This document shows positions 1 to 64,000 of a stretch of 64,000 nt of DNA, in pieces; positions within the stretch are counted from its first letter, which is position 1; the number at the start of each line of letters is the position of its first letter. A program made the position numbers and the translations under genes. The stretch is from NCBI GenBank assembly GCA_945873105.1, contig CAMCBW010000027.1, positions 1 through 64,000 on the forward strand, written 5' to 3'. This DNA comes from Tangfeifania diversioriginum (GTDB lineage: Bacteria; Bacteroidota; Bacteroidia; Bacteroidales; Prolixibacteraceae). Under the pieces are notes generated by a model, which had not been told where the DNA came from, did not search any database, and was given only the letters and a program-made list of their open reading frames with translations.

Positions 1-157
1 AGAATCTACGAAATTTTACAGATTCTAAGCATTTCACTACTGGACAAAACACCTATAAGAGAGATACTTACGAAGTGCGATTACAATAATTTCAAAGAAC
101 GAGAAGATAAACAATTAATAATCAGTGGGTTTTAAGTGCCCACTCATGACATAATAA

Positions 158-1315
158 TCAAAACAAATCATCAAAAGGACTTTTTATGTTTTGCAGGCTT
201 TTTGTCGAGACATGCGTGTATATCTCTGTTGTTTTGCTGCTTTTATGTCCCAAAAGCTCCTGAATGTAACGCAAATCAGTGCCGCTCTCCAATAGATGTG
301 TGGCATAACTGTGCCGAAGCCAGTGCAAGGTAACAGGTTTAGTTATCCTGGCTTTAATGCAACTTATCTTTAGCACCTTGGCCAGACTTGCTTCCGAGTA
401 TTGTTCATGGTTGTTTTGACCTTCAAAGAGCCATTTGCTGGGTCTATAGCATTTGTAATATTCACGCAATATCCCGATGATTTTCTGCGATATTGGGGCA
501 ATTCTGTCTTTGTTCCCTTTTGATTGCCTAATAATTAGCAATCCTCTTTTGCTGTCAACATCCGGTAGTCTTAAATTCAATAATTCACTGCGCCTTAACC
601 CACATGCATAAATCAGACTTAACATCGCCCGATGTTTGATATTAGCCGGAGATTGCAAAATGGCAGCTACCTCCTCCTTGCTCAAAACATTTGGTAAAGC
701 ATGAGAGCGTCTTGGGCGTTCCAATTGCTCCACTACCAATTGAACCCCCTCCATGCGGCTGTAAAACAATTTTAATGCATTCACGACCTGATTCTGTAAG
801 GTTCCCGAATAACCATTGGCCAGAATGTAACGGTTGTTGAAGTCTATAAGATCAGAATTGGTAATCTCTTCAATTTTTTTTCCGCAAAAGAACCGGAAAA
901 ATAGGTTCAAACAGTCACAATAGACTTTCACAGTTCGATCACTGTAACGCTTGCTCACCATCCATTCCCGAAACTGCCGTATCCTCTCCTCCTTGTCCGG
1001 ATCTTTTTTGGCAAAGGGACCGGTGGACCGAACCTTGCCATTGGCGGTACGCCTGCATTTTATACTTCCCAGAATTAAGGCAGCATGATCGCTTTTTGCA
1101 TGCAGGTAATAAGCTTCGCCAAAGTCGTGCTTGAATTTTTCAGGATGAAACTCACTGCAAGGAATGTACCAGCCTTGGAGGGTATTACTCCATCTGGCTG
1201 TGGTATGCGATTTCAACCGGCGGATTAGTTCTGAATCGTAGGCAATGACCAGATATACAACTGGTTCGGTGTCACAAAGTGCGTATCTCAGTTCAATGGC
1301 TGCCCTGTTTTCCAT
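158..1315 (-). CDS. Tyrosine recombinase / phage-type integrase (XerC/D-like) with an extra ~110-aa N-terminal region
   Basis: 385-aa ORF; catalytic motifs visible: CGLRRSELLNL (Arg), HWLRHSYATHLLESG (HxxR), LGHKSSKTTEIYTHV (H...Y). Confidence 0.9.
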   Translation of the reverse strand: MENRAAIELRYALCDTEPVVYLVIAYDSELIRRLKSHTTARWSNTLQGWYIPCSEFHPEKFKHDFGEAYYLHAKSDHAALILGSIKCRRTANGKVRSTGPFAKKDPDKEERIRQFREWMVSKRYSDRTVKVYCDCLNLFFRFFCGKKIEEITNSDLIDFNNRYILANGYSGTLQNQVVNALKLFYSRMEGVQLVVEQLERPRRSHALPNVLSKEEVAAILQSPANIKHRAMLSLIYACGLRRSELLNLRLPDVDSKRGLLIIRQSKGNKDRIAPISQKIIGILREYYKCYRPSKWLFEGQNNHEQYSEASLAKVLKISCIKARITKPVTLHWLRHSYATHLLESGTDLRYIQELLGHKSSKTTEIYTHVSTKSLQNIKSPFDDLF

Positions 1316-1634
1316 CGGCTCAACTTTTAGTGTCTATTAAAGTTAAGCTATTTTGGGCTAAAACGGAAGACATTCAAAAATATTACACAGCGCATTTATG
1401 ACTCCTAGATGAAACTGATAACAGCTTTGAAATTGTTGCATTATGTAAGATTTACAAGAGAAAAAAATGAGGTACACAACTTGTTTTTCCTCTAAAAATT
1501 CTGCCACGAGCGACAATTTCAATGCTGTTTCAAATTTCGTGGCGGAGCAATAAAATTCTCTGTGAAAGAACTTTTACGACTTCTGTCTTATATAACGAAG
1601 ATAGGAAAAAATCACCAAACGACCAAATGATTTT

Positions 1635-3059
1635 CTACCGCAGATTCTTCGTTCTGCTGGCATCCAGCCGGATAAAGATAAAGAGTAGGACGGTAAATGA
1701 CCATAGGGAGGATCCTCCGTAACTAAAGAAGGGGAGGGGAATCCCGATGACAGGCGCCAGTCCGATGGTCATAGAAATATTGATGGCAATGTGGAAAAAG
1801 AGGATACTGGCCACGCAATAGCCGTATATCCTGCTGAAGATCGACCGCTGTCGCTCTGCCAGGTAAATCAGCCGGATCAACAATGTCAGGAAGAGGAGTA
1901 TAACCACTGTCGTGCCCAGGAATCCCCACTCTTCCCCAACTGTACAGAAGATGAAGTCAGTGCTCTGTTCCGGCACAAAGTTGTATTTTGTCTGGGTTCC
2001 CTTTAAAAATCCCTTGCCAATTATTCCTCCCGATCCAATGGCAATCTTTGACTGGTGTACATTGTAACCGGCACCCAACAAATCATTTTTGATCCCCAGT
2101 AAATTGTCCACCCTGTCGCGTTGGTGTGAGATCAATACATTGCGGTAAAAGTAGTTAACCGACAGGGTGATGGCGATGGAGAAGATGAAAAACAGCAGCA
2201 CAAACCATGCCTGGCGGATGTGTGCCTTGAATCCATATCCAATAAAAACCAAAATGGTAATGGCAGAGGTTATCACAAGCAATTCAAAAGGGGATGCATC
2301 AAATCCTATGATATTTTTCAATCCAAAAGATAATCCATAAAGCAGCACGACCAGGACCAAACCGATGACTCCTTCTTTGATGCTCTGTCTCAGGATAGTA
2401 AACAGAATCAATGAAACAAAAAGCAACAATATCAATATTTGAAATTGTGTCCACAACAAGGCAAGGATAAAAAGGACGACTGCCGTAAAGCCGGCAACCA
2501 GGAAAATATCGGGAAGACCTTCACGGTAGAAGACAAGGATGAAGACCGCAAACACCAATGCCGAGCCTGTGTCGTTTTGAACCAGGATCAGGAGTGCCGG
2601 AACCGCAATCATGGCGCCAAGGACCAGGTAGGATTTGGTATTTGCCATTTTAAAGTTGAACTGGCTCATGTACTTGGCTATCGCCAGACTGGTTGCAAAC
2701 TTTCCAAGCTCTGCAGGTTGTAGAAGAACCCCTCCAATATCGAACCAGGCTTTTGCCCCATTGATCTCCTTTCCAAAGAAAAGTACTGCCACCAGCAACA
2801 GTAAAATGAAGATATAAATATGATTGGCAAACGCAACGTAGAATTTACTGTCAACGATCAAAACGCTTATGGCCAAAAAGATGCCGGCAATGATCCATAT
2901 CAGCTGTTTGCCGTATTGCTGGCCCAGGTCAAAAATACTGCTGTGCTCCTCACTGTACACGGCAGCATAGATATTGATCCATCCCAGAAATACCAATGAA
3001 AGGTATATGAGGATAGAGATCCAATCCAAATTCAGCAATAAGTTGTCGTTACTCTTCAT
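1635..3059 (-). CDS. rodA: Rod shape-determining protein RodA (SEDS family)
   Basis: 474 aa, polytopic; GIPLPFFSYGGSSLW and GEEWGFLGT SEDS motifs; adjacent to PBP2 and mreBCD. Confidence 0.92.
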   Translation of the reverse strand: MKSNDNLLLNLDWISILIYLSLVFLGWINIYAAVYSEEHSSIFDLGQQYGKQLIWIIAGIFLAISVLIVDSKFYVAFANHIYIFILLLLVAVLFFGKEINGAKAWFDIGGVLLQPAELGKFATSLAIAKYMSQFNFKMANTKSYLVLGAMIAVPALLILVQNDTGSALVFAVFILVFYREGLPDIFLVAGFTAVVLFILALLWTQFQILILLLFVSLILFTILRQSIKEGVIGLVLVVLLYGLSFGLKNIIGFDASPFELLVITSAITILVFIGYGFKAHIRQAWFVLLFFIFSIAITLSVNYFYRNVLISHQRDRVDNLLGIKNDLLGAGYNVHQSKIAIGSGGIIGKGFLKGTQTKYNFVPEQSTDFIFCTVGEEWGFLGTTVVILLFLTLLIRLIYLAERQRSIFSRIYGYCVASILFFHIAINISMTIGLAPVIGIPLPFFSYGGSSLWSFTVLLFIFIRLDASRTKNLR

Positions 3060-3134
3060 TGATTCTTAAAAAAGCTGTTGGCTATTAGCTGTTAGCCATA
3101 CTTGAATTTATACTTTTAATCCCGCCAGGGATTT

Positions 3135-3221
3135 TATGTGGGTAGAAAATCGACAAATAGTGATTATCTCGTCCCATATGGGACGAAATGGACTATTTAT
3201 CATTTGCTTTCTACCCACATA
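3135..3221. repeat. 87-bp nested inverted repeat (MITE/REP-like hairpin)
   Basis: TATGTGGGTAGAAA (3135-3148) / TTTCTACCCACATA (3208-3221), inner AAATAGT/ACTATTT, central perfect palindrome TCGTCCCATATGGGACGA (3169-3186). Confidence 0.8.
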
Positions 3222-3295
3222 TTATACCTCCGGTATATTGATTTTCAAAATTTAAACTGTTGCTAAGACAAACCATCATTTGGTCACAAATGCTA

Positions 3296-3419
3296 CTTTA
3301 TCCTTTATCCTTTACCCTTTATCCTTTACCCTTTACCCTTTACCCTTTACCCTTTACCCTTTATCCTTTACCCTTTACCCTTTATCCTTTACCCTTTATC
3401 CTTTACCCTTTATCCTTTA
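3296..3419. repeat. Heptanucleotide tandem array (CCCTTTA / TCCTTTA)n, about 17 copies
   Basis: Directly visible 7-bp period; abuts the mrdA stop codon (TGA, complement at 3420-3422). Confidence 0.97.
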
Positions 3420-5252
3420 TCAATCCCCTCCCGTCAGATGCATAGCAGATATTAAATCTGTGCTCAGCATGTTCTCTTCCAGGTATTTTCTTTTGGGGGA
3501 AATGGAGTCGGTGAGGTATTTTTCGATGATCAGACTGGCGATAGGAGCGGCATATCGGGCACCCCAGACGCCATTCTCCACATAAACACAAATGGCAATC
3601 TTAGGATCATCCTTGGGGGCGAATGCCACAAAAGCAGAGTGTGCTTCCCCGTGGGGATTCTGGATGGTACCCGTTTTGCCACAAATGGCCAGTCCTTCGA
3701 CCCTTGCAGCAGTGCGGGCAGTACCATTCTCCACTACCTGTGCCATCCCATCGGTGATGATGTTAAAAAGGTAAGGATCGGCGGAAGTAACATGTTTGTC
3801 AAACGTAAGTACCTTCTCTGTACGGTCGTAATCTACCACACTTCTGACCACATGGGGTGCGATGTAGTAGCCTTTGTTGGCGATGATGGAGACCATATTG
3901 GCCAACTGAAGCGGGGTCAGCAACAACTCTCCCTGTCCGATGGAGAGCGAACGGATGGTCATCACATTCCAGTGACTCTTGCCGAAAAATCGATCGTAAT
4001 AGCTTGTTTTAGGGACATTACCGGCGGTTTCTGCCGTTAAATCACCTCCAATGCGCTTTCCCATACCCAGGTCGATCAAATGGTTCCTCCAGGCTTCAAA
4101 TCCCTCTTCCGAAGTAGGATATTTGTTGATGGTTGCCCGGAAAGCCTGAAAAAAGTAGGAGTTACACGATTCACGGATGGCACTGCTCAAAGGTAATGGG
4201 GTTTCGTGGCTATGGGTACATTTGATGGGGAGCGATCTCACGCCGTTGCAGGAGTAACGGACTCCTTCGCTGAGGAGGCCCTCTTCCAGTCCGATGATGG
4301 CGTTGGCCAGTTTAAAGGTGGATCCGGGAGGGTATGAGGAGGTGATGGCCCTGTTAAGCATTGGTTTAAGCGGATCGTTCAGCAGTTTGATGCGGTTCTT
4401 GGTACTTTCACGTCCTACAAACATTCCGGGATCAAAAGTTGGCGAACTTGCCAGAATCATGATCTCGCCTGTGGCCGGTTCGATGGCCACAATACTTCCA
4501 ACCTTTCCGGCCAGCAGTCGCTCACCGTAGGCCTGCAAATCCGCATGCAAGGTAGAAATCAAATTTTTACCGATCATGGCAGCTGTATCCATTTTTCCTT
4601 TTTCAAAGGAACCCTTGATGCGGTTGTGTACATCCACCATCATGTAGGAAATTCCCTTTACCCCTCTTAGTTCAGCTTCATAGGCCTGCTCTATGCCGGA
4701 AATGCCTATGTAGTCGCCACTCTCGTAGTACTTGTCTTCGTCTACTTTCTTCTGATCTACCTCATTTACATAGCCGAGAATATGGGAGGCAATGGTGGCA
4801 GGATATTGCCTGAGGGTACGGGCCTGGATGAAGAATCCAGGGTATTTGAAAAGCTGCTCCTGCAGAACCGCATAGCGGTGGGACGATAGCTGTTTAATGA
4901 TCGGGGATGCCTTGTACATGGAGAAGCTTCTTGCCTTCTTGATCTCACTCACCAGATCGGCCTTTTCTACGCCAACGATCCTGCAGAAAGAGAGGGTATC
5001 AAATGCTTTCATCTCCCTGGGAGTTACCAATACGTCATAGGCCGCCTGGTTGTATACAATCAATTTGTTGTTACGGTCGTAGACCAATCCTCTGGCAGGG
5101 TAGTTGATCTGCCGGCGGAGGACATTGCTGGCTGCAGATATTTTGTAGGAGGAGTCGATAACCTGTATGTAAAATAGGCGGGCAATCATGACCAAAGCGG
5201 TCAGACTAAAAATGCCAATCAAAAGGTATTGTCTCTTGGTGTAGGTATCCAC
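3420..5252 (-). CDS. mrdA: Penicillin-binding protein 2 (peptidoglycan D,D-transpeptidase)
   Basis: 610 aa; N-terminal TM, SSYPPGSTFK (SxxK), SCNSYFF (SxN), CGKTGTIQNPHG (KTG); mre cluster context. Confidence 0.92.
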   Translation of the reverse strand: MDTYTKRQYLLIGIFSLTALVMIARLFYIQVIDSSYKISAASNVLRRQINYPARGLVYDRNNKLIVYNQAAYDVLVTPREMKAFDTLSFCRIVGVEKADLVSEIKKARSFSMYKASPIIKQLSSHRYAVLQEQLFKYPGFFIQARTLRQYPATIASHILGYVNEVDQKKVDEDKYYESGDYIGISGIEQAYEAELRGVKGISYMMVDVHNRIKGSFEKGKMDTAAMIGKNLISTLHADLQAYGERLLAGKVGSIVAIEPATGEIMILASSPTFDPGMFVGRESTKNRIKLLNDPLKPMLNRAITSSYPPGSTFKLANAIIGLEEGLLSEGVRYSCNGVRSLPIKCTHSHETPLPLSSAIRESCNSYFFQAFRATINKYPTSEEGFEAWRNHLIDLGMGKRIGGDLTAETAGNVPKTSYYDRFFGKSHWNVMTIRSLSIGQGELLLTPLQLANMVSIIANKGYYIAPHVVRSVVDYDRTEKVLTFDKHVTSADPYLFNIITDGMAQVVENGTARTAARVEGLAICGKTGTIQNPHGEAHSAFVAFAPKDDPKIAICVYVENGVWGARYAAPIASLIIEKYLTDSISPKRKYLEENMLSTDLISAMHLTGGD

Positions 5253-5416
5253 TTTTATACTTTATTCAATTTGTCTGAAACAGGTATTGATCTAATTTTA
5301 TAAGGCCAAAGGCTAAAGTTTAAAGGCTAAAGTAAAAACGCCATTGCCAAACTCTATTCAACTCCGGGCTCCTAACGCGTAACTCTCAACTTTCAACGCT
5401 CAACTTCTTTCAGCGC

Positions 5417-5923
5417 CTACTTTCTGAAAAACAGAAACTGACTTATGACAATCAAGGCTACGGATAGGATTCCGCTCAAGACAGCCCTTGCCAGCGTAAA
5501 AAGGATGCCCTGAAAAGTAAAAGCCTCGAGCATAAACAAGAGGAGGTGATGTATGGTCACAAAAATAGCCGTGTAGCCGATAAACCAATTGACACTCATG
5601 GTGGAAATCCGTGGGGCTGAAACCGATTCCCGCGTTTCCCGTGTCGAAATTTTGTTGAGAATTCCCGGTCTGATAAAACCTATCAGGACGCAAACAGCCG
5701 TATGCACCCCGAGTGTGTTGGTAAAAGCATCGATCGACAGGCCAAGAACAAACCCCAGGGATATGAGCAAGGCTCGTGGCGTATCATAGGGCAGGAGAAG
5801 CAGGAAAATAAGGTAGAAGTAGGGGGAGATCATCCTGAAAATCAGGATACGATTGAGTACCAGTACCTGAAGCAAGACTGCAACTACAAAGATCAGCGAA
5901 TATTTGAGCAGGTTATTTACCAT
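5417..5923 (-). CDS. mreD: Rod shape-determining protein MreD
   Basis: 168-aa polytopic protein overlapping mreC, upstream of mrdA in canonical order. Confidence 0.85.
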   Translation of the reverse strand: MVNNLLKYSLIFVVAVLLQVLVLNRILIFRMISPYFYLIFLLLLPYDTPRALLISLGFVLGLSIDAFTNTLGVHTAVCVLIGFIRPGILNKISTRETRESVSAPRISTMSVNWFIGYTAIFVTIHHLLLFMLEAFTFQGILFTLARAVLSGILSVALIVISQFLFFRK

Positions 5924-6782
5924 CGTTGTTCAAGGATTCAAGTTTGTTGATCTCTTTTATCTGCCTGTTTTCTACCAGCGCCACCTGAACAATACTTCTG
6001 AAGTCTACCGCAAGCTGTACATCAATCTTGTAGAAATTGCTACCGGAGCCAATGGAATAGTCTGTTACAATACCAATTTCTAGTCCTTCAGGGAAACTGG
6101 ATGAAAAGCCGGTTGTTACCACTGTATCTCCGTTCTCCACAGGCACATGGTAAGGTATTTCGTTCAATTGTACTTTCCGGTAATTTTGGCCGTTCCAGGA
6201 CAAAGAACCAAAGAAATCATTCCGTTTGATTTTTGCACTCAATTTCCATCGCTCGTTCAAAATCGAGATGACGGAACAGTAGTTGTCACCAACATCCGTT
6301 ACCAGACCGACGACCCTTCCTGCTGAAACGACACCCATATTGGTCTTAACTCCCTGGTAACGTCCCTTGTTCAGTGTGAGAAAATTGTGACGCTGGTTCA
6401 CAGAGTTGTTGATTACCCTGGCAGTAGTAAAGAAATAGACAATTTTGTTGAGTGAATCCCTGGTCATGGTGATCAAAGGATTTCTCTCTGCCTGGATACT
6501 TTGCAGTGAATTGTTGCTGCTTCTGAGTTGGTAATGCTGCAAGGCTGTTCTTAACTGCGCATTCTCTTCAGCCAGCTCCGTATTTGCCTTCTTAAGGTCG
6601 AAAACCTGAAAGATACCTGCAAAATTCTCAAAGAAATAACCACTGATTCCATTGCTGGAGGTCAGGAATTTCGCCTGCTGGTAATTGTTGTAGGATACGA
6701 CCAGGGAAAGCGAGAAAACTTCAAGAAAAACAAACAGAAAGATGTAATGATACCTTAGGATTAACCTAAAAAGATTCCTCAT
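5913..6782 (-). CDS. mreC: Rod shape-determining protein MreC
   Basis: 289 aa; N-terminal TM, coiled coil (ANTELAEENAQLRTALQ), beta domain LTLNKGRYQGVKTNMGVVSAGRVVG; between mreB and mreD. Confidence 0.92.
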   Translation of the reverse strand: MRNLFRLILRYHYIFLFVFLEVFSLSLVVSYNNYQQAKFLTSSNGISGYFFENFAGIFQVFDLKKANTELAEENAQLRTALQHYQLRSSNNSLQSIQAERNPLITMTRDSLNKIVYFFTTARVINNSVNQRHNFLTLNKGRYQGVKTNMGVVSAGRVVGLVTDVGDNYCSVISILNERWKLSAKIKRNDFFGSLSWNGQNYRKVQLNEIPYHVPVENGDTVVTTGFSSSFPEGLEIGIVTDYSIGSGSNFYKIDVQLAVDFRSIVQVALVENRQIKEINKLESLNNDGK

Positions 6783-6796
6783 GTTTTATTTGGCTG

Positions 6797-7819
6797 TTAT
6801 CGAAGCAGGAATGAGAATTTATCCACGTTCTTCAAAGCTACCCCAGTACCCCGGGCCACTGCCCGCAGCGGATCTTCCGCAATGCGGAACGGAATATTGA
6901 ATTTTTCATACAATCTTTTGTCCAATCCGCGCAACAGTGCACCACCACCTGCCAGCCAGATTCCGCGTTTGTAGATATCAGCATACAACTCCGGCGGGGT
7001 GTGTTCCAGTGCATTGGTGATCGCAGTCTCAATCTTTGAGATCGACTTATCCAGGCAGTGTGCAATTTCAGTGTAGGTGACATGCACATCGATGGGCATC
7101 GCGGTCATTTGGTTCGGCCCTTTAACGATCATATCAGCCGGTGGATCGTCGAGTTCGGTCATGGCAGAGCCCACCACAATTTTGATCTCTTCGGCAGTCC
7201 TTTCGCCAATCTTCACATTGTGCTGGTGGCGCATGTGCTCCATGATATCGGCAGTCAAATCATCGCCGGCAATCCGTATGGATTTATTGGTAACAATACC
7301 TCCGAGGGAGATGACGGCAATTTCAGTGGTTCCGCCACCGATGTCCACCACCATGTTTCCTTCCGGTGCTTCTACATCCAATCCGATACCAATGGCAGCG
7401 GCCATAGGTTCATAAATCATGTAGACATCCCTGCCTCCGGCATGCTCGGCGGAGTCACGAACGGCACGTATTTCAACTTCTGTAGAACCTGATGGGATAC
7501 AAATGACCATTTTCAGGGCTGGCGCAAAGAAACGTTTCTTTGGATTGATCATTTTGATCATTCCCCTGATCATTTGTTCAGCGGCATTGAAGTCTGCGAT
7601 AACCCCATCGCGCAAAGGACGGATCGTTTTCAGGTTGGAGTGCGTTTTGCCCTGCATCTGACGGGCCTTTTCTCCGATGGCTACCAGCTTTTCCGTCTTG
7701 GTGTCGATGGTAACGACAGATGGTTCATCCACCACAACTTTCCCATTGTGGATGATGATGGTATTTGCTGTACCGAGGTCAATTGCAATTTCCTGTGTCA
7801 GAAATGAAAAGAAACTCAT
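6797..7819 (-). CDS. mreB: Actin-like rod shape-determining protein MreB
   Basis: 340 aa; IAIDLGTANT phosphate 1 motif, GNMVVDIGGGTTEIAVISLGG, IWLAGGGALLRGLD. Confidence 0.98.
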   Translation of the reverse strand: MSFFSFLTQEIAIDLGTANTIIIHNGKVVVDEPSVVTIDTKTEKLVAIGEKARQMQGKTHSNLKTIRPLRDGVIADFNAAEQMIRGMIKMINPKKRFFAPALKMVICIPSGSTEVEIRAVRDSAEHAGGRDVYMIYEPMAAAIGIGLDVEAPEGNMVVDIGGGTTEIAVISLGGIVTNKSIRIAGDDLTADIMEHMRHQHNVKIGERTAEEIKIVVGSAMTELDDPPADMIVKGPNQMTAMPIDVHVTYTEIAHCLDKSISKIETAITNALEHTPPELYADIYKRGIWLAGGGALLRGLDKRLYEKFNIPFRIAEDPLRAVARGTGVALKNVDKFSFLLR

Positions 7820-7836
7820 ATTGTATATTTTTTTAT

Positions 7837-9360
7837 TTAATGTTTAAAATGTCTGAACCCTGTTGTTACCATCGACATTTGATGGTTGTTGCAGAATTCG
7901 ACAGACTCTTTGTCCCTGATGGATCCGCCGGGTTGAATGACAGACTTGATTCCTTCCTTGTGTGCGATTTCCACACAGTCGGGGAAAGGGAAGAATGCAT
8001 CGGAGGCCATAACGGCTCCCTCCAGTTCAAAGCTGAAGGATTTGGCCTTTTCGATGGCCTGCCTCAAGGCGTCTACCCTGGATGTCTGTCCAACTCCACT
8101 GGCCAAAAGTTGTTTGCCTTTTGCCAGTACAATGGTATTGGATTTTGACTGTTTCACCAAACGATTGGCAAACAAAAGATCAGAAATTTCATCTTCGGTA
8201 GGTGAATTTATTGTAACCGGCTTTAGATCTTCAGCAGTTTCCTTTTTTGAGTCCCTGTCCTGAAGGATAACTCCATTTAATACCGTTCTATATTGCTGAT
8301 CCTGAAGTTTATCTGACTTCCGAACAAGTACAATCAGATTTTTCTTACCTTTGAGTACTTCCAGTGCCTCGGGGGTATAGGATGGTGCAATCATCACTTC
8401 AAAGAATATTTTTGAGGCCTCTTCGGCGGTGATTCCATCAACTTCCCTGTTGGTGACGAAAATTCCGCCAAAAGCAGAGACTGGGTCACCGGCGAGCGCC
8501 GCACGAAATGCTTCTGTAACATTTTCACGGGAGGCACAACCACAGGCATTGTTGTGCTTGAGGATGGCAAATGTGGTTTCGGTAAATTCATCGATCAGGT
8601 TGACTGCGGCATCGATGTCCAGCAAATTGTTGTAGGAGATCTCCTTGCCCTGCAGTTGCTCAAACATCTCTTCAAAATCTCCGAAGAAGAGTCCCTTTTG
8701 GTGGGGATTTTCCCCATACCTGAGCGATTTAGCCTGGTTGTAGCTTTGACGGAAAACCTCGCTGGTATCACCGGCGAAATAGTTGTAGATGGCCGTGTCG
8801 TAGTGGGAGGAGGTTGCAAAAGCTTCGGCTGCAAACTGCCTGCGATCTTCCAGGGTAGTCGCGCAATTCTGGCTGTGGAGCAGCTGGAGCAATTTGCCAT
8901 ATTGTCCCTGGTGGGAGACAATCACCACATCCTTGTGGTTTTTTGCGGCAGCCCTGATCAGCGAGATGCCCCCAATGTCGATTTTCTCGATGATCTCGGC
9001 ATCCGTAGCTCCTGATTTTACAGTTGCTTCAAAAGGGTAAAGGTCTACTACAACCAGATCAATCTCTGGTATCTCATATTCTGACAATTGAGATTTGTCA
9101 CCATCATTTTCGCGACGTGCCAGGATTCCCCCGAAAACCTTGGGATGAAGTGTCTTGACCCTTCCTCCCAGGATGGAAGGATAACCTGTCAGCTCTTCTA
9201 CGGCAACCACCGGAATTTTGAGCGATTCGATGAATTGTTTTGTTCCCCCGGTGGAGTACAGGATCACTCCTGATTCATGCAATTTCTGAATGATCTCCTC
9301 CAGTCCATCCTTGTAGTAAACGGAGACCAAAGCAGACTTTATATTTTTTAAATTACTCAT
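7837..9360 (-). CDS. purH: Bifunctional AICAR transformylase / IMP cyclohydrolase; start likely MSNLKNIKSALVS
   Basis: ~507 aa; YSTGGTKQFIES, GGRVKTLHPKVFGGIL, KHNNACGCA, PGGSIRD motifs. ORF track starts at 9387; 9360 chosen by homology-like N-terminus. Confidence 0.96.
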   Translation of the reverse strand: MSNLKNIKSALVSVYYKDGLEEIIQKLHESGVILYSTGGTKQFIESLKIPVVAVEELTGYPSILGGRVKTLHPKVFGGILARRENDGDKSQLSEYEIPEIDLVVVDLYPFEATVKSGATDAEIIEKIDIGGISLIRAAAKNHKDVVIVSHQGQYGKLLQLLHSQNCATTLEDRRQFAAEAFATSSHYDTAIYNYFAGDTSEVFRQSYNQAKSLRYGENPHQKGLFFGDFEEMFEQLQGKEISYNNLLDIDAAVNLIDEFTETTFAILKHNNACGCASRENVTEAFRAALAGDPVSAFGGIFVTNREVDGITAEEASKIFFEVMIAPSYTPEALEVLKGKKNLIVLVRKSDKLQDQQYRTVLNGVILQDRDSKKETAEDLKPVTINSPTEDEISDLLFANRLVKQSKSNTIVLAKGKQLLASGVGQTSRVDALRQAIEKAKSFSFELEGAVMASDAFFPFPDCVEIAHKEGIKSVIQPGGSIRDKESVEFCNNHQMSMVTTGFRHFKH

Positions 9361-9384
9361 TCTTAATTCCTTAAAAATTTTCCA

Positions 9385-9392
9385 CAAAAGTA
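9385..9392 (-). promoter_or_regulatory. Bacteroidota -7 element TACTTTTG upstream of purH
   Basis: TANNTTTG match 25 nt upstream of the MSNLKN start codon. Confidence 0.5.
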
Positions 9393-9433
9393 ATAAAAAT
9401 AGTTTTAACTTTCGGCTGAAATCGACCCATCCT

Positions 9434-10684
9434 ATGTTATTTATAAGGCTGTTTTTGGAAAGTTTTCGTTTTGCCTACAACTCCCTTGTTGTAAATCAAC
9501 TTCGTACTTTTCTGTCACTTTTGGGTATCACCATCGGCATTTTTTGCATCATTTCTGTCTTTACCATCATCGACTCCCTGGAGCGGACCATTCGCAACAG
9601 CATGGAGAAATTGGGAAGCAATGTGGTGTATGTGCAGAAATGGCCATGGGCACCCCCGCCGGGGGAGACGGATTATCCCTGGTGGAAATACCTTAACCGT
9701 CCCGTTCCCTTGCTCACTGAGGCAGAAGAGATCCGGCGCAGGTCCAACCTTGCCCAGTATGTTGTTTACAATTATGGCTTCAGCAGGACCGTACAGTTTG
9801 GCAACAACAAGGCCGAAAATGTTACGGTAATTGCCGGATCCGGTGGATTGATAGAAACCTGGGGATTGAAAGTCGGGGTAGGCAGGCCGCTGTCGGAGGA
9901 TGAACTGGATGGTGCCAGCAATGTGGGGATGATGGGTTCGGAGTTGGCATCCCAACTCTTTCCGGGTAGTACCCCGATCGGTAAGAACATCAAAATACAG
10001 GGCTTTTCAATCTATGTTGTTGGTGTTTTTGAGAAGATGGGGGAGGATATGTTCGGCACCAGCATGGACAACCGTGTGTTGATTCCGGTGAAGTTCGCGG
10101 GCAGGATGGTTGATACCAAAATGGACAACGGACAAAGCATTATCATCAAGGGAAAGAACGATGTACCTGCCGGCCGTATCCTGGAGGAGATGGAGGGGAT
10201 CATGCGCTCCATCCGCCGCATCAAACCGGCAGCCGAAAACAATTTTGCCCTGAATGAGGTGAGTCTGATCTCCGGACAGCTGGATGGAATCTTCAAAATA
10301 TTGAACTTAGCCGGTTGGATCATTGGTGGGTTTTCCATCCTGGTGGGTGGTTTTGGCATTGCCAACATCATGTTCGTCTCTGTGAAGGAGCGCACCAAAA
10401 TCATCGGCATTCAAAAGGCAATGGGGGCAAAAAACAGGTTTATCCTGCTTGAATTTCTTTTTGAGGCAACCGTATTGTCCTTGATCGGCGGACTGATCGG
10501 TCTGTTGCTTATCTACTTTGGGACCTACATAGCCAAAGCCAGCTTCGATTTTGAGTTCGTATTATCCGCGGGGAATATTGCTACGGGATTGATTATCAGT
10601 ATATCCATTGGGTTGATTGCCGGCCTGATTCCTGCCAGATCTGCTGCAAGGCTGGATCCGGTGACGGCGATGAACAGCCTGTGA
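9434..10684 (+). CDS. MacB/FtsX-type ABC transporter permease
   Basis: 416 aa; N-terminal TM, MacB periplasmic domain, C-terminal FtsX domain (IGIQKAMGAKNRFILLEFLFEA, GLIPARSAARLDPVTAMNSL). Confidence 0.9.
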   Translation: MLFIRLFLESFRFAYNSLVVNQLRTFLSLLGITIGIFCIISVFTIIDSLERTIRNSMEKLGSNVVYVQKWPWAPPPGETDYPWWKYLNRPVPLLTEAEEIRRRSNLAQYVVYNYGFSRTVQFGNNKAENVTVIAGSGGLIETWGLKVGVGRPLSEDELDGASNVGMMGSELASQLFPGSTPIGKNIKIQGFSIYVVGVFEKMGEDMFGTSMDNRVLIPVKFAGRMVDTKMDNGQSIIIKGKNDVPAGRILEEMEGIMRSIRRIKPAAENNFALNEVSLISGQLDGIFKILNLAGWIIGGFSILVGGFGIANIMFVSVKERTKIIGIQKAMGAKNRFILLEFLFEATVLSLIGGLIGLLLIYFGTYIAKASFDFEFVLSAGNIATGLIISISIGLIAGLIPARSAARLDPVTAMNSL

Positions 10685-10694
10685 GAATGACGGA

Positions 10695-10746
10695 GGGACT
10701 TAGGGACTGGGAGACTTAGAGACTTAGGGACTGGGAGACTTAGGGA
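10695..10746. repeat. Octanucleotide-period array (GACTTAGG / GACTGGGA)
   Basis: 8-bp spacing of GAC over about 6 units, directly visible. Confidence 0.8.
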
Positions 10747-10760
10747 CGCTGATGGTGGCT

Positions 10761-10890
10761 AACCCATAACCCATAACCCATAACTCATAACCCATAACTC
10801 ATAACCCATAACCCATAACCCATAACCCATAACTCATAACCCATAACCCATAACCCATAACCTATAACCCATAACTCATAACCCATAACC
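10761..10890. repeat. Heptanucleotide tandem array (CCCATAA / CTCATAA)n, about 18 copies
   Basis: 7-bp period directly visible; ends a few nt from the rsmA stop. Confidence 0.97.
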
Positions 10891-10892
10891 CC

Positions 10893-11669
10893 TCAAAGCA
10901 GCTTCTCAATATCGTTGGTAAGTTTTATAAACTCTTCTACCGACAGCTGCTCGGGACGGCGTGTCAGGGTATGCGCATCCAGTTCGTCGTAGCGGGGTGT
11001 AAAGCTTTTGATGCTGTTGCGCAGCATCTTGCGGCGCTGATTGAAAGATTGCTTCACAACGGCCTTGAACAGTTTTTCACTGCAGCCCAGATCCGTTCGG
11101 CCGTTGGCAGTTAGCCGGATAACCGCGGATTTAACCTTGGGTGGCGGATCGAAGACATCCTCGTTGACGGTAAAGAGATATTCAGCCTTGTACCATGCCT
11201 GAAGCAGGACACTCAGGATTCCATAAGTTTTACTTCCCGGTCCGGTGCAGATCCTTTCGGCAACCTCCTTCTGAAGCATTCCTACAACCTCCGGAATCAA
11301 CTCTTTGTAATCCAACACCTTGAATAGTATCTGCGAAGAGATATTGTAGGGAAAATTGCCGATTAGGGAGAATGGTTCGGTGGAAAACTTGCTTTTAAGC
11401 TCCATTTGCAAAAAATCACCTTCCAGGATACGGCCTTCCAATTCAGGTAGGTAGGCTTTCAGGTAGCTGACAGATTCCCGGTCAATCTCAACCACAGAGG
11501 TTTCGAAATTGGGTTTCTGCAGCAGGAATCTCGTCAATACCCCCATGCCGGGACCAACCTCCAAAACTTTTGTACGCGTACCCATTTTAAGCGCATCTAC
11601 GATATCCGAGGCGATTTGATGGTCCCGAAGAAAATGTTGTCCAAGTCCTTTTTTTGGTCTTACCTGCAT
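10893..11669 (-). CDS. rsmA: 16S rRNA (adenine1518-N6/adenine1519-N6)-dimethyltransferase
   Basis: 258 aa; KKGLGQHFLRD, VLEVGPGMGVLT, GNFPYNISSQILFK, NQRRKMLRNS. Confidence 0.97.
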   Translation of the reverse strand: MQVRPKKGLGQHFLRDHQIASDIVDALKMGTRTKVLEVGPGMGVLTRFLLQKPNFETSVVEIDRESVSYLKAYLPELEGRILEGDFLQMELKSKFSTEPFSLIGNFPYNISSQILFKVLDYKELIPEVVGMLQKEVAERICTGPGSKTYGILSVLLQAWYKAEYLFTVNEDVFDPPPKVKSAVIRLTANGRTDLGCSEKLFKAVVKQSFNQRRKMLRNSIKSFTPRYDELDAHTLTRRPEQLSVEEFIKLTNDIEKLL

Positions 11670-11788
11670 CTTGAAGAATTACGAATGACGAATTACAAAT
11701 TACGAATAGGGTGATGGTCGGTCAAAGGTATTAAAAAGGAGACATCCGACACAGAATTTTTGGTTACTTTTACGGCAAACATCAAGAT

Positions 11789-13051
11789 GTGTCCAGACTG
11801 AATTACGAACTTTTCATTGCACGGCGTATTTTTTCCGATCGGGAAAATAAAAAAAGATTTTCAAGATCCATCATCACTTTTGCCCTTTTTGGCATCGCTT
11901 TCGGAATGATGCTGATGATCTTGTCGGTGGCCATAGTAACAGGTTTCAAGAAAGAGATCCGTGACAAGGTGATTGGGTTCGGGTCTCACATTCAGTTGGT
12001 CAATTTTGATTCCAACTCCTCCTTCGAGACAGTACCGGTGAATAAAGACCAGGTTTTGCTCGATCGTTTGACCAACCTGGAGGGGGTAAAGCATGTGGAG
12101 GTCTTTGCCACCAAGCCTGGGATCATCAAGACGGATGATGAGATGATGGGAATGGTCCTAAAGGGGGTAGGTACCGATTTTGACTGGAGTTTTTTCCGGG
12201 ATAACCTGGTGGAGGGGTCTCTTCCCGAAATTACGGAGCAGGGTATTTCAGACAAGGTGCTGATATCCAGACAAATTTCCTCATTGCTCAAGGTCAAGGT
12301 AGGGGATCCGCTCTATTGTTATTTCCTCAACTTCCAGGTTACGGAGCAGCGGATGCGCAAATTTACGGTAGCCGGGATCTACCAGTCAAGTCTTGAGGAG
12401 TTTGACCGCCTTTTTGTATTGGCAGATATCAAGCAGGTCAGGAAACTGAACAATTGGCAGGATGACCAGGTAAGTGGTTTCGAGGTATCCATCGATAATT
12501 TCGAACAGCTCGACGAGATAACCAGAGAGGTTAAAGGGCTGACGCTGCACTATTCGGAGGCCGATTCTGTTTTGATGAGGCCCATCAGCATTACCTCGAA
12601 GTATCCGCAGATATTCGACTGGCTGAATCTGCTGGATATGAATGTCTGGATCATTTTAACGTTGATCATTCTGGTAGCCGGTTTCAACATGGTTTCAGGA
12701 CTACTGATACTCATCCTGGAACGTACGACCATGATTGGTACCCTGAAGGCTGTCGGGAGCAACAACCATAGTATCCAGAAAGTATTTTTGTACCTGGCCC
12801 TTTTCCTGATTGGTCGTGGGATGTTGTGGGGAAATATTGCCGGAATTGGTTTCTGTCTGTTGCAATCTTATTTTCATATTTTCACCCTGGACGCCACCAG
12901 TTATTATTTGGAGTATGTTCCCGTAAACCTTCAACTGATGCATCTCTTGATGCTCAATGCAGGAACCCTGGTCGTCACCCTGCTGATGCTGCTTGGACCC
13001 TCCTGGTACATTTCAAGAATTTCGCCTGACAGGGCCCTCCGATTTGATTAA
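11789..13051 (+). CDS. LolC/LolE-like (FtsX family) lipoprotein-release ABC permease; GTG start
   Basis: 420 aa; N-terminal FIARRIFSDRENKKRFSRSIITFALFGIAFGMMLMILSVAIVTGFKKEI, C-terminal FtsX segment TMIGTLKAVGSNN. Confidence 0.88.
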   Translation: MSRLNYELFIARRIFSDRENKKRFSRSIITFALFGIAFGMMLMILSVAIVTGFKKEIRDKVIGFGSHIQLVNFDSNSSFETVPVNKDQVLLDRLTNLEGVKHVEVFATKPGIIKTDDEMMGMVLKGVGTDFDWSFFRDNLVEGSLPEITEQGISDKVLISRQISSLLKVKVGDPLYCYFLNFQVTEQRMRKFTVAGIYQSSLEEFDRLFVLADIKQVRKLNNWQDDQVSGFEVSIDNFEQLDEITREVKGLTLHYSEADSVLMRPISITSKYPQIFDWLNLLDMNVWIILTLIILVAGFNMVSGLLILILERTTMIGTLKAVGSNNHSIQKVFLYLALFLIGRGMLWGNIAGIGFCLLQSYFHIFTLDATSYYLEYVPVNLQLMHLLMLNAGTLVVTLLMLLGPSWYISRISPDRALRFD

Positions 13052-13066
13052 GGAAAGTACAAAGAC

Positions 13067-13078
13067 GCCCGATCGGGC
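13067..13078. terminator. GC palindrome GCCCGATCGGGC between convergent genes, possible terminator
   Basis: Perfect 12-bp palindrome between the stop codons of the LolC-like gene (+) and aroK (-); lacks a long T-run. Confidence 0.4.
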
Positions 13079-13082
13079 ATCT

Positions 13083-13595
13083 CTATACTGTATACTCCTG
13101 GATTAACCGGACCACCTCTGCCGGTTGCACGTCGTTGACCCCACGGATGACAATTTTGGATTGTTCGTAATAGGGGGCTCTTTTCTCAAGCGCTGACACA
13201 ATAAATTCGATCAGCTCCTCCTTGCTCTTTCCTGCAATCAGTGGACGTATGGTTTTGGATTTCAACAATCTGAAGGCAAGTGTTTCATTGTCAGGAGCCA
13301 GGTAGATGGTGATGCCAGCCTCGTTCATCTTCGACATGTTGTCAAAATAGCAGGGGGCCCCACCACCAGTTCCGATTACAATATCTTCAAATTGAGACAC
13401 TTCCTGGAGTGCCTGTCGTTCCTTTTCACGGAAGGAGGCTTCTCCCTCCTGGGCAAAGATATCGGGTACTGATTTAAAATACCGCTCTTCGATGTATTTG
13501 TCAAGGTCGATGAAGTGAATTCCCATCAATGCAGCAACTTTTCGTCCGATGGTAGATTTGCCACATCCCATGTATCCGGTCAGAAATATTCTCAT
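13083..13595 (-). CDS. aroK: Shikimate kinase
   Basis: 170 aa; GYMGCGKSTIGRKVA Walker A, FIDLDKYIE, IGTGGGAPC. Confidence 0.95.
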   Translation of the reverse strand: MRIFLTGYMGCGKSTIGRKVAALMGIHFIDLDKYIEERYFKSVPDIFAQEGEASFREKERQALQEVSQFEDIVIGTGGGAPCYFDNMSKMNEAGITIYLAPDNETLAFRLLKSKTIRPLIAGKSKEELIEFIVSALEKRAPYYEQSKIVIRGVNDVQPAEVVRLIQEYTV

Positions 13596-16288
13596 TACTC
13601 GAAGATTAGGGTCATCTGATCAGGTTCCCCATCCTTACCGGGTCTGATAATCTCGAAGGGTATGTCGTCAATTAGTTCAATAACTTCGGGTTCAGGAGCC
13701 TGTTCCTCCATAGGTTCAACCACTTCGGTCTCCGGTGTTCCCTCCACCTCTTCCTCTTCCCTGACAAGGGGTTCAAGTTCAACTATCTGCTTAATTTCAA
13801 AGGTTGAGATTCTTTTGCCTTTTGCCTTGTAGGATTTGACAGCAATGAATTCTGCCACATCGATGATCTCTTTTTCCCGATCTTCGTGTGTACCCCCAAA
13901 TACAACCTCAAACTGGGGATATTTCTCCCAGGTGATGCTGGTCAGTTTGTTGTCGGGGAATTCACCCACAAAGCGGCACTGTTTGCCTGCATTGGCTTCA
14001 ATGTTGAAGCGCTTGAGGTAGTAGAAACTCTGCTCCGCATCAAAATAGATCACCGATGCAATTTGATCCGGATGGTATTTCGAGATGGAGAGCATATTTT
14101 TCTCAAAATGGTTCTCCAGGTCGTAGGTGAAGAGATGGAAATAACCATCCTTGTCGATCACCAGTATTTTATCGTCACCCGTAAATTCGCCAAGGTAAAG
14201 TCCCCTTCCATCTGCATTCAGCCGCAATACATCCTCGTCGAACCAGATCTTGCGCCCACCCAGGGTGGAGGTACCCTTCTCCTTGAGGGTGATTTTGTGA
14301 ATCTCATTTTTGGAGACGAGGTTACCCATGGATGCCCGGCCCTTGATGGCCAGTTCCCCCATGTTGATCTCATCGACGAGCTTTTTCAGCTTGGGCTTTG
14401 GCTTGAAGAGGATCCGCAGCACTTCCGCTTCCCCGTTAGGATTGGCACTGAAATAGAGGATGCGCGATCCATCGGTTCCCAGGGTCATGTTGTACTCCTT
14501 GTCACGGGTAACACCGGTTACAGCAAACCGTTTCATGTAGTTGTTCCCTCCTTTGCCATCCCTGTAGACCAGGTTGTAGATGGTCCGGTCGTTGTTTTTC
14601 TCGAAGACTGCTACATGGAGTACATTTTTACCCACGAAAGCCTTGTCCGAAACCTTTGAGATGAAATAGGTTCCATCTTTCCGGAAGACGATGATGTCAT
14701 CGATATCGGAGCAGTCACAGATGTACTCCGCCTTTTTGAGGGCGGTTCCCACAAATCCCTCCTCACGGTCGATGTAAAGCTTTTCATTGGCAACAACCAC
14801 TTTGGTGGCTTCGATGTTTTCAAAGTTCCGGATTTCGCTCTTTCGTTCGCGTCCCTTGCCAAATTTTGTCTTCAGCCTTTCGTACCAGGCAATGGAGAAG
14901 GGGATGATGTTTTCGATGTTTCGCTGCGTCTCTGCAATTTCATTCTCGATGGCGAGAATCAATTCATCTGCTTTGAATGAGTTGAATTTCAGGATTCTGC
15001 CCATTCGTATCTCCATGAGTTTCAGGATATCCTCCCTTGTGATCAACCTTTTGAACCTGGGCTTCCAGGGATCCAAACGCTTGTCGATGTGGGCAACGGC
15101 CTCGTCCATGCTTCCCGAATCTTCGAAGGCCTTGTCCTTGTAGATACGCTCTTCGATAAAGATCTTTTCCAGGGAGGAGAAGTGCCACTGCTCTTCGAGT
15201 TCTCCCTTGTGGATCTCCAGCTCCAGTTTTAGCAGGTCAACGGTGTTGGCCACCGATCTGCGCAGGATCTCACTGATGGGCATGAAGTGGGGCTTGTCGT
15301 CCTCGATGATGCAGGAGTTGGGGGAGACCGATACTTCACAATCCGTGAAAGCGTAAAGCGCGTCGATGGTTTTGTCTGAGCTCGTACCCGGAAGCAGGTG
15401 GACAAGGATCTCCACATTGGCGGCGGTATTGTCGTCGATCTTTCGGATCTTGATTTTCCCCTTTTCAAAGGCCTTGATGATCGTTTCGATCACAGAAGAG
15501 GTGGTTTTGCCGAAAGGTATTTCTGTGATTACAAGGGTTTTGTTGTCCAGTTTTTCGATCTTCGCCCGAATCTTGATGGCACCGCCCCGCAATCCGTCGT
15601 TGTATTTTGCCACATCGAGGAATCCTCCGGTTGGAAAGTCGGGAAACAACTCAAAGGGCTCATTTTTTAGCTCGGCGATGGAGGCATCAATCAATTCGAT
15701 AAAGTTGTGTGGCAAAATCTTGGAAGCAAGACCAACCGCGATTCCTTCGACACCCTGGGCCAGCAACAAGGGGAATTTGGCCGGCAGCGTTACCGGTTCC
15801 CTGTTTCTTCCGTCGTAGGATTGCTGCCATTTGGTGGTTTTGGGATTGAAAAGCACCTCAAGGGCAAATTTGGAGAGGCGTGCCTCGATGTAACGTGGCG
15901 CAGCAGCCCCGTCGCCGGTGTGGATGTTTCCCCAGTTCCCCTGGGTGTCGACCAGCAAGTCTTTTTGTCCCAACTGTACCAGGGCATCCCCGATGGAGGC
16001 ATCCCCATGGGGGTGGTACATCATGGTTTGTCCGATGATGTTGGCCACTTTGGTATAACGGCCATCGTCCATCTGACGCATGGCATGGAGAATCCTGCGC
16101 TGAACCGGCTTCAATCCGTCGTTGACGTAGGGAACGGCCCGTTCGAGAATGACATAGGAGGCATAATCGAGAAACCAGTTCTGGTACATCGACGAAAGGT
16201 AGATAATGTGGTGCAACTCTTTCTTTTCCCCTGGTTCACCCATCTCAGGCAACAGTTCGTCGGGTAAAAGTTCTCCTTCGTTCGCCAT
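13595..16288 (-). CDS. parC: DNA topoisomerase IV subunit A / gyrase A-like (ParC)
   Basis: 897 aa; YASYVILERAVPYVNDGLKPVQRRILHAM, YHPHGDASI, QGNWGNIHTGDGAAAPRYIEARLS; adjacent to parE. Stop/start overlap TAATG with aroK. Confidence 0.92.
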   Translation of the reverse strand: MANEGELLPDELLPEMGEPGEKKELHHIIYLSSMYQNWFLDYASYVILERAVPYVNDGLKPVQRRILHAMRQMDDGRYTKVANIIGQTMMYHPHGDASIGDALVQLGQKDLLVDTQGNWGNIHTGDGAAAPRYIEARLSKFALEVLFNPKTTKWQQSYDGRNREPVTLPAKFPLLLAQGVEGIAVGLASKILPHNFIELIDASIAELKNEPFELFPDFPTGGFLDVAKYNDGLRGGAIKIRAKIEKLDNKTLVITEIPFGKTTSSVIETIIKAFEKGKIKIRKIDDNTAANVEILVHLLPGTSSDKTIDALYAFTDCEVSVSPNSCIIEDDKPHFMPISEILRRSVANTVDLLKLELEIHKGELEEQWHFSSLEKIFIEERIYKDKAFEDSGSMDEAVAHIDKRLDPWKPRFKRLITREDILKLMEIRMGRILKFNSFKADELILAIENEIAETQRNIENIIPFSIAWYERLKTKFGKGRERKSEIRNFENIEATKVVVANEKLYIDREEGFVGTALKKAEYICDCSDIDDIIVFRKDGTYFISKVSDKAFVGKNVLHVAVFEKNNDRTIYNLVYRDGKGGNNYMKRFAVTGVTRDKEYNMTLGTDGSRILYFSANPNGEAEVLRILFKPKPKLKKLVDEINMGELAIKGRASMGNLVSKNEIHKITLKEKGTSTLGGRKIWFDEDVLRLNADGRGLYLGEFTGDDKILVIDKDGYFHLFTYDLENHFEKNMLSISKYHPDQIASVIYFDAEQSFYYLKRFNIEANAGKQCRFVGEFPDNKLTSITWEKYPQFEVVFGGTHEDREKEIIDVAEFIAVKSYKAKGKRISTFEIKQIVELEPLVREEEEVEGTPETEVVEPMEEQAPEPEVIELIDDIPFEIIRPGKDGEPDQMTLIFE

Positions 16289-16316
16289 TTAAAAAGTTTA
16301 TGTTGTTTGCCCTACG

Positions 16317-16393
16317 GCTACGCTCAGGGACCGGGACTTGCTTTCATTGGTTTTAACCACAATGTCACCACCTTCAGCTACGCTCAGGGACCG
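16317..16393. repeat. Two direct repeats GCTACGCTCAGGGACCG (16317-16333, 16377-16393), 60 bp apart
   Basis: 17-bp identical copies in the parC-parE intergenic region. Confidence 0.9.
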
Positions 16394-16430
16394 ATTATTG
16401 TTCAATCTATTTCTATCTAAAACTCATAAC

Positions 16431-18263
16431 TCATAACTCGTCTTTCTCCACATGCAGATTCTCGATGATAAAATCCTGTCGATCGGGCGTATTCTTGCCC
16501 ATGTAGAATTCGAGCATCTCCACAATTGATTCATTCTTGTTCAGGATGACCGGATCGAGCCGGATCTGTTCGCCAATGAAATTCTTGAATTCGTCGGGCG
16601 AGATCTCGCCCAATCCTTTGAAACGGGTGATCTCCACACCAGTGGCCAGCATTTTCACTGCTGCATCCCGCTCCTGTTCCGAATAGCAATATTCCGTCCG
16701 TTTCTTGTTCCGTACCCGGAAGAGTGGGGTCTGCAATATGTACAAATGGCCTCTTCTGATCAGTTCAGGGAAAAACTGCAGGAAAAAGGTGATCAGCAAC
16801 AGACGGATGTGCATGCCATCCACGTCTGCATCGGTCGCGATAATCACCTTGTTGTAGCGCAATTCATCGATCCCTTCCTCTATATTCAGGGCCGCCTGCA
16901 AAAGGTTAAACTCCTCATTCTCATAGACGATCTTCTTGGTAAGGCCATACGAATTTAACGGCTTGCCCCGAAGGCTAAATACGGCTTGTGTATTGACATC
17001 CCTGGATTTGGTGATGGAACCGCTGGCCGAGTCTCCCTCGGTGATAAAGATGGAGCTGTTGTCCTTGTTCTCGTGGTTGGTGTTGTAGTGCAACCTGCAG
17101 TCTCTCAGTTTTTTGTTGTGAAGGCTTACCTTTTTGGCACGTTGCTTGGCCAGTTTTTGAATTCCTGAAATCGCCTTCCGCTCCCTTTCCGATTCCTGGA
17201 TGCGCTTCAGCAAAGTATCAGCGGTCTGCGGATTTTTGTGCAGGTAATTGCCCAGCTCCTTCTGGATGAAGTTCATGACGAAGTTGCGTACCGACATGCC
17301 ATCCGGTGAAATATCCCTCGATCCGAGCTTGGTTTTGGTTTGTGATTCAAAAACAGGCTCTTCTACCTTGATGCTGATGGCTGCGACAATGGAGGCCCGG
17401 ATATCCGAAGCATCAAACTCCTTCTTGTAAAAGTCGCGGATGGTCTTGATCAGCGCCTCACGGAAGGCTGCAAGGTGGGTACCACCCTGCACTGTGTGCT
17501 GCCCGTTGACAAAGGAGTAGTAGTCCTCTCCATATTGGTTTCCGTGGGTAATGGCACTTTCGATATCCTCCCCCTTGAGGTGAATGATGGGGTAGAGGGG
17601 CTCCTGCCCGATATTTTCGTTCAGCAGATCGTAGAGACCATTTTTGGAGAGATATTTCTCTCCGTTGTAATTGATCACCAACCCGGCATTCAGGTAGGTG
17701 TAGTTCTTGAGCATGGCTACCACATACTCGTCGATGTAATGGTAGGTCCTGAATATCTCCTCATCGGGTGTGAAAACCACCGTGGTACCGTTGGGCTCCT
17801 CCGTAGGAAGCTCCTCGTTTTCTGTTACAACATCCCCCTTGGAAAATTCGATTACCTTGATCCTTCCGTCCCTGACGGATTTGATGGAGAAGGCTGTTGA
17901 AAGTGCATTGACGGCCTTGATGCCTACCCCGTTCAACCCAACCGATTTTTTGAATGCCTTTGAATCGTATTTGGCTCCGGTATTCATCCGCGCAGCCACA
18001 TCCATCAGTTTGCCCAACGGTATTCCGCGGCCATAATCCCGTACGGATATCTTCAGATCAGATACATGTATGTCGATCTTCTTGCCATTGCCCATCATGA
18101 ACTCATCGACAGAGTTGTCGATGACCTCTTTGAGCAGCACATAGATACCATCATCGGCAGCGGAACCATCCCCAAGCTTGCCTATGTACATGCCCGGACG
18201 TTTTCGGATGTGCTCCTTCCAGTCGAGCGTACGTATCGAATCTTCTGAATAACCTTGAACCAT
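16431..18263 (-). CDS. parE: DNA topoisomerase IV subunit B (ParE); start likely [28 protein letters not shown]
   Basis: GHKL motifs ([30 protein letters not shown]), TOPRIM ([22 protein letters not shown]). ORF track extends to 18338. Confidence 0.95.
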
Positions 18264-18281
18264 TCTGTTTTGGAGTTTGCA

Positions 18282-18289
18282 CAAATATA
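18282..18289 (-). promoter_or_regulatory. -7 element TATATTTG upstream of parE
   Basis: TANNTTTG match 19 nt upstream of the [11 protein letters not shown]. Confidence 0.55.
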
Positions 18290-18429
18290 AAAAAATAAGG
18301 GAGCGATTTGCTGAAATCGCCCCCCTAGTAATGAACAACCAACGGTTGATAAGTAATCTGAATTGGCCAGGTTTTGGTTTGGATATTGACAGAAAATGAC
18401 ACTAGTTCTACTGGTTAAAACCCCTTTGA

Positions 18430-21108
18430 TTAAAAAGTAAAGTGATAATTACCAGCCGTCAACAAGAGTTTCAGGGAGTTGTTACCTGTGCCAAGAATTT
18501 TGATGTGTGGATGCTTGACAATCGGCTGGTCTCCCTCCTTTACCTTTTGGGATGGCAACAGCAGGGTGGCAGTGCTGTTGGCCGGAATTGTCACGGAATA
18601 GGTAACTTTATCCTTGTTCCTTTTCCAACTCGAAACAATTGCTCCATGGGGCCCCTGGTAGGAAGCTTCAAAATGTGACAACCCTGTTACAAAATGCGGC
18701 TCGAGCAAAATATTTTTGAATCCCGGTTGTGCCGGATCCGGCCGAATTCCCCCCAATGCCTTGTAAAACCACGCATTGATCTCTCCAAACATGATGTGAT
18801 TCAGGGAGATATCTGATTTGGCATCGATGGGCCAGTTCTCATAGAGCGTGGTGGCCCCATTTACGATCCACCATCCCCAGGAGGGGAAGCTCTCCTGGGC
18901 AGCCAGCTTGTAGGCAATTTCGGCATGTCCGTTCTCGCTCAGTGCGTTTAGCAGTGCCTTGGTACCCAACAGTCCGACGTCGAGGTGATAAAGATCAGCC
19001 GCTACCCGTTTGGCCAGATTGTCTGCAACCAACTGCTTCATCTCTTCGGGAACCACTCCCCAAAACAGGGGTGCAGCCAGTTCGGTCTGTAGTCCGGTAG
19101 CATAGATGCCGGTCATGGGATCAAGGAATTTGCTGTTGATGGCACTTCTTATTTTTTCAGCCAGGGTCGAATACTTTTCAAAATCATCGCTCTTTCCAAA
19201 CATCCTGGCTGCCCGGGAAAGAATCAAAGCATCGGTGTAATAGTAGCACGAAGAGGTAAGCTCTTTGCTGGCCTTCGATTTGACAGGGATCCAGTCGCCC
19301 AGTCCCCAGCTGGTGGTGTTATTTGGACTGATGCGTTCCAGGTAATCCACGTACCTTTTGATGTTGTCGTAAGTCTGTCTCAACAGTCGGTCATCTCCGT
19401 AAAACTGGTAGACATTCCAGGGGATGATCACCAGGGAGCTTGTCCAATCGGGTCCGTTGGCCCAGTCGTAACCCCAGCCTGAGGTTGGCAGGATGTTGGG
19501 AAGTACCCCGTTGGGCTGCTGTTCGTCGCGGTGATCGGCCAGCCATTTCTCGTAAATGGTGATGCCGTCGAAGTTGAACAGGCCGGTCTCTACCGCTATC
19601 TGGCCATCTCCGGTCCATCCGTTTTTCTCCCTTTGCGGACAGTCGGTCGGGTAGCCGTAAAGATTGGAGAGGTAGGAGTTGTTGGCCGCCTCCCAGATCT
19701 TGTTGAGGGTCGGATTGGAACTACTGATTTTCCCTGCCGGAGGCACGTCGCTGTGCATGAACAGACCGACAAGGCTCTGCTGGTTCAATTCGACCGGCTT
19801 GGTGGAGGTGACTTCGATGTACTGGAATCCCTTGTAGTTGAAGTGGGGTGAAAAGGTCTCTTCGACTCCACCTTTCAGGGTGTAAATGTCGGTGCCGAAA
19901 GGATCCTTGTCGTCGGTTGGACGGTAGTGTGCGGCGATGTTGGACTGGTCCACCAATCCGTTTTGCAACAGCCTTTCACCATGTTTGAGGTACATTTTCG
20001 TACCCGGAAGGCCCTTGACCTTGATTTTGCTCACCCCTGCGATGTTTCGGCCAAGGTCGAAGACATAGAGGGTATCGTTGAACTTTTTAAAGGATTTAAC
20101 AGCAATCTCTTTTTCGGCCCTGATCGGCTGGAGCTGCTGGGATACCACTTGCTGGGAGGGGGCAGCGGTCAGTTTGGCATCGACCCATTTGGCATCATCG
20201 AAGCCATTTTTGCTCCAACCCTCCATCTCCAGGTTGGCATCCTGGTGTTCGCCGGTGTAGATGCTGTTAAAGATTACAGGACCCAAAGCGGTTTTCCAGC
20301 TGGTGGCCGATGAAAATGTCTGTACGGAACCATCCTGGTAAGTAACCCTGAGGTCGAGACAGAATTTGGGACGTGCACGCCACGGGGCCTTGTCAAAGTA
20401 CCACACAGCAGTTGATTGGTGGTTGTACCAGCCATTTCCCAGCAAAATTCCCAGGGTGTTTTTGCCCTCCATCAGTGAGGAGGTAACATCGTGGGTAACG
20501 TAGAGGGTACGCCGGTCGTAACGGGTGTACATCGGATCGAGCCGGTGGTCCCCGATCTTTTTACCGTTGATGTAGCATTCAAACAATCCACCGACTGCGA
20601 TATATACCCTGGCTGAAACTATATTTTTCTTCAAATCGATCTCTTGCCTGAAGTAGGGGGCCGGCTTCAGGGCAATGTCCCTGGAGTCGGTAATCCAGGC
20701 GCCATGCCAGTTTTCGATCCCCATCATGCCGGTTTCGAAGGAGGCAACCTTGCTTTCCAGCCCCATTTTCCCATCCAGGTCCCAGCCGGTGACCTGCCAG
20801 AAATACCTGGTATATGGCTCAGGTTTCATTCCCTTGTAAACGACCAGGGAACTGTCAGACTCCACTTTCCGGCTGTCCCAGATATTTCCCTTGCCTTTTG
20901 ACACGGCCACAGAGTCGGTCCCAACTACAATCTGATAGGCTGTTTGTTTGGCTCCCATCCGGGAATCGTCCAGTTGCCAGGATAGTCTGGGGTTTACAAC
21001 ATCAATGCCCAAAGGATTAACCAGGTGTTCGCATTTAAGGTTTACGGGTTTGATTTGTGCATTTAGTTGGAATGCGATGAAAAGGAGCGGAAGCAGCATT
21101 TGTTTCAT
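18430..21108 (-). CDS. Alpha-L-rhamnosidase (GH78), secreted
   Basis: 892 aa with signal peptide; LSWQLDDSRMGAKQTAYQI, YPTDCPQREKNGWTGDGQIAVE, GWGYDWANGPDWTS, WGWWIVNGATTLYENW motifs. Confidence 0.93.
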   Translation of the reverse strand: MKQMLLPLLFIAFQLNAQIKPVNLKCEHLVNPLGIDVVNPRLSWQLDDSRMGAKQTAYQIVVGTDSVAVSKGKGNIWDSRKVESDSSLVVYKGMKPEPYTRYFWQVTGWDLDGKMGLESKVASFETGMMGIENWHGAWITDSRDIALKPAPYFRQEIDLKKNIVSARVYIAVGGLFECYINGKKIGDHRLDPMYTRYDRRTLYVTHDVTSSLMEGKNTLGILLGNGWYNHQSTAVWYFDKAPWRARPKFCLDLRVTYQDGSVQTFSSATSWKTALGPVIFNSIYTGEHQDANLEMEGWSKNGFDDAKWVDAKLTAAPSQQVVSQQLQPIRAEKEIAVKSFKKFNDTLYVFDLGRNIAGVSKIKVKGLPGTKMYLKHGERLLQNGLVDQSNIAAHYRPTDDKDPFGTDIYTLKGGVEETFSPHFNYKGFQYIEVTSTKPVELNQQSLVGLFMHSDVPPAGKISSSNPTLNKIWEAANNSYLSNLYGYPTDCPQREKNGWTGDGQIAVETGLFNFDGITIYEKWLADHRDEQQPNGVLPNILPTSGWGYDWANGPDWTSSLVIIPWNVYQFYGDDRLLRQTYDNIKRYVDYLERISPNNTTSWGLGDWIPVKSKASKELTSSCYYYTDALILSRAARMFGKSDDFEKYSTLAEKIRSAINSKFLDPMTGIYATGLQTELAAPLFWGVVPEEMKQLVADNLAKRVAADLYHLDVGLLGTKALLNALSENGHAEIAYKLAAQESFPSWGWWIVNGATTLYENWPIDAKSDISLNHIMFGEINAWFYKALGGIRPDPAQPGFKNILLEPHFVTGLSHFEASYQGPHGAIVSSWKRNKDKVTYSVTIPANSTATLLLPSQKVKEGDQPIVKHPHIKILGTGNNSLKLLLTAGNYHFTF

Positions 21109-21189
21109 TGGAAAGTGCTAATTACAATTTGTATATGTGTTCATTTACAATAATATAAACCAAATATTTCTCTTATGTAACAACAATAT

Positions 21190-21278
21190 TTCACGCAAAG
21201 GACGCCGAGTAAAACCGCAAAGTAACGCAAAGTTTACATCGGAATTCTTTGCGTCTTTCTTTGCGTGTTTTGCGTGAA
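21190..21278. repeat. Inverted repeat TTCACGCAAA...TTTGCGTGAA with internal CGCAAAG reiterations
   Basis: Arms 21190-21199 and 21269-21278 plus internal ACGCAAAG/CTTTGCGT copies. Confidence 0.8.
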
Positions 21279-21294
21279 TCTTTTTTGTTATTCA

Positions 21295-23187
21295 TCAACG
21301 GACTTTCTTCTTGTTCACCTCCAGGATTAGCGACTCCAACGGTTCCAGCGTTAGCTTCACTTTGCCTACATGCTTGGATATGTGCAACTGGAATTTGTTC
21401 TCACTTTTAAGTTGATCGGTCAGATCATAGTTTCCATCCTTCAGGTTCCATGCTTTAACAAGCGTTGAAGGGATCAGAAGGTCGAAGGTATGTTGCCTGG
21501 CATCATCAAAGCTTGCTGTGATCAACAGTTTTTGCTGGTCGCTCCAGCGGGCAAAGGAGAATATCCTATCTGAGTAATTAGCTGAATTTGAACGATTGTA
21601 AGAATGTATCTCTTCATACTTTCCCATCAAAGCAGGGGAGGAGATGGTAAAATTGAGCAGTCGCTGGTAGAAATTGCGCATTCCTTTCTCTTCTGCCGAA
21701 AGTTTTCCCCCGTCGAATGCCCCACCGTTCATCCAGCGCTGGTGGGCAGGAACACCAACGTAGTCGAAGATGGAGGTTCTGGTAGCTTTGCCGAAGCCGG
21801 CATTTTCAGCGCCGGGTTCCCCAACTTCCTGTCCAAAGTAGACCAGGGTGGGAGATGTGCTGATGGTGGCCGAAACCACCATGGCCGGTTTGCCTTTTTG
21901 TGCATTTCCGGCAAATCCGGGGCTCGCAAGGCGTTGTTCGTCGTGATTCTCCAAAAAGTGAATCATGTGGTGTTCAATGTCGGCAGATTCAGCCTGGATC
22001 TTCACGAGCCTGTCGGCGGGCGCCTTGCCTTGCATCACCCTTTTCAACGTGTCATAGAAATCTACTTTGTCGTAGAGGTAATCCATCTTGCCAGATTTCA
22101 GGTAGGATCTGAAAAATGTAGGATTGTATACTTCTGCAACAAGGATGGTCTGCGGGTAGGCCAACTTAATGGTACTGTTGAGATAGCTCCAGAACTCAAC
22201 GGGTACCATCTCCGCCATGTCAAACCGGAAACCGTCTACTCCGAATTCAAGCCAGAAGAGACAGATGTCGCGGAACTTGAGCCAGGTGTCGGGCAGCGAT
22301 TGTTGCTGCCAATAGCTTTGGTGATCCTTGTAGGATTTCTGGTCATATCCTTCCGGCAACAGGACGAAATCCCTGAGGCCATTGGTGTAAATTCCATAAT
22401 TGATCTTCACGGTTTCATACCAGTCGTCCGCTTTGGGTTGCGCCAGCCTGGAACCATTTCCGGTTACTTTGGCAGGAACCTCCTCAAATTTGCCGTCTGC
22501 CAGCGGATGGGATGAACCACCCAGTGGCTTTTCGGCCAACAGCGGGACTTTAAACTCAGTTCCCGGCAGGTAGTAAAAATTGTTGTCACGGGCATAAATC
22601 ACCTTTTTGTTGTCATTTTCGCCAAAATCCTTCACTCCGGAGGGTTTACCCGTGGAGTGGTAATTGCGTGCCACATGGTTGGGCACAATATCAATGAATA
22701 CTTTCAGTCCCTCCTGGTGGGAACGCTGGACCAGCGCCTTGAATTCCTCCATCCGTTTGGCCGGATCGACGGCCAGGTCTGGGTCGACGCTGTAATAATC
22801 CTTGATGGCGTAGGGAGAGCCGGCACGTCCTTTGACGACATCCGGATCGTCGTTGGAGATGCCATAAGCCGTATAATCCCTGATCACATCGTGGTGAAGC
22901 ACCCCTGTGTACCAGATGTGTGTCACGCCTAGTTTCCTGATCTCGCGTAAGGCATTTGGGGTGAAATCTTTGAACTTCCCAACCCCGTTCTCTTCGATGG
23001 TGCCCCAGGGCTTGTTGGTGGTATTGGTATTTCCAAAGAGCCGGGTAAATACCTGGTAGATAACGATCTTGTGTTGGGATTTGTCCTTATCTGTTTGAGT
23101 TTTCTGGAGAACCGTCACATTGCAGAAAACTAAACTACTAAATGCGAGCAGGGCGACACAGGCAAACATGAGGTATTTCATTGGCAT
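21295..23187 (-). CDS. Alpha-amylase family glycoside hydrolase (GH13)
   Basis: 630 aa with signal peptide; VFIDIVPNHVARN, DGFRFDMAEMVP, ILVAEVYNP, HFLENHDEQRLASP (GH13 conserved regions I-IV). Confidence 0.93.
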   Translation of the reverse strand: MPMKYLMFACVALLAFSSLVFCNVTVLQKTQTDKDKSQHKIVIYQVFTRLFGNTNTTNKPWGTIEENGVGKFKDFTPNALREIRKLGVTHIWYTGVLHHDVIRDYTAYGISNDDPDVVKGRAGSPYAIKDYYSVDPDLAVDPAKRMEEFKALVQRSHQEGLKVFIDIVPNHVARNYHSTGKPSGVKDFGENDNKKVIYARDNNFYYLPGTEFKVPLLAEKPLGGSSHPLADGKFEEVPAKVTGNGSRLAQPKADDWYETVKINYGIYTNGLRDFVLLPEGYDQKSYKDHQSYWQQQSLPDTWLKFRDICLFWLEFGVDGFRFDMAEMVPVEFWSYLNSTIKLAYPQTILVAEVYNPTFFRSYLKSGKMDYLYDKVDFYDTLKRVMQGKAPADRLVKIQAESADIEHHMIHFLENHDEQRLASPGFAGNAQKGKPAMVVSATISTSPTLVYFGQEVGEPGAENAGFGKATRTSIFDYVGVPAHQRWMNGGAFDGGKLSAEEKGMRNFYQRLLNFTISSPALMGKYEEIHSYNRSNSANYSDRIFSFARWSDQQKLLITASFDDARQHTFDLLIPSTLVKAWNLKDGNYDLTDQLKSENKFQLHISKHVGKVKLTLEPLESLILEVNKKKVR

Positions 23188-23230
23188 CTGATTTTATAAG
23201 CTATGCTATACGGTGTTTAACATTGACTTA

Positions 23231-23238
23231 CAAATGTA
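23231..23238 (-). promoter_or_regulatory. -7 element TACATTTG upstream of the GH13 gene
   Basis: TANNTTTG match 44 nt upstream of the start codon. Confidence 0.4.
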
Positions 23239-23409
23239 AGATTTAAGCCTAAGTTTTCAGCCTGAATAAGCTGGGTTTTGGCTTTTTTAACCCGGCAACT
23301 CCTCCAAAGATGTATATTCTTGGCATGATTGTTTACCTATGGTTGAAACCGTAGCTTTTTCAAGGGTTACTCCTTCGGAGTTTGAAGGATTGTGTACAGC
23401 TTAAATTTC

Positions 23410-23417
23410 TATCTTTG
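23410..23417 (+). promoter_or_regulatory. -7 element TATCTTTG immediately upstream of the Nramp ATG
   Basis: TANNTTTG match ending 5 nt before ATG 23422. Confidence 0.5.
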
Positions 23418-23421
23418 CAAT

Positions 23422-24693
23422 ATGGGCAAGAAAACCACAGGCTTTTTGGACAATATCGACCGGAAAGATTACCGGCCAAAATTTGGCGGACTGGAGATCC
23501 TGAAATATCTCGGTCCGGGATTGCTCGTTACCGTTGGATTCATCGATCCGGGCAACTGGGCCTCCAACCTGGCTGCCGGCGCCAATTTTGGATATTTGTT
23601 GCTTTGGATGGTCACCTTTTCAACCATTATGCTGATCATGCTACAACACAATGTGGCGCACCTGGGTATTGCCACAGGACTCTGTCTGTCCGAAGCAGCG
23701 ACAAAATTTGTCAAGCCGTTTTGGTCAAGGCCTATCCTGGCATCTGCGGTGTTTGCCTCCATTTCGACCTCTTTGGCCGAGATACTTGGCGGTGCCATTG
23801 CCTTGAACATGTTGTTCAATATCCCTATTCGGGCCGGGGCTGTGTTGGTGGTTATTTTTGTGTTGGTGATGCTCTTTACCAATGGGTACCGGATGATTGA
23901 GAAATGGATCATCGCGTTTGTATCAGTGATTGGTCTTTCGTTCATCTACGAGCTCTCTTTGGTTCAGATAGACTGGAACAGCGCCATCCATTCGTGGGTA
24001 ACACCCTCCTTCCCCAAAGGTTCAATGGTGATCATCATGAGCGTATTAGGGGCAGTGGTTATGCCACACAACCTTTTCCTCCACAGCGAAATCATCCAAA
24101 GCCGGCAATGGAACCTTACGAATGAGCAAACCATTAAGAAACAACTCAAATATGAATTTCTGGATACCCTGATCTCTATGTTGGTGGGCTGGGCCATCAA
24201 CAGTGCCATGATTCTGCTGGCAGCGGCAACCTTCTTCAAGGTCGGAACGGCTGTTACCGAGCTGCAGCAGGCGCAAAGTCTGTTAACACCCTTGCTTGGT
24301 ATTCATGCCGGAATAGTCTTCGCGGTTGCATTGCTTTTTGCCGGGGTTGCCTCCACCATTACCTCGGGGATGGCGGCGGGATCCATTTTTTCAGGCATTT
24401 TTCAGGAACCCTATGATATACAGGACAATCACTCCCGGCTGGGGGTTGCCATCTCATTTCTGGCTGCATTGCTTTTGATACTGGTTATTTCGAATCCTTT
24501 TAAAGGATTGATCTATTCGCAGATGATACTCAGCATACAGTTGCCCATCACCATTTTTCTGCAAGTCTATCTCACCTCCTCAGAGAAAGTGATGGGGAAA
24601 TACAAGAACAGCAAATTCAACGCCACGTTGCTCTATACAATAGGAGCAGTGGTGACAGCGCTGAATATTGCGCTGTTGATCAGCTTCTTCTGA
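23422..24693 (+). CDS. Nramp-family divalent metal (Mn2+/Fe2+) transporter
   Basis: FIDPGNWASNLAAGANFGYLLLW (DPGN motif) and VLGAVVMPHNLFLHSEIIQSR (MPHN motif). Start MGKKTTG at 23422 rather than track start 23392. Confidence 0.94.
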   Translation: MGKKTTGFLDNIDRKDYRPKFGGLEILKYLGPGLLVTVGFIDPGNWASNLAAGANFGYLLLWMVTFSTIMLIMLQHNVAHLGIATGLCLSEAATKFVKPFWSRPILASAVFASISTSLAEILGGAIALNMLFNIPIRAGAVLVVIFVLVMLFTNGYRMIEKWIIAFVSVIGLSFIYELSLVQIDWNSAIHSWVTPSFPKGSMVIIMSVLGAVVMPHNLFLHSEIIQSRQWNLTNEQTIKKQLKYEFLDTLISMLVGWAINSAMILLAAATFFKVGTAVTELQQAQSLLTPLLGIHAGIVFAVALLFAGVASTITSGMAAGSIFSGIFQEPYDIQDNHSRLGVAISFLAALLLILVISNPFKGLIYSQMILSIQLPITIFLQVYLTSSEKVMGKYKNSKFNATLLYTIGAVVTALNIALLISFF

Positions 24694-24834
24694 TTTTGGT
24701 GACGAAGTTGTTTCCTAGACAACGATAGCAAACAATTGATTGAATAATTCCAGACAAGGTATAATATGTTTGTCAACCAAATGGTCTAATATGCTTGTCA
24801 ATCTGATTGAGGAATGTCCATAGACCAACTTTAT

Positions 24835-24901
24835 GATCCCGTTAGGGATCTGATATTTATAGAAAACATTGCAATGATTTGAGCCGGAGTCCCGTAGGGA
24901 C
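24835..24901. repeat. Left palindrome array of the RAYT locus: GATCCCGTTAGGGATC (24835-24850) and GTCCCGTAGGGAC (24889-24901)
   Basis: Palindromes spaced ~52 bp centre to centre, inverted relative to the right array; shared TATTTATAGAAAA linker. Confidence 0.85.
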
Positions 24902-24908
24902 GATATAT

Positions 24909-25370
24909 TTACTCTACATCAATTAATAAATATTTCTCGCTATAATCGATGTGGAATCTATCCAATAATTCCACATACTCCTCCCTGAACGTTCTCTTCT
25001 TGTGGTGTTCTTCCTGACTCATAATGTATTTTACTACACTGTCGATATGGGAGTGAGAATAGGAGAAGGCTCCATACCCCTCCTGCCAGCTAAACTTTCC
25101 TTTCACAAGATCTTTGCTGTTTATCCACTGGGAAGAAGAACCCTTAATGTCCTGGAGTAAACCTGGTATCAATTGATGGGGCTTGTACCCTACAAAAACA
25201 TGCAAATGGTTTGGCATTCCATTGATCGCGATAAGTTTGTGCTTGTTGTTTTGAACAATGCCGGTGATATATTTGTATAGTTCATCTTTCCATTCCGGTT
25301 GGATCAGGGAAATTCTGTTCTGTACAGCAAAAACAAAATGAAGATACATTTGTGTGTAGGTATTTGCCAT
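24909..25370 (-). CDS. IS200-like / REP-associated tyrosine (Y1) transposase (RAYT); start likely MANTYTQMYLHFVFA
   Basis: AINGMPNHLHVFVGY (HxH: HLH) and a C-terminal candidate catalytic Tyr in SWQEGYGAFSYS; Y1 transposase fold features. ORF track start 25424 runs through a palindrome. Confidence 0.9.
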   Translation of the reverse strand: MANTYTQMYLHFVFAVQNRISLIQPEWKDELYKYITGIVQNNKHKLIAINGMPNHLHVFVGYKPHQLIPGLLQDIKGSSSQWINSKDLVKGKFSWQEGYGAFSYSHSHIDSVVKYIMSQEEHHKKRTFREEYVELLDRFHIDYSEKYLLIDVE

Positions 25371-25400
25371 ATTGTTTGAATGAACAGGTTGTAATATATC

Positions 25401-25517
25401 GTCCCTACGGGACTTGCAATCCACATTCAGGCATCTTTTCTATAAATATATCGTCCCTACGGGACTCTTAATCAGCGTTTAGGCAAAGTTTCTATAAATA
25501 TGTCGTCCCTACGGGAC
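25401..25517. repeat. Right palindrome array: three GTCCCTACGGGAC copies at 25401, 25453, 25505 (exact 52-bp period)
   Basis: Copies and TTTCTATAAATATRTC linker directly visible. Confidence 0.95.
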
Positions 25518-25611
25518 GCTTAATAAGTGTTGAGGCATCGATTTTATAAGTAATAATTCCTTACCCGACTATAATCAGTTTCCTGGCATTTTGTCCTTTG
25601 AGTAGCTTCTT

Positions 25612-26502
25612 TTAATTCTGGGTGACAGTTATTACCGGCATTACCATTGCCCAGCCAGTGGGATTGACGGCATCCATATCCTGGGGTCCAAATACACCAT
25701 CTCCGCTTTTGTCTTCAAACTGCCAACAGCCATTTACATTCAAATCAACAATTATTTGGGTGCCTTTTCCCTCCACCACAGCGAAGTCAGCTTTTGTTTT
25801 GTAGATTGGATGTGGTGCATTTTTAAAAAAATCAACATTCCCGAAAGGGCCATAATCCTTGCCCGATTTACCGGCAAAATTGAACCAGTTTGCCCCATTC
25901 CCGTCATGGGAATATACGGCAATCCTTGGAGCCCCGGGATCCATATTGGGCAGTATGGTTCCTCCCATCAGCCAACCTATCTCCACTGAATTGTTGATTT
26001 GAGTCATATCCCCGGGTTGGTGCAATCCTCCTTCCGTTTCGGCATCATCCGACAAGTAGATCCTAAAGTTTCTCCGCTCTTTTCCGCGTGTCGTGGTGGC
26101 TATGGCAATGTTCATCTGTAGGTAGTATACTTCAATTTCAATGGCTGAATAGCTGCCTTTCGGGATGGTGGTCCCATTGAGCAGGGAGTGGACAGTGTTA
26201 CTGTTGGTAAAATCAAATACCATCGATGAACTTAAGTTCTGTTTGTTAAAAAGTTCTGCATTCGGGGTGCCATTTTTGCCAATTAGTTTAACGCTTTTAA
26301 GTGCAACATAGTAGTTGGTTGGCGTCTCTTTGGTCAAGACTGTTGCTGCTTTCAGTCCAATTGCTGATTTATTGGTCTGAAAACTAACCTTTAATCCAAC
26401 ATCCTTGATCTCAACTCCTCCCGCGTTTGTCTCCTCTTTTTTACAACCAAATATTACCAGCAGTGCAACAACCAATAAAAATGACAAGGAATAATTTTTC
26501 AT
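25612..26502 (-). CDS. Putative lipoprotein of unknown function
   Basis: 296 aa; signal peptide with lipobox LVIFGCKK. Confidence 0.8.
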   Translation of the reverse strand: MKNYSLSFLLVVALLVIFGCKKEETNAGGVEIKDVGLKVSFQTNKSAIGLKAATVLTKETPTNYYVALKSVKLIGKNGTPNAELFNKQNLSSSMVFDFTNSNTVHSLLNGTTIPKGSYSAIEIEVYYLQMNIAIATTTRGKERRNFRIYLSDDAETEGGLHQPGDMTQINNSVEIGWLMGGTILPNMDPGAPRIAVYSHDGNGANWFNFAGKSGKDYGPFGNVDFFKNAPHPIYKTKADFAVVEGKGTQIIVDLNVNGCWQFEDKSGDGVFGPQDMDAVNPTGWAMVMPVITVTQN

Positions 26503-26558
26503 GGCAGTTAAATTTAATAATTGATGAAGTTAGTTATAAGATGCATATAATCAATAAA

Positions 26559-26963
26559 TCAGATCCTATAGGCAGTGGTAATTTCAATTCTGTTGTACTC
26601 AGGATCATGGGTTACAAATTCATAATAGCCATCCCCTGTAACCCTGGGACCATCCAGTATCCTGAAACCATTGGCAGCAAATAACCTGGCCTTTTCATTC
26701 ACCTCCTCTTTGGTAACAGTTTCAAATGCCAGGTGAATGATCCCCTTGTGTTGTGTTGTAAGGGCATCATTCATATTATCAGGAATGTTTGGTTTGGACA
26801 TTAACTCCAGCCTCGCACCCGCTTCAAACGAAATAAAATAGCTCTCGTAGCTTTTGGCTTCATTGACATATTTTTCATTGGAAATACCATCCAGGAATTG
26901 GACATAGAAATCCTTCATGGTTTCCAGGTCGCTACACCAGATGGCAGTGTGTTCCAGTATCAT
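26559..26963 (-). CDS. VOC (glyoxalase/bleomycin resistance) family protein
   Basis: 134 aa; LEHTAIWCSDLETMKDFYVQFL, HLAFETVTKEEVNEKARLFAANGFRILDGPRVTGDGYYEFVTHDPEYNRIEI. Confidence 0.9.
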   Translation of the reverse strand: MILEHTAIWCSDLETMKDFYVQFLDGISNEKYVNEAKSYESYFISFEAGARLELMSKPNIPDNMNDALTTQHKGIIHLAFETVTKEEVNEKARLFAANGFRILDGPRVTGDGYYEFVTHDPEYNRIEITTAYRI

Positions 26964-26983
26964 GTTGTTAAATTAAGTTGGAA

Positions 26984-27382
26984 TCAACTCCTCTTGGGTT
27001 TGAAGGAAGCCAATCCATCTGTTATACCATCGGTGATGGCCGTAATTGTTTCAAATCTTTCCGGCAAAATATGTTTAAGTGACTCTAATTCAGTCAAAAG
27101 CAGATTTATGTTGTGGGTGAGCAACTCTTCCCTTGCCGTAAACCCACCGTGCGATACCAAATCGTGGGCGGGTATCAATGTTTCTATCATGACACCCCCG
27201 TCCAGGAACTTATCCTGGTCGATCAATCCAATGCTTTCGAAATAATCCAAAACCGAACCCACCGTTTCAAGGTTGAATCCGAATATTTTTTTTGCATCTT
27301 CAGAATCAAATCCGAAGGTCATTTCAGGGCTTTCGCTGACTATCTTGTTAAGAATTTTGTCCTTCGTCTTGTAACTGATCAT
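26984..27382 (-). CDS. Hypothetical protein; start likely MISYKTKDKIL
   Basis: ORF track start 27469 overlaps the upstream gene; the internal ATG at 27382 removes the overlap. Confidence 0.6.
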   Translation of the reverse strand: MISYKTKDKILNKIVSESPEMTFGFDSEDAKKIFGFNLETVGSVLDYFESIGLIDQDKFLDGGVMIETLIPAHDLVSHGGFTAREELLTHNINLLLTELESLKHILPERFETITAITDGITDGLASFKPKRS

Positions 27383-27428
27383 CGGTTGGGTATTAGATAT
27401 TTCTACATGAAGCAACGGTAAAGCTACA

Positions 27429-28178
27429 TCATTTTGGCGCATTGCGTACACACCTGAAACCGACGGCAAAATCTACCCAGGAGGGAGGCAGTCCATTCCG
27501 GTAGTATGTTTGGAGGCACATGGCACCTGAATGCCAGCTTCCGCCCCTGATTACTTTAAACCTGCCTCTTTCCGGCCCTCTGGGCTGGATGGCAGGGGAA
27601 GATTTGTAATAATCTCCCTGGTAGTTGTCGGAAGTCCATTCCCAGACATTCCCTGCCATATCGCAAAGGCCAAAACCATTGGGTGGAAAGGAGCCAACTT
27701 TCAGGATGCTCTTGTATTTTTGACCATAATTGGCCAAAGAGGAGTCCATTTGCATTCCATTCGGGAAGTTCATATCAGCCAGACTACCCCTGGCAGCATA
27801 TTCCCATTCAGCCTCAGTGGGTAACCGCTTGTTGACAAATTTGGCATACTGTTCGGCCTCAAAGAGGGAGACTCCGACGACCGGATGATCGGGGAAATCC
27901 AAACCGCATTGAAATTCTTTCATCCCCCAGAACATCGGCAGCGGGTGGTTGGTTGCCTTGCAGAAGTCAAAGTACTGCTGGTTGGTTACTTCGCAGCGAT
28001 CCATGTAAAAGGCATCCAGGGATACCCTGTGTTCCGGTTGCCAGTCGGTGGGGCTTGCAGAATTCTTTCCCATGTTGAATTCCCCTTTGGGAATGTATAC
28101 CATTTCCGCTGCACTACCTGGTTGACCAAAAATAGGTGTGGTTGCTAAACACAACACCACAACAATCAAATTCCTCAT
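27429..28178 (-). CDS. SUMF1/FGE-sulfatase-modifying-factor domain protein
   Basis: 249 aa with signal peptide; FNMGKNSASPTDWQPEHRVSLDAFYMDRCEVTNQQYFDFC, RLPTEAEWEYAARG, CDMAGNVWEWTSD, VIRGGSWHS...FRCVR. Confidence 0.93.
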   Translation of the reverse strand: MRNLIVVVLCLATTPIFGQPGSAAEMVYIPKGEFNMGKNSASPTDWQPEHRVSLDAFYMDRCEVTNQQYFDFCKATNHPLPMFWGMKEFQCGLDFPDHPVVGVSLFEAEQYAKFVNKRLPTEAEWEYAARGSLADMNFPNGMQMDSSLANYGQKYKSILKVGSFPPNGFGLCDMAGNVWEWTSDNYQGDYYKSSPAIQPRGPERGRFKVIRGGSWHSGAMCLQTYYRNGLPPSWVDFAVGFRCVRNAPK

Positions 28179-28310
28179 AATTTTAGCGATTCTGGAGAGG
28201 ATGCATTATTTAAATAAGTGTCCTGGTGAATCAGCATTGGCCAATGGAGACACTGCCATATTTGCCAGTTAAGTATCGCCACAAGCTATTCCAGTAAAGG
28301 TGATGATAGG

Positions 28311-28694
28311 TCAAAGTACATGATGAGCCAGCACTTTCTGGACTTCATACACATTGACAGATTTGTTGAACTGTTTGGTAATGCTCGGCTGGGTTTCACT
28401 GGAGATCCAGATCTTCAGCTCGGCATCCAGTTCGAATGTTCCGGCTGTCTCCACACTGAACCTCGAAATGCTCTTGTAGGAGATGGATTTGTACTCTGTC
28501 TTGCTGCCGGTAAGTCCTTGCCGGTCGATCAGGATCAGTCGTTTGGAGGTGAAAATAAAGGTGTCGCGAATGAGTTTAAAACCCAGTTCAATCTCTTCCC
28601 CGTCAAGTAGCAGCTGACCGTATTGTTTCACTAATTCCTCCTGGCTAACCGTGCTGGCATTGCCAAGAATGGCTGAAAAAAGTCCCATAGTCAT
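28311..28694 (-). CDS. Bacterial PH-domain-like protein
   Basis: GEEIELGFKLIRDTFIFTSKRLILIDRQGLTGSKTEYKSISYKSISRFSVE resembles bPH domains; start MTMGLFSAIL. Confidence 0.75.
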   Translation of the reverse strand: MTMGLFSAILGNASTVSQEELVKQYGQLLLDGEEIELGFKLIRDTFIFTSKRLILIDRQGLTGSKTEYKSISYKSISRFSVETAGTFELDAELKIWISSETQPSITKQFNKSVNVYEVQKVLAHHVL

Positions 28695-28950
28695 TGTTAT
28701 TGTCCTACTCTTCTGGCTTTTCGGTTTCGCCCCGGGTTTTGATGGTTCCCGGAATCCATGCTTTAAACATTGATGCAGCATCAGCGTGGATGTATGGATC
28801 CTTTGCGGTGCTGCCTATTTTATAAAATTACACAAAAAGTGATTGCCAAACAATGAAGTAGAAAGAAAACAGGTAAGCACGGAGAAAATGTGCAATTTGA
28901 ATTACATCAATTTTTTGTAACTTAACATCCGCTAATTTAATCTGCTCACC

Positions 28951-29814
28951 ATGAATAAAAAGTTTGGAGTTCTCTACCAGGATTACCTGAATGGTAAAAC
29001 TGAACGGCGCGATTTTGTCAAAAGGGTCGCGGTACTATTGGGTGGAACTGTAGCTGTATCCAGCTTTCTTCCAATGTTTGAATCCAATTACCTGCAGGCA
29101 GCACAAATGGCAGTCAATGAGGATGAATTGTTTACAGAGGATGTTGTCTATCCCGGCGTATCCGGAGAGGTTAAAGCCTTCCTGGCCAGACCAAAGAAGA
29201 AGAAAAAATATCCGGCTGTCATTGTGATCCACGAGAACAAGGGGTTGCAACCTCATATCAGGGATGTTAATCGGCGAATGGCTGCCGAAGGTTTTCTCTC
29301 CCTCGCTCCGGATGCTTTGTCTCCTTTGGGGGGTACTCCATCCGATAGTGTAGAAGAGGCTACCAAAAGACTGGGCCAGCTCGACAGGGAGCAGACGATC
29401 AAGAACATGGTGGCTGCTGTTAAATACCTGAAAACCCATCCGCAAAGCAATGGTAAGGTGGGTTGTACCGGTTTTTGCTGGGGTGGTGCCATGACCAACA
29501 ATGTAGCAGTCAACTCCCCCGACCTGGATGCTGCGGTTCCCTATTACGGCAGTTGTCCAAAGAGTGAGGATGTACCCAGGATCAAAGCTCCGATTCTGGC
29601 CCATTATGCCGGTGATGATGCACGGATCAACCAGGGGATTGATGCTTTTGAGAAAGCACTGAAAGAGGCGGGGAAAGAGTACCAGCTGTTTGTCTATCCT
29701 GATACCAAACATGCCTTCAACAACGACTCCAATCCTGAAAGGTACAACGAAGCTGCAGCCAAGTTGGCCTGGAAGCGAACCGTAGATTTCTTTAAGGAGA
29801 AATTGAAAGGCTAG
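28951..29814 (+). CDS. Dienelactone hydrolase family protein, probable Tat signal
   Basis: 287 aa; RRDFVKRVAVLLGG N-terminus, IVIHENKGLQPHIRDVNRRMAAEGF, VGCTGFCWGGAM (Cys nucleophile), HAFNND. Confidence 0.92.
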   Translation: MNKKFGVLYQDYLNGKTERRDFVKRVAVLLGGTVAVSSFLPMFESNYLQAAQMAVNEDELFTEDVVYPGVSGEVKAFLARPKKKKKYPAVIVIHENKGLQPHIRDVNRRMAAEGFLSLAPDALSPLGGTPSDSVEEATKRLGQLDREQTIKNMVAAVKYLKTHPQSNGKVGCTGFCWGGAMTNNVAVNSPDLDAAVPYYGSCPKSEDVPRIKAPILAHYAGDDARINQGIDAFEKALKEAGKEYQLFVYPDTKHAFNNDSNPERYNEAAAKLAWKRTVDFFKEKLKG

Positions 29815-29830
29815 AACTTTCTTAGTGAAA

Positions 29831-29885
29831 CCTTGGTGTCCTGGTGTCTTCGTGGCAGGAAAAAATTAGCCACTAAGTCACCAAG
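29831..29885. repeat. Imperfect hairpin CCTTGGTG...CGTGGC / GCCACTAAGTCACCAAGG between convergent genes
   Basis: Inverted repeat visible; may act as a bidirectional terminator. Confidence 0.6.
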
Positions 29886-29929
29886 GATCATAAAATGTAA
29901 AAGTATAGGAGGCAGCTTTACCATCCTAC

Positions 29930-31081
29930 TTACTCTTTGGTACCCGCTAAATCCGCAAGTGCATTCACAAAGGGAGTGCAATGGTTGAAGAATTTCCGGT
30001 AACCCTCGCATAGGTAATTAAGGCCATTTTCGCCATCCGGAGTTTGGATAAACCTGTTTTTAGGGCACTCACCGTGGCAACTCTCCAGAACCTCACAATG
30101 CAGGCAATATTGGGGCAGTTTGGTCCATTTTGCCGCTCCGAAGGCAATCTGCACCGGATCATTGAGTAGCTCCGTCAGAGGGGTCTCCTGGATATTGCCA
30201 ATCCGGTGCTCACGATCGACAAAATGGTCGCAGGAGTAGAAATCTCCTTTCTTTTCCAATACAGGGACACCCCCACAGACTTCTTTGAAGATACAGAGGG
30301 TATGTTCCTGCCTGAATGCCGTACGAAAAGCCTCTTCGAAAAATTGAACCTGAATGATACCGATATCATTTTCCTTCCAGGCTTCAAAAATGGTTACCAA
30401 AAAATCACCAAAAGCCTTTGCCGGAACTGAATCTGCAGTGACTCCCGATTGGCTGTTCCTATCCCTGTTTACAAGTGGCAGAAAGCTGATGTATTTTGTT
30501 CCCAGGGTTTTAAAAAAATTGTAGACTTCAAGGGGGTGATTCACATTGAAAGCGTTGACGACGCAAAGGATTTCGGTATTGATCCGGAACTTTTGCAACA
30601 GGTAATAACTTTTCAGAACCCTTTCAAAAGTAGCTTCTCCAGTTTTGGAAACCCGGTATTTGTTGTGCAGCTCCCCGGGACCGTCCATGCTAATTCCTAC
30701 CAGGAAGTTTTCATCCGCCAGGAACCGGCACCATTCATCGTTGAGAAGGATTCCGTTGGTTTGTATACCGTTGATAATGGATTTGTTCTGCGTGTTGTGC
30801 CGTTTTTGGAGTTCAACAGCTTTCCTGTAAAAATCAACACCGGCCAGGGTGGGTTCGCCTCCATGCCAGGAAAAGAGTACAGGATCCTCGGTGGTCGCCT
30901 CCAACAGTTGAACAATGTACCGTTCCAGCAGCTCCTCCTGCATGGGGGAGGGGTTGCCTTGGTTCAATGCCAGTTTGTCCAGGTAATAGCAATAGCCGCA
31001 ACCAAGGTTGCATAGTGCGCCAACTGGTTTAACAAAGAGCTGGAAGGGGCGGGAGGTAGGCGGCATATCTATTTTATCCAC
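29930..31081 (-). CDS. Anaerobic sulfatase-maturating enzyme (radical SAM, SPASM domain)
   Basis: 383 aa; CNLGCGYCYYLDK (CX3CX2C), FSWHGGEPTL, C-terminal Cys cluster CLHCEVLESCHGECPKNRF. Confidence 0.92.
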   Translation of the reverse strand: MDKIDMPPTSRPFQLFVKPVGALCNLGCGYCYYLDKLALNQGNPSPMQEELLERYIVQLLEATTEDPVLFSWHGGEPTLAGVDFYRKAVELQKRHNTQNKSIINGIQTNGILLNDEWCRFLADENFLVGISMDGPGELHNKYRVSKTGEATFERVLKSYYLLQKFRINTEILCVVNAFNVNHPLEVYNFFKTLGTKYISFLPLVNRDRNSQSGVTADSVPAKAFGDFLVTIFEAWKENDIGIIQVQFFEEAFRTAFRQEHTLCIFKEVCGGVPVLEKKGDFYSCDHFVDREHRIGNIQETPLTELLNDPVQIAFGAAKWTKLPQYCLHCEVLESCHGECPKNRFIQTPDGENGLNYLCEGYRKFFNHCTPFVNALADLAGTKE

Positions 31082-31117
31082 TAAGATTCTTTTTATGAAT
31101 TTGATTTACGTAGGGCG

Positions 31118-31405
31118 TTAAGATGCTTTTGCCAATGGCAGCCTCATGCTGCCGAAACCAAGTTCAGGGTCTTCGATCTCTTCCAGCCGTTCACGGGTGA
31201 CTACGGCCAGCCACATTTTGAATGGCTCAGCCTTAGGCCATGGAATTGATTGGATCAACCGAAAAAGCTGCTCTACATCTGCCACATCGGTTAACCGCAT
31301 TTTACCGTCAGGAGCTTCCATTTTTAAACCGTTACATTTTGTAACGGTTTGGTTCCCCTGTGCCATCAATCTCTTTCTCATACCCATAGAGGTCTTAACC
31401 AGCAT
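31118..31405 (-). pseudogene. Truncated Bro-N / antirepressor-like fragment
   Basis: Core LKMEAPDGKMRLTDVADVEQLFRLIQSIPWPKAEPFKMWLAVV...ERLEEIEDPEL resembles Bro-N/DinD-like proteins but lacks the usual N-terminal and C-terminal parts. Confidence 0.6.
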
Positions 31406-31505
31406 GCGAATTCAGCTTGACTATTTTTCTTTTTTGCCATAATTGATAACTACAAGTTAGCGATGTTTCACGTTGTGTTCATATCTGATGCCAACATTGT
31501 CTATC

Positions 31506-31563
31506 CGAAACTAACCTGCGACCATGCACCGAAATTCCAGCTAAATTAGGCAGGTTAGTTTCG
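31506..31563. repeat. Inverted repeat CGAAACTAACCTGC / GCAGGTTAGTTTCG (14-bp perfect arms, ~30-bp loop)
   Basis: Directly visible. Confidence 0.85.
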
Positions 31564-31631
31564 CATTAGATGAATCTAAACTTACCCAATATTGTTTAAT
31601 CTACAAGTGTTTTGGGCAGGTGATTTTTTGT

Positions 31632-31671
31632 CTTAACCCTGTCAGGTTTCCAAAAACCTGACAGGGTTAAG
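31632..31671. repeat. Perfect 18-bp hairpin CTTAACCCTGTCAGGTTT-CCAA-AAACCTGACAGGGTTAAG
   Basis: Directly visible 40-bp hairpin. Confidence 0.95.
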
Positions 31672-31768
31672 GAGACCTACTGTCCTGTCTTCGATACGGA
31701 TTAACAAAAATAGGCCAGAATTGGGTTACAGGCTATGGTCACAAACCTTTCCAACCTGCTTTACCACC

Positions 31769-31985
31769 TATCCGGCTATCGTCATTGGTCTTCCGGCGAA
31801 CGTCACCAATCGTCCGGCTTATGTAAGGGATCATCCGGCGAACGTCACCAATCGTCCGGCTTATGTCAGGGATCATCCGGCGAACGTCACTAATCGTCCG
31901 ACTTATGTCAGGGATCATCCTGTTAATGTCACTAAACATCCGGCTTACGTCACTGACCTTCCGGTTTGTGTAAATGTTCATCCGC
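31769..31985. repeat. 21-bp minisatellite, about 10 units, with alternating A/B units giving a 42-bp higher-order repeat
   Basis: Units such as CATCCGGCGAACGTCACCAAT / CGTCCGGCTTATGTCAGGGAT starting every 21 bp from 31769. Confidence 0.95.
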
Positions 31986-32009
31986 ATGCTCTACAACACT
32001 ATCTGCCAC

Positions 32010-32038
32010 AAAAAAGGGCCGCCCAACCGGACAGCCCT
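32010..32038 (-). terminator. Rho-independent terminator of the ABC/RND operon
   Basis: Minus strand GGGCTGTCCGGTTGGGCGGCCCTTTTTT: GC stem plus T-run, about 75-100 nt past the last stop codon. Confidence 0.85.
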
Positions 32039-32076
32039 TCCTAAATCTTTGTGCTCCATTATTCGCCCAATGCGCT

Positions 32077-32108
32077 AATTTCCACATTTCCACATTTTCA
32101 CATTTCCC
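32077..32108. repeat. Octanucleotide-period array (ACATTTCC)n at the 3' end of the ABC permease gene
   Basis: 8-bp period visible. Confidence 0.75.
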
Positions 32109-32110
32109 AA

Positions 32111-32842
32111 TTATTTCAAAAACTTCTCCCTCCGCTGCAGATTGGTCAATCCGCCCAGCAGGAAGACGATGCTTCCAATGCTCAGGAAGATCCGGTTCTT
32201 CTGGGAGATCTGCGCCCAAACCATCTCATTCATACGGTTGGGGATGTCGTAAGGGTTGTGGAAGATGTTCCACTGGGTTCGGTCCAAAACTTCACCCATG
32301 AAGAGCAAGGCAACGCCGATGATGATCATCACCACAGCCGTTCCGTTGCCGTTCTTTACCATGGTCGAGACCAGGAAGGAGAGACAGCCCAGGAAGAAGA
32401 CCGGAAACATCAGTTGAAACGACATGTCAAAAACAGGGTAGGGGATGAGGGCAAAATAACCTATCCAGCAAAAGACATAGAGGATTGCCCAGGTGAGCAG
32501 GAAAATCATAAACAACCTGATCAGCCAGATCTTGTAACGGTAATCCGGTATCCCAAAGAGTATCTCAAGGATCCTGGAGTCTGCATCGTTCTGAATTCCG
32601 AACACGGTGGGGTAGAAGATCAGCAATATACCCGGAACAAATAGGATATAATAGACGTGTGATGAGTTGAAGGCAGGTGTATTGAAGACAAGGTTAATTG
32701 ACAACAATAGGTAGAAAACCAGAGAGGCGAGTACAAACCATACAAACCGACCAGCAAAGATGATCTTGAGGTTGTATTTTGCCATCTTCAGCACCAAATC
32801 TGTTCTATTCTTTAATTTACTCTTCCAAATTGCGTTATCCAT
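32111..32842 (-). CDS. ABC-2-type transporter permease
   Basis: 243 aa with about 6 hydrophobic segments; directly downstream of the ATPase-containing fusion gene. Confidence 0.8.
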   Translation of the reverse strand: MDNAIWKSKLKNRTDLVLKMAKYNLKIIFAGRFVWFVLASLVFYLLLSINLVFNTPAFNSSHVYYILFVPGILLIFYPTVFGIQNDADSRILEILFGIPDYRYKIWLIRLFMIFLLTWAILYVFCWIGYFALIPYPVFDMSFQLMFPVFFLGCLSFLVSTMVKNGNGTAVVMIIIGVALLFMGEVLDRTQWNIFHNPYDIPNRMNEMVWAQISQKNRIFLSIGSIVFLLGGLTNLQRREKFLK

Positions 32843-32880
32843 TTCGCTTTTATATCAAATATTGTTCATTTAATCAATAA

Positions 32881-32978
32881 GTTAGGAGTAGATAGTTATG
32901 AGTGATGAGTTATGAGTTATAACGCTCTTATCAAGATCGCAGCTATAATCCATAACTCATAACTCCTAACTCATAACT
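32881..32978. repeat. Inverted heptamer arrays (GAGTTAT)n / (ATAACTC)n overlapping the stop of the RND::ABC gene
   Basis: Arms ~32895-32920 and ~32945-32977; 7-bp period. Confidence 0.85.
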
Positions 32979-35900
32979 TCTTTTTAAATCCTTTGAGTAT
33001 GCACAAATAGGCCTCCTCCAGAACTGGTTTTACGATCTCCGCATCTTCCGCAGGTTTTTCGGCCGACAGGAAGCGTACCTTGATCATCTCTCCGTCGCGC
33101 ATGTGGTGAATCACCCTTTCCTTCATCGGGAAGGCATCAAATTCCCTTGCGGGGATACTGAATTGCCATACAAATCCCTCTGCCAGCTTCACCATGTCGT
33201 TCGGATGACCGGTATAGCACAACTCACCACGGTTAACTACTGCTACCTGGTTACAGGAGCTCGAAATATCCTCGATGATGTGGGTGGAGAAGATTACGAT
33301 TCGCTCACGGCTTAGCTCCACCAAAAGGTTCCTGAAGCGGATTCTTTCGCGGGGATCCAATCCTGCAGTTGGTTCGTCAACCACGAGAATCCGGGGCAAA
33401 TGGAGCAGAATCTGGGCGATACCCATCCGCTGTTTCATACCTCCTGAAAATCCGCCGATCTTTTCATCCTTTCGGTCCCAAAGATGCACGGAACTAAGCA
33501 CATATTCAATCCGCTTGTCGCGTGTAGGTCCATCGGTCAATCCCTTGAGGATGGCCTGGTAATCCAGGAACTCATAGGCCGACATGTTTTCGTAGGTACC
33601 GAACTCCTGGGGCAAGTAGCCAATGAGTCCCTGCAGCTCTTCGCGTTTCTCCTGGGTATCGATGCCATTGATCCAGACTTTTCCATAACTCTGCTCATAA
33701 ATACCGCAGATTACACGCATCATGGTCGATTTTCCTGCCCCATTGGGCCCCAGCAATCCAATCATTCCGGTATTGATCTCCAGTGAAACACCCTTGAGTG
33801 CCTTGAATGGATCCCTTTTGCGTCCAAGTACAGGCATCTGTTCCACCAATTTGTAGAACACTCTCCTCAATCCGGCAAAACGGCCTTTCAACCTTTCAAT
33901 GTTGACTTTTTCCTCGTAAAGCCTGTCTGCTGTTGTTTTAACGGCGAGTGCAAAATACCAGAGTGCACCAACTACGGCTACTGAAAGCACTTTTTCCCAT
34001 TTGAAATAAAAGAAAACTAGCACCAACAGGGGCATGGCCCAATACAAGACCTGATAACCCACCCCAGACAACTTACTCATCCATTTTTTGTTCTCCTTCT
34101 CAGCCCGGTGATCGAGATATTCTGAAACGGGTCCCCACATGGCCAGTACCATCAGGTACGTTAGTAGAGCAAATATCAGGGCATACAAGCTATTGACAAG
34201 GTAGAAAAAGGTGAAGTAGACCATAAACCCAAGCAATGGTAATTGCCAGATATACAGGTCGAAGTCACGGATGGTGCGGTAATATTTTAGTTGGCCTGCG
34301 CGTTCGCGGATGTTGCGGTTCCCCTTCCATTCACGGGCAAAACGACTTCCCCAATCGTAGATCTTTACCAGATTTTCAATCTTGATGGTGATCTGTTTCT
34401 CCGGATCGATCACCGTTTCGGTGGCTTTGCGCAAACTGTTCATGATAAACCAGGTGGTACCCGGGATAACAATGATCAGCGCAACCATGTCGAGCATTTG
34501 CCAAAGCAAGGTATCTACACGCGTATAAATAAACACGATGCCAGCTATAAACAGCGCAAATTGGCCAATTTTCAATTTCCAGTTCAGATCTCTCATCCAT
34601 TGGATGGAAGTTTCAAGTCCAGAATAGAAAGTTGGTATAAACACCAGTGTCAGAAGCGTACTCAAGCTCAATCCGCCAATTACGGTAATGGCAAACGGAG
34701 CTCCGATGGCACCCACATATTCGTTGTCACCCATGGCCAATGGCAGCATGGCTGCGATGGTGGCTATGGCAGTGATCAGGATGGGCCGGAGTCTTGACAT
34801 CCCTGCCATGACCAGTGCACGATTTTTTCGGTAACCACGCTTCCTCAGAATCTGGGTATAATCAATCAGGATGATTCCGTTGTTCACCACCACACCGATC
34901 AGGATTAAAAATCCGATCATGGTATTGGCATTCAACAATGAATTGTTGCTGAAGATCAGGGCAAGGAAGGAACCAATGGCAGCCAGCGGTATGCTGAACA
35001 TCAGCACGAATGGGGTTGAAATTGATTCAAATACAGACGCCATGATCATGAAGATCAGGATGAAAGCCGCCAGGATCAGGAATTTGAAATCTGCCAGGGT
35101 ATCCTCTTCGTGGATCACCTCAATGGCAATCCCAGAAGGCATGTTGTAACTCCCAACGATATTGTCGACCTCCGCACGGTAGGATTCGAGCAGCTCTTTG
35201 GAATCCTGGGCCGCATCTACGAAACGGAAAGTAACCTCAATCTGCTTCTCCTGGTTTACCCTGGTGATACTGGCGTAACCCGACGAGAGCACCACATCGC
35301 TAATGGTTTGCAACTCATGCAATCCACCTTTGGTATCGGCAATTGGGAGTGTTTTCAGGTCGAAACTGGTTCTGCTCTTTTTGGATTCCTCCTCTGTCTC
35401 TCCCTTCTTGGGCATCTCTTTAATGGTAATATCGTATTGCTCGTTGCCCTGTTTGAAAGGTATATTGGTATTGATCTCCTTGCTGAAGGAGTTCAGTTCG
35501 CTGGAAACACTGGCAAGGGATACATCATAGGCATTCATCGTCAATGGATGAAACCGCAGGTGTACCTCGGGCCGGTTGTTGGTAAAGCTCACCCGTACAT
35601 TGTTCATGGATTCGAGGTTCTCCAAAAAGAATTGCAAGTCAGAGGCGACATTCTTCATCACCTCGAAATCCTCGCCTTTGATCAGGATGCGCTCCTGGTT
35701 GGATCCGACCCCCATCATCGACATGAAATTTCCTGCACCCGAGCCACCAACGCCCATGCTTGCACTGCTTGAACCGGTCGTAGAGGAGGCATCATTGATA
35801 TCGATGGTCCCACCCGGTACATCCCTCATCTTGTTGGTAACGTCTTCGCGAATCTGGGCGATGGAACGCTTTTTGATCTCCTGGTAGTCCTCCTTCAGTT

Positions 35901-37710
35901 CGATCATCACACTTGCGTTTTCCACCTGGATGTTACAGGTGACATCCTTGATCTCTTCGATGCCCTTGATCCTGTTCTCTATCTCACTGACCACCTTGTC
36001 ACTTGACTCAATGGTGGATCCCGAAGGCATGGTGACATTGATCCGGAAGGCATTCGTGGTTACATCCCGTTTGGCATTGACCGAATTGGCCAGACTAAGA
36101 AAGATGGTGATGAAAAATACGATGATGGCTCCCACAATGGTTTGGGCCGGTTTGCGCAGCGAATACTTCAAGAGCATTACATAGGCCTGTACCAGTTTGT
36201 TCCTGGAGGAGACCTGGGTAAATTCCATGTTGCCGCCTGCTTTCTTCTTCAGGAAAGCATAGGCCATCATCGGTACCAAAAGCATGGCCACCGCCAGGGA
36301 GACCATCAAGGTGGAGACAATGGAGACTCCAATGTTTTTACCAAGCAGTTTGATCAGGAAATTGTCCGAAAAGACGAATGGAAGAAATACCGTTGTAGTT
36401 GTCAATGTCGCGGCAAGCACTGAGCGCCATACTTCAATGGTACCCTGAATGACAGCATCACGTGGTGACTTACCTGTGGCCCTTAGCCTGTAAATATTCT
36501 CCAGTACCACCACACTGTTGTCGAGCAGGATCCCAACTGCAAGTGCCATTCCCACAAGGGTTAGACTATTAATGGATATATCCGAGTAATAGAAGAAGTT
36601 GAAGGCAGTCAGGATGGAAATCGGAATTGCCAGCGCTATGATGGAGACCAACTGAATGTTTTTGAGGAATATCCAAAGTACGAAAATGGCAAGTAGACCA
36701 CCTACCAGAGCCAGTTCCCCGATCTCGTTCAGGTTTTTCTCCATGGTCTCTGCCGCATTGTTCTGGACAGTAATTTCTATTTCCTTGGGAGCCAGATCTT
36801 TGTTGAGTTTCTCAATGACAGCGAGTGTCTTGTTGGAAAGCTCAATCAGGTTGGACTGAGCATCGTTGACCAACGTGATGGAAACGGCATCTTTCCCATT
36901 GACCCTCGAGTAGGAGGTCTCCTCCTTGGTGCCGAAATAGACTTTTGCCACATCTTTCAGCAGGATGGGACCATTGGCGATTACCAGGTTTTCAATCTGG
37001 GTCAGGTCGTCAAATTCAGAAGTGACCTGAACCGTATATTTCAGGTTCGAACCATACACATCGCCGGCATAGGCACGGGTACGGTAATTTTGGGTCAGTC
37101 GGCTGCGGATGGTATTGGCGGTAATCCCGTACGCTTCGCAGACATCCATATCCAGCTGAATTTCAATGGTCTTTTCACGTCCGCCAAATATGTTGATACC
37201 GGCGATTCCATCTACATTCTGTAGTTCAGGGGTAATCTTCTGGTCGGTGATGTTTCTGACCAGATCAACTCCTCCTGTTCCGCGAACCTGCAGCTGCATG
37301 AATTGCTTGTTGAGCTGCTGCAGATCTACCTTGATCACTGTAACGGTGAACTGTTCAGGAATGGTGGTCTTGATCTCGTTGATCTTTTCCTGAAGTTTGA
37401 GGTAGATGTATTTGAAGTTGACCTTTTTGTTGAATTCAATGGTGATCGTCCCTCTTCTGGACTGACAGGTCGACTGCATATTTTCAATCCCCTGCAGGGT
37501 GCCAATGGCACCTTCCAATGGTATTATCGCCTGACTTTCCATAAACTTAGGGTCAACCTCCTGCTGGCTGGAGACCTGCACATACAACATCGGTAGCTCC
37601 GCATTGGGGATCAGCTCCATGGCAAGATTCCTCCAGGAGACATATCCCAACATGCTAAGCCCGATGAAGAGCATGCTGATCAATACTTTTCTTTTTATAA
37701 TAAAGTCCAT
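32971..37710 (-). CDS. RND efflux permease fused to a C-terminal ABC transporter ATPase domain (1579 aa)
   Basis: RND part: N-terminal DFIIKRKVLISMLFIGLSMLGYVSW, AVGILLDNSVVVLENIYR, VVNNGIILIDYTQILR. ABC part: GLLGPNGAGKSTMMR (Walker A), GGFSGGMKQRMGIAQ (signature), ILVVDEPTAGLDP (Walker B), STHIIEDIS (H-loop), in one uninterrupted ORF. Confidence 0.95.
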   Translation of the reverse strand: MDFIIKRKVLISMLFIGLSMLGYVSWRNLAMELIPNAELPMLYVQVSSQQEVDPKFMESQAIIPLEGAIGTLQGIENMQSTCQSRRGTITIEFNKKVNFKYIYLKLQEKINEIKTTIPEQFTVTVIKVDLQQLNKQFMQLQVRGTGGVDLVRNITDQKITPELQNVDGIAGINIFGGREKTIEIQLDMDVCEAYGITANTIRSRLTQNYRTRAYAGDVYGSNLKYTVQVTSEFDDLTQIENLVIANGPILLKDVAKVYFGTKEETSYSRVNGKDAVSITLVNDAQSNLIELSNKTLAVIEKLNKDLAPKEIEITVQNNAAETMEKNLNEIGELALVGGLLAIFVLWIFLKNIQLVSIIALAIPISILTAFNFFYYSDISINSLTLVGMALAVGILLDNSVVVLENIYRLRATGKSPRDAVIQGTIEVWRSVLAATLTTTTVFLPFVFSDNFLIKLLGKNIGVSIVSTLMVSLAVAMLLVPMMAYAFLKKKAGGNMEFTQVSSRNKLVQAYVMLLKYSLRKPAQTIVGAIIVFFITIFLSLANSVNAKRDVTTNAFRINVTMPSGSTIESSDKVVSEIENRIKGIEEIKDVTCNIQVENASVMIELKEDYQEIKKRSIAQIREDVTNKMRDVPGGTIDINDASSTTGSSSASMGVGGSGAGNFMSMMGVGSNQERILIKGEDFEVMKNVASDLQFFLENLESMNNVRVSFTNNRPEVHLRFHPLTMNAYDVSLASVSSELNSFSKEINTNIPFKQGNEQYDITIKEMPKKGETEEESKKSRTSFDLKTLPIADTKGGLHELQTISDVVLSSGYASITRVNQEKQIEVTFRFVDAAQDSKELLESYRAEVDNIVGSYNMPSGIAIEVIHEEDTLADFKFLILAAFILIFMIMASVFESISTPFVLMFSIPLAAIGSFLALIFSNNSLLNANTMIGFLILIGVVVNNGIILIDYTQILRKRGYRKNRALVMAGMSRLRPILITAIATIAAMLPLAMGDNEYVGAIGAPFAITVIGGLSLSTLLTLVFIPTFYSGLETSIQWMRDLNWKLKIGQFALFIAGIVFIYTRVDTLLWQMLDMVALIIVIPGTTWFIMNSLRKATETVIDPEKQITIKIENLVKIYDWGSRFAREWKGNRNIRERAGQLKYYRTIRDFDLYIWQLPLLGFMVYFTFFYLVNSLYALIFALLTYLMVLAMWGPVSEYLDHRAEKENKKWMSKLSGVGYQVLYWAMPLLVLVFFYFKWEKVLSVAVVGALWYFALAVKTTADRLYEEKVNIERLKGRFAGLRRVFYKLVEQMPVLGRKRDPFKALKGVSLEINTGMIGLLGPNGAGKSTMMRVICGIYEQSYGKVWINGIDTQEKREELQGLIGYLPQEFGTYENMSAYEFLDYQAILKGLTDGPTRDKRIEYVLSSVHLWDRKDEKIGGFSGGMKQRMGIAQILLHLPRILVVDEPTAGLDPRERIRFRNLLVELSRERIVIFSTHIIEDISSSCNQVAVVNRGELCYTGHPNDMVKLAEGFVWQFSIPAREFDAFPMKERVIHHMRDGEMIKVRFLSAEKPAEDAEIVKPVLEEAYLCILKGFKKKL

Positions 37711-37728
37711 CAGTTGAAAATTGTTGGT

Positions 37729-40700
37729 TTAATTGTCCTGTTCGATGGGTTTGTTACTTGTCAGCAGATCGTACACGCAGGGGATCACCACGAGTGTAAG
37801 AATCGTGCTGGTAACCATACCACCGATAACCGCGAGTGCCATAGGTGCCCGCAAAGCGACACTGTCTCCGAATCCAAGTGTCAGCGGAACCAATGCAATG
37901 ACCGTTATAATACTTGTCATCAGGATCGGACGTAACCGTTGCTGACCCGCCTGAGCGATGGCCAATTTTTTCTCTACCCCCAACTCCCTGAGCTGATTGA
38001 TCCGGTCGACGAAGATAATGGAGTCGTTGACAGCGATACCACCCAGCATGATGATGCCAATCAAAGCCATCATGTTAAAGGATTGACCAATGACAAAGAA
38101 GAGGATAACTGTACCTACAATGGCAAAGGGAATGGATAGAAGAATGACAAAAGGATGTACCAGTGATTCAAACTTGGCAGCCAAAACCATGTAAACCAAT
38201 ACAATGGATAGGAGCAGGGCAAAGCCCAAACTTGCCCACGATTCCTGCCTTTTTTGCTCTTCGCCGGCGATTTTGAAGCGGTAATCTGACGGAAGGCTGA
38301 TGGTGGAGATATTCGTCTGGATCTCCTTGGAGATTTTATCCAGCGAAGCATCTTTTTTAATCTCGGCCATAACCTTGCCAACCCTGATCTGGTTGCTGTG
38401 GTAGATCTCCTTTGGCGCGATGGCCTCTTTTAGTGTTGCTACTTCACCCAACCTTACAATTTGTGCACCGTTGCGGATAATTACATCACCCAGCTCTGAA
38501 AGACCCAGTTTGGGAAGATGGATGGTAATGTCACGCAGTTCGCCGTTCTTGTCAAATTGACCGACATTCTGACCTTCAAGTTTTGAAGTAACCTGGGATA
38601 CGATATCGCTAACCGCCAGTCCGTAAGTTCCTGCCCTGAATCGATCTACCATCACATTCACTTCGGGGTACCCCTGGTCCATGTTGGTGGTGAAATTGTA
38701 CAAGCCGGGGATGTCCTGGACTTTGGTTTTTACACTGTGGGTCAATGAATCCAGAACGACCAGGTCATCGCCCCTTACTTCTATCACTACCGGAGCCTCG
38801 CTGCTACCCAGAATGCTTTGCAGCGCTGTCTCTTCCTGGGCGAAACTGACCTCCAGTTCAGGATTTCCTGCATACCAACCTGCGATGGCAGCAATCACCT
38901 GTGAGGAGTTAACTTTGTTGTCGGGCTTTAAGATTACCTTGATTTCGGCAGTGTTGTCACCTTCAAAAATGGACTGATCATTGGTAGACATGCCGCTGGA
39001 GGGGCCTACCCTCGTGAAGAGTGCTTCCAGGTTCTCACCCAGCAGCTCCCTGACCATTCCTTCGATGGAAGCGGCAGCTTCAGAGGTTCTTGCCAGGATG
39101 GTTCCCTCTTTCATTTTCAGGTCGATGGTGAACTCCTTGCTTTCACTTTTTGGCATGAATTCGCTCCCGATCATTGGTACCAGGAAGAGCGATAAAACCA
39201 AAAGTACCAAAGAGGAAAGAATGATGGTCCATCGCTGCGGCAGAAGCCTGAGGATGAAATCGCTGTATCCTGTCTTTTTCTGAATGCTGATGTCGGCAGT
39301 TTTCTTGTTCTTGAAAAGCCAGTGGTACAACATCGGAATCACGAAAATGGCCACTACAAGCGATGACAGCAGCGAAAAGGCCACCGTCCATGCCTGGTCT
39401 TTGAAGAGCGCGCCGGAGGCACCGTGCATAAAAATGATGGGTAAAAATACCACAATGTGGGTGAGGGTAGAGGCCGTGATGGCTCCGCCTACCTCTGCCG
39501 TTCCAACGATGGCCGCCTCTTTGGCCGACATCCCGTTTTCGTGGTTCCGGAAGATATTTTCCATCACCACAATGGCATTGTCTACAAGCATCCCTGCTCC
39601 CAGGGCAAGACCACCCAAGGTCATGATATTGAGCGATAGATCGTTGAAATACATTAAATTAAATGTAGCAACAATCGAAATCGGGATGGATAAGCTGACA
39701 ATAATTGTCGCACCAATCTTTCTCAGGAAGAGGAACAGAATGAAAATGGCCAGAATAATCCCAAAATACATGGTATTCTTGACCTCGTCTACGGCACTCT
39801 TGATAAAGGTTCCCTGGTTGGATACCACCGTGAATTTGTATCCGGGAAGGGCCTTTTCAATGGTCACCAGTGTCTTGTTGATCTCTTCCACCGCCTTGAC
39901 CGTATTGTATTTGGTCTCCTTGTAGATGGAGAGTGCGATGCAACGCTCACCATTGATCCGGACGATGTTTTCGGGTTCCTTGTTCTCGAAACTGACCCTT
40001 GCCACATCTTTCAGGAAGGTTGGTGCTTTTTCCCCGGCAGCATTTCCGGGTACGGTAGATTTGTAACCTACAATCAGGTTCTCAAAGTCTTCCTTGTCCT
40101 GCAAAAGACTGACCCCTTTTACCACATATTGCAGCCCGGTTTCCGTGATGGAACCCCCGGAGATACTTCTGTTGTAGGATTGTATTTTCGAAGATAGCTG
40201 ATCGACTGTCAAGTTGAATGATTCAAGTGCATAGGGATCTGTATCGATCCGTACCTCATTTTGTTCAATACCACTCAATTCGACCTGGGCTACACCTTCA
40301 ATACGGACCAATTCATTGCGCATATAATTCTCGGCAACCTTCCGCAATTCATTCATGTCCTTGATGGTGGTGTGGGCCATACCTACCACCATGGCAGGCT
40401 TGGTATTCGGATCGTGCTGGCTGATGGTCAACTCCGTGATCTGGCTATTCTGGGAATAGCTGGTCAAAGCCTTCTGGATATCCAGAAATGCCTCATCCAT
40501 GTCCTTGTTCCAGGCATATTCGACCGTTATCTGGGCCGAACCTGTTTTAGAGATTGAGGAGACATCAAGCACCCCGCTTTGACGGGTAGCGATGGCTTCG
40601 ATGTTGGAAACATAAAGCTTCTCCATCTCCTCCGGTGGCCGCTCACCTGCCTTGATCTCTATGAAGATTCGGGGCGAATTCAGGTCAGGGAAAAGATCGA

Positions 40701-40803
40701 TCCCCAGTTTTTGATAGGAGATGACGCCAAGTAGCAGTACTCCCAGCACTACCATCAAGATAGTAACCGGATAATTGACTGCAAAATTTGTCAATTTCTT
40801 CAT
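37729..40803 (-). CDS. RND efflux pump permease (AcrB/HAE family)
   Basis: 1024 aa; GAGMLVDNAIVVMENIFRNHENG, IMLGGIAVNDSIIFVDRINQLR. Confidence 0.95.
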   Translation of the reverse strand: MKKLTNFAVNYPVTILMVVLGVLLLGVISYQKLGIDLFPDLNSPRIFIEIKAGERPPEEMEKLYVSNIEAIATRQSGVLDVSSISKTGSAQITVEYAWNKDMDEAFLDIQKALTSYSQNSQITELTISQHDPNTKPAMVVGMAHTTIKDMNELRKVAENYMRNELVRIEGVAQVELSGIEQNEVRIDTDPYALESFNLTVDQLSSKIQSYNRSISGGSITETGLQYVVKGVSLLQDKEDFENLIVGYKSTVPGNAAGEKAPTFLKDVARVSFENKEPENIVRINGERCIALSIYKETKYNTVKAVEEINKTLVTIEKALPGYKFTVVSNQGTFIKSAVDEVKNTMYFGIILAIFILFLFLRKIGATIIVSLSIPISIVATFNLMYFNDLSLNIMTLGGLALGAGMLVDNAIVVMENIFRNHENGMSAKEAAIVGTAEVGGAITASTLTHIVVFLPIIFMHGASGALFKDQAWTVAFSLLSSLVVAIFVIPMLYHWLFKNKKTADISIQKKTGYSDFILRLLPQRWTIILSSLVLLVLSLFLVPMIGSEFMPKSESKEFTIDLKMKEGTILARTSEAAASIEGMVRELLGENLEALFTRVGPSSGMSTNDQSIFEGDNTAEIKVILKPDNKVNSSQVIAAIAGWYAGNPELEVSFAQEETALQSILGSSEAPVVIEVRGDDLVVLDSLTHSVKTKVQDIPGLYNFTTNMDQGYPEVNVMVDRFRAGTYGLAVSDIVSQVTSKLEGQNVGQFDKNGELRDITIHLPKLGLSELGDVIIRNGAQIVRLGEVATLKEAIAPKEIYHSNQIRVGKVMAEIKKDASLDKISKEIQTNISTISLPSDYRFKIAGEEQKRQESWASLGFALLLSIVLVYMVLAAKFESLVHPFVILLSIPFAIVGTVILFFVIGQSFNMMALIGIIMLGGIAVNDSIIFVDRINQLRELGVEKKLAIAQAGQQRLRPILMTSIITVIALVPLTLGFGDSVALRAPMALAVIGGMVTSTILTLVVIPCVYDLLTSNKPIEQDN

Positions 40804-40845
40804 TCGGAAATTAATTTTATAATTTTTCCTGGAATATCAGGTTAG

Positions 40846-41901
40846 CTATTTGATAATCTTAACTTTAGAGTCATCCCTAAGGGTTTCATAACCTTTGACA
40901 ACCAATCGTTGGTTGGCTTTCAGGCCCTCGATGACTTCAACCGATTTTTCATTCTCCAAACCGGTAGTAATGGTTCTGCGCCTTGCTGCTCCACCTTCAA
41001 CTACATATACAGTCTTGCCTCTTGCGCCTGCAACGATGATCTCCTTTGGAATCACAACGGCTGTATCTTTTCTGGCAATTTCAATGTCTGCTTTGACAAA
41101 CATACCCGGACGAAGCAATAGTTCAGCATTGTTGATGGTCATTTTGCCCTTGAAGGTACGTGTTTCCGTACTAATCACCGGAGAAAGCTCGCTGATTTGG
41201 GCCTTCAGGGTATCGTTGGGAAGGGTATAGTTGGTAATATTGACCTCTTGGCCCAATTTAATGGTGGTCAGGTACTTTTCAGGCAGGTTGACATCCATCA
41301 CCAATTTGCTGTAATCCATCAGGGTGACCACGTTGGTGCCAGAATTGATTCTGGTACCATTGGTGATCATGGGAATGTCCACGATGATGGCGCGAAACGG
41401 TGCTTTTACCTCGGTTTTCTGTTGCTGAATCTTTGCATCTTCAAAATTGGTCTTGGCATTGGCCAGGGCAACTTCCGCATTTTTCAATTCCCGGTAGGTG
41501 ACGCCTCCCTTTTCATAGAGCGATTTTTGCTTCTCATCCTCCAGACCGGCAATCTCGAAATTCAATTTCTTGGTCTCAAAGGAGATATTGTTCACATATT
41601 CAGGATTTTCCATTTTAACAATGACTTGTCCTTTCTCTACCTGATCTCCAAGTTTGAACTCCCGTCCGGTTTTTGGATTGATAGCGAGGTTGTAGCTGCC
41701 GGGCATTTCAGTGGTTAATACTGCCTGACTGGCTGCATTAGCTGTTCCGGTGCTGTTGATGTATTGCACGATGGGGCCTTTTTTCACATCGATAACAGAT
41801 ACGGGCACTTCGATGCTGTTTTGATTCTGACTTTGTTGGTTGTTGCAAGCAGCCAAAACTGGAACGATAAGGAGAGCTCTCCACAATTTATTGATTTTCA
41901 T
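40846..41901 (-). CDS. RND periplasmic adaptor (membrane fusion protein), lipoprotein
   Basis: 351 aa; lipobox VLAACNN; biotinyl-lipoyl and HlyD-like segments (EKGQVIVKMENPEY, VKAPFRAIIVDI, VYVVEGGAARRRTITTGL). Confidence 0.93.
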   Translation of the reverse strand: MKINKLWRALLIVPVLAACNNQQSQNQNSIEVPVSVIDVKKGPIVQYINSTGTANAASQAVLTTEMPGSYNLAINPKTGREFKLGDQVEKGQVIVKMENPEYVNNISFETKKLNFEIAGLEDEKQKSLYEKGGVTYRELKNAEVALANAKTNFEDAKIQQQKTEVKAPFRAIIVDIPMITNGTRINSGTNVVTLMDYSKLVMDVNLPEKYLTTIKLGQEVNITNYTLPNDTLKAQISELSPVISTETRTFKGKMTINNAELLLRPGMFVKADIEIARKDTAVVIPKEIIVAGARGKTVYVVEGGAARRRTITTGLENEKSVEVIEGLKANQRLVVKGYETLRDDSKVKIIK

Positions 41902-41923
41902 AAACTTGATATTTTTCTATTGA

Positions 41924-43417
41924 TTATTTATTGTTTTCAGAAGATTTCAGATAGGTTTCCGGGATGACCGGTTGATTGGTGGTAAAATCGTAAAGGGACT
42001 GAATTTTGAGGTTGAGCAATTCCAATTTGTAATTGATCAGCGCTTGTGCATACGACATTTTTTTGTCGGAAAGCTGTACCTGGAAAAGGTTTAGGTCCAT
42101 ACTGGTCAAGTCTCCGTTTTTGAAACGCTCCAGGTTGATGTCGTAGGTCAACTGGGAGTTGGTTTGGTTTTTCATGGCGATGGATATCTGTGCCTGAAGA
42201 TTGCTCAAGCTTCTGATCACCTGCCTGATATCGAGTTTGATCTGTGTATTCTGGTTGCTGTAGCTTAACTTCTGTGAGTTGATTACAGCCTGCTGCGACC
42301 TGATTTGCGCAGCACGCTGACCCCAGTCAAAGATGGGGATGTTGAAAGCAAGACTGACCTTCGGACTCTTGGTGGGTTTGTCATAGATTTGACTCAGGGT
42401 CGGATCATCCCCGGATACCCCGACTGAGAGGGCCATGTCACCCCTGAATTCATTCATGGATTTCACCTGGATCAGGGTGAGCTGGGCATCTTCGATGTTG
42501 ATCTCGCGCTGACGAAGCTCCATTCTGCTGGCAAGTCCGTGCTCGATCGCTTTTTTACTGTCTACTACCACCGGGGTTACCTGTACATCAGTCATAACAG
42601 CAATCTCTTCGAAAATATCCATACCGATGTATTGCTTGAATTGGTCTTTGGCATTTTCGAGGGAAACCCTGGCAGAAGCCATGCTGGATTTGGCAGTTTC
42701 AAGGTTCACCTCAGCCTGGAAGAGCTGCTCTTTGGCGGCAAGACCTGCATCCACCTTATTTTTGATGATCTCGTAACTCTTTTGGGTATTCAAATTCTCT
42801 TCTTCACTGATTGTAAGCCTCATCTGGGCGATGTAGACATTGTAAAAGAACTGGGAAACATTCTTTTCAAGCGCCAGACGCTGGATGGCATAACTCAACA
42901 TCGCATTTTCGTTGTCTAGCTCCAACCCTTTGATGGTCTGTTTGGTCCGGTTGTAGGTAAACAAGGGTTGTGTCAGACTCAGGTAGAGGTTGTTGTAAAA
43001 TGCCTTGTTGGAGTTGGTAACATTGCTCACCTCTGAAGTGTTCGACTGCCACCCGAAGGTGTTGATCAGTGAAATCTTTCCGTCAGTTGGCAGGAATGGC
43101 TGGTCTACCCGGAAGGTTCCGGAAGAGTTGATGACCTCATTGGTAAACCATTGAGAAGTACGGCTGTCAAATTTCCGGCTGTTGCTGTAGTCGATCGGAT
43201 TGACATTCAAGGCAAACTTCGATTTCAAGGCTGCACGCTGGGCATTGAGCGATTCAGTGGTACGCTCGAGGTTGAGTATTGAACTTTGAATACTCGGGCT
43301 GTTAACCACTGCAATCTCCATCGCCTTTTCCAGCGTCAGAATGGTCTGTGCTTCCGATCCCAATTGCATAAACAGGAGTAAGCCTGTCAAAGAGAGAATA
43401 GTTGTTATTTTTTTCAT
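41924..43417 (-). CDS. TolC-family outer membrane efflux protein
   Basis: 497 aa with signal peptide; long coiled-coil repeats (LTLEKAMEIAVVNSPSIQ, YDINLERFKNGDLTSMDLNLFQVQLSDKKMSYAQALINYKLELLNL). Confidence 0.93.
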   Translation of the reverse strand: MKKITTILSLTGLLLFMQLGSEAQTILTLEKAMEIAVVNSPSIQSSILNLERTTESLNAQRAALKSKFALNVNPIDYSNSRKFDSRTSQWFTNEVINSSGTFRVDQPFLPTDGKISLINTFGWQSNTSEVSNVTNSNKAFYNNLYLSLTQPLFTYNRTKQTIKGLELDNENAMLSYAIQRLALEKNVSQFFYNVYIAQMRLTISEEENLNTQKSYEIIKNKVDAGLAAKEQLFQAEVNLETAKSSMASARVSLENAKDQFKQYIGMDIFEEIAVMTDVQVTPVVVDSKKAIEHGLASRMELRQREINIEDAQLTLIQVKSMNEFRGDMALSVGVSGDDPTLSQIYDKPTKSPKVSLAFNIPIFDWGQRAAQIRSQQAVINSQKLSYSNQNTQIKLDIRQVIRSLSNLQAQISIAMKNQTNSQLTYDINLERFKNGDLTSMDLNLFQVQLSDKKMSYAQALINYKLELLNLKIQSLYDFTTNQPVIPETYLKSSENNK

Positions 43418-43434
43418 TTTTATTAATAATGGAA

Positions 43435-46400
43435 TTATTTTTCTTTGATTAATTTGATGGCATCCGCATAAATTGACCTTGCTTTTGTATTGTTTGTCAA
43501 TTCGATTCTGGCTGAATCACCAGAGAAGTGGTAACTTCCCATCTCAACCCAGGTACTCTGTCTGTTGTCCGGTTGTAACACAGGATGATCTGTTCCATCA
43601 TCATGGATAACGTTGTAGTTGTAGTTCTCTTCAGGTTGATTGTTGTTGTCTCGGCCCCACCCAGACTGAATTTTTGGAATGTAGGCATACACCTTGTAGT
43701 AGCCACCCTCTTTAAGTGGAACGCTCCAGATTGCCTTTCTTTCTCCGGTACCCCCTTTACAATAATAGGCAGAGCGTATCTGTTTTCCATAGAACTGCTC
43801 ATTGGTAATAAGGGTCCACTCAACGGATGGATTCCACATGTTCATCCCTTTGTATTTGAAATCATCTTCCTGCACCTCCTTGGTGAAAATCTTCTTGATA
43901 AAGCTTTTTGATACAGGTTGCTCCATTCTGAAACCCTTGTCTTCTGTATCCATGATGATCTCATTTAACTCTGCCCCTTCGGTATAGGGAATTATTTCTT
44001 CCATGTCAGATCCTTCGCCCTTTGGATCAATATCTATCTTTTCAAAACGCTGAGACATGGTGGAGGGAAGATTGTGCGAAGCATAGGTATTAATGGTCAT
44101 CGACCGTGGATCCCTGTTCAACAGGAAGGTCAGCCGTTTGGATTGTTTGGCATCAATGACCACTGTTTTCTCAATGTTGTCATCCGAACTGCTTCCGCCC
44201 ATCATCATCCTTCGTCCGCCACCACCACCTCCAAAGCCGCCAATCCTGAAGGTGACCGTGATGGCACCTGATATCTCCTCCGTATTGGTGAGAACAAAGG
44301 AGACAACAGTCTTGACCTGGTCGTCTTTCTGTATTTTGAAGGCTTTTGTATCCACAACGATGTAACCAGGAAGTGCCTGTGAAGTATACCATTTGGGCAA
44401 ATACTGATCCAAATCCAACTGGAATTTGTCCCTCATCTCGGTATTCAGCTCATCGACCTGAATGGTTCTGAATTTGCGCTCTTCCAGGAAGCCTCTGATA
44501 AAGTCATCAAATTTGTCGGGTCCAACAGCCCCTTTCATCAAGGCAAACAGGAATCCGCTTTTGGTCTGGATCACATTGTTGAGTACATCCGCATCCTCCT
44601 GTTTCTCGAGGATGTCGGCAAATGATTTGCTCTGCAAGGCAATGTTTCCCTTTTCGTCTCCGGAGAGCCCCATCATGTTGCGCATGAAATTGTTGCCGCT
44701 TTCGGTGGCACTTCTGGAAAGGTAGGACTCGACCACCCTGTTGGTGATGGGATAGGCGGGTGAGGAGATGTAGTTGATGTAATTGTAATAGTTGGGAAAG
44801 ATGAAATAAGGATTCAGTACGTCCGCAGCAAAATTCATGTTCGGTCCGCCTCCGCCTATTCTGATCCCGCTGAAATTCATTTGGTTAACCTTGCTGTTGA
44901 GAAAGGTCTCATTGACAAAACGCTTCAGGTAATTTGCCTCTGTTTCGCGGGGAGAGACAGTCTCGTTGCGTTCGTTGGCATTACGTGTCGCAAACCTTTT
45001 GGTGGCTGCAAAATTTGCCCCAGAAAGTTTAAAGCCTCCTTCCGGAAGGTAAACTGTCTCTGGCTGAACCTGTTCACCAGCACTGCTCCAGGCATGGTTG
45101 AAGGAGCAAAACTGTGCAGGAATCTCGACCAATTGCAACCTGGCATAGGGATATTGGCGGCGGATTTTGATCTCCCAGGTTTTCTTCAGGTCCCTGACAA
45201 CCGGCACGATCGAATCACCCAAAGTTTTAAAATATTGGTCAAATGTGTTGTGGTTTTTAAAGAAACTCAGTGAGTATTCCACATTGTCTACATTAACGGA
45301 ACGGGTTTGGTAGTTTCCAACCACCAGGGAGATTTGTGTCAACGGGAGTTCCGGCACAAAGAGGGTAGTACCGGTCTCTTCAGTCTTTTTGCCTTGTGAA
45401 AAAGCTTTGAGACTTTTGTCAGCTTTGACACTCAGTCGGTAGTTCGAAAATTGCGTTGCAAGCCAGTTCAGACCTTTGGAGGAATAACTCACCCCAGCAA
45501 CCGGATACCATTTCGTCTCTGGCGTTAGCAACAAATAGTCAGGAGTAAGGAAGGCATGCTTCTTATCGGTCAAACCGGCACCACTGTTTTTCCATTTCTC
45601 AAGTTGAAGAGCTGTCTGATCCAGGTAACAAAATGACTCATCAATGGTTCCCTTGTACTGAACGCTGATTTTCATTGAATCGCCGGGCTGCATCGGTTGA
45701 CCTGGCTTGATCTTTATCAATTGAAGCTCCCTGGTGAAATTTGCCCCGGAGATCTTTTCTACATCAAGTCCCGGATTCAAGGTAAGCACAAACTCACTGA
45801 GAGGCTCCTTGTTCGTGTTTTTTAGCGTTAAAGTGGCAGTTGCTGCTATCTGCTTACCCAGGTGTTCGAGGTCAATTTCATAGGATTGCACCTGGACAAC
45901 TTTTAATCCGGCATACTTGTCATTGAGTGCTACCATCTCCGTACGATGGCTCTCTTCAGAAGTGATGCCCTTGATGTATATGAACCCCAGGACAAAACCG
46001 GTGCTCAGAAAGAGGACCGCAAATACGATGACAACCTCCCTGACAAACTTGGATTGAGACAATCTTTTTAGCAGGAGAATGGTCAGACAGATGAATCCGA
46101 GTCCGAGGAAGAAATAGATTCCACGGTGGATTAGGATGTCCCTGAGTGAGCCAAAACCAACCATTTCCGACCAGCTCATCGGCAGCTTGAAAGACATGTA
46201 GTCGAAAATATTGTGAAATTTGTTCTGCAGGTAGAAGATGGTGGCAGCAATGTATCCCAACAAAACCAGAAATGTAACAGCTTGGTTCTTAATGACCGAC
46301 ATCAGGAAGAACGAAAAGCCCATGATGAAGATCAGGGTCGGAATGCTTATTAGCAGGAAATAGTAGATATAGGGTAAAAAGACAAACCGGGTAAAAGGAG

Positions 46401-46806
46401 AGGTGAAATTGAAAATCGCCACCATACCGAGGGCGATGGCGTTCAGGATTACAAAAACCCAGATATTTCCGAGTGTCTTGCCAATGACATAGTCGGCATT
46501 GGTGATGGAGCGCATGTAGACCACCTCGGTGGTATCCAGCTTCTTGTCCTGTTTTAAAAATTCGGAGGCCAGGAAAACCGCGATGACCGCCTGGGCCAGG
46601 TTGATGATGTAAAGGTTGGTAAAAGGGATCATAGAGGGAAGTGCGATCATATCCCCATTGGGAAAACCAACACCGGTCTGGGTGGCAAAATTGTAAAAGA
46701 AGACGAAGACCAGGGATAATATGGAGAAAATACGAAAGAACCAGCTTCTGAGCAGGGTTTTCGATTCGTATTTGGCTACGGCTATAATGTTGTGAATTGC
46801 TCTCAT
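43435..46806 (-). CDS. ABC-2 permease fused to an M1-aminopeptidase-like (no HEXXH) periplasmic region and a golvesin-like C-terminal domain
   Basis: 1123 aa; N-terminal multi-TM ABC-2 region, large soluble middle region with no HEXXH found, Gly-rich GGFGGGGGGRRMMMGG, C-terminus GGYYKVYAYIPK...YNVIHDDGT...TWVEMGSYHFSGDSARIELTNNTKARSIYADAIKLI. Confidence 0.8.
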   Translation of the reverse strand: MRAIHNIIAVAKYESKTLLRSWFFRIFSILSLVFVFFYNFATQTGVGFPNGDMIALPSMIPFTNLYIINLAQAVIAVFLASEFLKQDKKLDTTEVVYMRSITNADYVIGKTLGNIWVFVILNAIALGMVAIFNFTSPFTRFVFLPYIYYFLLISIPTLIFIMGFSFFLMSVIKNQAVTFLVLLGYIAATIFYLQNKFHNIFDYMSFKLPMSWSEMVGFGSLRDILIHRGIYFFLGLGFICLTILLLKRLSQSKFVREVVIVFAVLFLSTGFVLGFIYIKGITSEESHRTEMVALNDKYAGLKVVQVQSYEIDLEHLGKQIAATATLTLKNTNKEPLSEFVLTLNPGLDVEKISGANFTRELQLIKIKPGQPMQPGDSMKISVQYKGTIDESFCYLDQTALQLEKWKNSGAGLTDKKHAFLTPDYLLLTPETKWYPVAGVSYSSKGLNWLATQFSNYRLSVKADKSLKAFSQGKKTEETGTTLFVPELPLTQISLVVGNYQTRSVNVDNVEYSLSFFKNHNTFDQYFKTLGDSIVPVVRDLKKTWEIKIRRQYPYARLQLVEIPAQFCSFNHAWSSAGEQVQPETVYLPEGGFKLSGANFAATKRFATRNANERNETVSPRETEANYLKRFVNETFLNSKVNQMNFSGIRIGGGGPNMNFAADVLNPYFIFPNYYNYINYISSPAYPITNRVVESYLSRSATESGNNFMRNMMGLSGDEKGNIALQSKSFADILEKQEDADVLNNVIQTKSGFLFALMKGAVGPDKFDDFIRGFLEERKFRTIQVDELNTEMRDKFQLDLDQYLPKWYTSQALPGYIVVDTKAFKIQKDDQVKTVVSFVLTNTEEISGAITVTFRIGGFGGGGGGRRMMMGGSSSDDNIEKTVVIDAKQSKRLTFLLNRDPRSMTINTYASHNLPSTMSQRFEKIDIDPKGEGSDMEEIIPYTEGAELNEIIMDTEDKGFRMEQPVSKSFIKKIFTKEVQEDDFKYKGMNMWNPSVEWTLITNEQFYGKQIRSAYYCKGGTGERKAIWSVPLKEGGYYKVYAYIPKIQSGWGRDNNNQPEENYNYNVIHDDGTDHPVLQPDNRQSTWVEMGSYHFSGDSARIELTNNTKARSIYADAIKLIKEK

Positions 46807-46831
46807 TGTCGTGCGTTATTAAGGTTTCAGA

Positions 46832-47728
46832 TCAAATCTCAATCCACTTCTGGTTGAGTTCATTTTCCATGTAGTTGACGTAGGCATGTTCGAGGTTGGG
46901 TTCGATCCTTTCGCCAAGGTAGCCGTTGATCTCCTTTGAAACCACCTGTACTTCCCAGCCTTCGTTGGAGGGGATGGAGGAGATGATGGGGTATTTTTCC
47001 TGGATTTCGAAATATTCGGTTTCGGTGGCACTGATTTTCCAGACGTTGTCCCTGGCCATTTCGATCAGCTTTTCCGGTGCACCTTTGTACGACAACACCC
47101 CTTTGTTCATCAGGGCCATATCGGTACAGGTACTGGAGATGTCGCCAACGATGTGGGTGGAGAGGATGATGATCACATCCTTGTCGCTCACCCGGGTAAG
47201 TAGGTTTCTGAAGCGGATCCGCTCTTCCGGATCTAGTCCGGTGGTAGGTTCATCCACAATGATCAGTTTCGGTTCGCCAATCAATGCCTGTGCAATTCCC
47301 AACCGGCGTTTCATACCCCCGGAAAGGTTGTTGGCAAAGCGGTTGCGTGCCTCATAGAGGCCAACCTCCTCGAGCATCTTCTCGACGGTGTTGTTTCTCA
47401 CCTTGGTGTTGGTCAGACCTGCCAGGCGTGCTGCATAGTCCAGAAATTCATAGGTCTTCAGCTTGGTGAAGAAGCGAAAATCCTGGGGTAGGTAACCGAG
47501 GATGGACCGGATTTGCTTGCGGTCCTTCATCAGATCCATCCCGTCGACGAGTACTTGTCCGGAGGAAGGTTTCATCAGGGTGACCAAAATTCTCATCAGG
47601 GTGGACTTCCCGGCACCGTTGGGTCCCAACAATCCAAACATTCCACTCCCAATGGTCATGTTCACATCCTTAATTGCGTGATTGCCATTGGCATAGACTT
47701 TGTTGAGTCCATTGATCTCAATTTTCAT
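46832..47728 (-). CDS. ABC transporter ATP-binding protein
   Basis: 298 aa; GLLGPNGAGKSTLMR, NLSGGMKRRLGIAQ, LIIVDEPTTGLDP, STHIVGDIS. Confidence 0.96.
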   Translation of the reverse strand: MKIEINGLNKVYANGNHAIKDVNMTIGSGMFGLLGPNGAGKSTLMRILVTLMKPSSGQVLVDGMDLMKDRKQIRSILGYLPQDFRFFTKLKTYEFLDYAARLAGLTNTKVRNNTVEKMLEEVGLYEARNRFANNLSGGMKRRLGIAQALIGEPKLIIVDEPTTGLDPEERIRFRNLLTRVSDKDVIIILSTHIVGDISSTCTDMALMNKGVLSYKGAPEKLIEMARDNVWKISATETEYFEIQEKYPIISSIPSNEGWEVQVVSKEINGYLGERIEPNLEHAYVNYMENELNQKWIEI

Positions 47729-47828
47729 GCGTGATTTATCTTAGGTGTATCCTTGTTAGTAACGGGTAATTGCCCGAAATTACAGTACTTTGACAAAGAT
47801 TTAGGTAAAAGGTTTAAAGGGAAATTCA

Positions 47829-47863
47829 ATTTTAGATTTTGGATTTTAGATTTTGGATTTCGG
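47829..47863. repeat. Heptamer-period array (ATTTTAG/ATTTTGG)n
   Basis: 7-bp period visible between the ABC operon start and the neighbouring gene. Confidence 0.8.
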
Positions 47864-47921
47864 GGGATCATCATTGTCCTATAACGATGAAATTTGGAGC
47901 ATTAATAAAAAATATGATCCT

Positions 47922-48767
47922 TTAGTCAATGATAAGCGAAACCATCAGATTGAATGGATTTGCACTTTTTTTATTTTCGTTCCCTGAAGGCCGCCATTTG
48001 TACGTTGGGTCACGCAATGTTCTAAAGTATGTCAAGTGCTGTTTCTCTTCAAACGTGAAACCAAATCCGATGCACTCATCTTTGCTTGGATTGGACACCA
48101 CATTTAATTGGATGTTTTCAACTCCAACAAAAAGTACACGGTCATTCAAAATCATGTTGAAGCGGGACAAATCAATTTGATCGTTTGATTCTTTTTCCTT
48201 GTTGATAATTACATCTTCGGGAAGCAGCTCTTCCCCAGGCATGCCAGCATTGTTTTGCTTATAAATATGTAACCGAACAAGCGAAATGCCGTTTCGATGC
48301 AATGAGTTAAACCTTACTCCTTTTATCCGGTAGTAAGTAAAAGAACCCGAAATTTTTATCATTATTGCATGCTCTATGTGGATGTTTCCACGAAATTGGT
48401 ATATTCCAGATCTCTTGGAATCAGCCAACCCAATGGCATATTCTTTCGATTTTTTACTCCTCACCTTTACTTCGCCCAAGTTAACCACAACCGGATCAAG
48501 GAAAATCGTATCACGCTGCGGGACAACGATTTTCGATTGATATCCGACGCAGGTTACAAGCAATGAATCGTTTGCATCTGTTATTATTTCAAACCGGCCC
48601 AAACTATCGGCATAGGTTCCATCCGGCTTATTCAAAACTTTGATGGTAGCATAGGGTATTCCCCTGTGGGAAACTGCATCGGAAATTACCGGATGATGGA
48701 TCGTTTGGCTAAATCCGGATAGTGGTTGGAAAGCAAAGAAAATAAGGAGTGAGATGGACTGCCTCAT
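47922..48767 (-). CDS. Secreted protein with carboxypeptidase-regulatory-like N-terminal domain, function unknown
   Basis: 281 aa; signal peptide; AVSHRGIPYATIKVLNKPDGTYADSLGRFEI...VTCVGYQSK resembles CarboxypepD_reg-like domains. Confidence 0.75.
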   Translation of the reverse strand: MRQSISLLIFFAFQPLSGFSQTIHHPVISDAVSHRGIPYATIKVLNKPDGTYADSLGRFEIITDANDSLLVTCVGYQSKIVVPQRDTIFLDPVVVNLGEVKVRSKKSKEYAIGLADSKRSGIYQFRGNIHIEHAIMIKISGSFTYYRIKGVRFNSLHRNGISLVRLHIYKQNNAGMPGEELLPEDVIINKEKESNDQIDLSRFNMILNDRVLFVGVENIQLNVVSNPSKDECIGFGFTFEEKQHLTYFRTLRDPTYKWRPSGNENKKSANPFNLMVSLIID

Positions 48768-48869
48768 TGCGTAATTGGTTTAGGTACAGATGATTCAATC
48801 TTTTTACCCCCTTCGACAAACATGGAGCAAATTTTCAGGGAGCGCAATCGAAAATCGAAATTCCAAAAT

Positions 48870-48910
48870 CAAAAATAAAAAAAAAGGCCGTCCTTTTGGG
48901 ACAGCCTTTT
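48870..48910 (-). terminator. Rho-independent terminator downstream of rplT
   Basis: Minus strand GGCTGTCCCAAAAGGACGGCCTTTTTTTTTTTA. Confidence 0.9.
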
Positions 48911-48934
48911 ACTATTTATTTCGCCTTTTTATAT

Positions 48935-49279
48935 TTACTTCACTTTTTGGACAATGGCGCTGAATGCAGCGGGATTGTTCATCGCTAAGTCGGCAAGGAC
49001 TTTGCGGTTGATTTCGATGTTGGCACCCTTCAACTTGCCCATGAACTGGGAGTAGGAGAGACCTTCATTACGAACTGCAGCATTGATACGCTGAATCCAT
49101 AAAGCACGGAATAACCTTTTTTTACTTTTTCTGTCACGGTACGCATACTGGAGACCTTTCTCCCATGTGTTTTTGGCAACCGTCCAGACAGTACCTCTTG
49201 ATCCAAAGTATCCTCTGGTCAGTGAGAGTACCTTCTTGCGACGGGCTCTCGAGGCGACGTGATTGACTGATCTTGGCAT
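48935..49279 (-). CDS. rplT: 50S ribosomal protein L20
   Basis: 114 aa; [50 protein letters not shown]. Confidence 0.98.
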
Positions 49280-49372
49280 TTTTACAAATTTTAGGAAAAT
49301 GGCGATCCCGATATTTCAGGATACTTGTGGGCTCATTCTCCGGTTAAAAAATAAGAATTGTTTAAAAGGAGA

Positions 49373-49570
49373 CTACTTCAACGCGAGCAGCCTTTTTACA
49401 TGGGCTACGTCTACATCGGCTACCATTCCCCAGTGGGTCAGGTTGCGTTTGCGTTTGGTGCTTTTCTTGGTCAGAATGTGACTTTTGTAAGCGTGTTTCC
49501 TTTTGATGCTTCCACTTCCGGTCAGCTTGAAGCGTTTTTTTGCGCCGGAATTCGTTTTCATTTTAGGCAT
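49373..49570 (-). CDS. rpmI: 50S ribosomal protein L35
   Basis: 65 aa; [36 protein letters not shown]. Confidence 0.98.
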
Positions 49571-49591
49571 CTCTGTCTAACTGTTTTAAAT

Positions 49592-50152
49592 TTACTTTTT
49601 CTTTTTGGGCGAAATAAATATGGTCATTCTCTTTCCTTCTAATTTTGGAAGTTGTTCAACTTTTCCAAAATCTTCAAGAGCGTTGGCAAAGCGAAGCAAT
49701 AAGATCTCGCCTTGCTCATTATAAAGTATCGAACGTCCCTTGAAAAATACATAGGCCTTCACCTTTGCACCATCCTGAAGGAACTTTTCGGCATGTTTTA
49801 ATTTAAAATTGTAGTCGTGTTCGTCGGTATTCGGACCGAATCGGATCTCCTTCACAATGATCTTCACAGCCTTTGCTTTCAGCTCTTTCTGCTTCTTCTT
49901 CTGGGCATAGATGAACTTCTGGTAATCAACGATTCTGCAAACTGGTGGCTCGGCATTTGACGAAATCTCCACCAAATCAAGCTCCATTTCATCGGCCTTC
50001 CGAAGAGCATCCTGGATTCTGTAAACACCCTGTGGCTCAACGTTATCGCCAACCAGCCTTACTTCCGGTACGCGGATCTGGTGATTGATCCGAAACAATG
50101 ATTTCTCTTCTTCTTTTGGAGCTCTTGGCCCCTTGGTCCTGATAACTGCTAT
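49592..50152 (-). CDS. infC: Translation initiation factor IF-3, proposed non-canonical AUA start at 50152
   Basis: [31 protein letters not shown]...[26 protein letters not shown]. Extended N-terminus (M)[18 protein letters not shown] resembles the basic IF-3 N-termini of Bacteroidota; AGGAGG 8 nt upstream. Track start 50098 is a TTG without SD. Confidence 0.9.
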
Positions 50153-50184
50153 GGCTTTATCCTCCTATGTTTAGTTAATACCGA

Positions 50185-52134
50185 CTAATTGTACAATTCT
50201 GCAAGAATGGACCTGACCTCTTTCTGGATCATATCCCTGAACTCAATGGTAGATACCGTTCCCTGGTCGCCTTCACCTTGCCGGCGTACAGCAACAGTTT
50301 CGGTTTCGTTCTCTTTTTCGCCGACGATGAGCAGATAGGGGATACGTTTCATTTCGTTGTCACGGATTTTCCTGCCTATCTTTTCGTTACGGTCGTCAAC
50401 GACGGTGCGAATATCGGAATTATTTAGATATTCTGAAACTTTTTGTGCATAATCGTTGTACTTTTCGCTGATCGGCAACACAACAACCTGTTCGGGTGTG
50501 AGCCAAATCGGGAATTTGCCGGCAGTGTGCTCAATCAGTACGGCACAGAATCGTTCCATGGATCCGAAAGGCGCACGGTGAATCATCACCGGACGATGGC
50601 GTTTGTCATCCGCGCCGATGTACTCCAGATCGAACCGCTCCGGAAGGTTGTAATCCACCTGGATGGTTCCCAGCTGCCAGCTTCTGCCGATGGCATCCTT
50701 CACCATGAAGTCCAGTTTCGGCCCGTAAAAGGCAGCCTCTCCCAACTCCGTGACGGTATTCAATCCTTTTTCTGCACAGGCTTCGATGATGGCCCGCTCC
50801 GCTTTTTCCCAGTTTTCATCCGATCCAATGTATTTTTCGGTGTTGGAAGGATCGCGCAGGGAGATCTGAGCTGTATAGTTTTCGAAATTCAATGCCTTGA
50901 AGATGATGAAGATAATGTCGATCACCTTCAGGAACTCCTCCTTCAGCTGATCGGGCCTGCAGAAGATGTGGGCATCGTCCTGGGTAAATCCGCGAACGCG
51001 GGTCAAACCATGCAATTCGCCACTCTGTTCGTAGCGGTAGACGGTACCAAATTCTGCCAGCCTGATCGGAAGATCCTTGTAGGAGCGGGGCTTGAACTTG
51101 AATATCTCACAGTGGTGGGGGCAATTCATCGGTTTCAGCAGGTACTCTTCCCCTTCTGTTGGTGTCTTGATAACCTGGAAGGAGTCCTTGCCATATTTTT
51201 CGTAGTGGCCCGATTTCTTGTATAGTTTCACATCGCCGATGTGCGGGGTGATCACCTGGTCGTATCCGAATTTCTTCTGAACCGTCTTCAGGAACTTCTC
51301 CAGCTGTTCGCGAAGCATCGCTCCTTTTGGCAGCCACATGGGAAGTCCCTGGCCAACCTCCTGCGAGATCATGAAGAGTTCCATCTCCTTGCCGATTTTG
51401 CGGTGGTCGCGTTTTTTTGCCTCTTCCATGAGCACAATGTACTCCTCCAACAGTTTTTGTTTGGGGAAGGTGATGCCATAGACACGGGTCAGCATCTTGT
51501 TCTTCTCACTGCCACGCCAGTATGCCCCAGCAATGTTGGTCAATTTCAGTGCTTTGATGTAACCTGTGTTGGGAAGGTGAGGCCCGCGGCACAAATCCGT
51601 AAAATTGCCCTGCTGGTACAGGGTGATGGTGCCATCTGCCAGTTCAGAGATCAGCTCTACCTTGTAGGGATCACCCTTGGCGGTAAAAAGATTCAGTGCA
51701 TCCTCTTTGGAGATCTCGGACCTGACAATATCTGCCTTTGTCCGGGCAAGATCCATCATCTTCTTTTCTATCTCTGCAAGGTCCTTTTCCGTCAGGGTCT
51801 GGCCTTCCGGAAGATCGATATCGTAGTAAAAACCATTGTCGATGGAGGGGCCAATGCCGAATTTCGTACCCGGAAGGTAGGCCTCAATGGCTTCTGCCAT
51901 GATATGGGCCGAGGAGTGCCAGAAGGTATCCCGTCCCTCCTTGTCGTCCCAGGTGTGCAATTTGATGGATGCATCCGTGTTGATCGGGCGCATCAGGTCG
52001 CGAACTTCACCATTGACGGTGATGGAAAGAACCTCTTTGGCAAGGTTCCTGCTAATTGCCTCAGCAATCCCCATTCCAGTGACTCCTGCATCAAACTCTC
52101 TGACAGAGCTATCGGGTAGCGTTATCTTAATCAT
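50185..52134 (-). CDS. thrS: Threonyl-tRNA synthetase; start likely [14 protein letters not shown]
   Basis: TGS domain, [31 protein letters not shown], class II motifs. Confidence 0.98.
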
Positions 52135-52155
52135 CTTGATTTTTTTATGAAGGTG

Positions 52156-52187
52156 CAAAATTAGCGAACTTCCACCGTTCTGTCAAA
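52156..52187 (-). promoter_or_regulatory. Bacteroidota promoter of thrS: -33 TTTG (52184-52187), 20-nt spacer, -7 TAATTTTG (52156-52163)
   Basis: TTTG-N20-TANNTTTG, 22 nt upstream of the thrS ATG. Confidence 0.65.
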
Positions 52188-52320
52188 TCTATTTTGATCT
52201 TTGTGGCCGAAAGATTCCAGCAGGACCATTTTTTTTGATCCTTACCAGGAAATCGCTCCGATCAGCAGGGATAATTTTCTATTTTTGGAAGCAATTTAAG
52301 ATGGAATGACTTGGAGCGAT

Positions 52321-52381
52321 CTTTGTGACTTCGTGACTTTGTGGCCTCGTTTTCCTGCCACAAAGTCACGAAGTCACAAAG
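52321..52381. repeat. Perfect 25-bp inverted repeat with 11-bp loop
   Basis: CTTTGTGACTTCGTGACTTTGTGGC / GCCACAAAGTCACGAAGTCACAAAG. Confidence 0.98.
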
Positions 52382-52454
52382 GAAATTGATCACAATTTAT
52401 CCGGTAAATGATTGTATATCTGATGATAATTTTAAAATTCTTATATTCCTTGTC

Positions 52455-54647
52455 ATGTTAAAAAGATATTGCTTATTCTTCCTTGTAATGGCTGCAACAC
52501 TTGGATTGCAGGCACAGCAACTGACGCTCGACGATGTCGTCATCAAAAGATCCTACAGCCAGAAGGCAGTGTACGGATTGACTTCGCTGAACGATGGTCT
52601 CAACTACACCACCCTCGAAAACATGGGAAGGGAGATTGTAAAATACAGTTACAAGACCGGTGAAAAGGTGGCAACGCTGCTCGACCTCACCACCCTGAAA
52701 AATGACTCCCTGAAATCCATCAGCGACTACCAGTTCAGCAGCGATGAAACCAAATTATTGCTGATGACCGACCGAAAACCCATCTACCGCAGGTCTTTTA
52801 CTGCCAATTATTTTGTCTACAATTTCGTAACCAAAACACTTTCAAGGCTTTCCAATGGCGGTGAACAGCAGATGGCAACCTTTTCACCAGATGGCGAAAG
52901 GGTGGCATTTGTCAGAAAAAACAACCTGTTTGTGAAGAGTTTGAGGTTTGGAACCGAACGCCAGGTGACGATCGACGGGGCGTTCAACAAAATCATCAAT
53001 GGAATTCCAGACTGGGTATACGAGGAGGAGTTTGAATTCAACAAGGGGTATGAGTGGTCACCCGACAGCAAGCAATTGGCATACATGAAGTTCAACGAGG
53101 AACAGGTACCGGTTTACAGCATGCCGATGTACAAGGGATTGGCACCCGAACTGAAGGAGAATGCCGTTTACCCCGGCGAATACAGCTTCAAATACCCCAA
53201 AGCAGGGGAGAAGAACTCCCTGGTGCAGATCTGGACCTATGACATCAAAAGTGGCCACAACATGCTAATGGATACCGGCAAAGAGACCGATATCTACCTG
53301 CCAAAGATCGCCTGGACCAACAGCGGTACAGATTTGGGTATTTTTCGGATGAACAGGCTTCAAAACAGGTTGGAGTTGCTGCTGGCCAATCCCTATACCG
53401 GCGACACCCGTCTGATCTATACTGAAAAGAATAGCCGTTACATCGAAACCGACTTCCTGGATAACTTTCAATTCCTGCCCGATAACAAGACTTTTGTGGT
53501 ACACAGTGAGCAAAATGGTTACAAACACCTCTACCTTTACGATTTGAGCGGTGTCAAGATCAAGCAACTGACTGAGGGAAATTTCGATGTGATAAAATTC
53601 TATGGCTACGACCAGGAGAAAAAGTTCTTCTATTACCAGGCAGCAGCCAATGTGCCCATGCAAAGGGAGATTTATGGTATATCCATTGATAAAAAGAAAA
53701 AGATCCAGTTTTCCACACAGCAAGGAACCAACAATGCGGATTTCAGCAAGGGATTCAAATATTATGTCAACACCTTCAACAATGTTCAGACGCCAAATCT
53801 TGTCACCTTGCACGAAATTTCCGGCAAACAGATCAGGGTACTGGAGGACAATTCGGTTTTGAAAGGCAAGCTGGCCAATATGAAGCTTCCCCGGAAGGAG
53901 TTCTTCCAGTTCACCACTTCGGAAGGCATCACGCTGAATGGATGGATGTTGAAACCTTTGAATTTTGGCGCATCCACCAAGTATCCCGTCCTGATGACAC
54001 AGTACAGCGGACCGAATTCACAGCAGGTACTGGATGTTTTCTCTGTTGACTGGAACAGCTACCTGGCGCAACAGGGTTACCTGGTGGCCTGTGTGGATCC
54101 GCGCGGTACCGGTGCGAGGGGAGAGGAGTTCCGCAAGTGCACCTATGGCCAATTGGGTAATCTTGAATCGAACGATCAGGTAGAAGCCGCCCGTTATCTT
54201 TCCAAACTACCTTATGTGGATGCCGGAAAGATTGCCATCTGGGGCTGGAGCTATGGAGGATTCATCTCCTCGATGACCCTCTGCAAGGGGGGCGACCTGA
54301 TCAGGGCAGCCATCGCGGTAGCACCGGTGATCAGCCATTATTTTTACGATACGGTCTACACGGAACGCTACATGGGGATGCCCAGTCAAAATCCGGAAGG
54401 ATACAAACAAAACTCACCCATCACGCTGGCCCCTGGAATCAAGGGGAACCTGTTGCTGGTAGCAGGCACCGCCGATGACAATGTACACTACCAGAATACC
54501 ATCGAATTTGCCGAAGCCATGGTACAGGCAGGAATCCAGTTCAGGATGATGTCTTACAACAACCGCAACCATGGGATCAGGGGCGGTAATACGACGAAGC
54601 ACTTGTATACAATGTTTGACGAGTTTTTGAAGGAGAACCTCAAATGA
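52455..54647 (+). CDS. Dipeptidyl peptidase IV family (S9B) serine peptidase
   Basis: Signal peptide from MLKRYCLFFLVM; DPP IV N-terminal propeller; IWGWSYGGFISSM nucleophile, GTADDNVHYQNT Asp, YNNRNHGIRGGN His. Confidence 0.95.
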   Translation: MLKRYCLFFLVMAATLGLQAQQLTLDDVVIKRSYSQKAVYGLTSLNDGLNYTTLENMGREIVKYSYKTGEKVATLLDLTTLKNDSLKSISDYQFSSDETKLLLMTDRKPIYRRSFTANYFVYNFVTKTLSRLSNGGEQQMATFSPDGERVAFVRKNNLFVKSLRFGTERQVTIDGAFNKIINGIPDWVYEEEFEFNKGYEWSPDSKQLAYMKFNEEQVPVYSMPMYKGLAPELKENAVYPGEYSFKYPKAGEKNSLVQIWTYDIKSGHNMLMDTGKETDIYLPKIAWTNSGTDLGIFRMNRLQNRLELLLANPYTGDTRLIYTEKNSRYIETDFLDNFQFLPDNKTFVVHSEQNGYKHLYLYDLSGVKIKQLTEGNFDVIKFYGYDQEKKFFYYQAAANVPMQREIYGISIDKKKKIQFSTQQGTNNADFSKGFKYYVNTFNNVQTPNLVTLHEISGKQIRVLEDNSVLKGKLANMKLPRKEFFQFTTSEGITLNGWMLKPLNFGASTKYPVLMTQYSGPNSQQVLDVFSVDWNSYLAQQGYLVACVDPRGTGARGEEFRKCTYGQLGNLESNDQVEAARYLSKLPYVDAGKIAIWGWSYGGFISSMTLCKGGDLIRAAIAVAPVISHYFYDTVYTERYMGMPSQNPEGYKQNSPITLAPGIKGNLLLVAGTADDNVHYQNTIEFAEAMVQAGIQFRMMSYNNRNHGIRGGNTTKHLYTMFDEFLKENLK

Positions 54648-54654
54648 ACCTGCT

Positions 54655-54733
54655 ATGAGTTAGGAGTTATGAGTTATTGGATTCGTAATAAATTGAGATA
54701 GTGCGCCATAACTTATAACTCATAACTTATAAC
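54655..54733. repeat. Heptamer arrays in inverted orientation (GAGTTAT)n ... (ATAACTT)n just 3' of the DPP IV gene
   Basis: Left arm 54655-54678, right arm 54707-54733, 7-bp period. Confidence 0.85.
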
Positions 54734-54773
54734 TTTTTTTTCTGGTTGTGTTTTTGGTTTTGATTGAAAAGTA

Positions 54774-54781
54774 TATATTTG
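54774..54781 (+). promoter_or_regulatory. -7 element TATATTTG upstream of tRNA-Leu
   Basis: TANNTTTG match 15 nt upstream of the tRNA 5' end. Confidence 0.6.
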
Positions 54782-54795
54782 CACCACCTTATCAC

Positions 54796-54882
54796 GCCCA
54801 GATGGTGAAATTGGTAGACACGCTAGTTTCAGGGACTAGTGAGCGCAAGCTTGTGCAAGTTCGAGTCTTGTTCTGGGCACCA
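54796..54882 (+). tRNA. tRNA-Leu (anticodon CAG at 54830-54832), CCA encoded
   Basis: Acceptor GCCCAGA/TCTGGGC, anticodon arm CTAGT-TTCAGGG-ACTAG, long variable arm, T-arm GTTCGAGTC, terminal ACCA. Confidence 0.96.
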
Positions 54883-54965
54883 CCTTAAAATCCCCGCTGA
54901 TTGTCAGTGGGGATTTTTCTTTTTCCTACATTTACACCACAATTGTTTCATTCACTACCACTACC

Positions 54966-56204
54966 ATGCAACCATTCCGACTTTTTATGATCTGTCTGAT
55001 CTTGGCCAATGCCTCTTTCCCAAGGCAATCAATTGCTCAAATCAATGCGCGAAATTCGGCAGATACAGTGCCCATGGCCCGTTATGATCCAGAGCTTATG
55101 ACGATGAAGGCATTTAACCTGGTGTTGCCGGATGTCCTTACCGCCAGCAATGGCAAAACCATTGAAAAACGCAAGGATTGGGAAAAAATAGGTCGGCCGG
55201 AGCTGCTGGAACTTTTTACGACCCAGGTTTATGGCCGTGTACCAGAAACTCCTTACCAGAAAAGCATAAAGGTGGTGAAGGTGGATCCCAATGCCATGGA
55301 AGGGAAAGCTACCTTGAAACTGGTAGATATCACCATTACAGCCAATGGCAAGACGCTGACCATCCACCTCGGACTATTTGTACCAAACCATCCACCCAAA
55401 CCGGTTCCTGCATTTCTGCTTATTTGCAACCGGGCTAAGAGCAACATCGATTTTACCAGGGAGCAAAAGAGCGATTTCTGGCCAGCAGAGCAAATGGTGG
55501 CGCGGGGTTTTGCAGCGGCTACGTTTTGGAACGAGGAGGTGGATCCTGACAAACACGACAATTTTAAGAATGGTATTCATGGATTATTGGACACCCAGCG
55601 CAATCCGGAGTCTTGGGGAACCCTTGCCGCCTGGGCCTGGGGTGCCAGTCGCTGCATGGATTATCTCGTCACAGACAAAATGATCAACCCCAAAAGAATC
55701 GCATTGGTGGGTCATTCCCGTGGTGCAAAAACAGCCTTGTGGGCCGGTGCCAACGATGAGCGGTTCGCCATGATCGTAAGCAACGAAGCCGGTTGCGGCG
55801 GTACCTCTCTGAACAGGCGGAAATACGGCGAAACCATTGCCCTGATCAACAAGGGATTTCCACACTGGTTTTGCGAAAATTTCAAATCATACAACCAGAA
55901 GGAAGAGCTACTGCCTGTCGATCAACACATGTTACTGGCCTTGATAGCCCCCCGGCCACTCTATGTCGCTAGTGCAGAGAAAGACTACTGGGGCGATCCT
56001 TTGGGACAGTACCTTGCACTCTACTTTGCCCAGCCGGTTTTCAAATTGTTCGATCCCTCCTCGAATCTTCCGAAGCTCCTGCCAATGGTGAATACACCTG
56101 TAATAAGCAGGAATTTTGCCTATCATGTCAGGGACGGAGTACACAACCTTACCCTGAAAGATTGGAACTGGTTTATGGATTTTGCGGATGTTGTATGGAA
56201 ATAG
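54966..56204 (+). CDS. Putative glucuronoyl esterase (CE15-like)
   Basis: 412 aa with signal peptide; IALVGHSRGAKTALWAGANDERFAMIVSNEAGCGGTSL, IAPRPLYVASAEKDYWGDPLGQYLA. Confidence 0.85.
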   Translation: MQPFRLFMICLILANASFPRQSIAQINARNSADTVPMARYDPELMTMKAFNLVLPDVLTASNGKTIEKRKDWEKIGRPELLELFTTQVYGRVPETPYQKSIKVVKVDPNAMEGKATLKLVDITITANGKTLTIHLGLFVPNHPPKPVPAFLLICNRAKSNIDFTREQKSDFWPAEQMVARGFAAATFWNEEVDPDKHDNFKNGIHGLLDTQRNPESWGTLAAWAWGASRCMDYLVTDKMINPKRIALVGHSRGAKTALWAGANDERFAMIVSNEAGCGGTSLNRRKYGETIALINKGFPHWFCENFKSYNQKEELLPVDQHMLLALIAPRPLYVASAEKDYWGDPLGQYLALYFAQPVFKLFDPSSNLPKLLPMVNTPVISRNFAYHVRDGVHNLTLKDWNWFMDFADVVWK

Positions 56205-56225
56205 GCATCTCAAAAGGACAAAAAA

Positions 56226-56434
56226 AGGCTGTCTCAAAAGTCACGATGAAATTCCCTGATCTTACAATTTGAAAGTCTTTCTCTTTTTTCACCCCTAAAT
56301 CCCCTAAAGGGGACTTGGAAATGCGTGAAATGGTCAGAATTTAAGCCCCTTCAGGGGTTTGGGGTCTGATCAAATCGGAAATTACTATCAAATTGTAAGC
56401 TAAAGAAATTTATATTTGACTTTTGAGACAGCCT
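56226..56434. mobile_element. 209-bp MITE-like element with 17-bp perfect TIRs AGGCTGTCTCAAAAGTC / GACTTTTGAGACAGCCT
   Basis: TIRs plus nested symmetric IR CTTACAATTTGA/TCAAATTGTAAG centred at 56330; no transposase inside. Confidence 0.85.
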
Positions 56435-56463
56435 CTTCTATTCCTCTTTGAAGTAAAATTATT

Positions 56464-58617
56464 CTATTTCTTCAACTGAAAATCGGGATGTCCGCACTGC
56501 CACATCACAAAACTGAACTGATCGGCAAAATTGGCAAAAGTGACCTCCCTGTCTTCCGTAAAATGGCCGTTGTCGTAATTCACCTTCATCAAGACGGGTT
56601 TGCCTGAGGTAGAAGCATTTTGCACTGCAGCAGCAAATTTTCCAGGTTGCCAGGCAACCACGCGGGGGTCAGTCCATCCGGCAACACACATCACCGCAGG
56701 ATATTTGACCCCTTTTTTCACGTGCTGCATTCCATCCATCTCATACAATGCCTTGCATTCAATGCTATCTTTCACCGTGCCGAATTCCGGAATATTGACA
56801 GGTCCGTTGGAAGAAAACTCCAATCTCAGTGCATTGGCGCAACCCACGTTGCAAATGGCTGCAGCGAACAAATCTGGACGCTCGGTGATGGCCCGTGAAA
56901 TGAGTATTCCACCTGCACTTGTGCCGGTTCCGCCTAATTTTGAGGCAGTTGTATAACCTTGGGATATAAGATATTCCGCACAACTAATGAAGTCTTTCCA
57001 GGTATTCGGTTTGGTGGTTTTAAATCCTCCCTTGTACCACTCTTCTCCCTTTTCGCTGCCTCCACGAACATGCGGAACTGCTATGACAACCCCTTTGACG
57101 GCCAGTGAATTCAATCTTGTGCTGAAGTAGGGGGACATGCTCGATCCATAGGCTCCGTAGCTATCCATGAAACATACATTTGAGCCGTCTTTTTTCGTGC
57201 CTTTTTTATAAATGATCGACAGTGGTACCATCACACCATCATGCCCTTTTACCTCCACCTCCTCTACCAAAAGGTCTTTGTATTCATCCGGATAAACAAG
57301 GGGTTGGTTATAGGGGCTGGGTGAAAAGAGATCATTCTCAATGTTGTATAAAAGTTCCGTAAATGGTTTGTTCCAGGAAGTTATGCTTACCAGGAATTCA
57401 TTGGTTTTGGTATCTATGCAATTGGCTGAGGCAGAACCAGTAAATGGCAATTTAACCTCGGAAGTAATTCCTGTCGTCAAATGGTACTTGAAGAAATGGT
57501 TGTTGATACCGTCGCTGTAACTCAACAACAAATAGTCCTTGCTCCTGGAGAATGATTCGAGTGTCATCGATTTTTCCGGGGCAATCACCTTGGCATTTGT
57601 CCAATTTAGGTTTTTCAGATTGGTCGAGATGAGTTTGTAATTTTTGGCTCCATTGTAGGTAATGGCAAATACTTGGTCCCCTGTAATGTCAAAGCTCCTG
57701 ACCAATTTGTCAGCTGGTGTGCACAATGGTTTCCAGGCAATTTTTCCTGAATAGAATTGTTCAATGGGCGCGTAAAAGGCTTTGATTTCATTCTGTACCG
57801 ATCCTTCTGCAGCAAAAACATAATTTTTGGAGTCTTTGGTTAAGAAGGCCGAGGGATATGATTTGGATTCAATTTTCAGGGAAGGATAGCTTTCATTGCT
57901 AAAAAAATCTACATCAGCCTTTGTATCTGTTCCGAGTGTATGCAGTTTGGTTTTTGGATTTAACCGGGCGGTCGGATCTGTATTGTCAGCAGACTTGATC
58001 CACATGTACATAAAGGCTTTGTTGTCGAATGTCCAACCACTTAGACCTGCAGTGGAGTGGATGATATCCGGTAAAAATTGCCTGGTATCTACATTCATCA
58101 CCTGGATTGTCTGTACTTCTGCCCCCTTCTCCGCATACCCTATGAGTAGTTTCTTTCCATCGTAACTTGGCGAGAAGCCTTGTACCGATAGTGTTTTCCC
58201 GGCTACAAAGGTCAAAGGGTCAAAAAGTAGCTGTTCAGCTGCTGAGATGTTTTCACGGAAGTATAGTTTGCTTACTTTTTCACCAGGCATTCTTTTCTGG
58301 TAAAAGATCCTTCCTCCCTCTTTGACAGGGGCATAAATTTGTGGTGGTTGCTGTTTGTCCAGTTTTTTCCATTCGGCAATCAATTCATCTCTGCCGGAAA
58401 CAGCACTCATTGTCTTGTTGGTAAGATCAGCCTGGGCTTTAAACCAGGATACGGCATTGGGCTCTTTTAGATCTTCCAGCCAGCGGTAGGGATCATTGTA
58501 GGTAACGCCAAAATAGGTATCCCGGGCATCGACTGTTTTTGTAACAGGATATTTGTATTGCGCAAAACCAGCGCCTGCGCAAAATAGTGCAATTGTGAAG
58601 ATAATTGGTTTTCTCAT
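56464..58617 (-). CDS. Prolyl oligopeptidase (S9A)
   Basis: 717 aa with signal peptide; YRWLEDLKEPNAVSWFKAQ, VPHVRGGSEKGEEWYKGG, GGTGTSAGGILISRAITERP. Confidence 0.94.
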   Translation of the reverse strand: MRKPIIFTIALFCAGAGFAQYKYPVTKTVDARDTYFGVTYNDPYRWLEDLKEPNAVSWFKAQADLTNKTMSAVSGRDELIAEWKKLDKQQPPQIYAPVKEGGRIFYQKRMPGEKVSKLYFRENISAAEQLLFDPLTFVAGKTLSVQGFSPSYDGKKLLIGYAEKGAEVQTIQVMNVDTRQFLPDIIHSTAGLSGWTFDNKAFMYMWIKSADNTDPTARLNPKTKLHTLGTDTKADVDFFSNESYPSLKIESKSYPSAFLTKDSKNYVFAAEGSVQNEIKAFYAPIEQFYSGKIAWKPLCTPADKLVRSFDITGDQVFAITYNGAKNYKLISTNLKNLNWTNAKVIAPEKSMTLESFSRSKDYLLLSYSDGINNHFFKYHLTTGITSEVKLPFTGSASANCIDTKTNEFLVSITSWNKPFTELLYNIENDLFSPSPYNQPLVYPDEYKDLLVEEVEVKGHDGVMVPLSIIYKKGTKKDGSNVCFMDSYGAYGSSMSPYFSTRLNSLAVKGVVIAVPHVRGGSEKGEEWYKGGFKTTKPNTWKDFISCAEYLISQGYTTASKLGGTGTSAGGILISRAITERPDLFAAAICNVGCANALRLEFSSNGPVNIPEFGTVKDSIECKALYEMDGMQHVKKGVKYPAVMCVAGWTDPRVVAWQPGKFAAAVQNASTSGKPVLMKVNYDNGHFTEDREVTFANFADQFSFVMWQCGHPDFQLKK

Positions 58618-58668
58618 ATAAGGAAGGATTTGTAATTCCTGCTTATACGAACAACCAAAGAAAGGGAT

Positions 58669-59868
58669 TCAAGAGACCTTCTTCACAAGGCCCACCAACA
58701 GGGTAGCTACCACCAGAAATATCCCAGCCACCAGGTAGCCATAGCTGTATGCCCCTGTTTTATCCGCCACCATTCCTCCCAATATGGGGCCTATGACGCC
58801 AGCCACGCCCCAACCTGTAAAAATCAACCCATAGTTGACACCCAGGTTTTTCATGCCGAAGAATTCTGCGGTGGTAGTAGGGAACAAGGAGAAAACTGCC
58901 CCATAAGCCAGGCCCGCAATGGCAGAACCGATGACAAGAGTTGGGATGGAGGTGTAAAATGCAAACAGAAACATGTTGATTGCCTGAAGCATGAATACCA
59001 GCATCATGGCCCGGGTTCTTCCCACCCGATCCGATAAAACACCGGCCCCGAGACGTCCAAGTGCATTAAAAATAGACAATATCACCACCAGCATGAAGCC
59101 TGCGGTTTTCCAGTTGGCTTGTGCAACAGCGATGCTTGGCAGGTGGGCAATAAGCATCAATCCGGCAGTTGCAGCAAGTAAATACATGATCCAGAGCAAA
59201 TAAAACTGCGGAGTTCTTGCCATTTCCATCCAGGTATAATTATTACCCTTGGGTACTGATACTTGTTGACTATCTGAAGTTTTAGGGACCTCTATTTCCG
59301 GAGGGTTTTTGAGGAACAGTGCAGAAGTTACCACACTAACAATGGCAAAAACCCCCAAGATGATGAAAGTATTACTTATTCCATAAGTTTTTAAAAGAGA
59401 GGCTGTAATGGGTGTAATGTAAACCGGTGATAGGCCGACACCTGCTACTACGATCCCGGCAATCATTCCTTTTTTGGACGAATCAAACCATTTCATGGCA
59501 CAAGGTGTGGCGGCCGAATACCCTAGTCCAATGCCTATTGCCCCCAATACACCAAAGGTCAGCACCATCATCGATAGGTTTGTTGCGAAGCCCGAGGCAA
59601 TCAATCCACCGCCTAGCATCAATCCGCTAAAAATCGTTACCAACCGGGGCCCGAATTTGTCCTGTGCCCGACCTGCGAAAATCATTGTCAAGGCGAAAAC
59701 AGCGGCCGAAACGGTGAAAGGAAGAGCTGCATCGGTATTGCTCCAGCCCCAATCACTCACCAGTGCCTTTTTGATGACTCCCCAGGAATAAAGCACGCCC
59801 ATAACCAGGTTGACACCTAATGCGGCCATGGTGATGGTCCAACCCTTTTGATTTTTTGATCTGTCCAT
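58669..59868 (-). CDS. MFS transporter, OFA (oxalate/formate antiporter-like) family
   Basis: 12 TM; NLVMGVLYSWGVIKKAL, GLGYSAATPCAMKWFDSSKKGMIAGIVVAGVGLSPVY, FGMKNLGVNYGLIFTGWGVAGVIGP. Start likely MDRSKNQKGW. Confidence 0.9.
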   Translation of the reverse strand: MDRSKNQKGWTITMAALGVNLVMGVLYSWGVIKKALVSDWGWSNTDAALPFTVSAAVFALTMIFAGRAQDKFGPRLVTIFSGLMLGGGLIASGFATNLSMMVLTFGVLGAIGIGLGYSAATPCAMKWFDSSKKGMIAGIVVAGVGLSPVYITPITASLLKTYGISNTFIILGVFAIVSVVTSALFLKNPPEIEVPKTSDSQQVSVPKGNNYTWMEMARTPQFYLLWIMYLLAATAGLMLIAHLPSIAVAQANWKTAGFMLVVILSIFNALGRLGAGVLSDRVGRTRAMMLVFMLQAINMFLFAFYTSIPTLVIGSAIAGLAYGAVFSLFPTTTAEFFGMKNLGVNYGLIFTGWGVAGVIGPILGGMVADKTGAYSYGYLVAGIFLVVATLLVGLVKKVS

Positions 59869-59931
59869 TGTTGTTTTAATTAATTGGTAAACTCTGATCT
59901 GTTTATTCTTAGGTGAAGTTATTTCAAGCAA

Positions 59932-62364
59932 CTATTTTCCCTTGAGTGAGGCAACCTCCTTGATCATCTCCACATCGACAGAGCGCAAATGCAAATCATG
60001 CTGTGGAAAAGGTATTTCTATATTGTTCACTTTTAGAATATCAAAAATAAGGAAGAGGACTTCACTTTTGATGCGAACACCATCAATAAAATCAGCTATC
60101 CAGAAACAAATTCTAAAATCAAGGGCACTCTCTCCCATGCCGGTAAAAACGATGAAAGGATCAGGGGTTTTAAGTATTTCCGGATGATCTTCCAGTATTT
60201 TCATGAAAAGGTCATAGACCTGCCGTGGGTCTGATTTGTAGGCAACTCCGATCAGGATCTCGATACGCCTTTTTTTATCGGAATGGGTCCAGTTGGTGAT
60301 TCTGTTGGAAATTATTTCGCCATTGGGTACAATAATTTCAGCCCCGTCAAAGGATTGAATGTTGCTGGCGCGGATGCCAATCTCCCTTACCCAGCCGGAA
60401 TTGGTTCCGACATCGATCATGTCACCAACGGAAATGGGCTTTTCAATGGCAATGATCAATCCGGATACCATGTTGTTGAATATGTTTTGAAGTCCAAATC
60501 CAATACCCACACCAACAGCCCCCATCAATACCGTCAATTGATTGACCGGAATTCCGGAGGCAATAAAAGCCAGGATGAATCCAATGGAGATGATGGAAAA
60601 CCGCAAAAGCAGCATAAAACTTCCCAATGATGTTCTGCGCTTGTAGTGCTTTTTGTTGTCATTGGTATCAATCAATTTGTTGAAGAAATCGGCCAGAATA
60701 ACTGCCCCAGCAGAATAGGCTACAAAAAGAAAGATACTGTTGTAGGAAAAAATGTTCCCTCCGAATATCCGGGGTTCATTGATCCAGTTGATGACGGAGG
60801 AGGCCAGGAAGTCATAAATATTGATGTATTTCAATACGGAAATTATAAAATAGTAAATGGCAAGACCTTTGATGAAATTTCCGAGATACTTGTCCACAAT
60901 CTCCTTGTTAAGGTAAAACGCTTTGAGTCGTTTGTTGATGACGCCAATTAAAATACGGAGATAGTCAATAATTGTATAGACAGATACATACAAGGCAACA
61001 GCCATCACCAAAGTGTCGAATGCACTGATAAAATAGGCCCTGCCCAACATAAAGTAACCGATGAGTGCCAAAAACCATCCCAAAACAATTTGGGTCAATA
61101 GCACGCTGAAAAAAATTGTCACCATTTTCAGCTTTTCCTGAAAATTCGTTTTGATGAGCCTAAAAATATGGAACATCGGCAGGACCAGTAGAATGGAAAA
61201 TGCGGCAACGATACGGCCGGTGAAGGTTGGAATCACGAGAATATTGAAAAATTTCAAAAGAATATAATAGGTAAGAATGACATAGAAGGATGAATTGGAC
61301 AAGAATTGATACTTTTTAAGGTAGAGCGAACTTACAACGATGGTCAGTGCGATAAATACCAGCTCCAGAAGAAGGAAGGGTGAATGATTAACAAAAAATG
61401 GCACACATACCAATCCCAGAACAATGGAGGATTTGATCGGATATCTTTGAAGAAACAGAACGGTTTTGGTATTGATGAAATCCTTCCGGTTCCGGATGAA
61501 AAGAATATAGAGTGTTATTATACAAAGTCCTAGCAGCAGTAATCTGGACAACACCTGGCCCGCCTTTCCATGTGCAACAAAGAAGGTCATCGATTCCAGT
61601 GATTTTTTGGAAGTCTGTTCCAATGATTTTATCAAGGAGAGTTTATAATCTCCGGGAGAAGTTTTCCAGATTGGCGGATAATTGGGATGGGTAAGCGAAT
61701 TCTCTTTCTCTTTGATGAGATTTTGGGCAAATTTGCTGTTTTCCTCCAATTGGGAGGCAACAGCATTGATCGACTCATCCATTCTTACCAGCAACATCAG
61801 GCGGTTGTTTAGAAAAGAATCCGTCGCTTTAAGTTTGGCTTTCAGTAAATTGATCTCATTTTGGTAGATGGTCTTGATCTCTGCAGTGGTATGCTGCATG
61901 AAATGGTCTACCTCATCGGTTATCTGTGTAACAATCAGTGATTGATTGTTGAGTATGTCGCTCTGCTTCTGAATGTTGTTCTGCATAGCCGTCAATGCTT
62001 CGATATCCGTCTTCAGTTCATCGTAAAATTCAACGATGTATCTTAATCTCAACGAGCTTGAGTTTTGAAGCATATTTTCCCGGATGATGTCAGCTGAGGC
62101 GGAAATTGCTTCCAGCTTGTTTTGAATTGCGAAGGTGTCTATCCTTGATTTTAATGGCAAGGTCAAAGAGTTCAGCTGGTTGATGCTGCCTTGTACCCAG
62201 CTGGATGGATTTTTAAGAAAGATTTTGGCCTCCCTGCTTTTTACGAGGCTGTCTGGAGACTGGCTTACTTTATCATTTTTGTTTTGGGCAATGACTGAAA
62301 TTGAGCAGATTAGCAAGATGGAACAAAACAACATTGCCAATTTGAACTGAATATTTTTGGTCAT
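59932..62364 (-). CDS. Large mechanosensitive ion channel (MscS/MscK-like)
   Basis: 810 aa; signal peptide, coiled-coil periplasmic domain, TM region, MGAVGVGIGFGLQNIFNNMVSGLIIAIEKPISVGDMIDV. Confidence 0.93.
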   Translation of the reverse strand: MTKNIQFKLAMLFCSILLICSISVIAQNKNDKVSQSPDSLVKSREAKIFLKNPSSWVQGSINQLNSLTLPLKSRIDTFAIQNKLEAISASADIIRENMLQNSSSLRLRYIVEFYDELKTDIEALTAMQNNIQKQSDILNNQSLIVTQITDEVDHFMQHTTAEIKTIYQNEINLLKAKLKATDSFLNNRLMLLVRMDESINAVASQLEENSKFAQNLIKEKENSLTHPNYPPIWKTSPGDYKLSLIKSLEQTSKKSLESMTFFVAHGKAGQVLSRLLLLGLCIITLYILFIRNRKDFINTKTVLFLQRYPIKSSIVLGLVCVPFFVNHSPFLLLELVFIALTIVVSSLYLKKYQFLSNSSFYVILTYYILLKFFNILVIPTFTGRIVAAFSILLVLPMFHIFRLIKTNFQEKLKMVTIFFSVLLTQIVLGWFLALIGYFMLGRAYFISAFDTLVMAVALYVSVYTIIDYLRILIGVINKRLKAFYLNKEIVDKYLGNFIKGLAIYYFIISVLKYINIYDFLASSVINWINEPRIFGGNIFSYNSIFLFVAYSAGAVILADFFNKLIDTNDNKKHYKRRTSLGSFMLLLRFSIISIGFILAFIASGIPVNQLTVLMGAVGVGIGFGLQNIFNNMVSGLIIAIEKPISVGDMIDVGTNSGWVREIGIRASNIQSFDGAEIIVPNGEIISNRITNWTHSDKKRRIEILIGVAYKSDPRQVYDLFMKILEDHPEILKTPDPFIVFTGMGESALDFRICFWIADFIDGVRIKSEVLFLIFDILKVNNIEIPFPQHDLHLRSVDVEMIKEVASLKGK

Positions 62365-62424
62365 ATTTTGGATCTAATTCATGGATATGTCGAATTGTAA
62401 CTAATTATCAAGTAGGATTATAGC

Positions 62425-62432
62425 ACAAATCT
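62425..62432 (-). promoter_or_regulatory. -7 element TAGATTTG upstream of the MscS-like gene
   Basis: TANNTTTG match 60 nt upstream of the ATG. Confidence 0.35.
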
Positions 62433-62457
62433 AAATCTTTTCATGCAACTTGCAAGG

Positions 62458-63618
62458 CTATTTAATCAAATTCCGGAATTTGGAAGGTACGGCTTGCTTG
62501 ACAGCATCCGTCTCACGTTTGACCAATTTGGGAGCCACGAAACGATAACCTACAAACACCTGGAAATAGACCCTTTTGGCCTCAAGCTTTACTGAGGTCT
62601 GGTTCATGTTCCGGATGGAATGCGCAATTGAGAACTCGGCGCCAGCCAGGAACTTCCTGGAGTTATAACCCAATCCGATCTTTTCTTGTGACCTTACCAC
62701 CAAATCCTTGTAGGAGGTGTGTTGATTCCCATCCGGTAGCCTCGTTGTCAGATAGGTACAATCAATACCTAATCCGGGAATAATCCCTCCAGAGATATAC
62801 ATTTTAGAATTCAATACCAGCGTATAATAATAACCAACGTTCACCAATCCCTGGAAATTGTTGGACTTTTGACTCGATTGCTGATTGTATGCCTTGGATT
62901 TGTTGTCAATTTCATAATAGTTGTAGGAGAGGGAAGGTATAAAACTGCCACAACTTTTTAACTGGATCTCTGACTGGGAACTGATCGCTTTGAGCGAAAA
63001 ATTTGGATTGAACTTATAGGAGGTCGCACCTTTCAGGCTGAACATGACCATTTCAGGCAACTGCAGATAGGGATCCACCCCCTCTTGCCATCCCGGAGTA
63101 AAGTCACCTGAATTGTGCAAATAAAATCCCCTTATCTTAGCTGCCTGGATCTCCTGGATGAGGTGTGAAGTCTGAATGGCCATTCCAAATGCAGTAGCTT
63201 TTGTTTTACCTTTTTCTGCATTGTCGTTGTTGCCAGGGATAAATTTGGGAGTAAAACCAATGCCAAATGAAATGTACCTGTAGCTGAAGGATAGCTTATT
63301 GCTTAGCTTAATATTCGGACGGATATCGTACACAAAATTGTCTCCCTCCTGTTTGAAATATTCAAATTCGTTGTTGACATTCAGTCTGATTGTTACCAAA
63401 GTATCTGTCGTCTCAATATATTGTGCAGTTGTCTTGAGTGCGGTTTGGGGAAGGGAATCGGATTGGCCCTTGAGCATTGTTGCATGCAGCGACAATGCAA
63501 GAAGCACAAACAGCATGGGAAAATGACTTTTGCTTAAGCAAGAATTGGCAGGCAAAATTTCCATATTGCGCATAACTTCCTGGTTAGGATACTGACTAAA
63601 AATAGTTCTTTTTCCCAA
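62458..63618 (-). CDS. DUF4421-like outer-membrane protein
   Basis: 386 aa; YDIRPNIKLSNKLSFSYRYISFGIGFTPKFIPGNND, C-terminal beta-strand VFVGYRFVAPK. Confidence 0.8.
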   Translation of the reverse strand: MGKRTIFSQYPNQEVMRNMEILPANSCLSKSHFPMLFVLLALSLHATMLKGQSDSLPQTALKTTAQYIETTDTLVTIRLNVNNEFEYFKQEGDNFVYDIRPNIKLSNKLSFSYRYISFGIGFTPKFIPGNNDNAEKGKTKATAFGMAIQTSHLIQEIQAAKIRGFYLHNSGDFTPGWQEGVDPYLQLPEMVMFSLKGATSYKFNPNFSLKAISSQSEIQLKSCGSFIPSLSYNYYEIDNKSKAYNQQSSQKSNNFQGLVNVGYYYTLVLNSKMYISGGIIPGLGIDCTYLTTRLPDGNQHTSYKDLVVRSQEKIGLGYNSRKFLAGAEFSIAHSIRNMNQTSVKLEAKRVYFQVFVGYRFVAPKLVKRETDAVKQAVPSKFRNLIK

Positions 63619-63682
63619 AAGTAGGAGGCATATATTTTAATTTTCTGTTTTTCATTACATTCGCAGTATAAACCTTGCATCA

Positions 63683-64000
63683 GTGACCAAATTTTCAATT
63701 GGAAAATATAAAATAGTCCTTGCCGCAGTGATGATCCTATTGCTGTTTTTTATAGTATTGGCATACAGGGTTGTAAAGCGGAATGCTGAAGTATATGTTC
63801 AAGAGCTTGTAGAGACCCAATCTGCAGGTAAGCTTCAATTTCAAGTGGAAAAGGTGAAGTTTGATTTGCTGGAACTTACCCTGGAGTTTCGCAATCCGGA
63901 ACTACGTACACACGATACGATCTCTACTGAAACCGGGTATCACATCATGGCCAGGAGCCTGTCTGTTAAAATTCAGGCATTGTTGCCCTTGCTGACCAAG
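63683..64000 (+). CDS. N-terminal part of a membrane-anchored protein, truncated by the window end (GTG start proposed)
   Basis: Open frame VTKFSIGKYKIVLAAVMILLLFFIVLAYRVVKRNAEVYVQELVETQSAGKLQFQVEKVKFDLLELTLEFRNPEL to the window edge. Confidence 0.6.
   Translation, partial: MTKFSIGKYKIVLAAVMILLLFFIVLAYRVVKRNAEVYVQELVETQSAGKLQFQVEKVKFDLLELTLEFRNPELRTHDTISTETGYHIMARSLSVKIQALLPLLTK

Follow-up and report, generated by a model that had tools for sequence, protein, structure and literature searches.

Whether an ABC exporter and an RND pump can be parts of one machine, and what a peptidase-like domain would do in it, are questions raised by a single gene of Tangfeifania diversioriginum (Bacteroidales). 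ABC and RND pumps are usually viewed as alternative engines of tripartite systems. The gene lies in a stretch of 64,000 nucleotides of contig CAMCBW010000027.1 (hereafter the window), and a preliminary description made from the letters alone had read its product as an ABC-2 permease fused to a catalytically dead M1-like peptidase region, with a glycine-rich stretch and a golvesin-like C-terminus, serving as a periplasmic substrate or cell-wall sensor/adaptor. The span and the length of 1123 residues given there were exact, but the gene is read from the minus strand, the plus strand being full of stops.

Here we describe the anatomy of this protein, its linkage to six other genes and its near-complete co-occurrence with an RND protein fused to an ABC ATPase. 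We put forward, with evenly balanced confidence, that it is one half of the membrane part of a heterodimeric ABC-2 exporter, itself embedded in a larger ABC/RND/TolC machine. The features discussed are collected in Table 1.

Table 1. Features of the locus, with window coordinates; residue numbers are those of the encoded protein
Feature	Position	Strand	Evidence
Small, weakly ABC-2-like permease of 243 aa, encoded by the final cassette gene	32111..32842	-	
Second RND permease with C-terminal ABC ATPase fusion, 1579 aa	32971..37710	-	
ABC ATPase core of the fusion, residues about 1302-1579, intact motifs	32974..33807	-	
Strand like strand 1 of ABC ATPases, fusion residues about 1109-1118	34357..34386	-	sequence, model
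RND (AcrB-family) permease, 1024 aa	37729..40803	-	Pfam ACR_tran
HlyD/CusB-type membrane-fusion protein, lipobox-like Cys	40846..41901	-	Pfam HlyD_D23/HlyD_3
TolC-type outer-membrane factor	41924..43417	-	Pfam OEP
Large permease: ABC-2 domain, predicted dead M1 fold, golvesin C-terminus, 1123 aa	43435..46806	-	
Golvesin_C domain, residues 985-1121	43444..43854	-	Pfam, profile
Gly-rich loop between two strands, residues 856-876	44179..44241	-	model, conservation
M1 aminopeptidase fold without active site, residues about 303-907	44086..45900	-	profile match, model, Foldseek, conservation
Glu693, approximately at the second zinc Glu position	44728..44730	-	profile alignment, conservation
Helix roughly in the place of the active relatives' HEXXH helix, residues 619-636	44899..44952	-	
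ABC-2 membrane domain, residues 1-278	45973..46806	-	Pfam, hydropathy, model helices, loop charge
ABC ATPase, 298 aa	46832..47728	-	Pfam; motifs

Domain architecture of the large permease

In the order, 43 of the 295 genomes searched have homologues of the large permease, nearly all of these homologues full length and the best in each genome sharing 31-42% identity with it; 30 sequences were aligned. The ABC-2 assignment of the N-terminal region is borne out by this family: ABC2_membrane_2 is matched below threshold in the protein itself (22 bits, residues 9-192), and it is found by Pfam in 23 of the 30 homologues, at best with 5e-8. The gene is adjoined by that of an ABC ATPase, and the domain is homologous to that of ABC-2/M1 fusions. 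Seven transmembrane helices are predicted in it, with a positive-inside pattern, read from the loop charges of the sequence, that suggests an N-in/C-out topology. Since the positive loops fall on the predicted cytoplasmic side, the remainder of the protein would form an arm in the periplasm, in keeping with the location first suggested for it; the domains of the RND and membrane-fusion proteins are also periplasmic. After a short N-terminal helix and seven long membrane helices, the AF2 model (pLDDT 82.5, pTM 0.77) passes through a beta domain, then a helical one and a beta-sandwich, and closes with another beta domain at the C-terminus. A phmmer search with the whole protein against PDB sequences returned no useful match. 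Some genomes hold two copies of the gene (G291, G179, G087, G279 and G191), which in G291 are neighbours on contig C50; at locus L113 it is read as two pieces, probably through a frameshift or an assembly error.

The soluble segment that follows has the three parts of an M1 aminopeptidase: an N-terminal beta domain, a catalytic-type domain and a C-terminal beta-sandwich. Peptidase_M1 (PF01433) is matched in the protein below threshold only (17.7 bits, residues 729-806), and in 13 of the 30 homologues, at best with 1.3e-6. A comparison of the family profile with 26 ABC-2/M1 fusions that bear HEXXH aligned columns 4-831 (Prob 99.9, E 1.7e-33), and the best PDB matches of the model in Foldseek were IRAP/ERAP1 (E 1.2e-18, prob 1.0). 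The TM-scores against M1 aminopeptidases are low, 0.3-0.4, because of the extra domains in the query, and the M1 domains may also be oriented differently. From the profile match and Foldseek together, the protein is best described as an ABC-2/M1 fusion with one ABC-2 domain and no active site, to which a golvesin domain has been added.

Sequence comparison and modelling support the view that this M1 fold is catalytically dead, as originally proposed. HEXXH is absent from the protein itself, from 30/30 homologues in the order and from 80/80 further ones, the latter being the best 80 of 388 relatives found. The helix that takes approximately the place of the HEXXH helix has no conserved His in 111 homologues and, one hydrophobic position aside, shows little conservation. 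Glu693 is conserved in 96% of the 111 sequences, though both His are gone and this part of the alignment is loose; two further glutamates, Glu561 and Glu589, do not vary among the same sequences. An alternative zinc site was considered and rejected, no position of the catalytic-domain region 530-810 reaching 40% His or Cys in the 111 sequences; no intact alternative ligand set was found. The M1 fold, the golvesin end and the loss of zinc ligands all came out as the preliminary description had anticipated.

The C-terminus is a true Golvesin_C domain (PF25275), matched at residues 995-1120 with 56.2 bits against a cut-off of 31.6. The match recurs at E<=0.01 in 30/30 aligned homologues, and the domain is kept in 109 of 111; one of the two exceptions reaches a contig end (L104) and the other is the gene read in two pieces. 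Its mean conservation is 0.56, versus 0.48-0.50 for the M1 domains. The nearest solved relative of its profile is the C-terminus of a Paenibacillus xanthan lyase (6F2P, E 6.4e-9). By Pfam and profile, this lyase and the proteins Cbeg4 and Cbeg5 carry a domain of the same family (Golvesin_C / CBM6-CBM35-CBM36_like_2), and in Cbeg4 and Cbeg5 the same InterPro domain binds glycans on an array (PMC9166713). By analogy with these distant members, a glycan-type ligand is plausible here as well. In these proteins the domain sits on secreted enzymes or lectins, whereas here it sits on an inner-membrane transporter. The same genome has two further Golvesin_C copies (G000:C19:61027-61413 and C26:30662-30967; L002, L001), in proteins that, over the stretch read, show no ABC-2 part; one protein is beta-helix-like and lies beside a sulfatase-like gene, and the other is large.

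The glycine-rich stretch is present as described, but it is no conserved feature, since across homologues the length of the loop ranges from 3 to 33 residues and its Gly content from 0 to 68%; the loop also has low AF2 confidence. This variability in length and composition rules it out as a functional motif, and we consider it a tolerant surface loop.

A conserved seven-gene cassette

The gene is the second of seven, in the order ABC ATPase, large permease, TolC-type channel, membrane-fusion protein, RND permease, RND-ABC fusion and 243-residue permease, with intergenic gaps of 17-128 bp. The ATPase, 25 bp upstream of the large permease gene, has intact Walker A and B motifs, signature and H-loop. 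The RND permease, the fusion protein and the outer-membrane factor are encoded in adjacent genes of conserved order and make up a tripartite efflux set; in both RND families one Asp of the usual TM4 pair of the putative proton relay is conserved (VDN/LDN). The last gene product is the least typical member: ABC2_membrane_3 is matched in 5 of 22 members of its family (best 3e-5), and its family profile matches the ABC-2/M1 fusions with E 1.5e-5; a direct profile comparison with the membrane domain of the large permease was not significant (Prob 1.2). We regard it as weakly ABC-2-like, and this identity is the weakest sequence link in the mechanism proposed below.

Of the 20 loci examined in the order, the cassette is complete at 17, the other three being cut only by contig ends; outside the order, the seven genes are complete and in the same arrangement at 4/4 loci. 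Among the further GTDB genomes, the best 80 of 388 relatives, the order is kept in 80/80 as far as the contigs reach: the genes from the ATPase through the RND-ABC fusion are visible in 68, 12 are short, and the last gene lies beyond the 10-kb flank. The cassette is found across the FCB group, including MAGs labelled KSB1, Krumholzibacteriota, Chlorobiota and Melioribacteraceae, labels and binning that may err. No partial cassette was seen at the loci examined except at contig ends. The large permease occurs in 43/295 genomes of the order, the linker of the RND-ABC fusion in 40/295 and both in 38; the genomes with only one of them are mostly fragmented or incomplete assemblies. Across the phylum, 299 sampled genomes yielded the linker in four, the source genome among them, and all four have the large permease gene.

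Around this constant core the neighbourhood varies. Downstream of the last gene nothing is conserved, and upstream the best family reaches 13/60 loci, with no constant regulator or histidine kinase. About 10/60 loci have a GntR-type regulator immediately upstream (L176, for instance), and an extra ABC ATPase gene is found upstream at 10 loci (L105, L107, L109, L115, L123, L145, L148, L155, L166 and L176). At L117 a gene for a bacteriocin-type ABC exporter containing a C39 peptidase lies about 1 kb upstream, and the same ABC cluster is upstream in 12/60 loci. A search for the Bacteroidota-type promoter pattern gave no site upstream of the cassette, and its counts in the 64-kb window were no better than chance. 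A role in anti-phage defence was considered and set aside: PADLOC matches were to generic ABC/AAA ATPases, with none for the large permease.

An ATPase fused to an RND subunit

The second RND protein is AcrB-like over residues 2-1030 and has a Pfam match to ABC ATPases at 1305-1449, with intact motifs. About six transmembrane segments lie between the RND part and the ATPase core. A stretch within this region, at about 1109-1118, is modelled as a strand and looks like the first one of ABC ATPases; a membrane insert of roughly 185 residues parts it from the remaining ATPase, so that the fused ATPase appears, from sequence and model, to be split by an insert of roughly four transmembrane segments. 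The PDB entries that match the model best are ABC ATPases; no known fold was assigned to the membrane linker, the convincing matches being those of the ATPase part. This fusion with its split ATPase is possibly more unusual than the large permease gene itself.

In a tree of the ATPases built without an outgroup, in which the deeper branching order is not settled, the stand-alone ATPases group in one well-supported clade and the fused ones in another, and several sub-pairs match between the two. Both clades are apart from the ATPases of the active M1 fusions, a partner ATPase having been recovered for 25/26 of those loci.

Proposed mechanism and alternatives

The cassette encodes, in linkage, two different ATPases and two different ABC-2-type permeases, the 243-residue one only weakly of that type. 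Together with its two different RND proteins, single fusion protein and single outer-membrane channel, these are the parts that a heteromeric RND tripartite pump joined to a heterodimeric ABC exporter would require. The assembly of the machine, its direction of transport, a glycan-type substrate and the hand-over of that substrate are our inference. In the reading we prefer, at even confidence, the stand-alone and the RND-fused ATPase would pair as the two motors of the exporter, and the large and the 243-residue permease would provide its two membrane halves. Powered by ATP hydrolysis, the exporter would carry a molecule of cell-envelope or glycan type across the inner membrane or out of it. 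In the periplasm this molecule would be held or oriented, without being cut, by the golvesin domain and the dead M1 cleft; the two RND proteins, the fusion protein and the TolC channel would then take it over for export. The covalent link between RND protein and ATPase would keep both engines in one complex. In a bolder version, to which we give somewhat less than even odds, the whole is a dual-energised conduit from the inner to the outer membrane, in which an ABC-2 heterodimer, an ATPase in an RND subunit and a dead M1/lectin receiver would couple ATP- and proton-driven transport. Such a system, if real, would be a new coupling of two energy sources, the ATPase of one engine being fused to the membrane subunit of the other, and a clear instance of a peptidase fold taken over to handle substrate.

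Rather unlikely, yet the strongest of the alternatives considered, are two separate pumps sharing one promoter: the stand-alone ATPase and the large permease would form an ABC-2 exporter, the RND genes a tripartite pump whose fused ATPase uses the 243-residue permease, and both would act on the same class of compounds with no joint complex. Each half does look complete, the large permease gene adjoins that of its own ATPase as in the active ABC-2/M1 fusions, and co-transcribed ABC and RND pumps could operate independently. Such independence sits poorly with the strict order and co-occurrence of the seven genes, partial only at contig ends, with an ATPase covalently attached to an RND subunit, and with a permease pair made up of a small and a large member, such as a heterodimer requires.

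The sensor/adaptor idea survives in part. A dead M1 fold does seem to have been reused, but a cell-wall sensor specifically finds no support, and constant membership in an ABC/RND/TolC cassette argues more for an exporter subunit that handles substrate than for a sensor acting on its own. In its fullest form, modelled on peptide-sensing ABC permeases, the M1 and golvesin domains would detect an envelope ligand such as a glycan or an antimicrobial peptide, signal through the ABC part, and so control the RND pump through gating or regulation. Lectin-type domains and enzyme folds without activity are well suited to binding a ligand, and the GntR-type regulator beside some loci would fit; the conserved partners are nevertheless all transport components and no regulator or histidine kinase is constant nearby, which makes this version improbable. 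A cryptic hydrolase, with catalysis kept through unusual ligands, is very improbable indeed: the conserved glutamates (561, 589 and 693) speak for it, but the family lacks HEXXH throughout, shows no His or Cys at the 40% level in region 530-810 and has left its catalytic helix unconserved.

Relation to known systems

MdtABC-TolC is a heteromeric RND pump built of two different RND proteins, a fusion protein and an outer-membrane factor, all of which it shares with the cassette. Unlike MdtABC-TolC, however, the cassette has an RND protein with an ABC ATPase at its C-terminus, one that a membrane insert apparently splits, as well as a second ATPase and two permeases of the ABC-2 type. The closest known counterparts of the large permease are the ABC permease/M1 aminopeptidase fusions of Bacteroidota (for instance L073, L076-L100), which have the same succession of ABC-2 and M1 fold, are homologous to it over about 830 residues and, as seen at L073, likewise have an ABC ATPase gene next door. 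They differ in carrying a second ABC-2 domain, in keeping HEXXH intact (26/26) and in ending with the M1 part, where the present family has one ABC-2 domain, a predicted dead M1 fold and a golvesin domain; the L073 fusion is 1056 residues long and has no RND or TolC genes beside it. MacAB-TolC resembles the cassette in joining an ABC exporter that has a large periplasmic part to a fusion protein and TolC, and in MacB the ATPase is fused to its own permease (PMC8277102). The cassette departs from MacAB-TolC in its ABC-2 subunits, its two RND proteins and its arm of dead M1 fold and golvesin domain.

The components are thus all of known kinds. Their combination, and any published description of an ABC-M1 or RND-ABC fusion, was not found in the literature searched, which excludes most subscription journals; a term search of the accessible text of a review of tripartite systems (PMC8277102) gave no mention of either fusion. 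The cassette is present in cultured, named strains of Prolixibacter, Mangrovibacterium, Sunxiuqinia and Maribellus, and is therefore testable.
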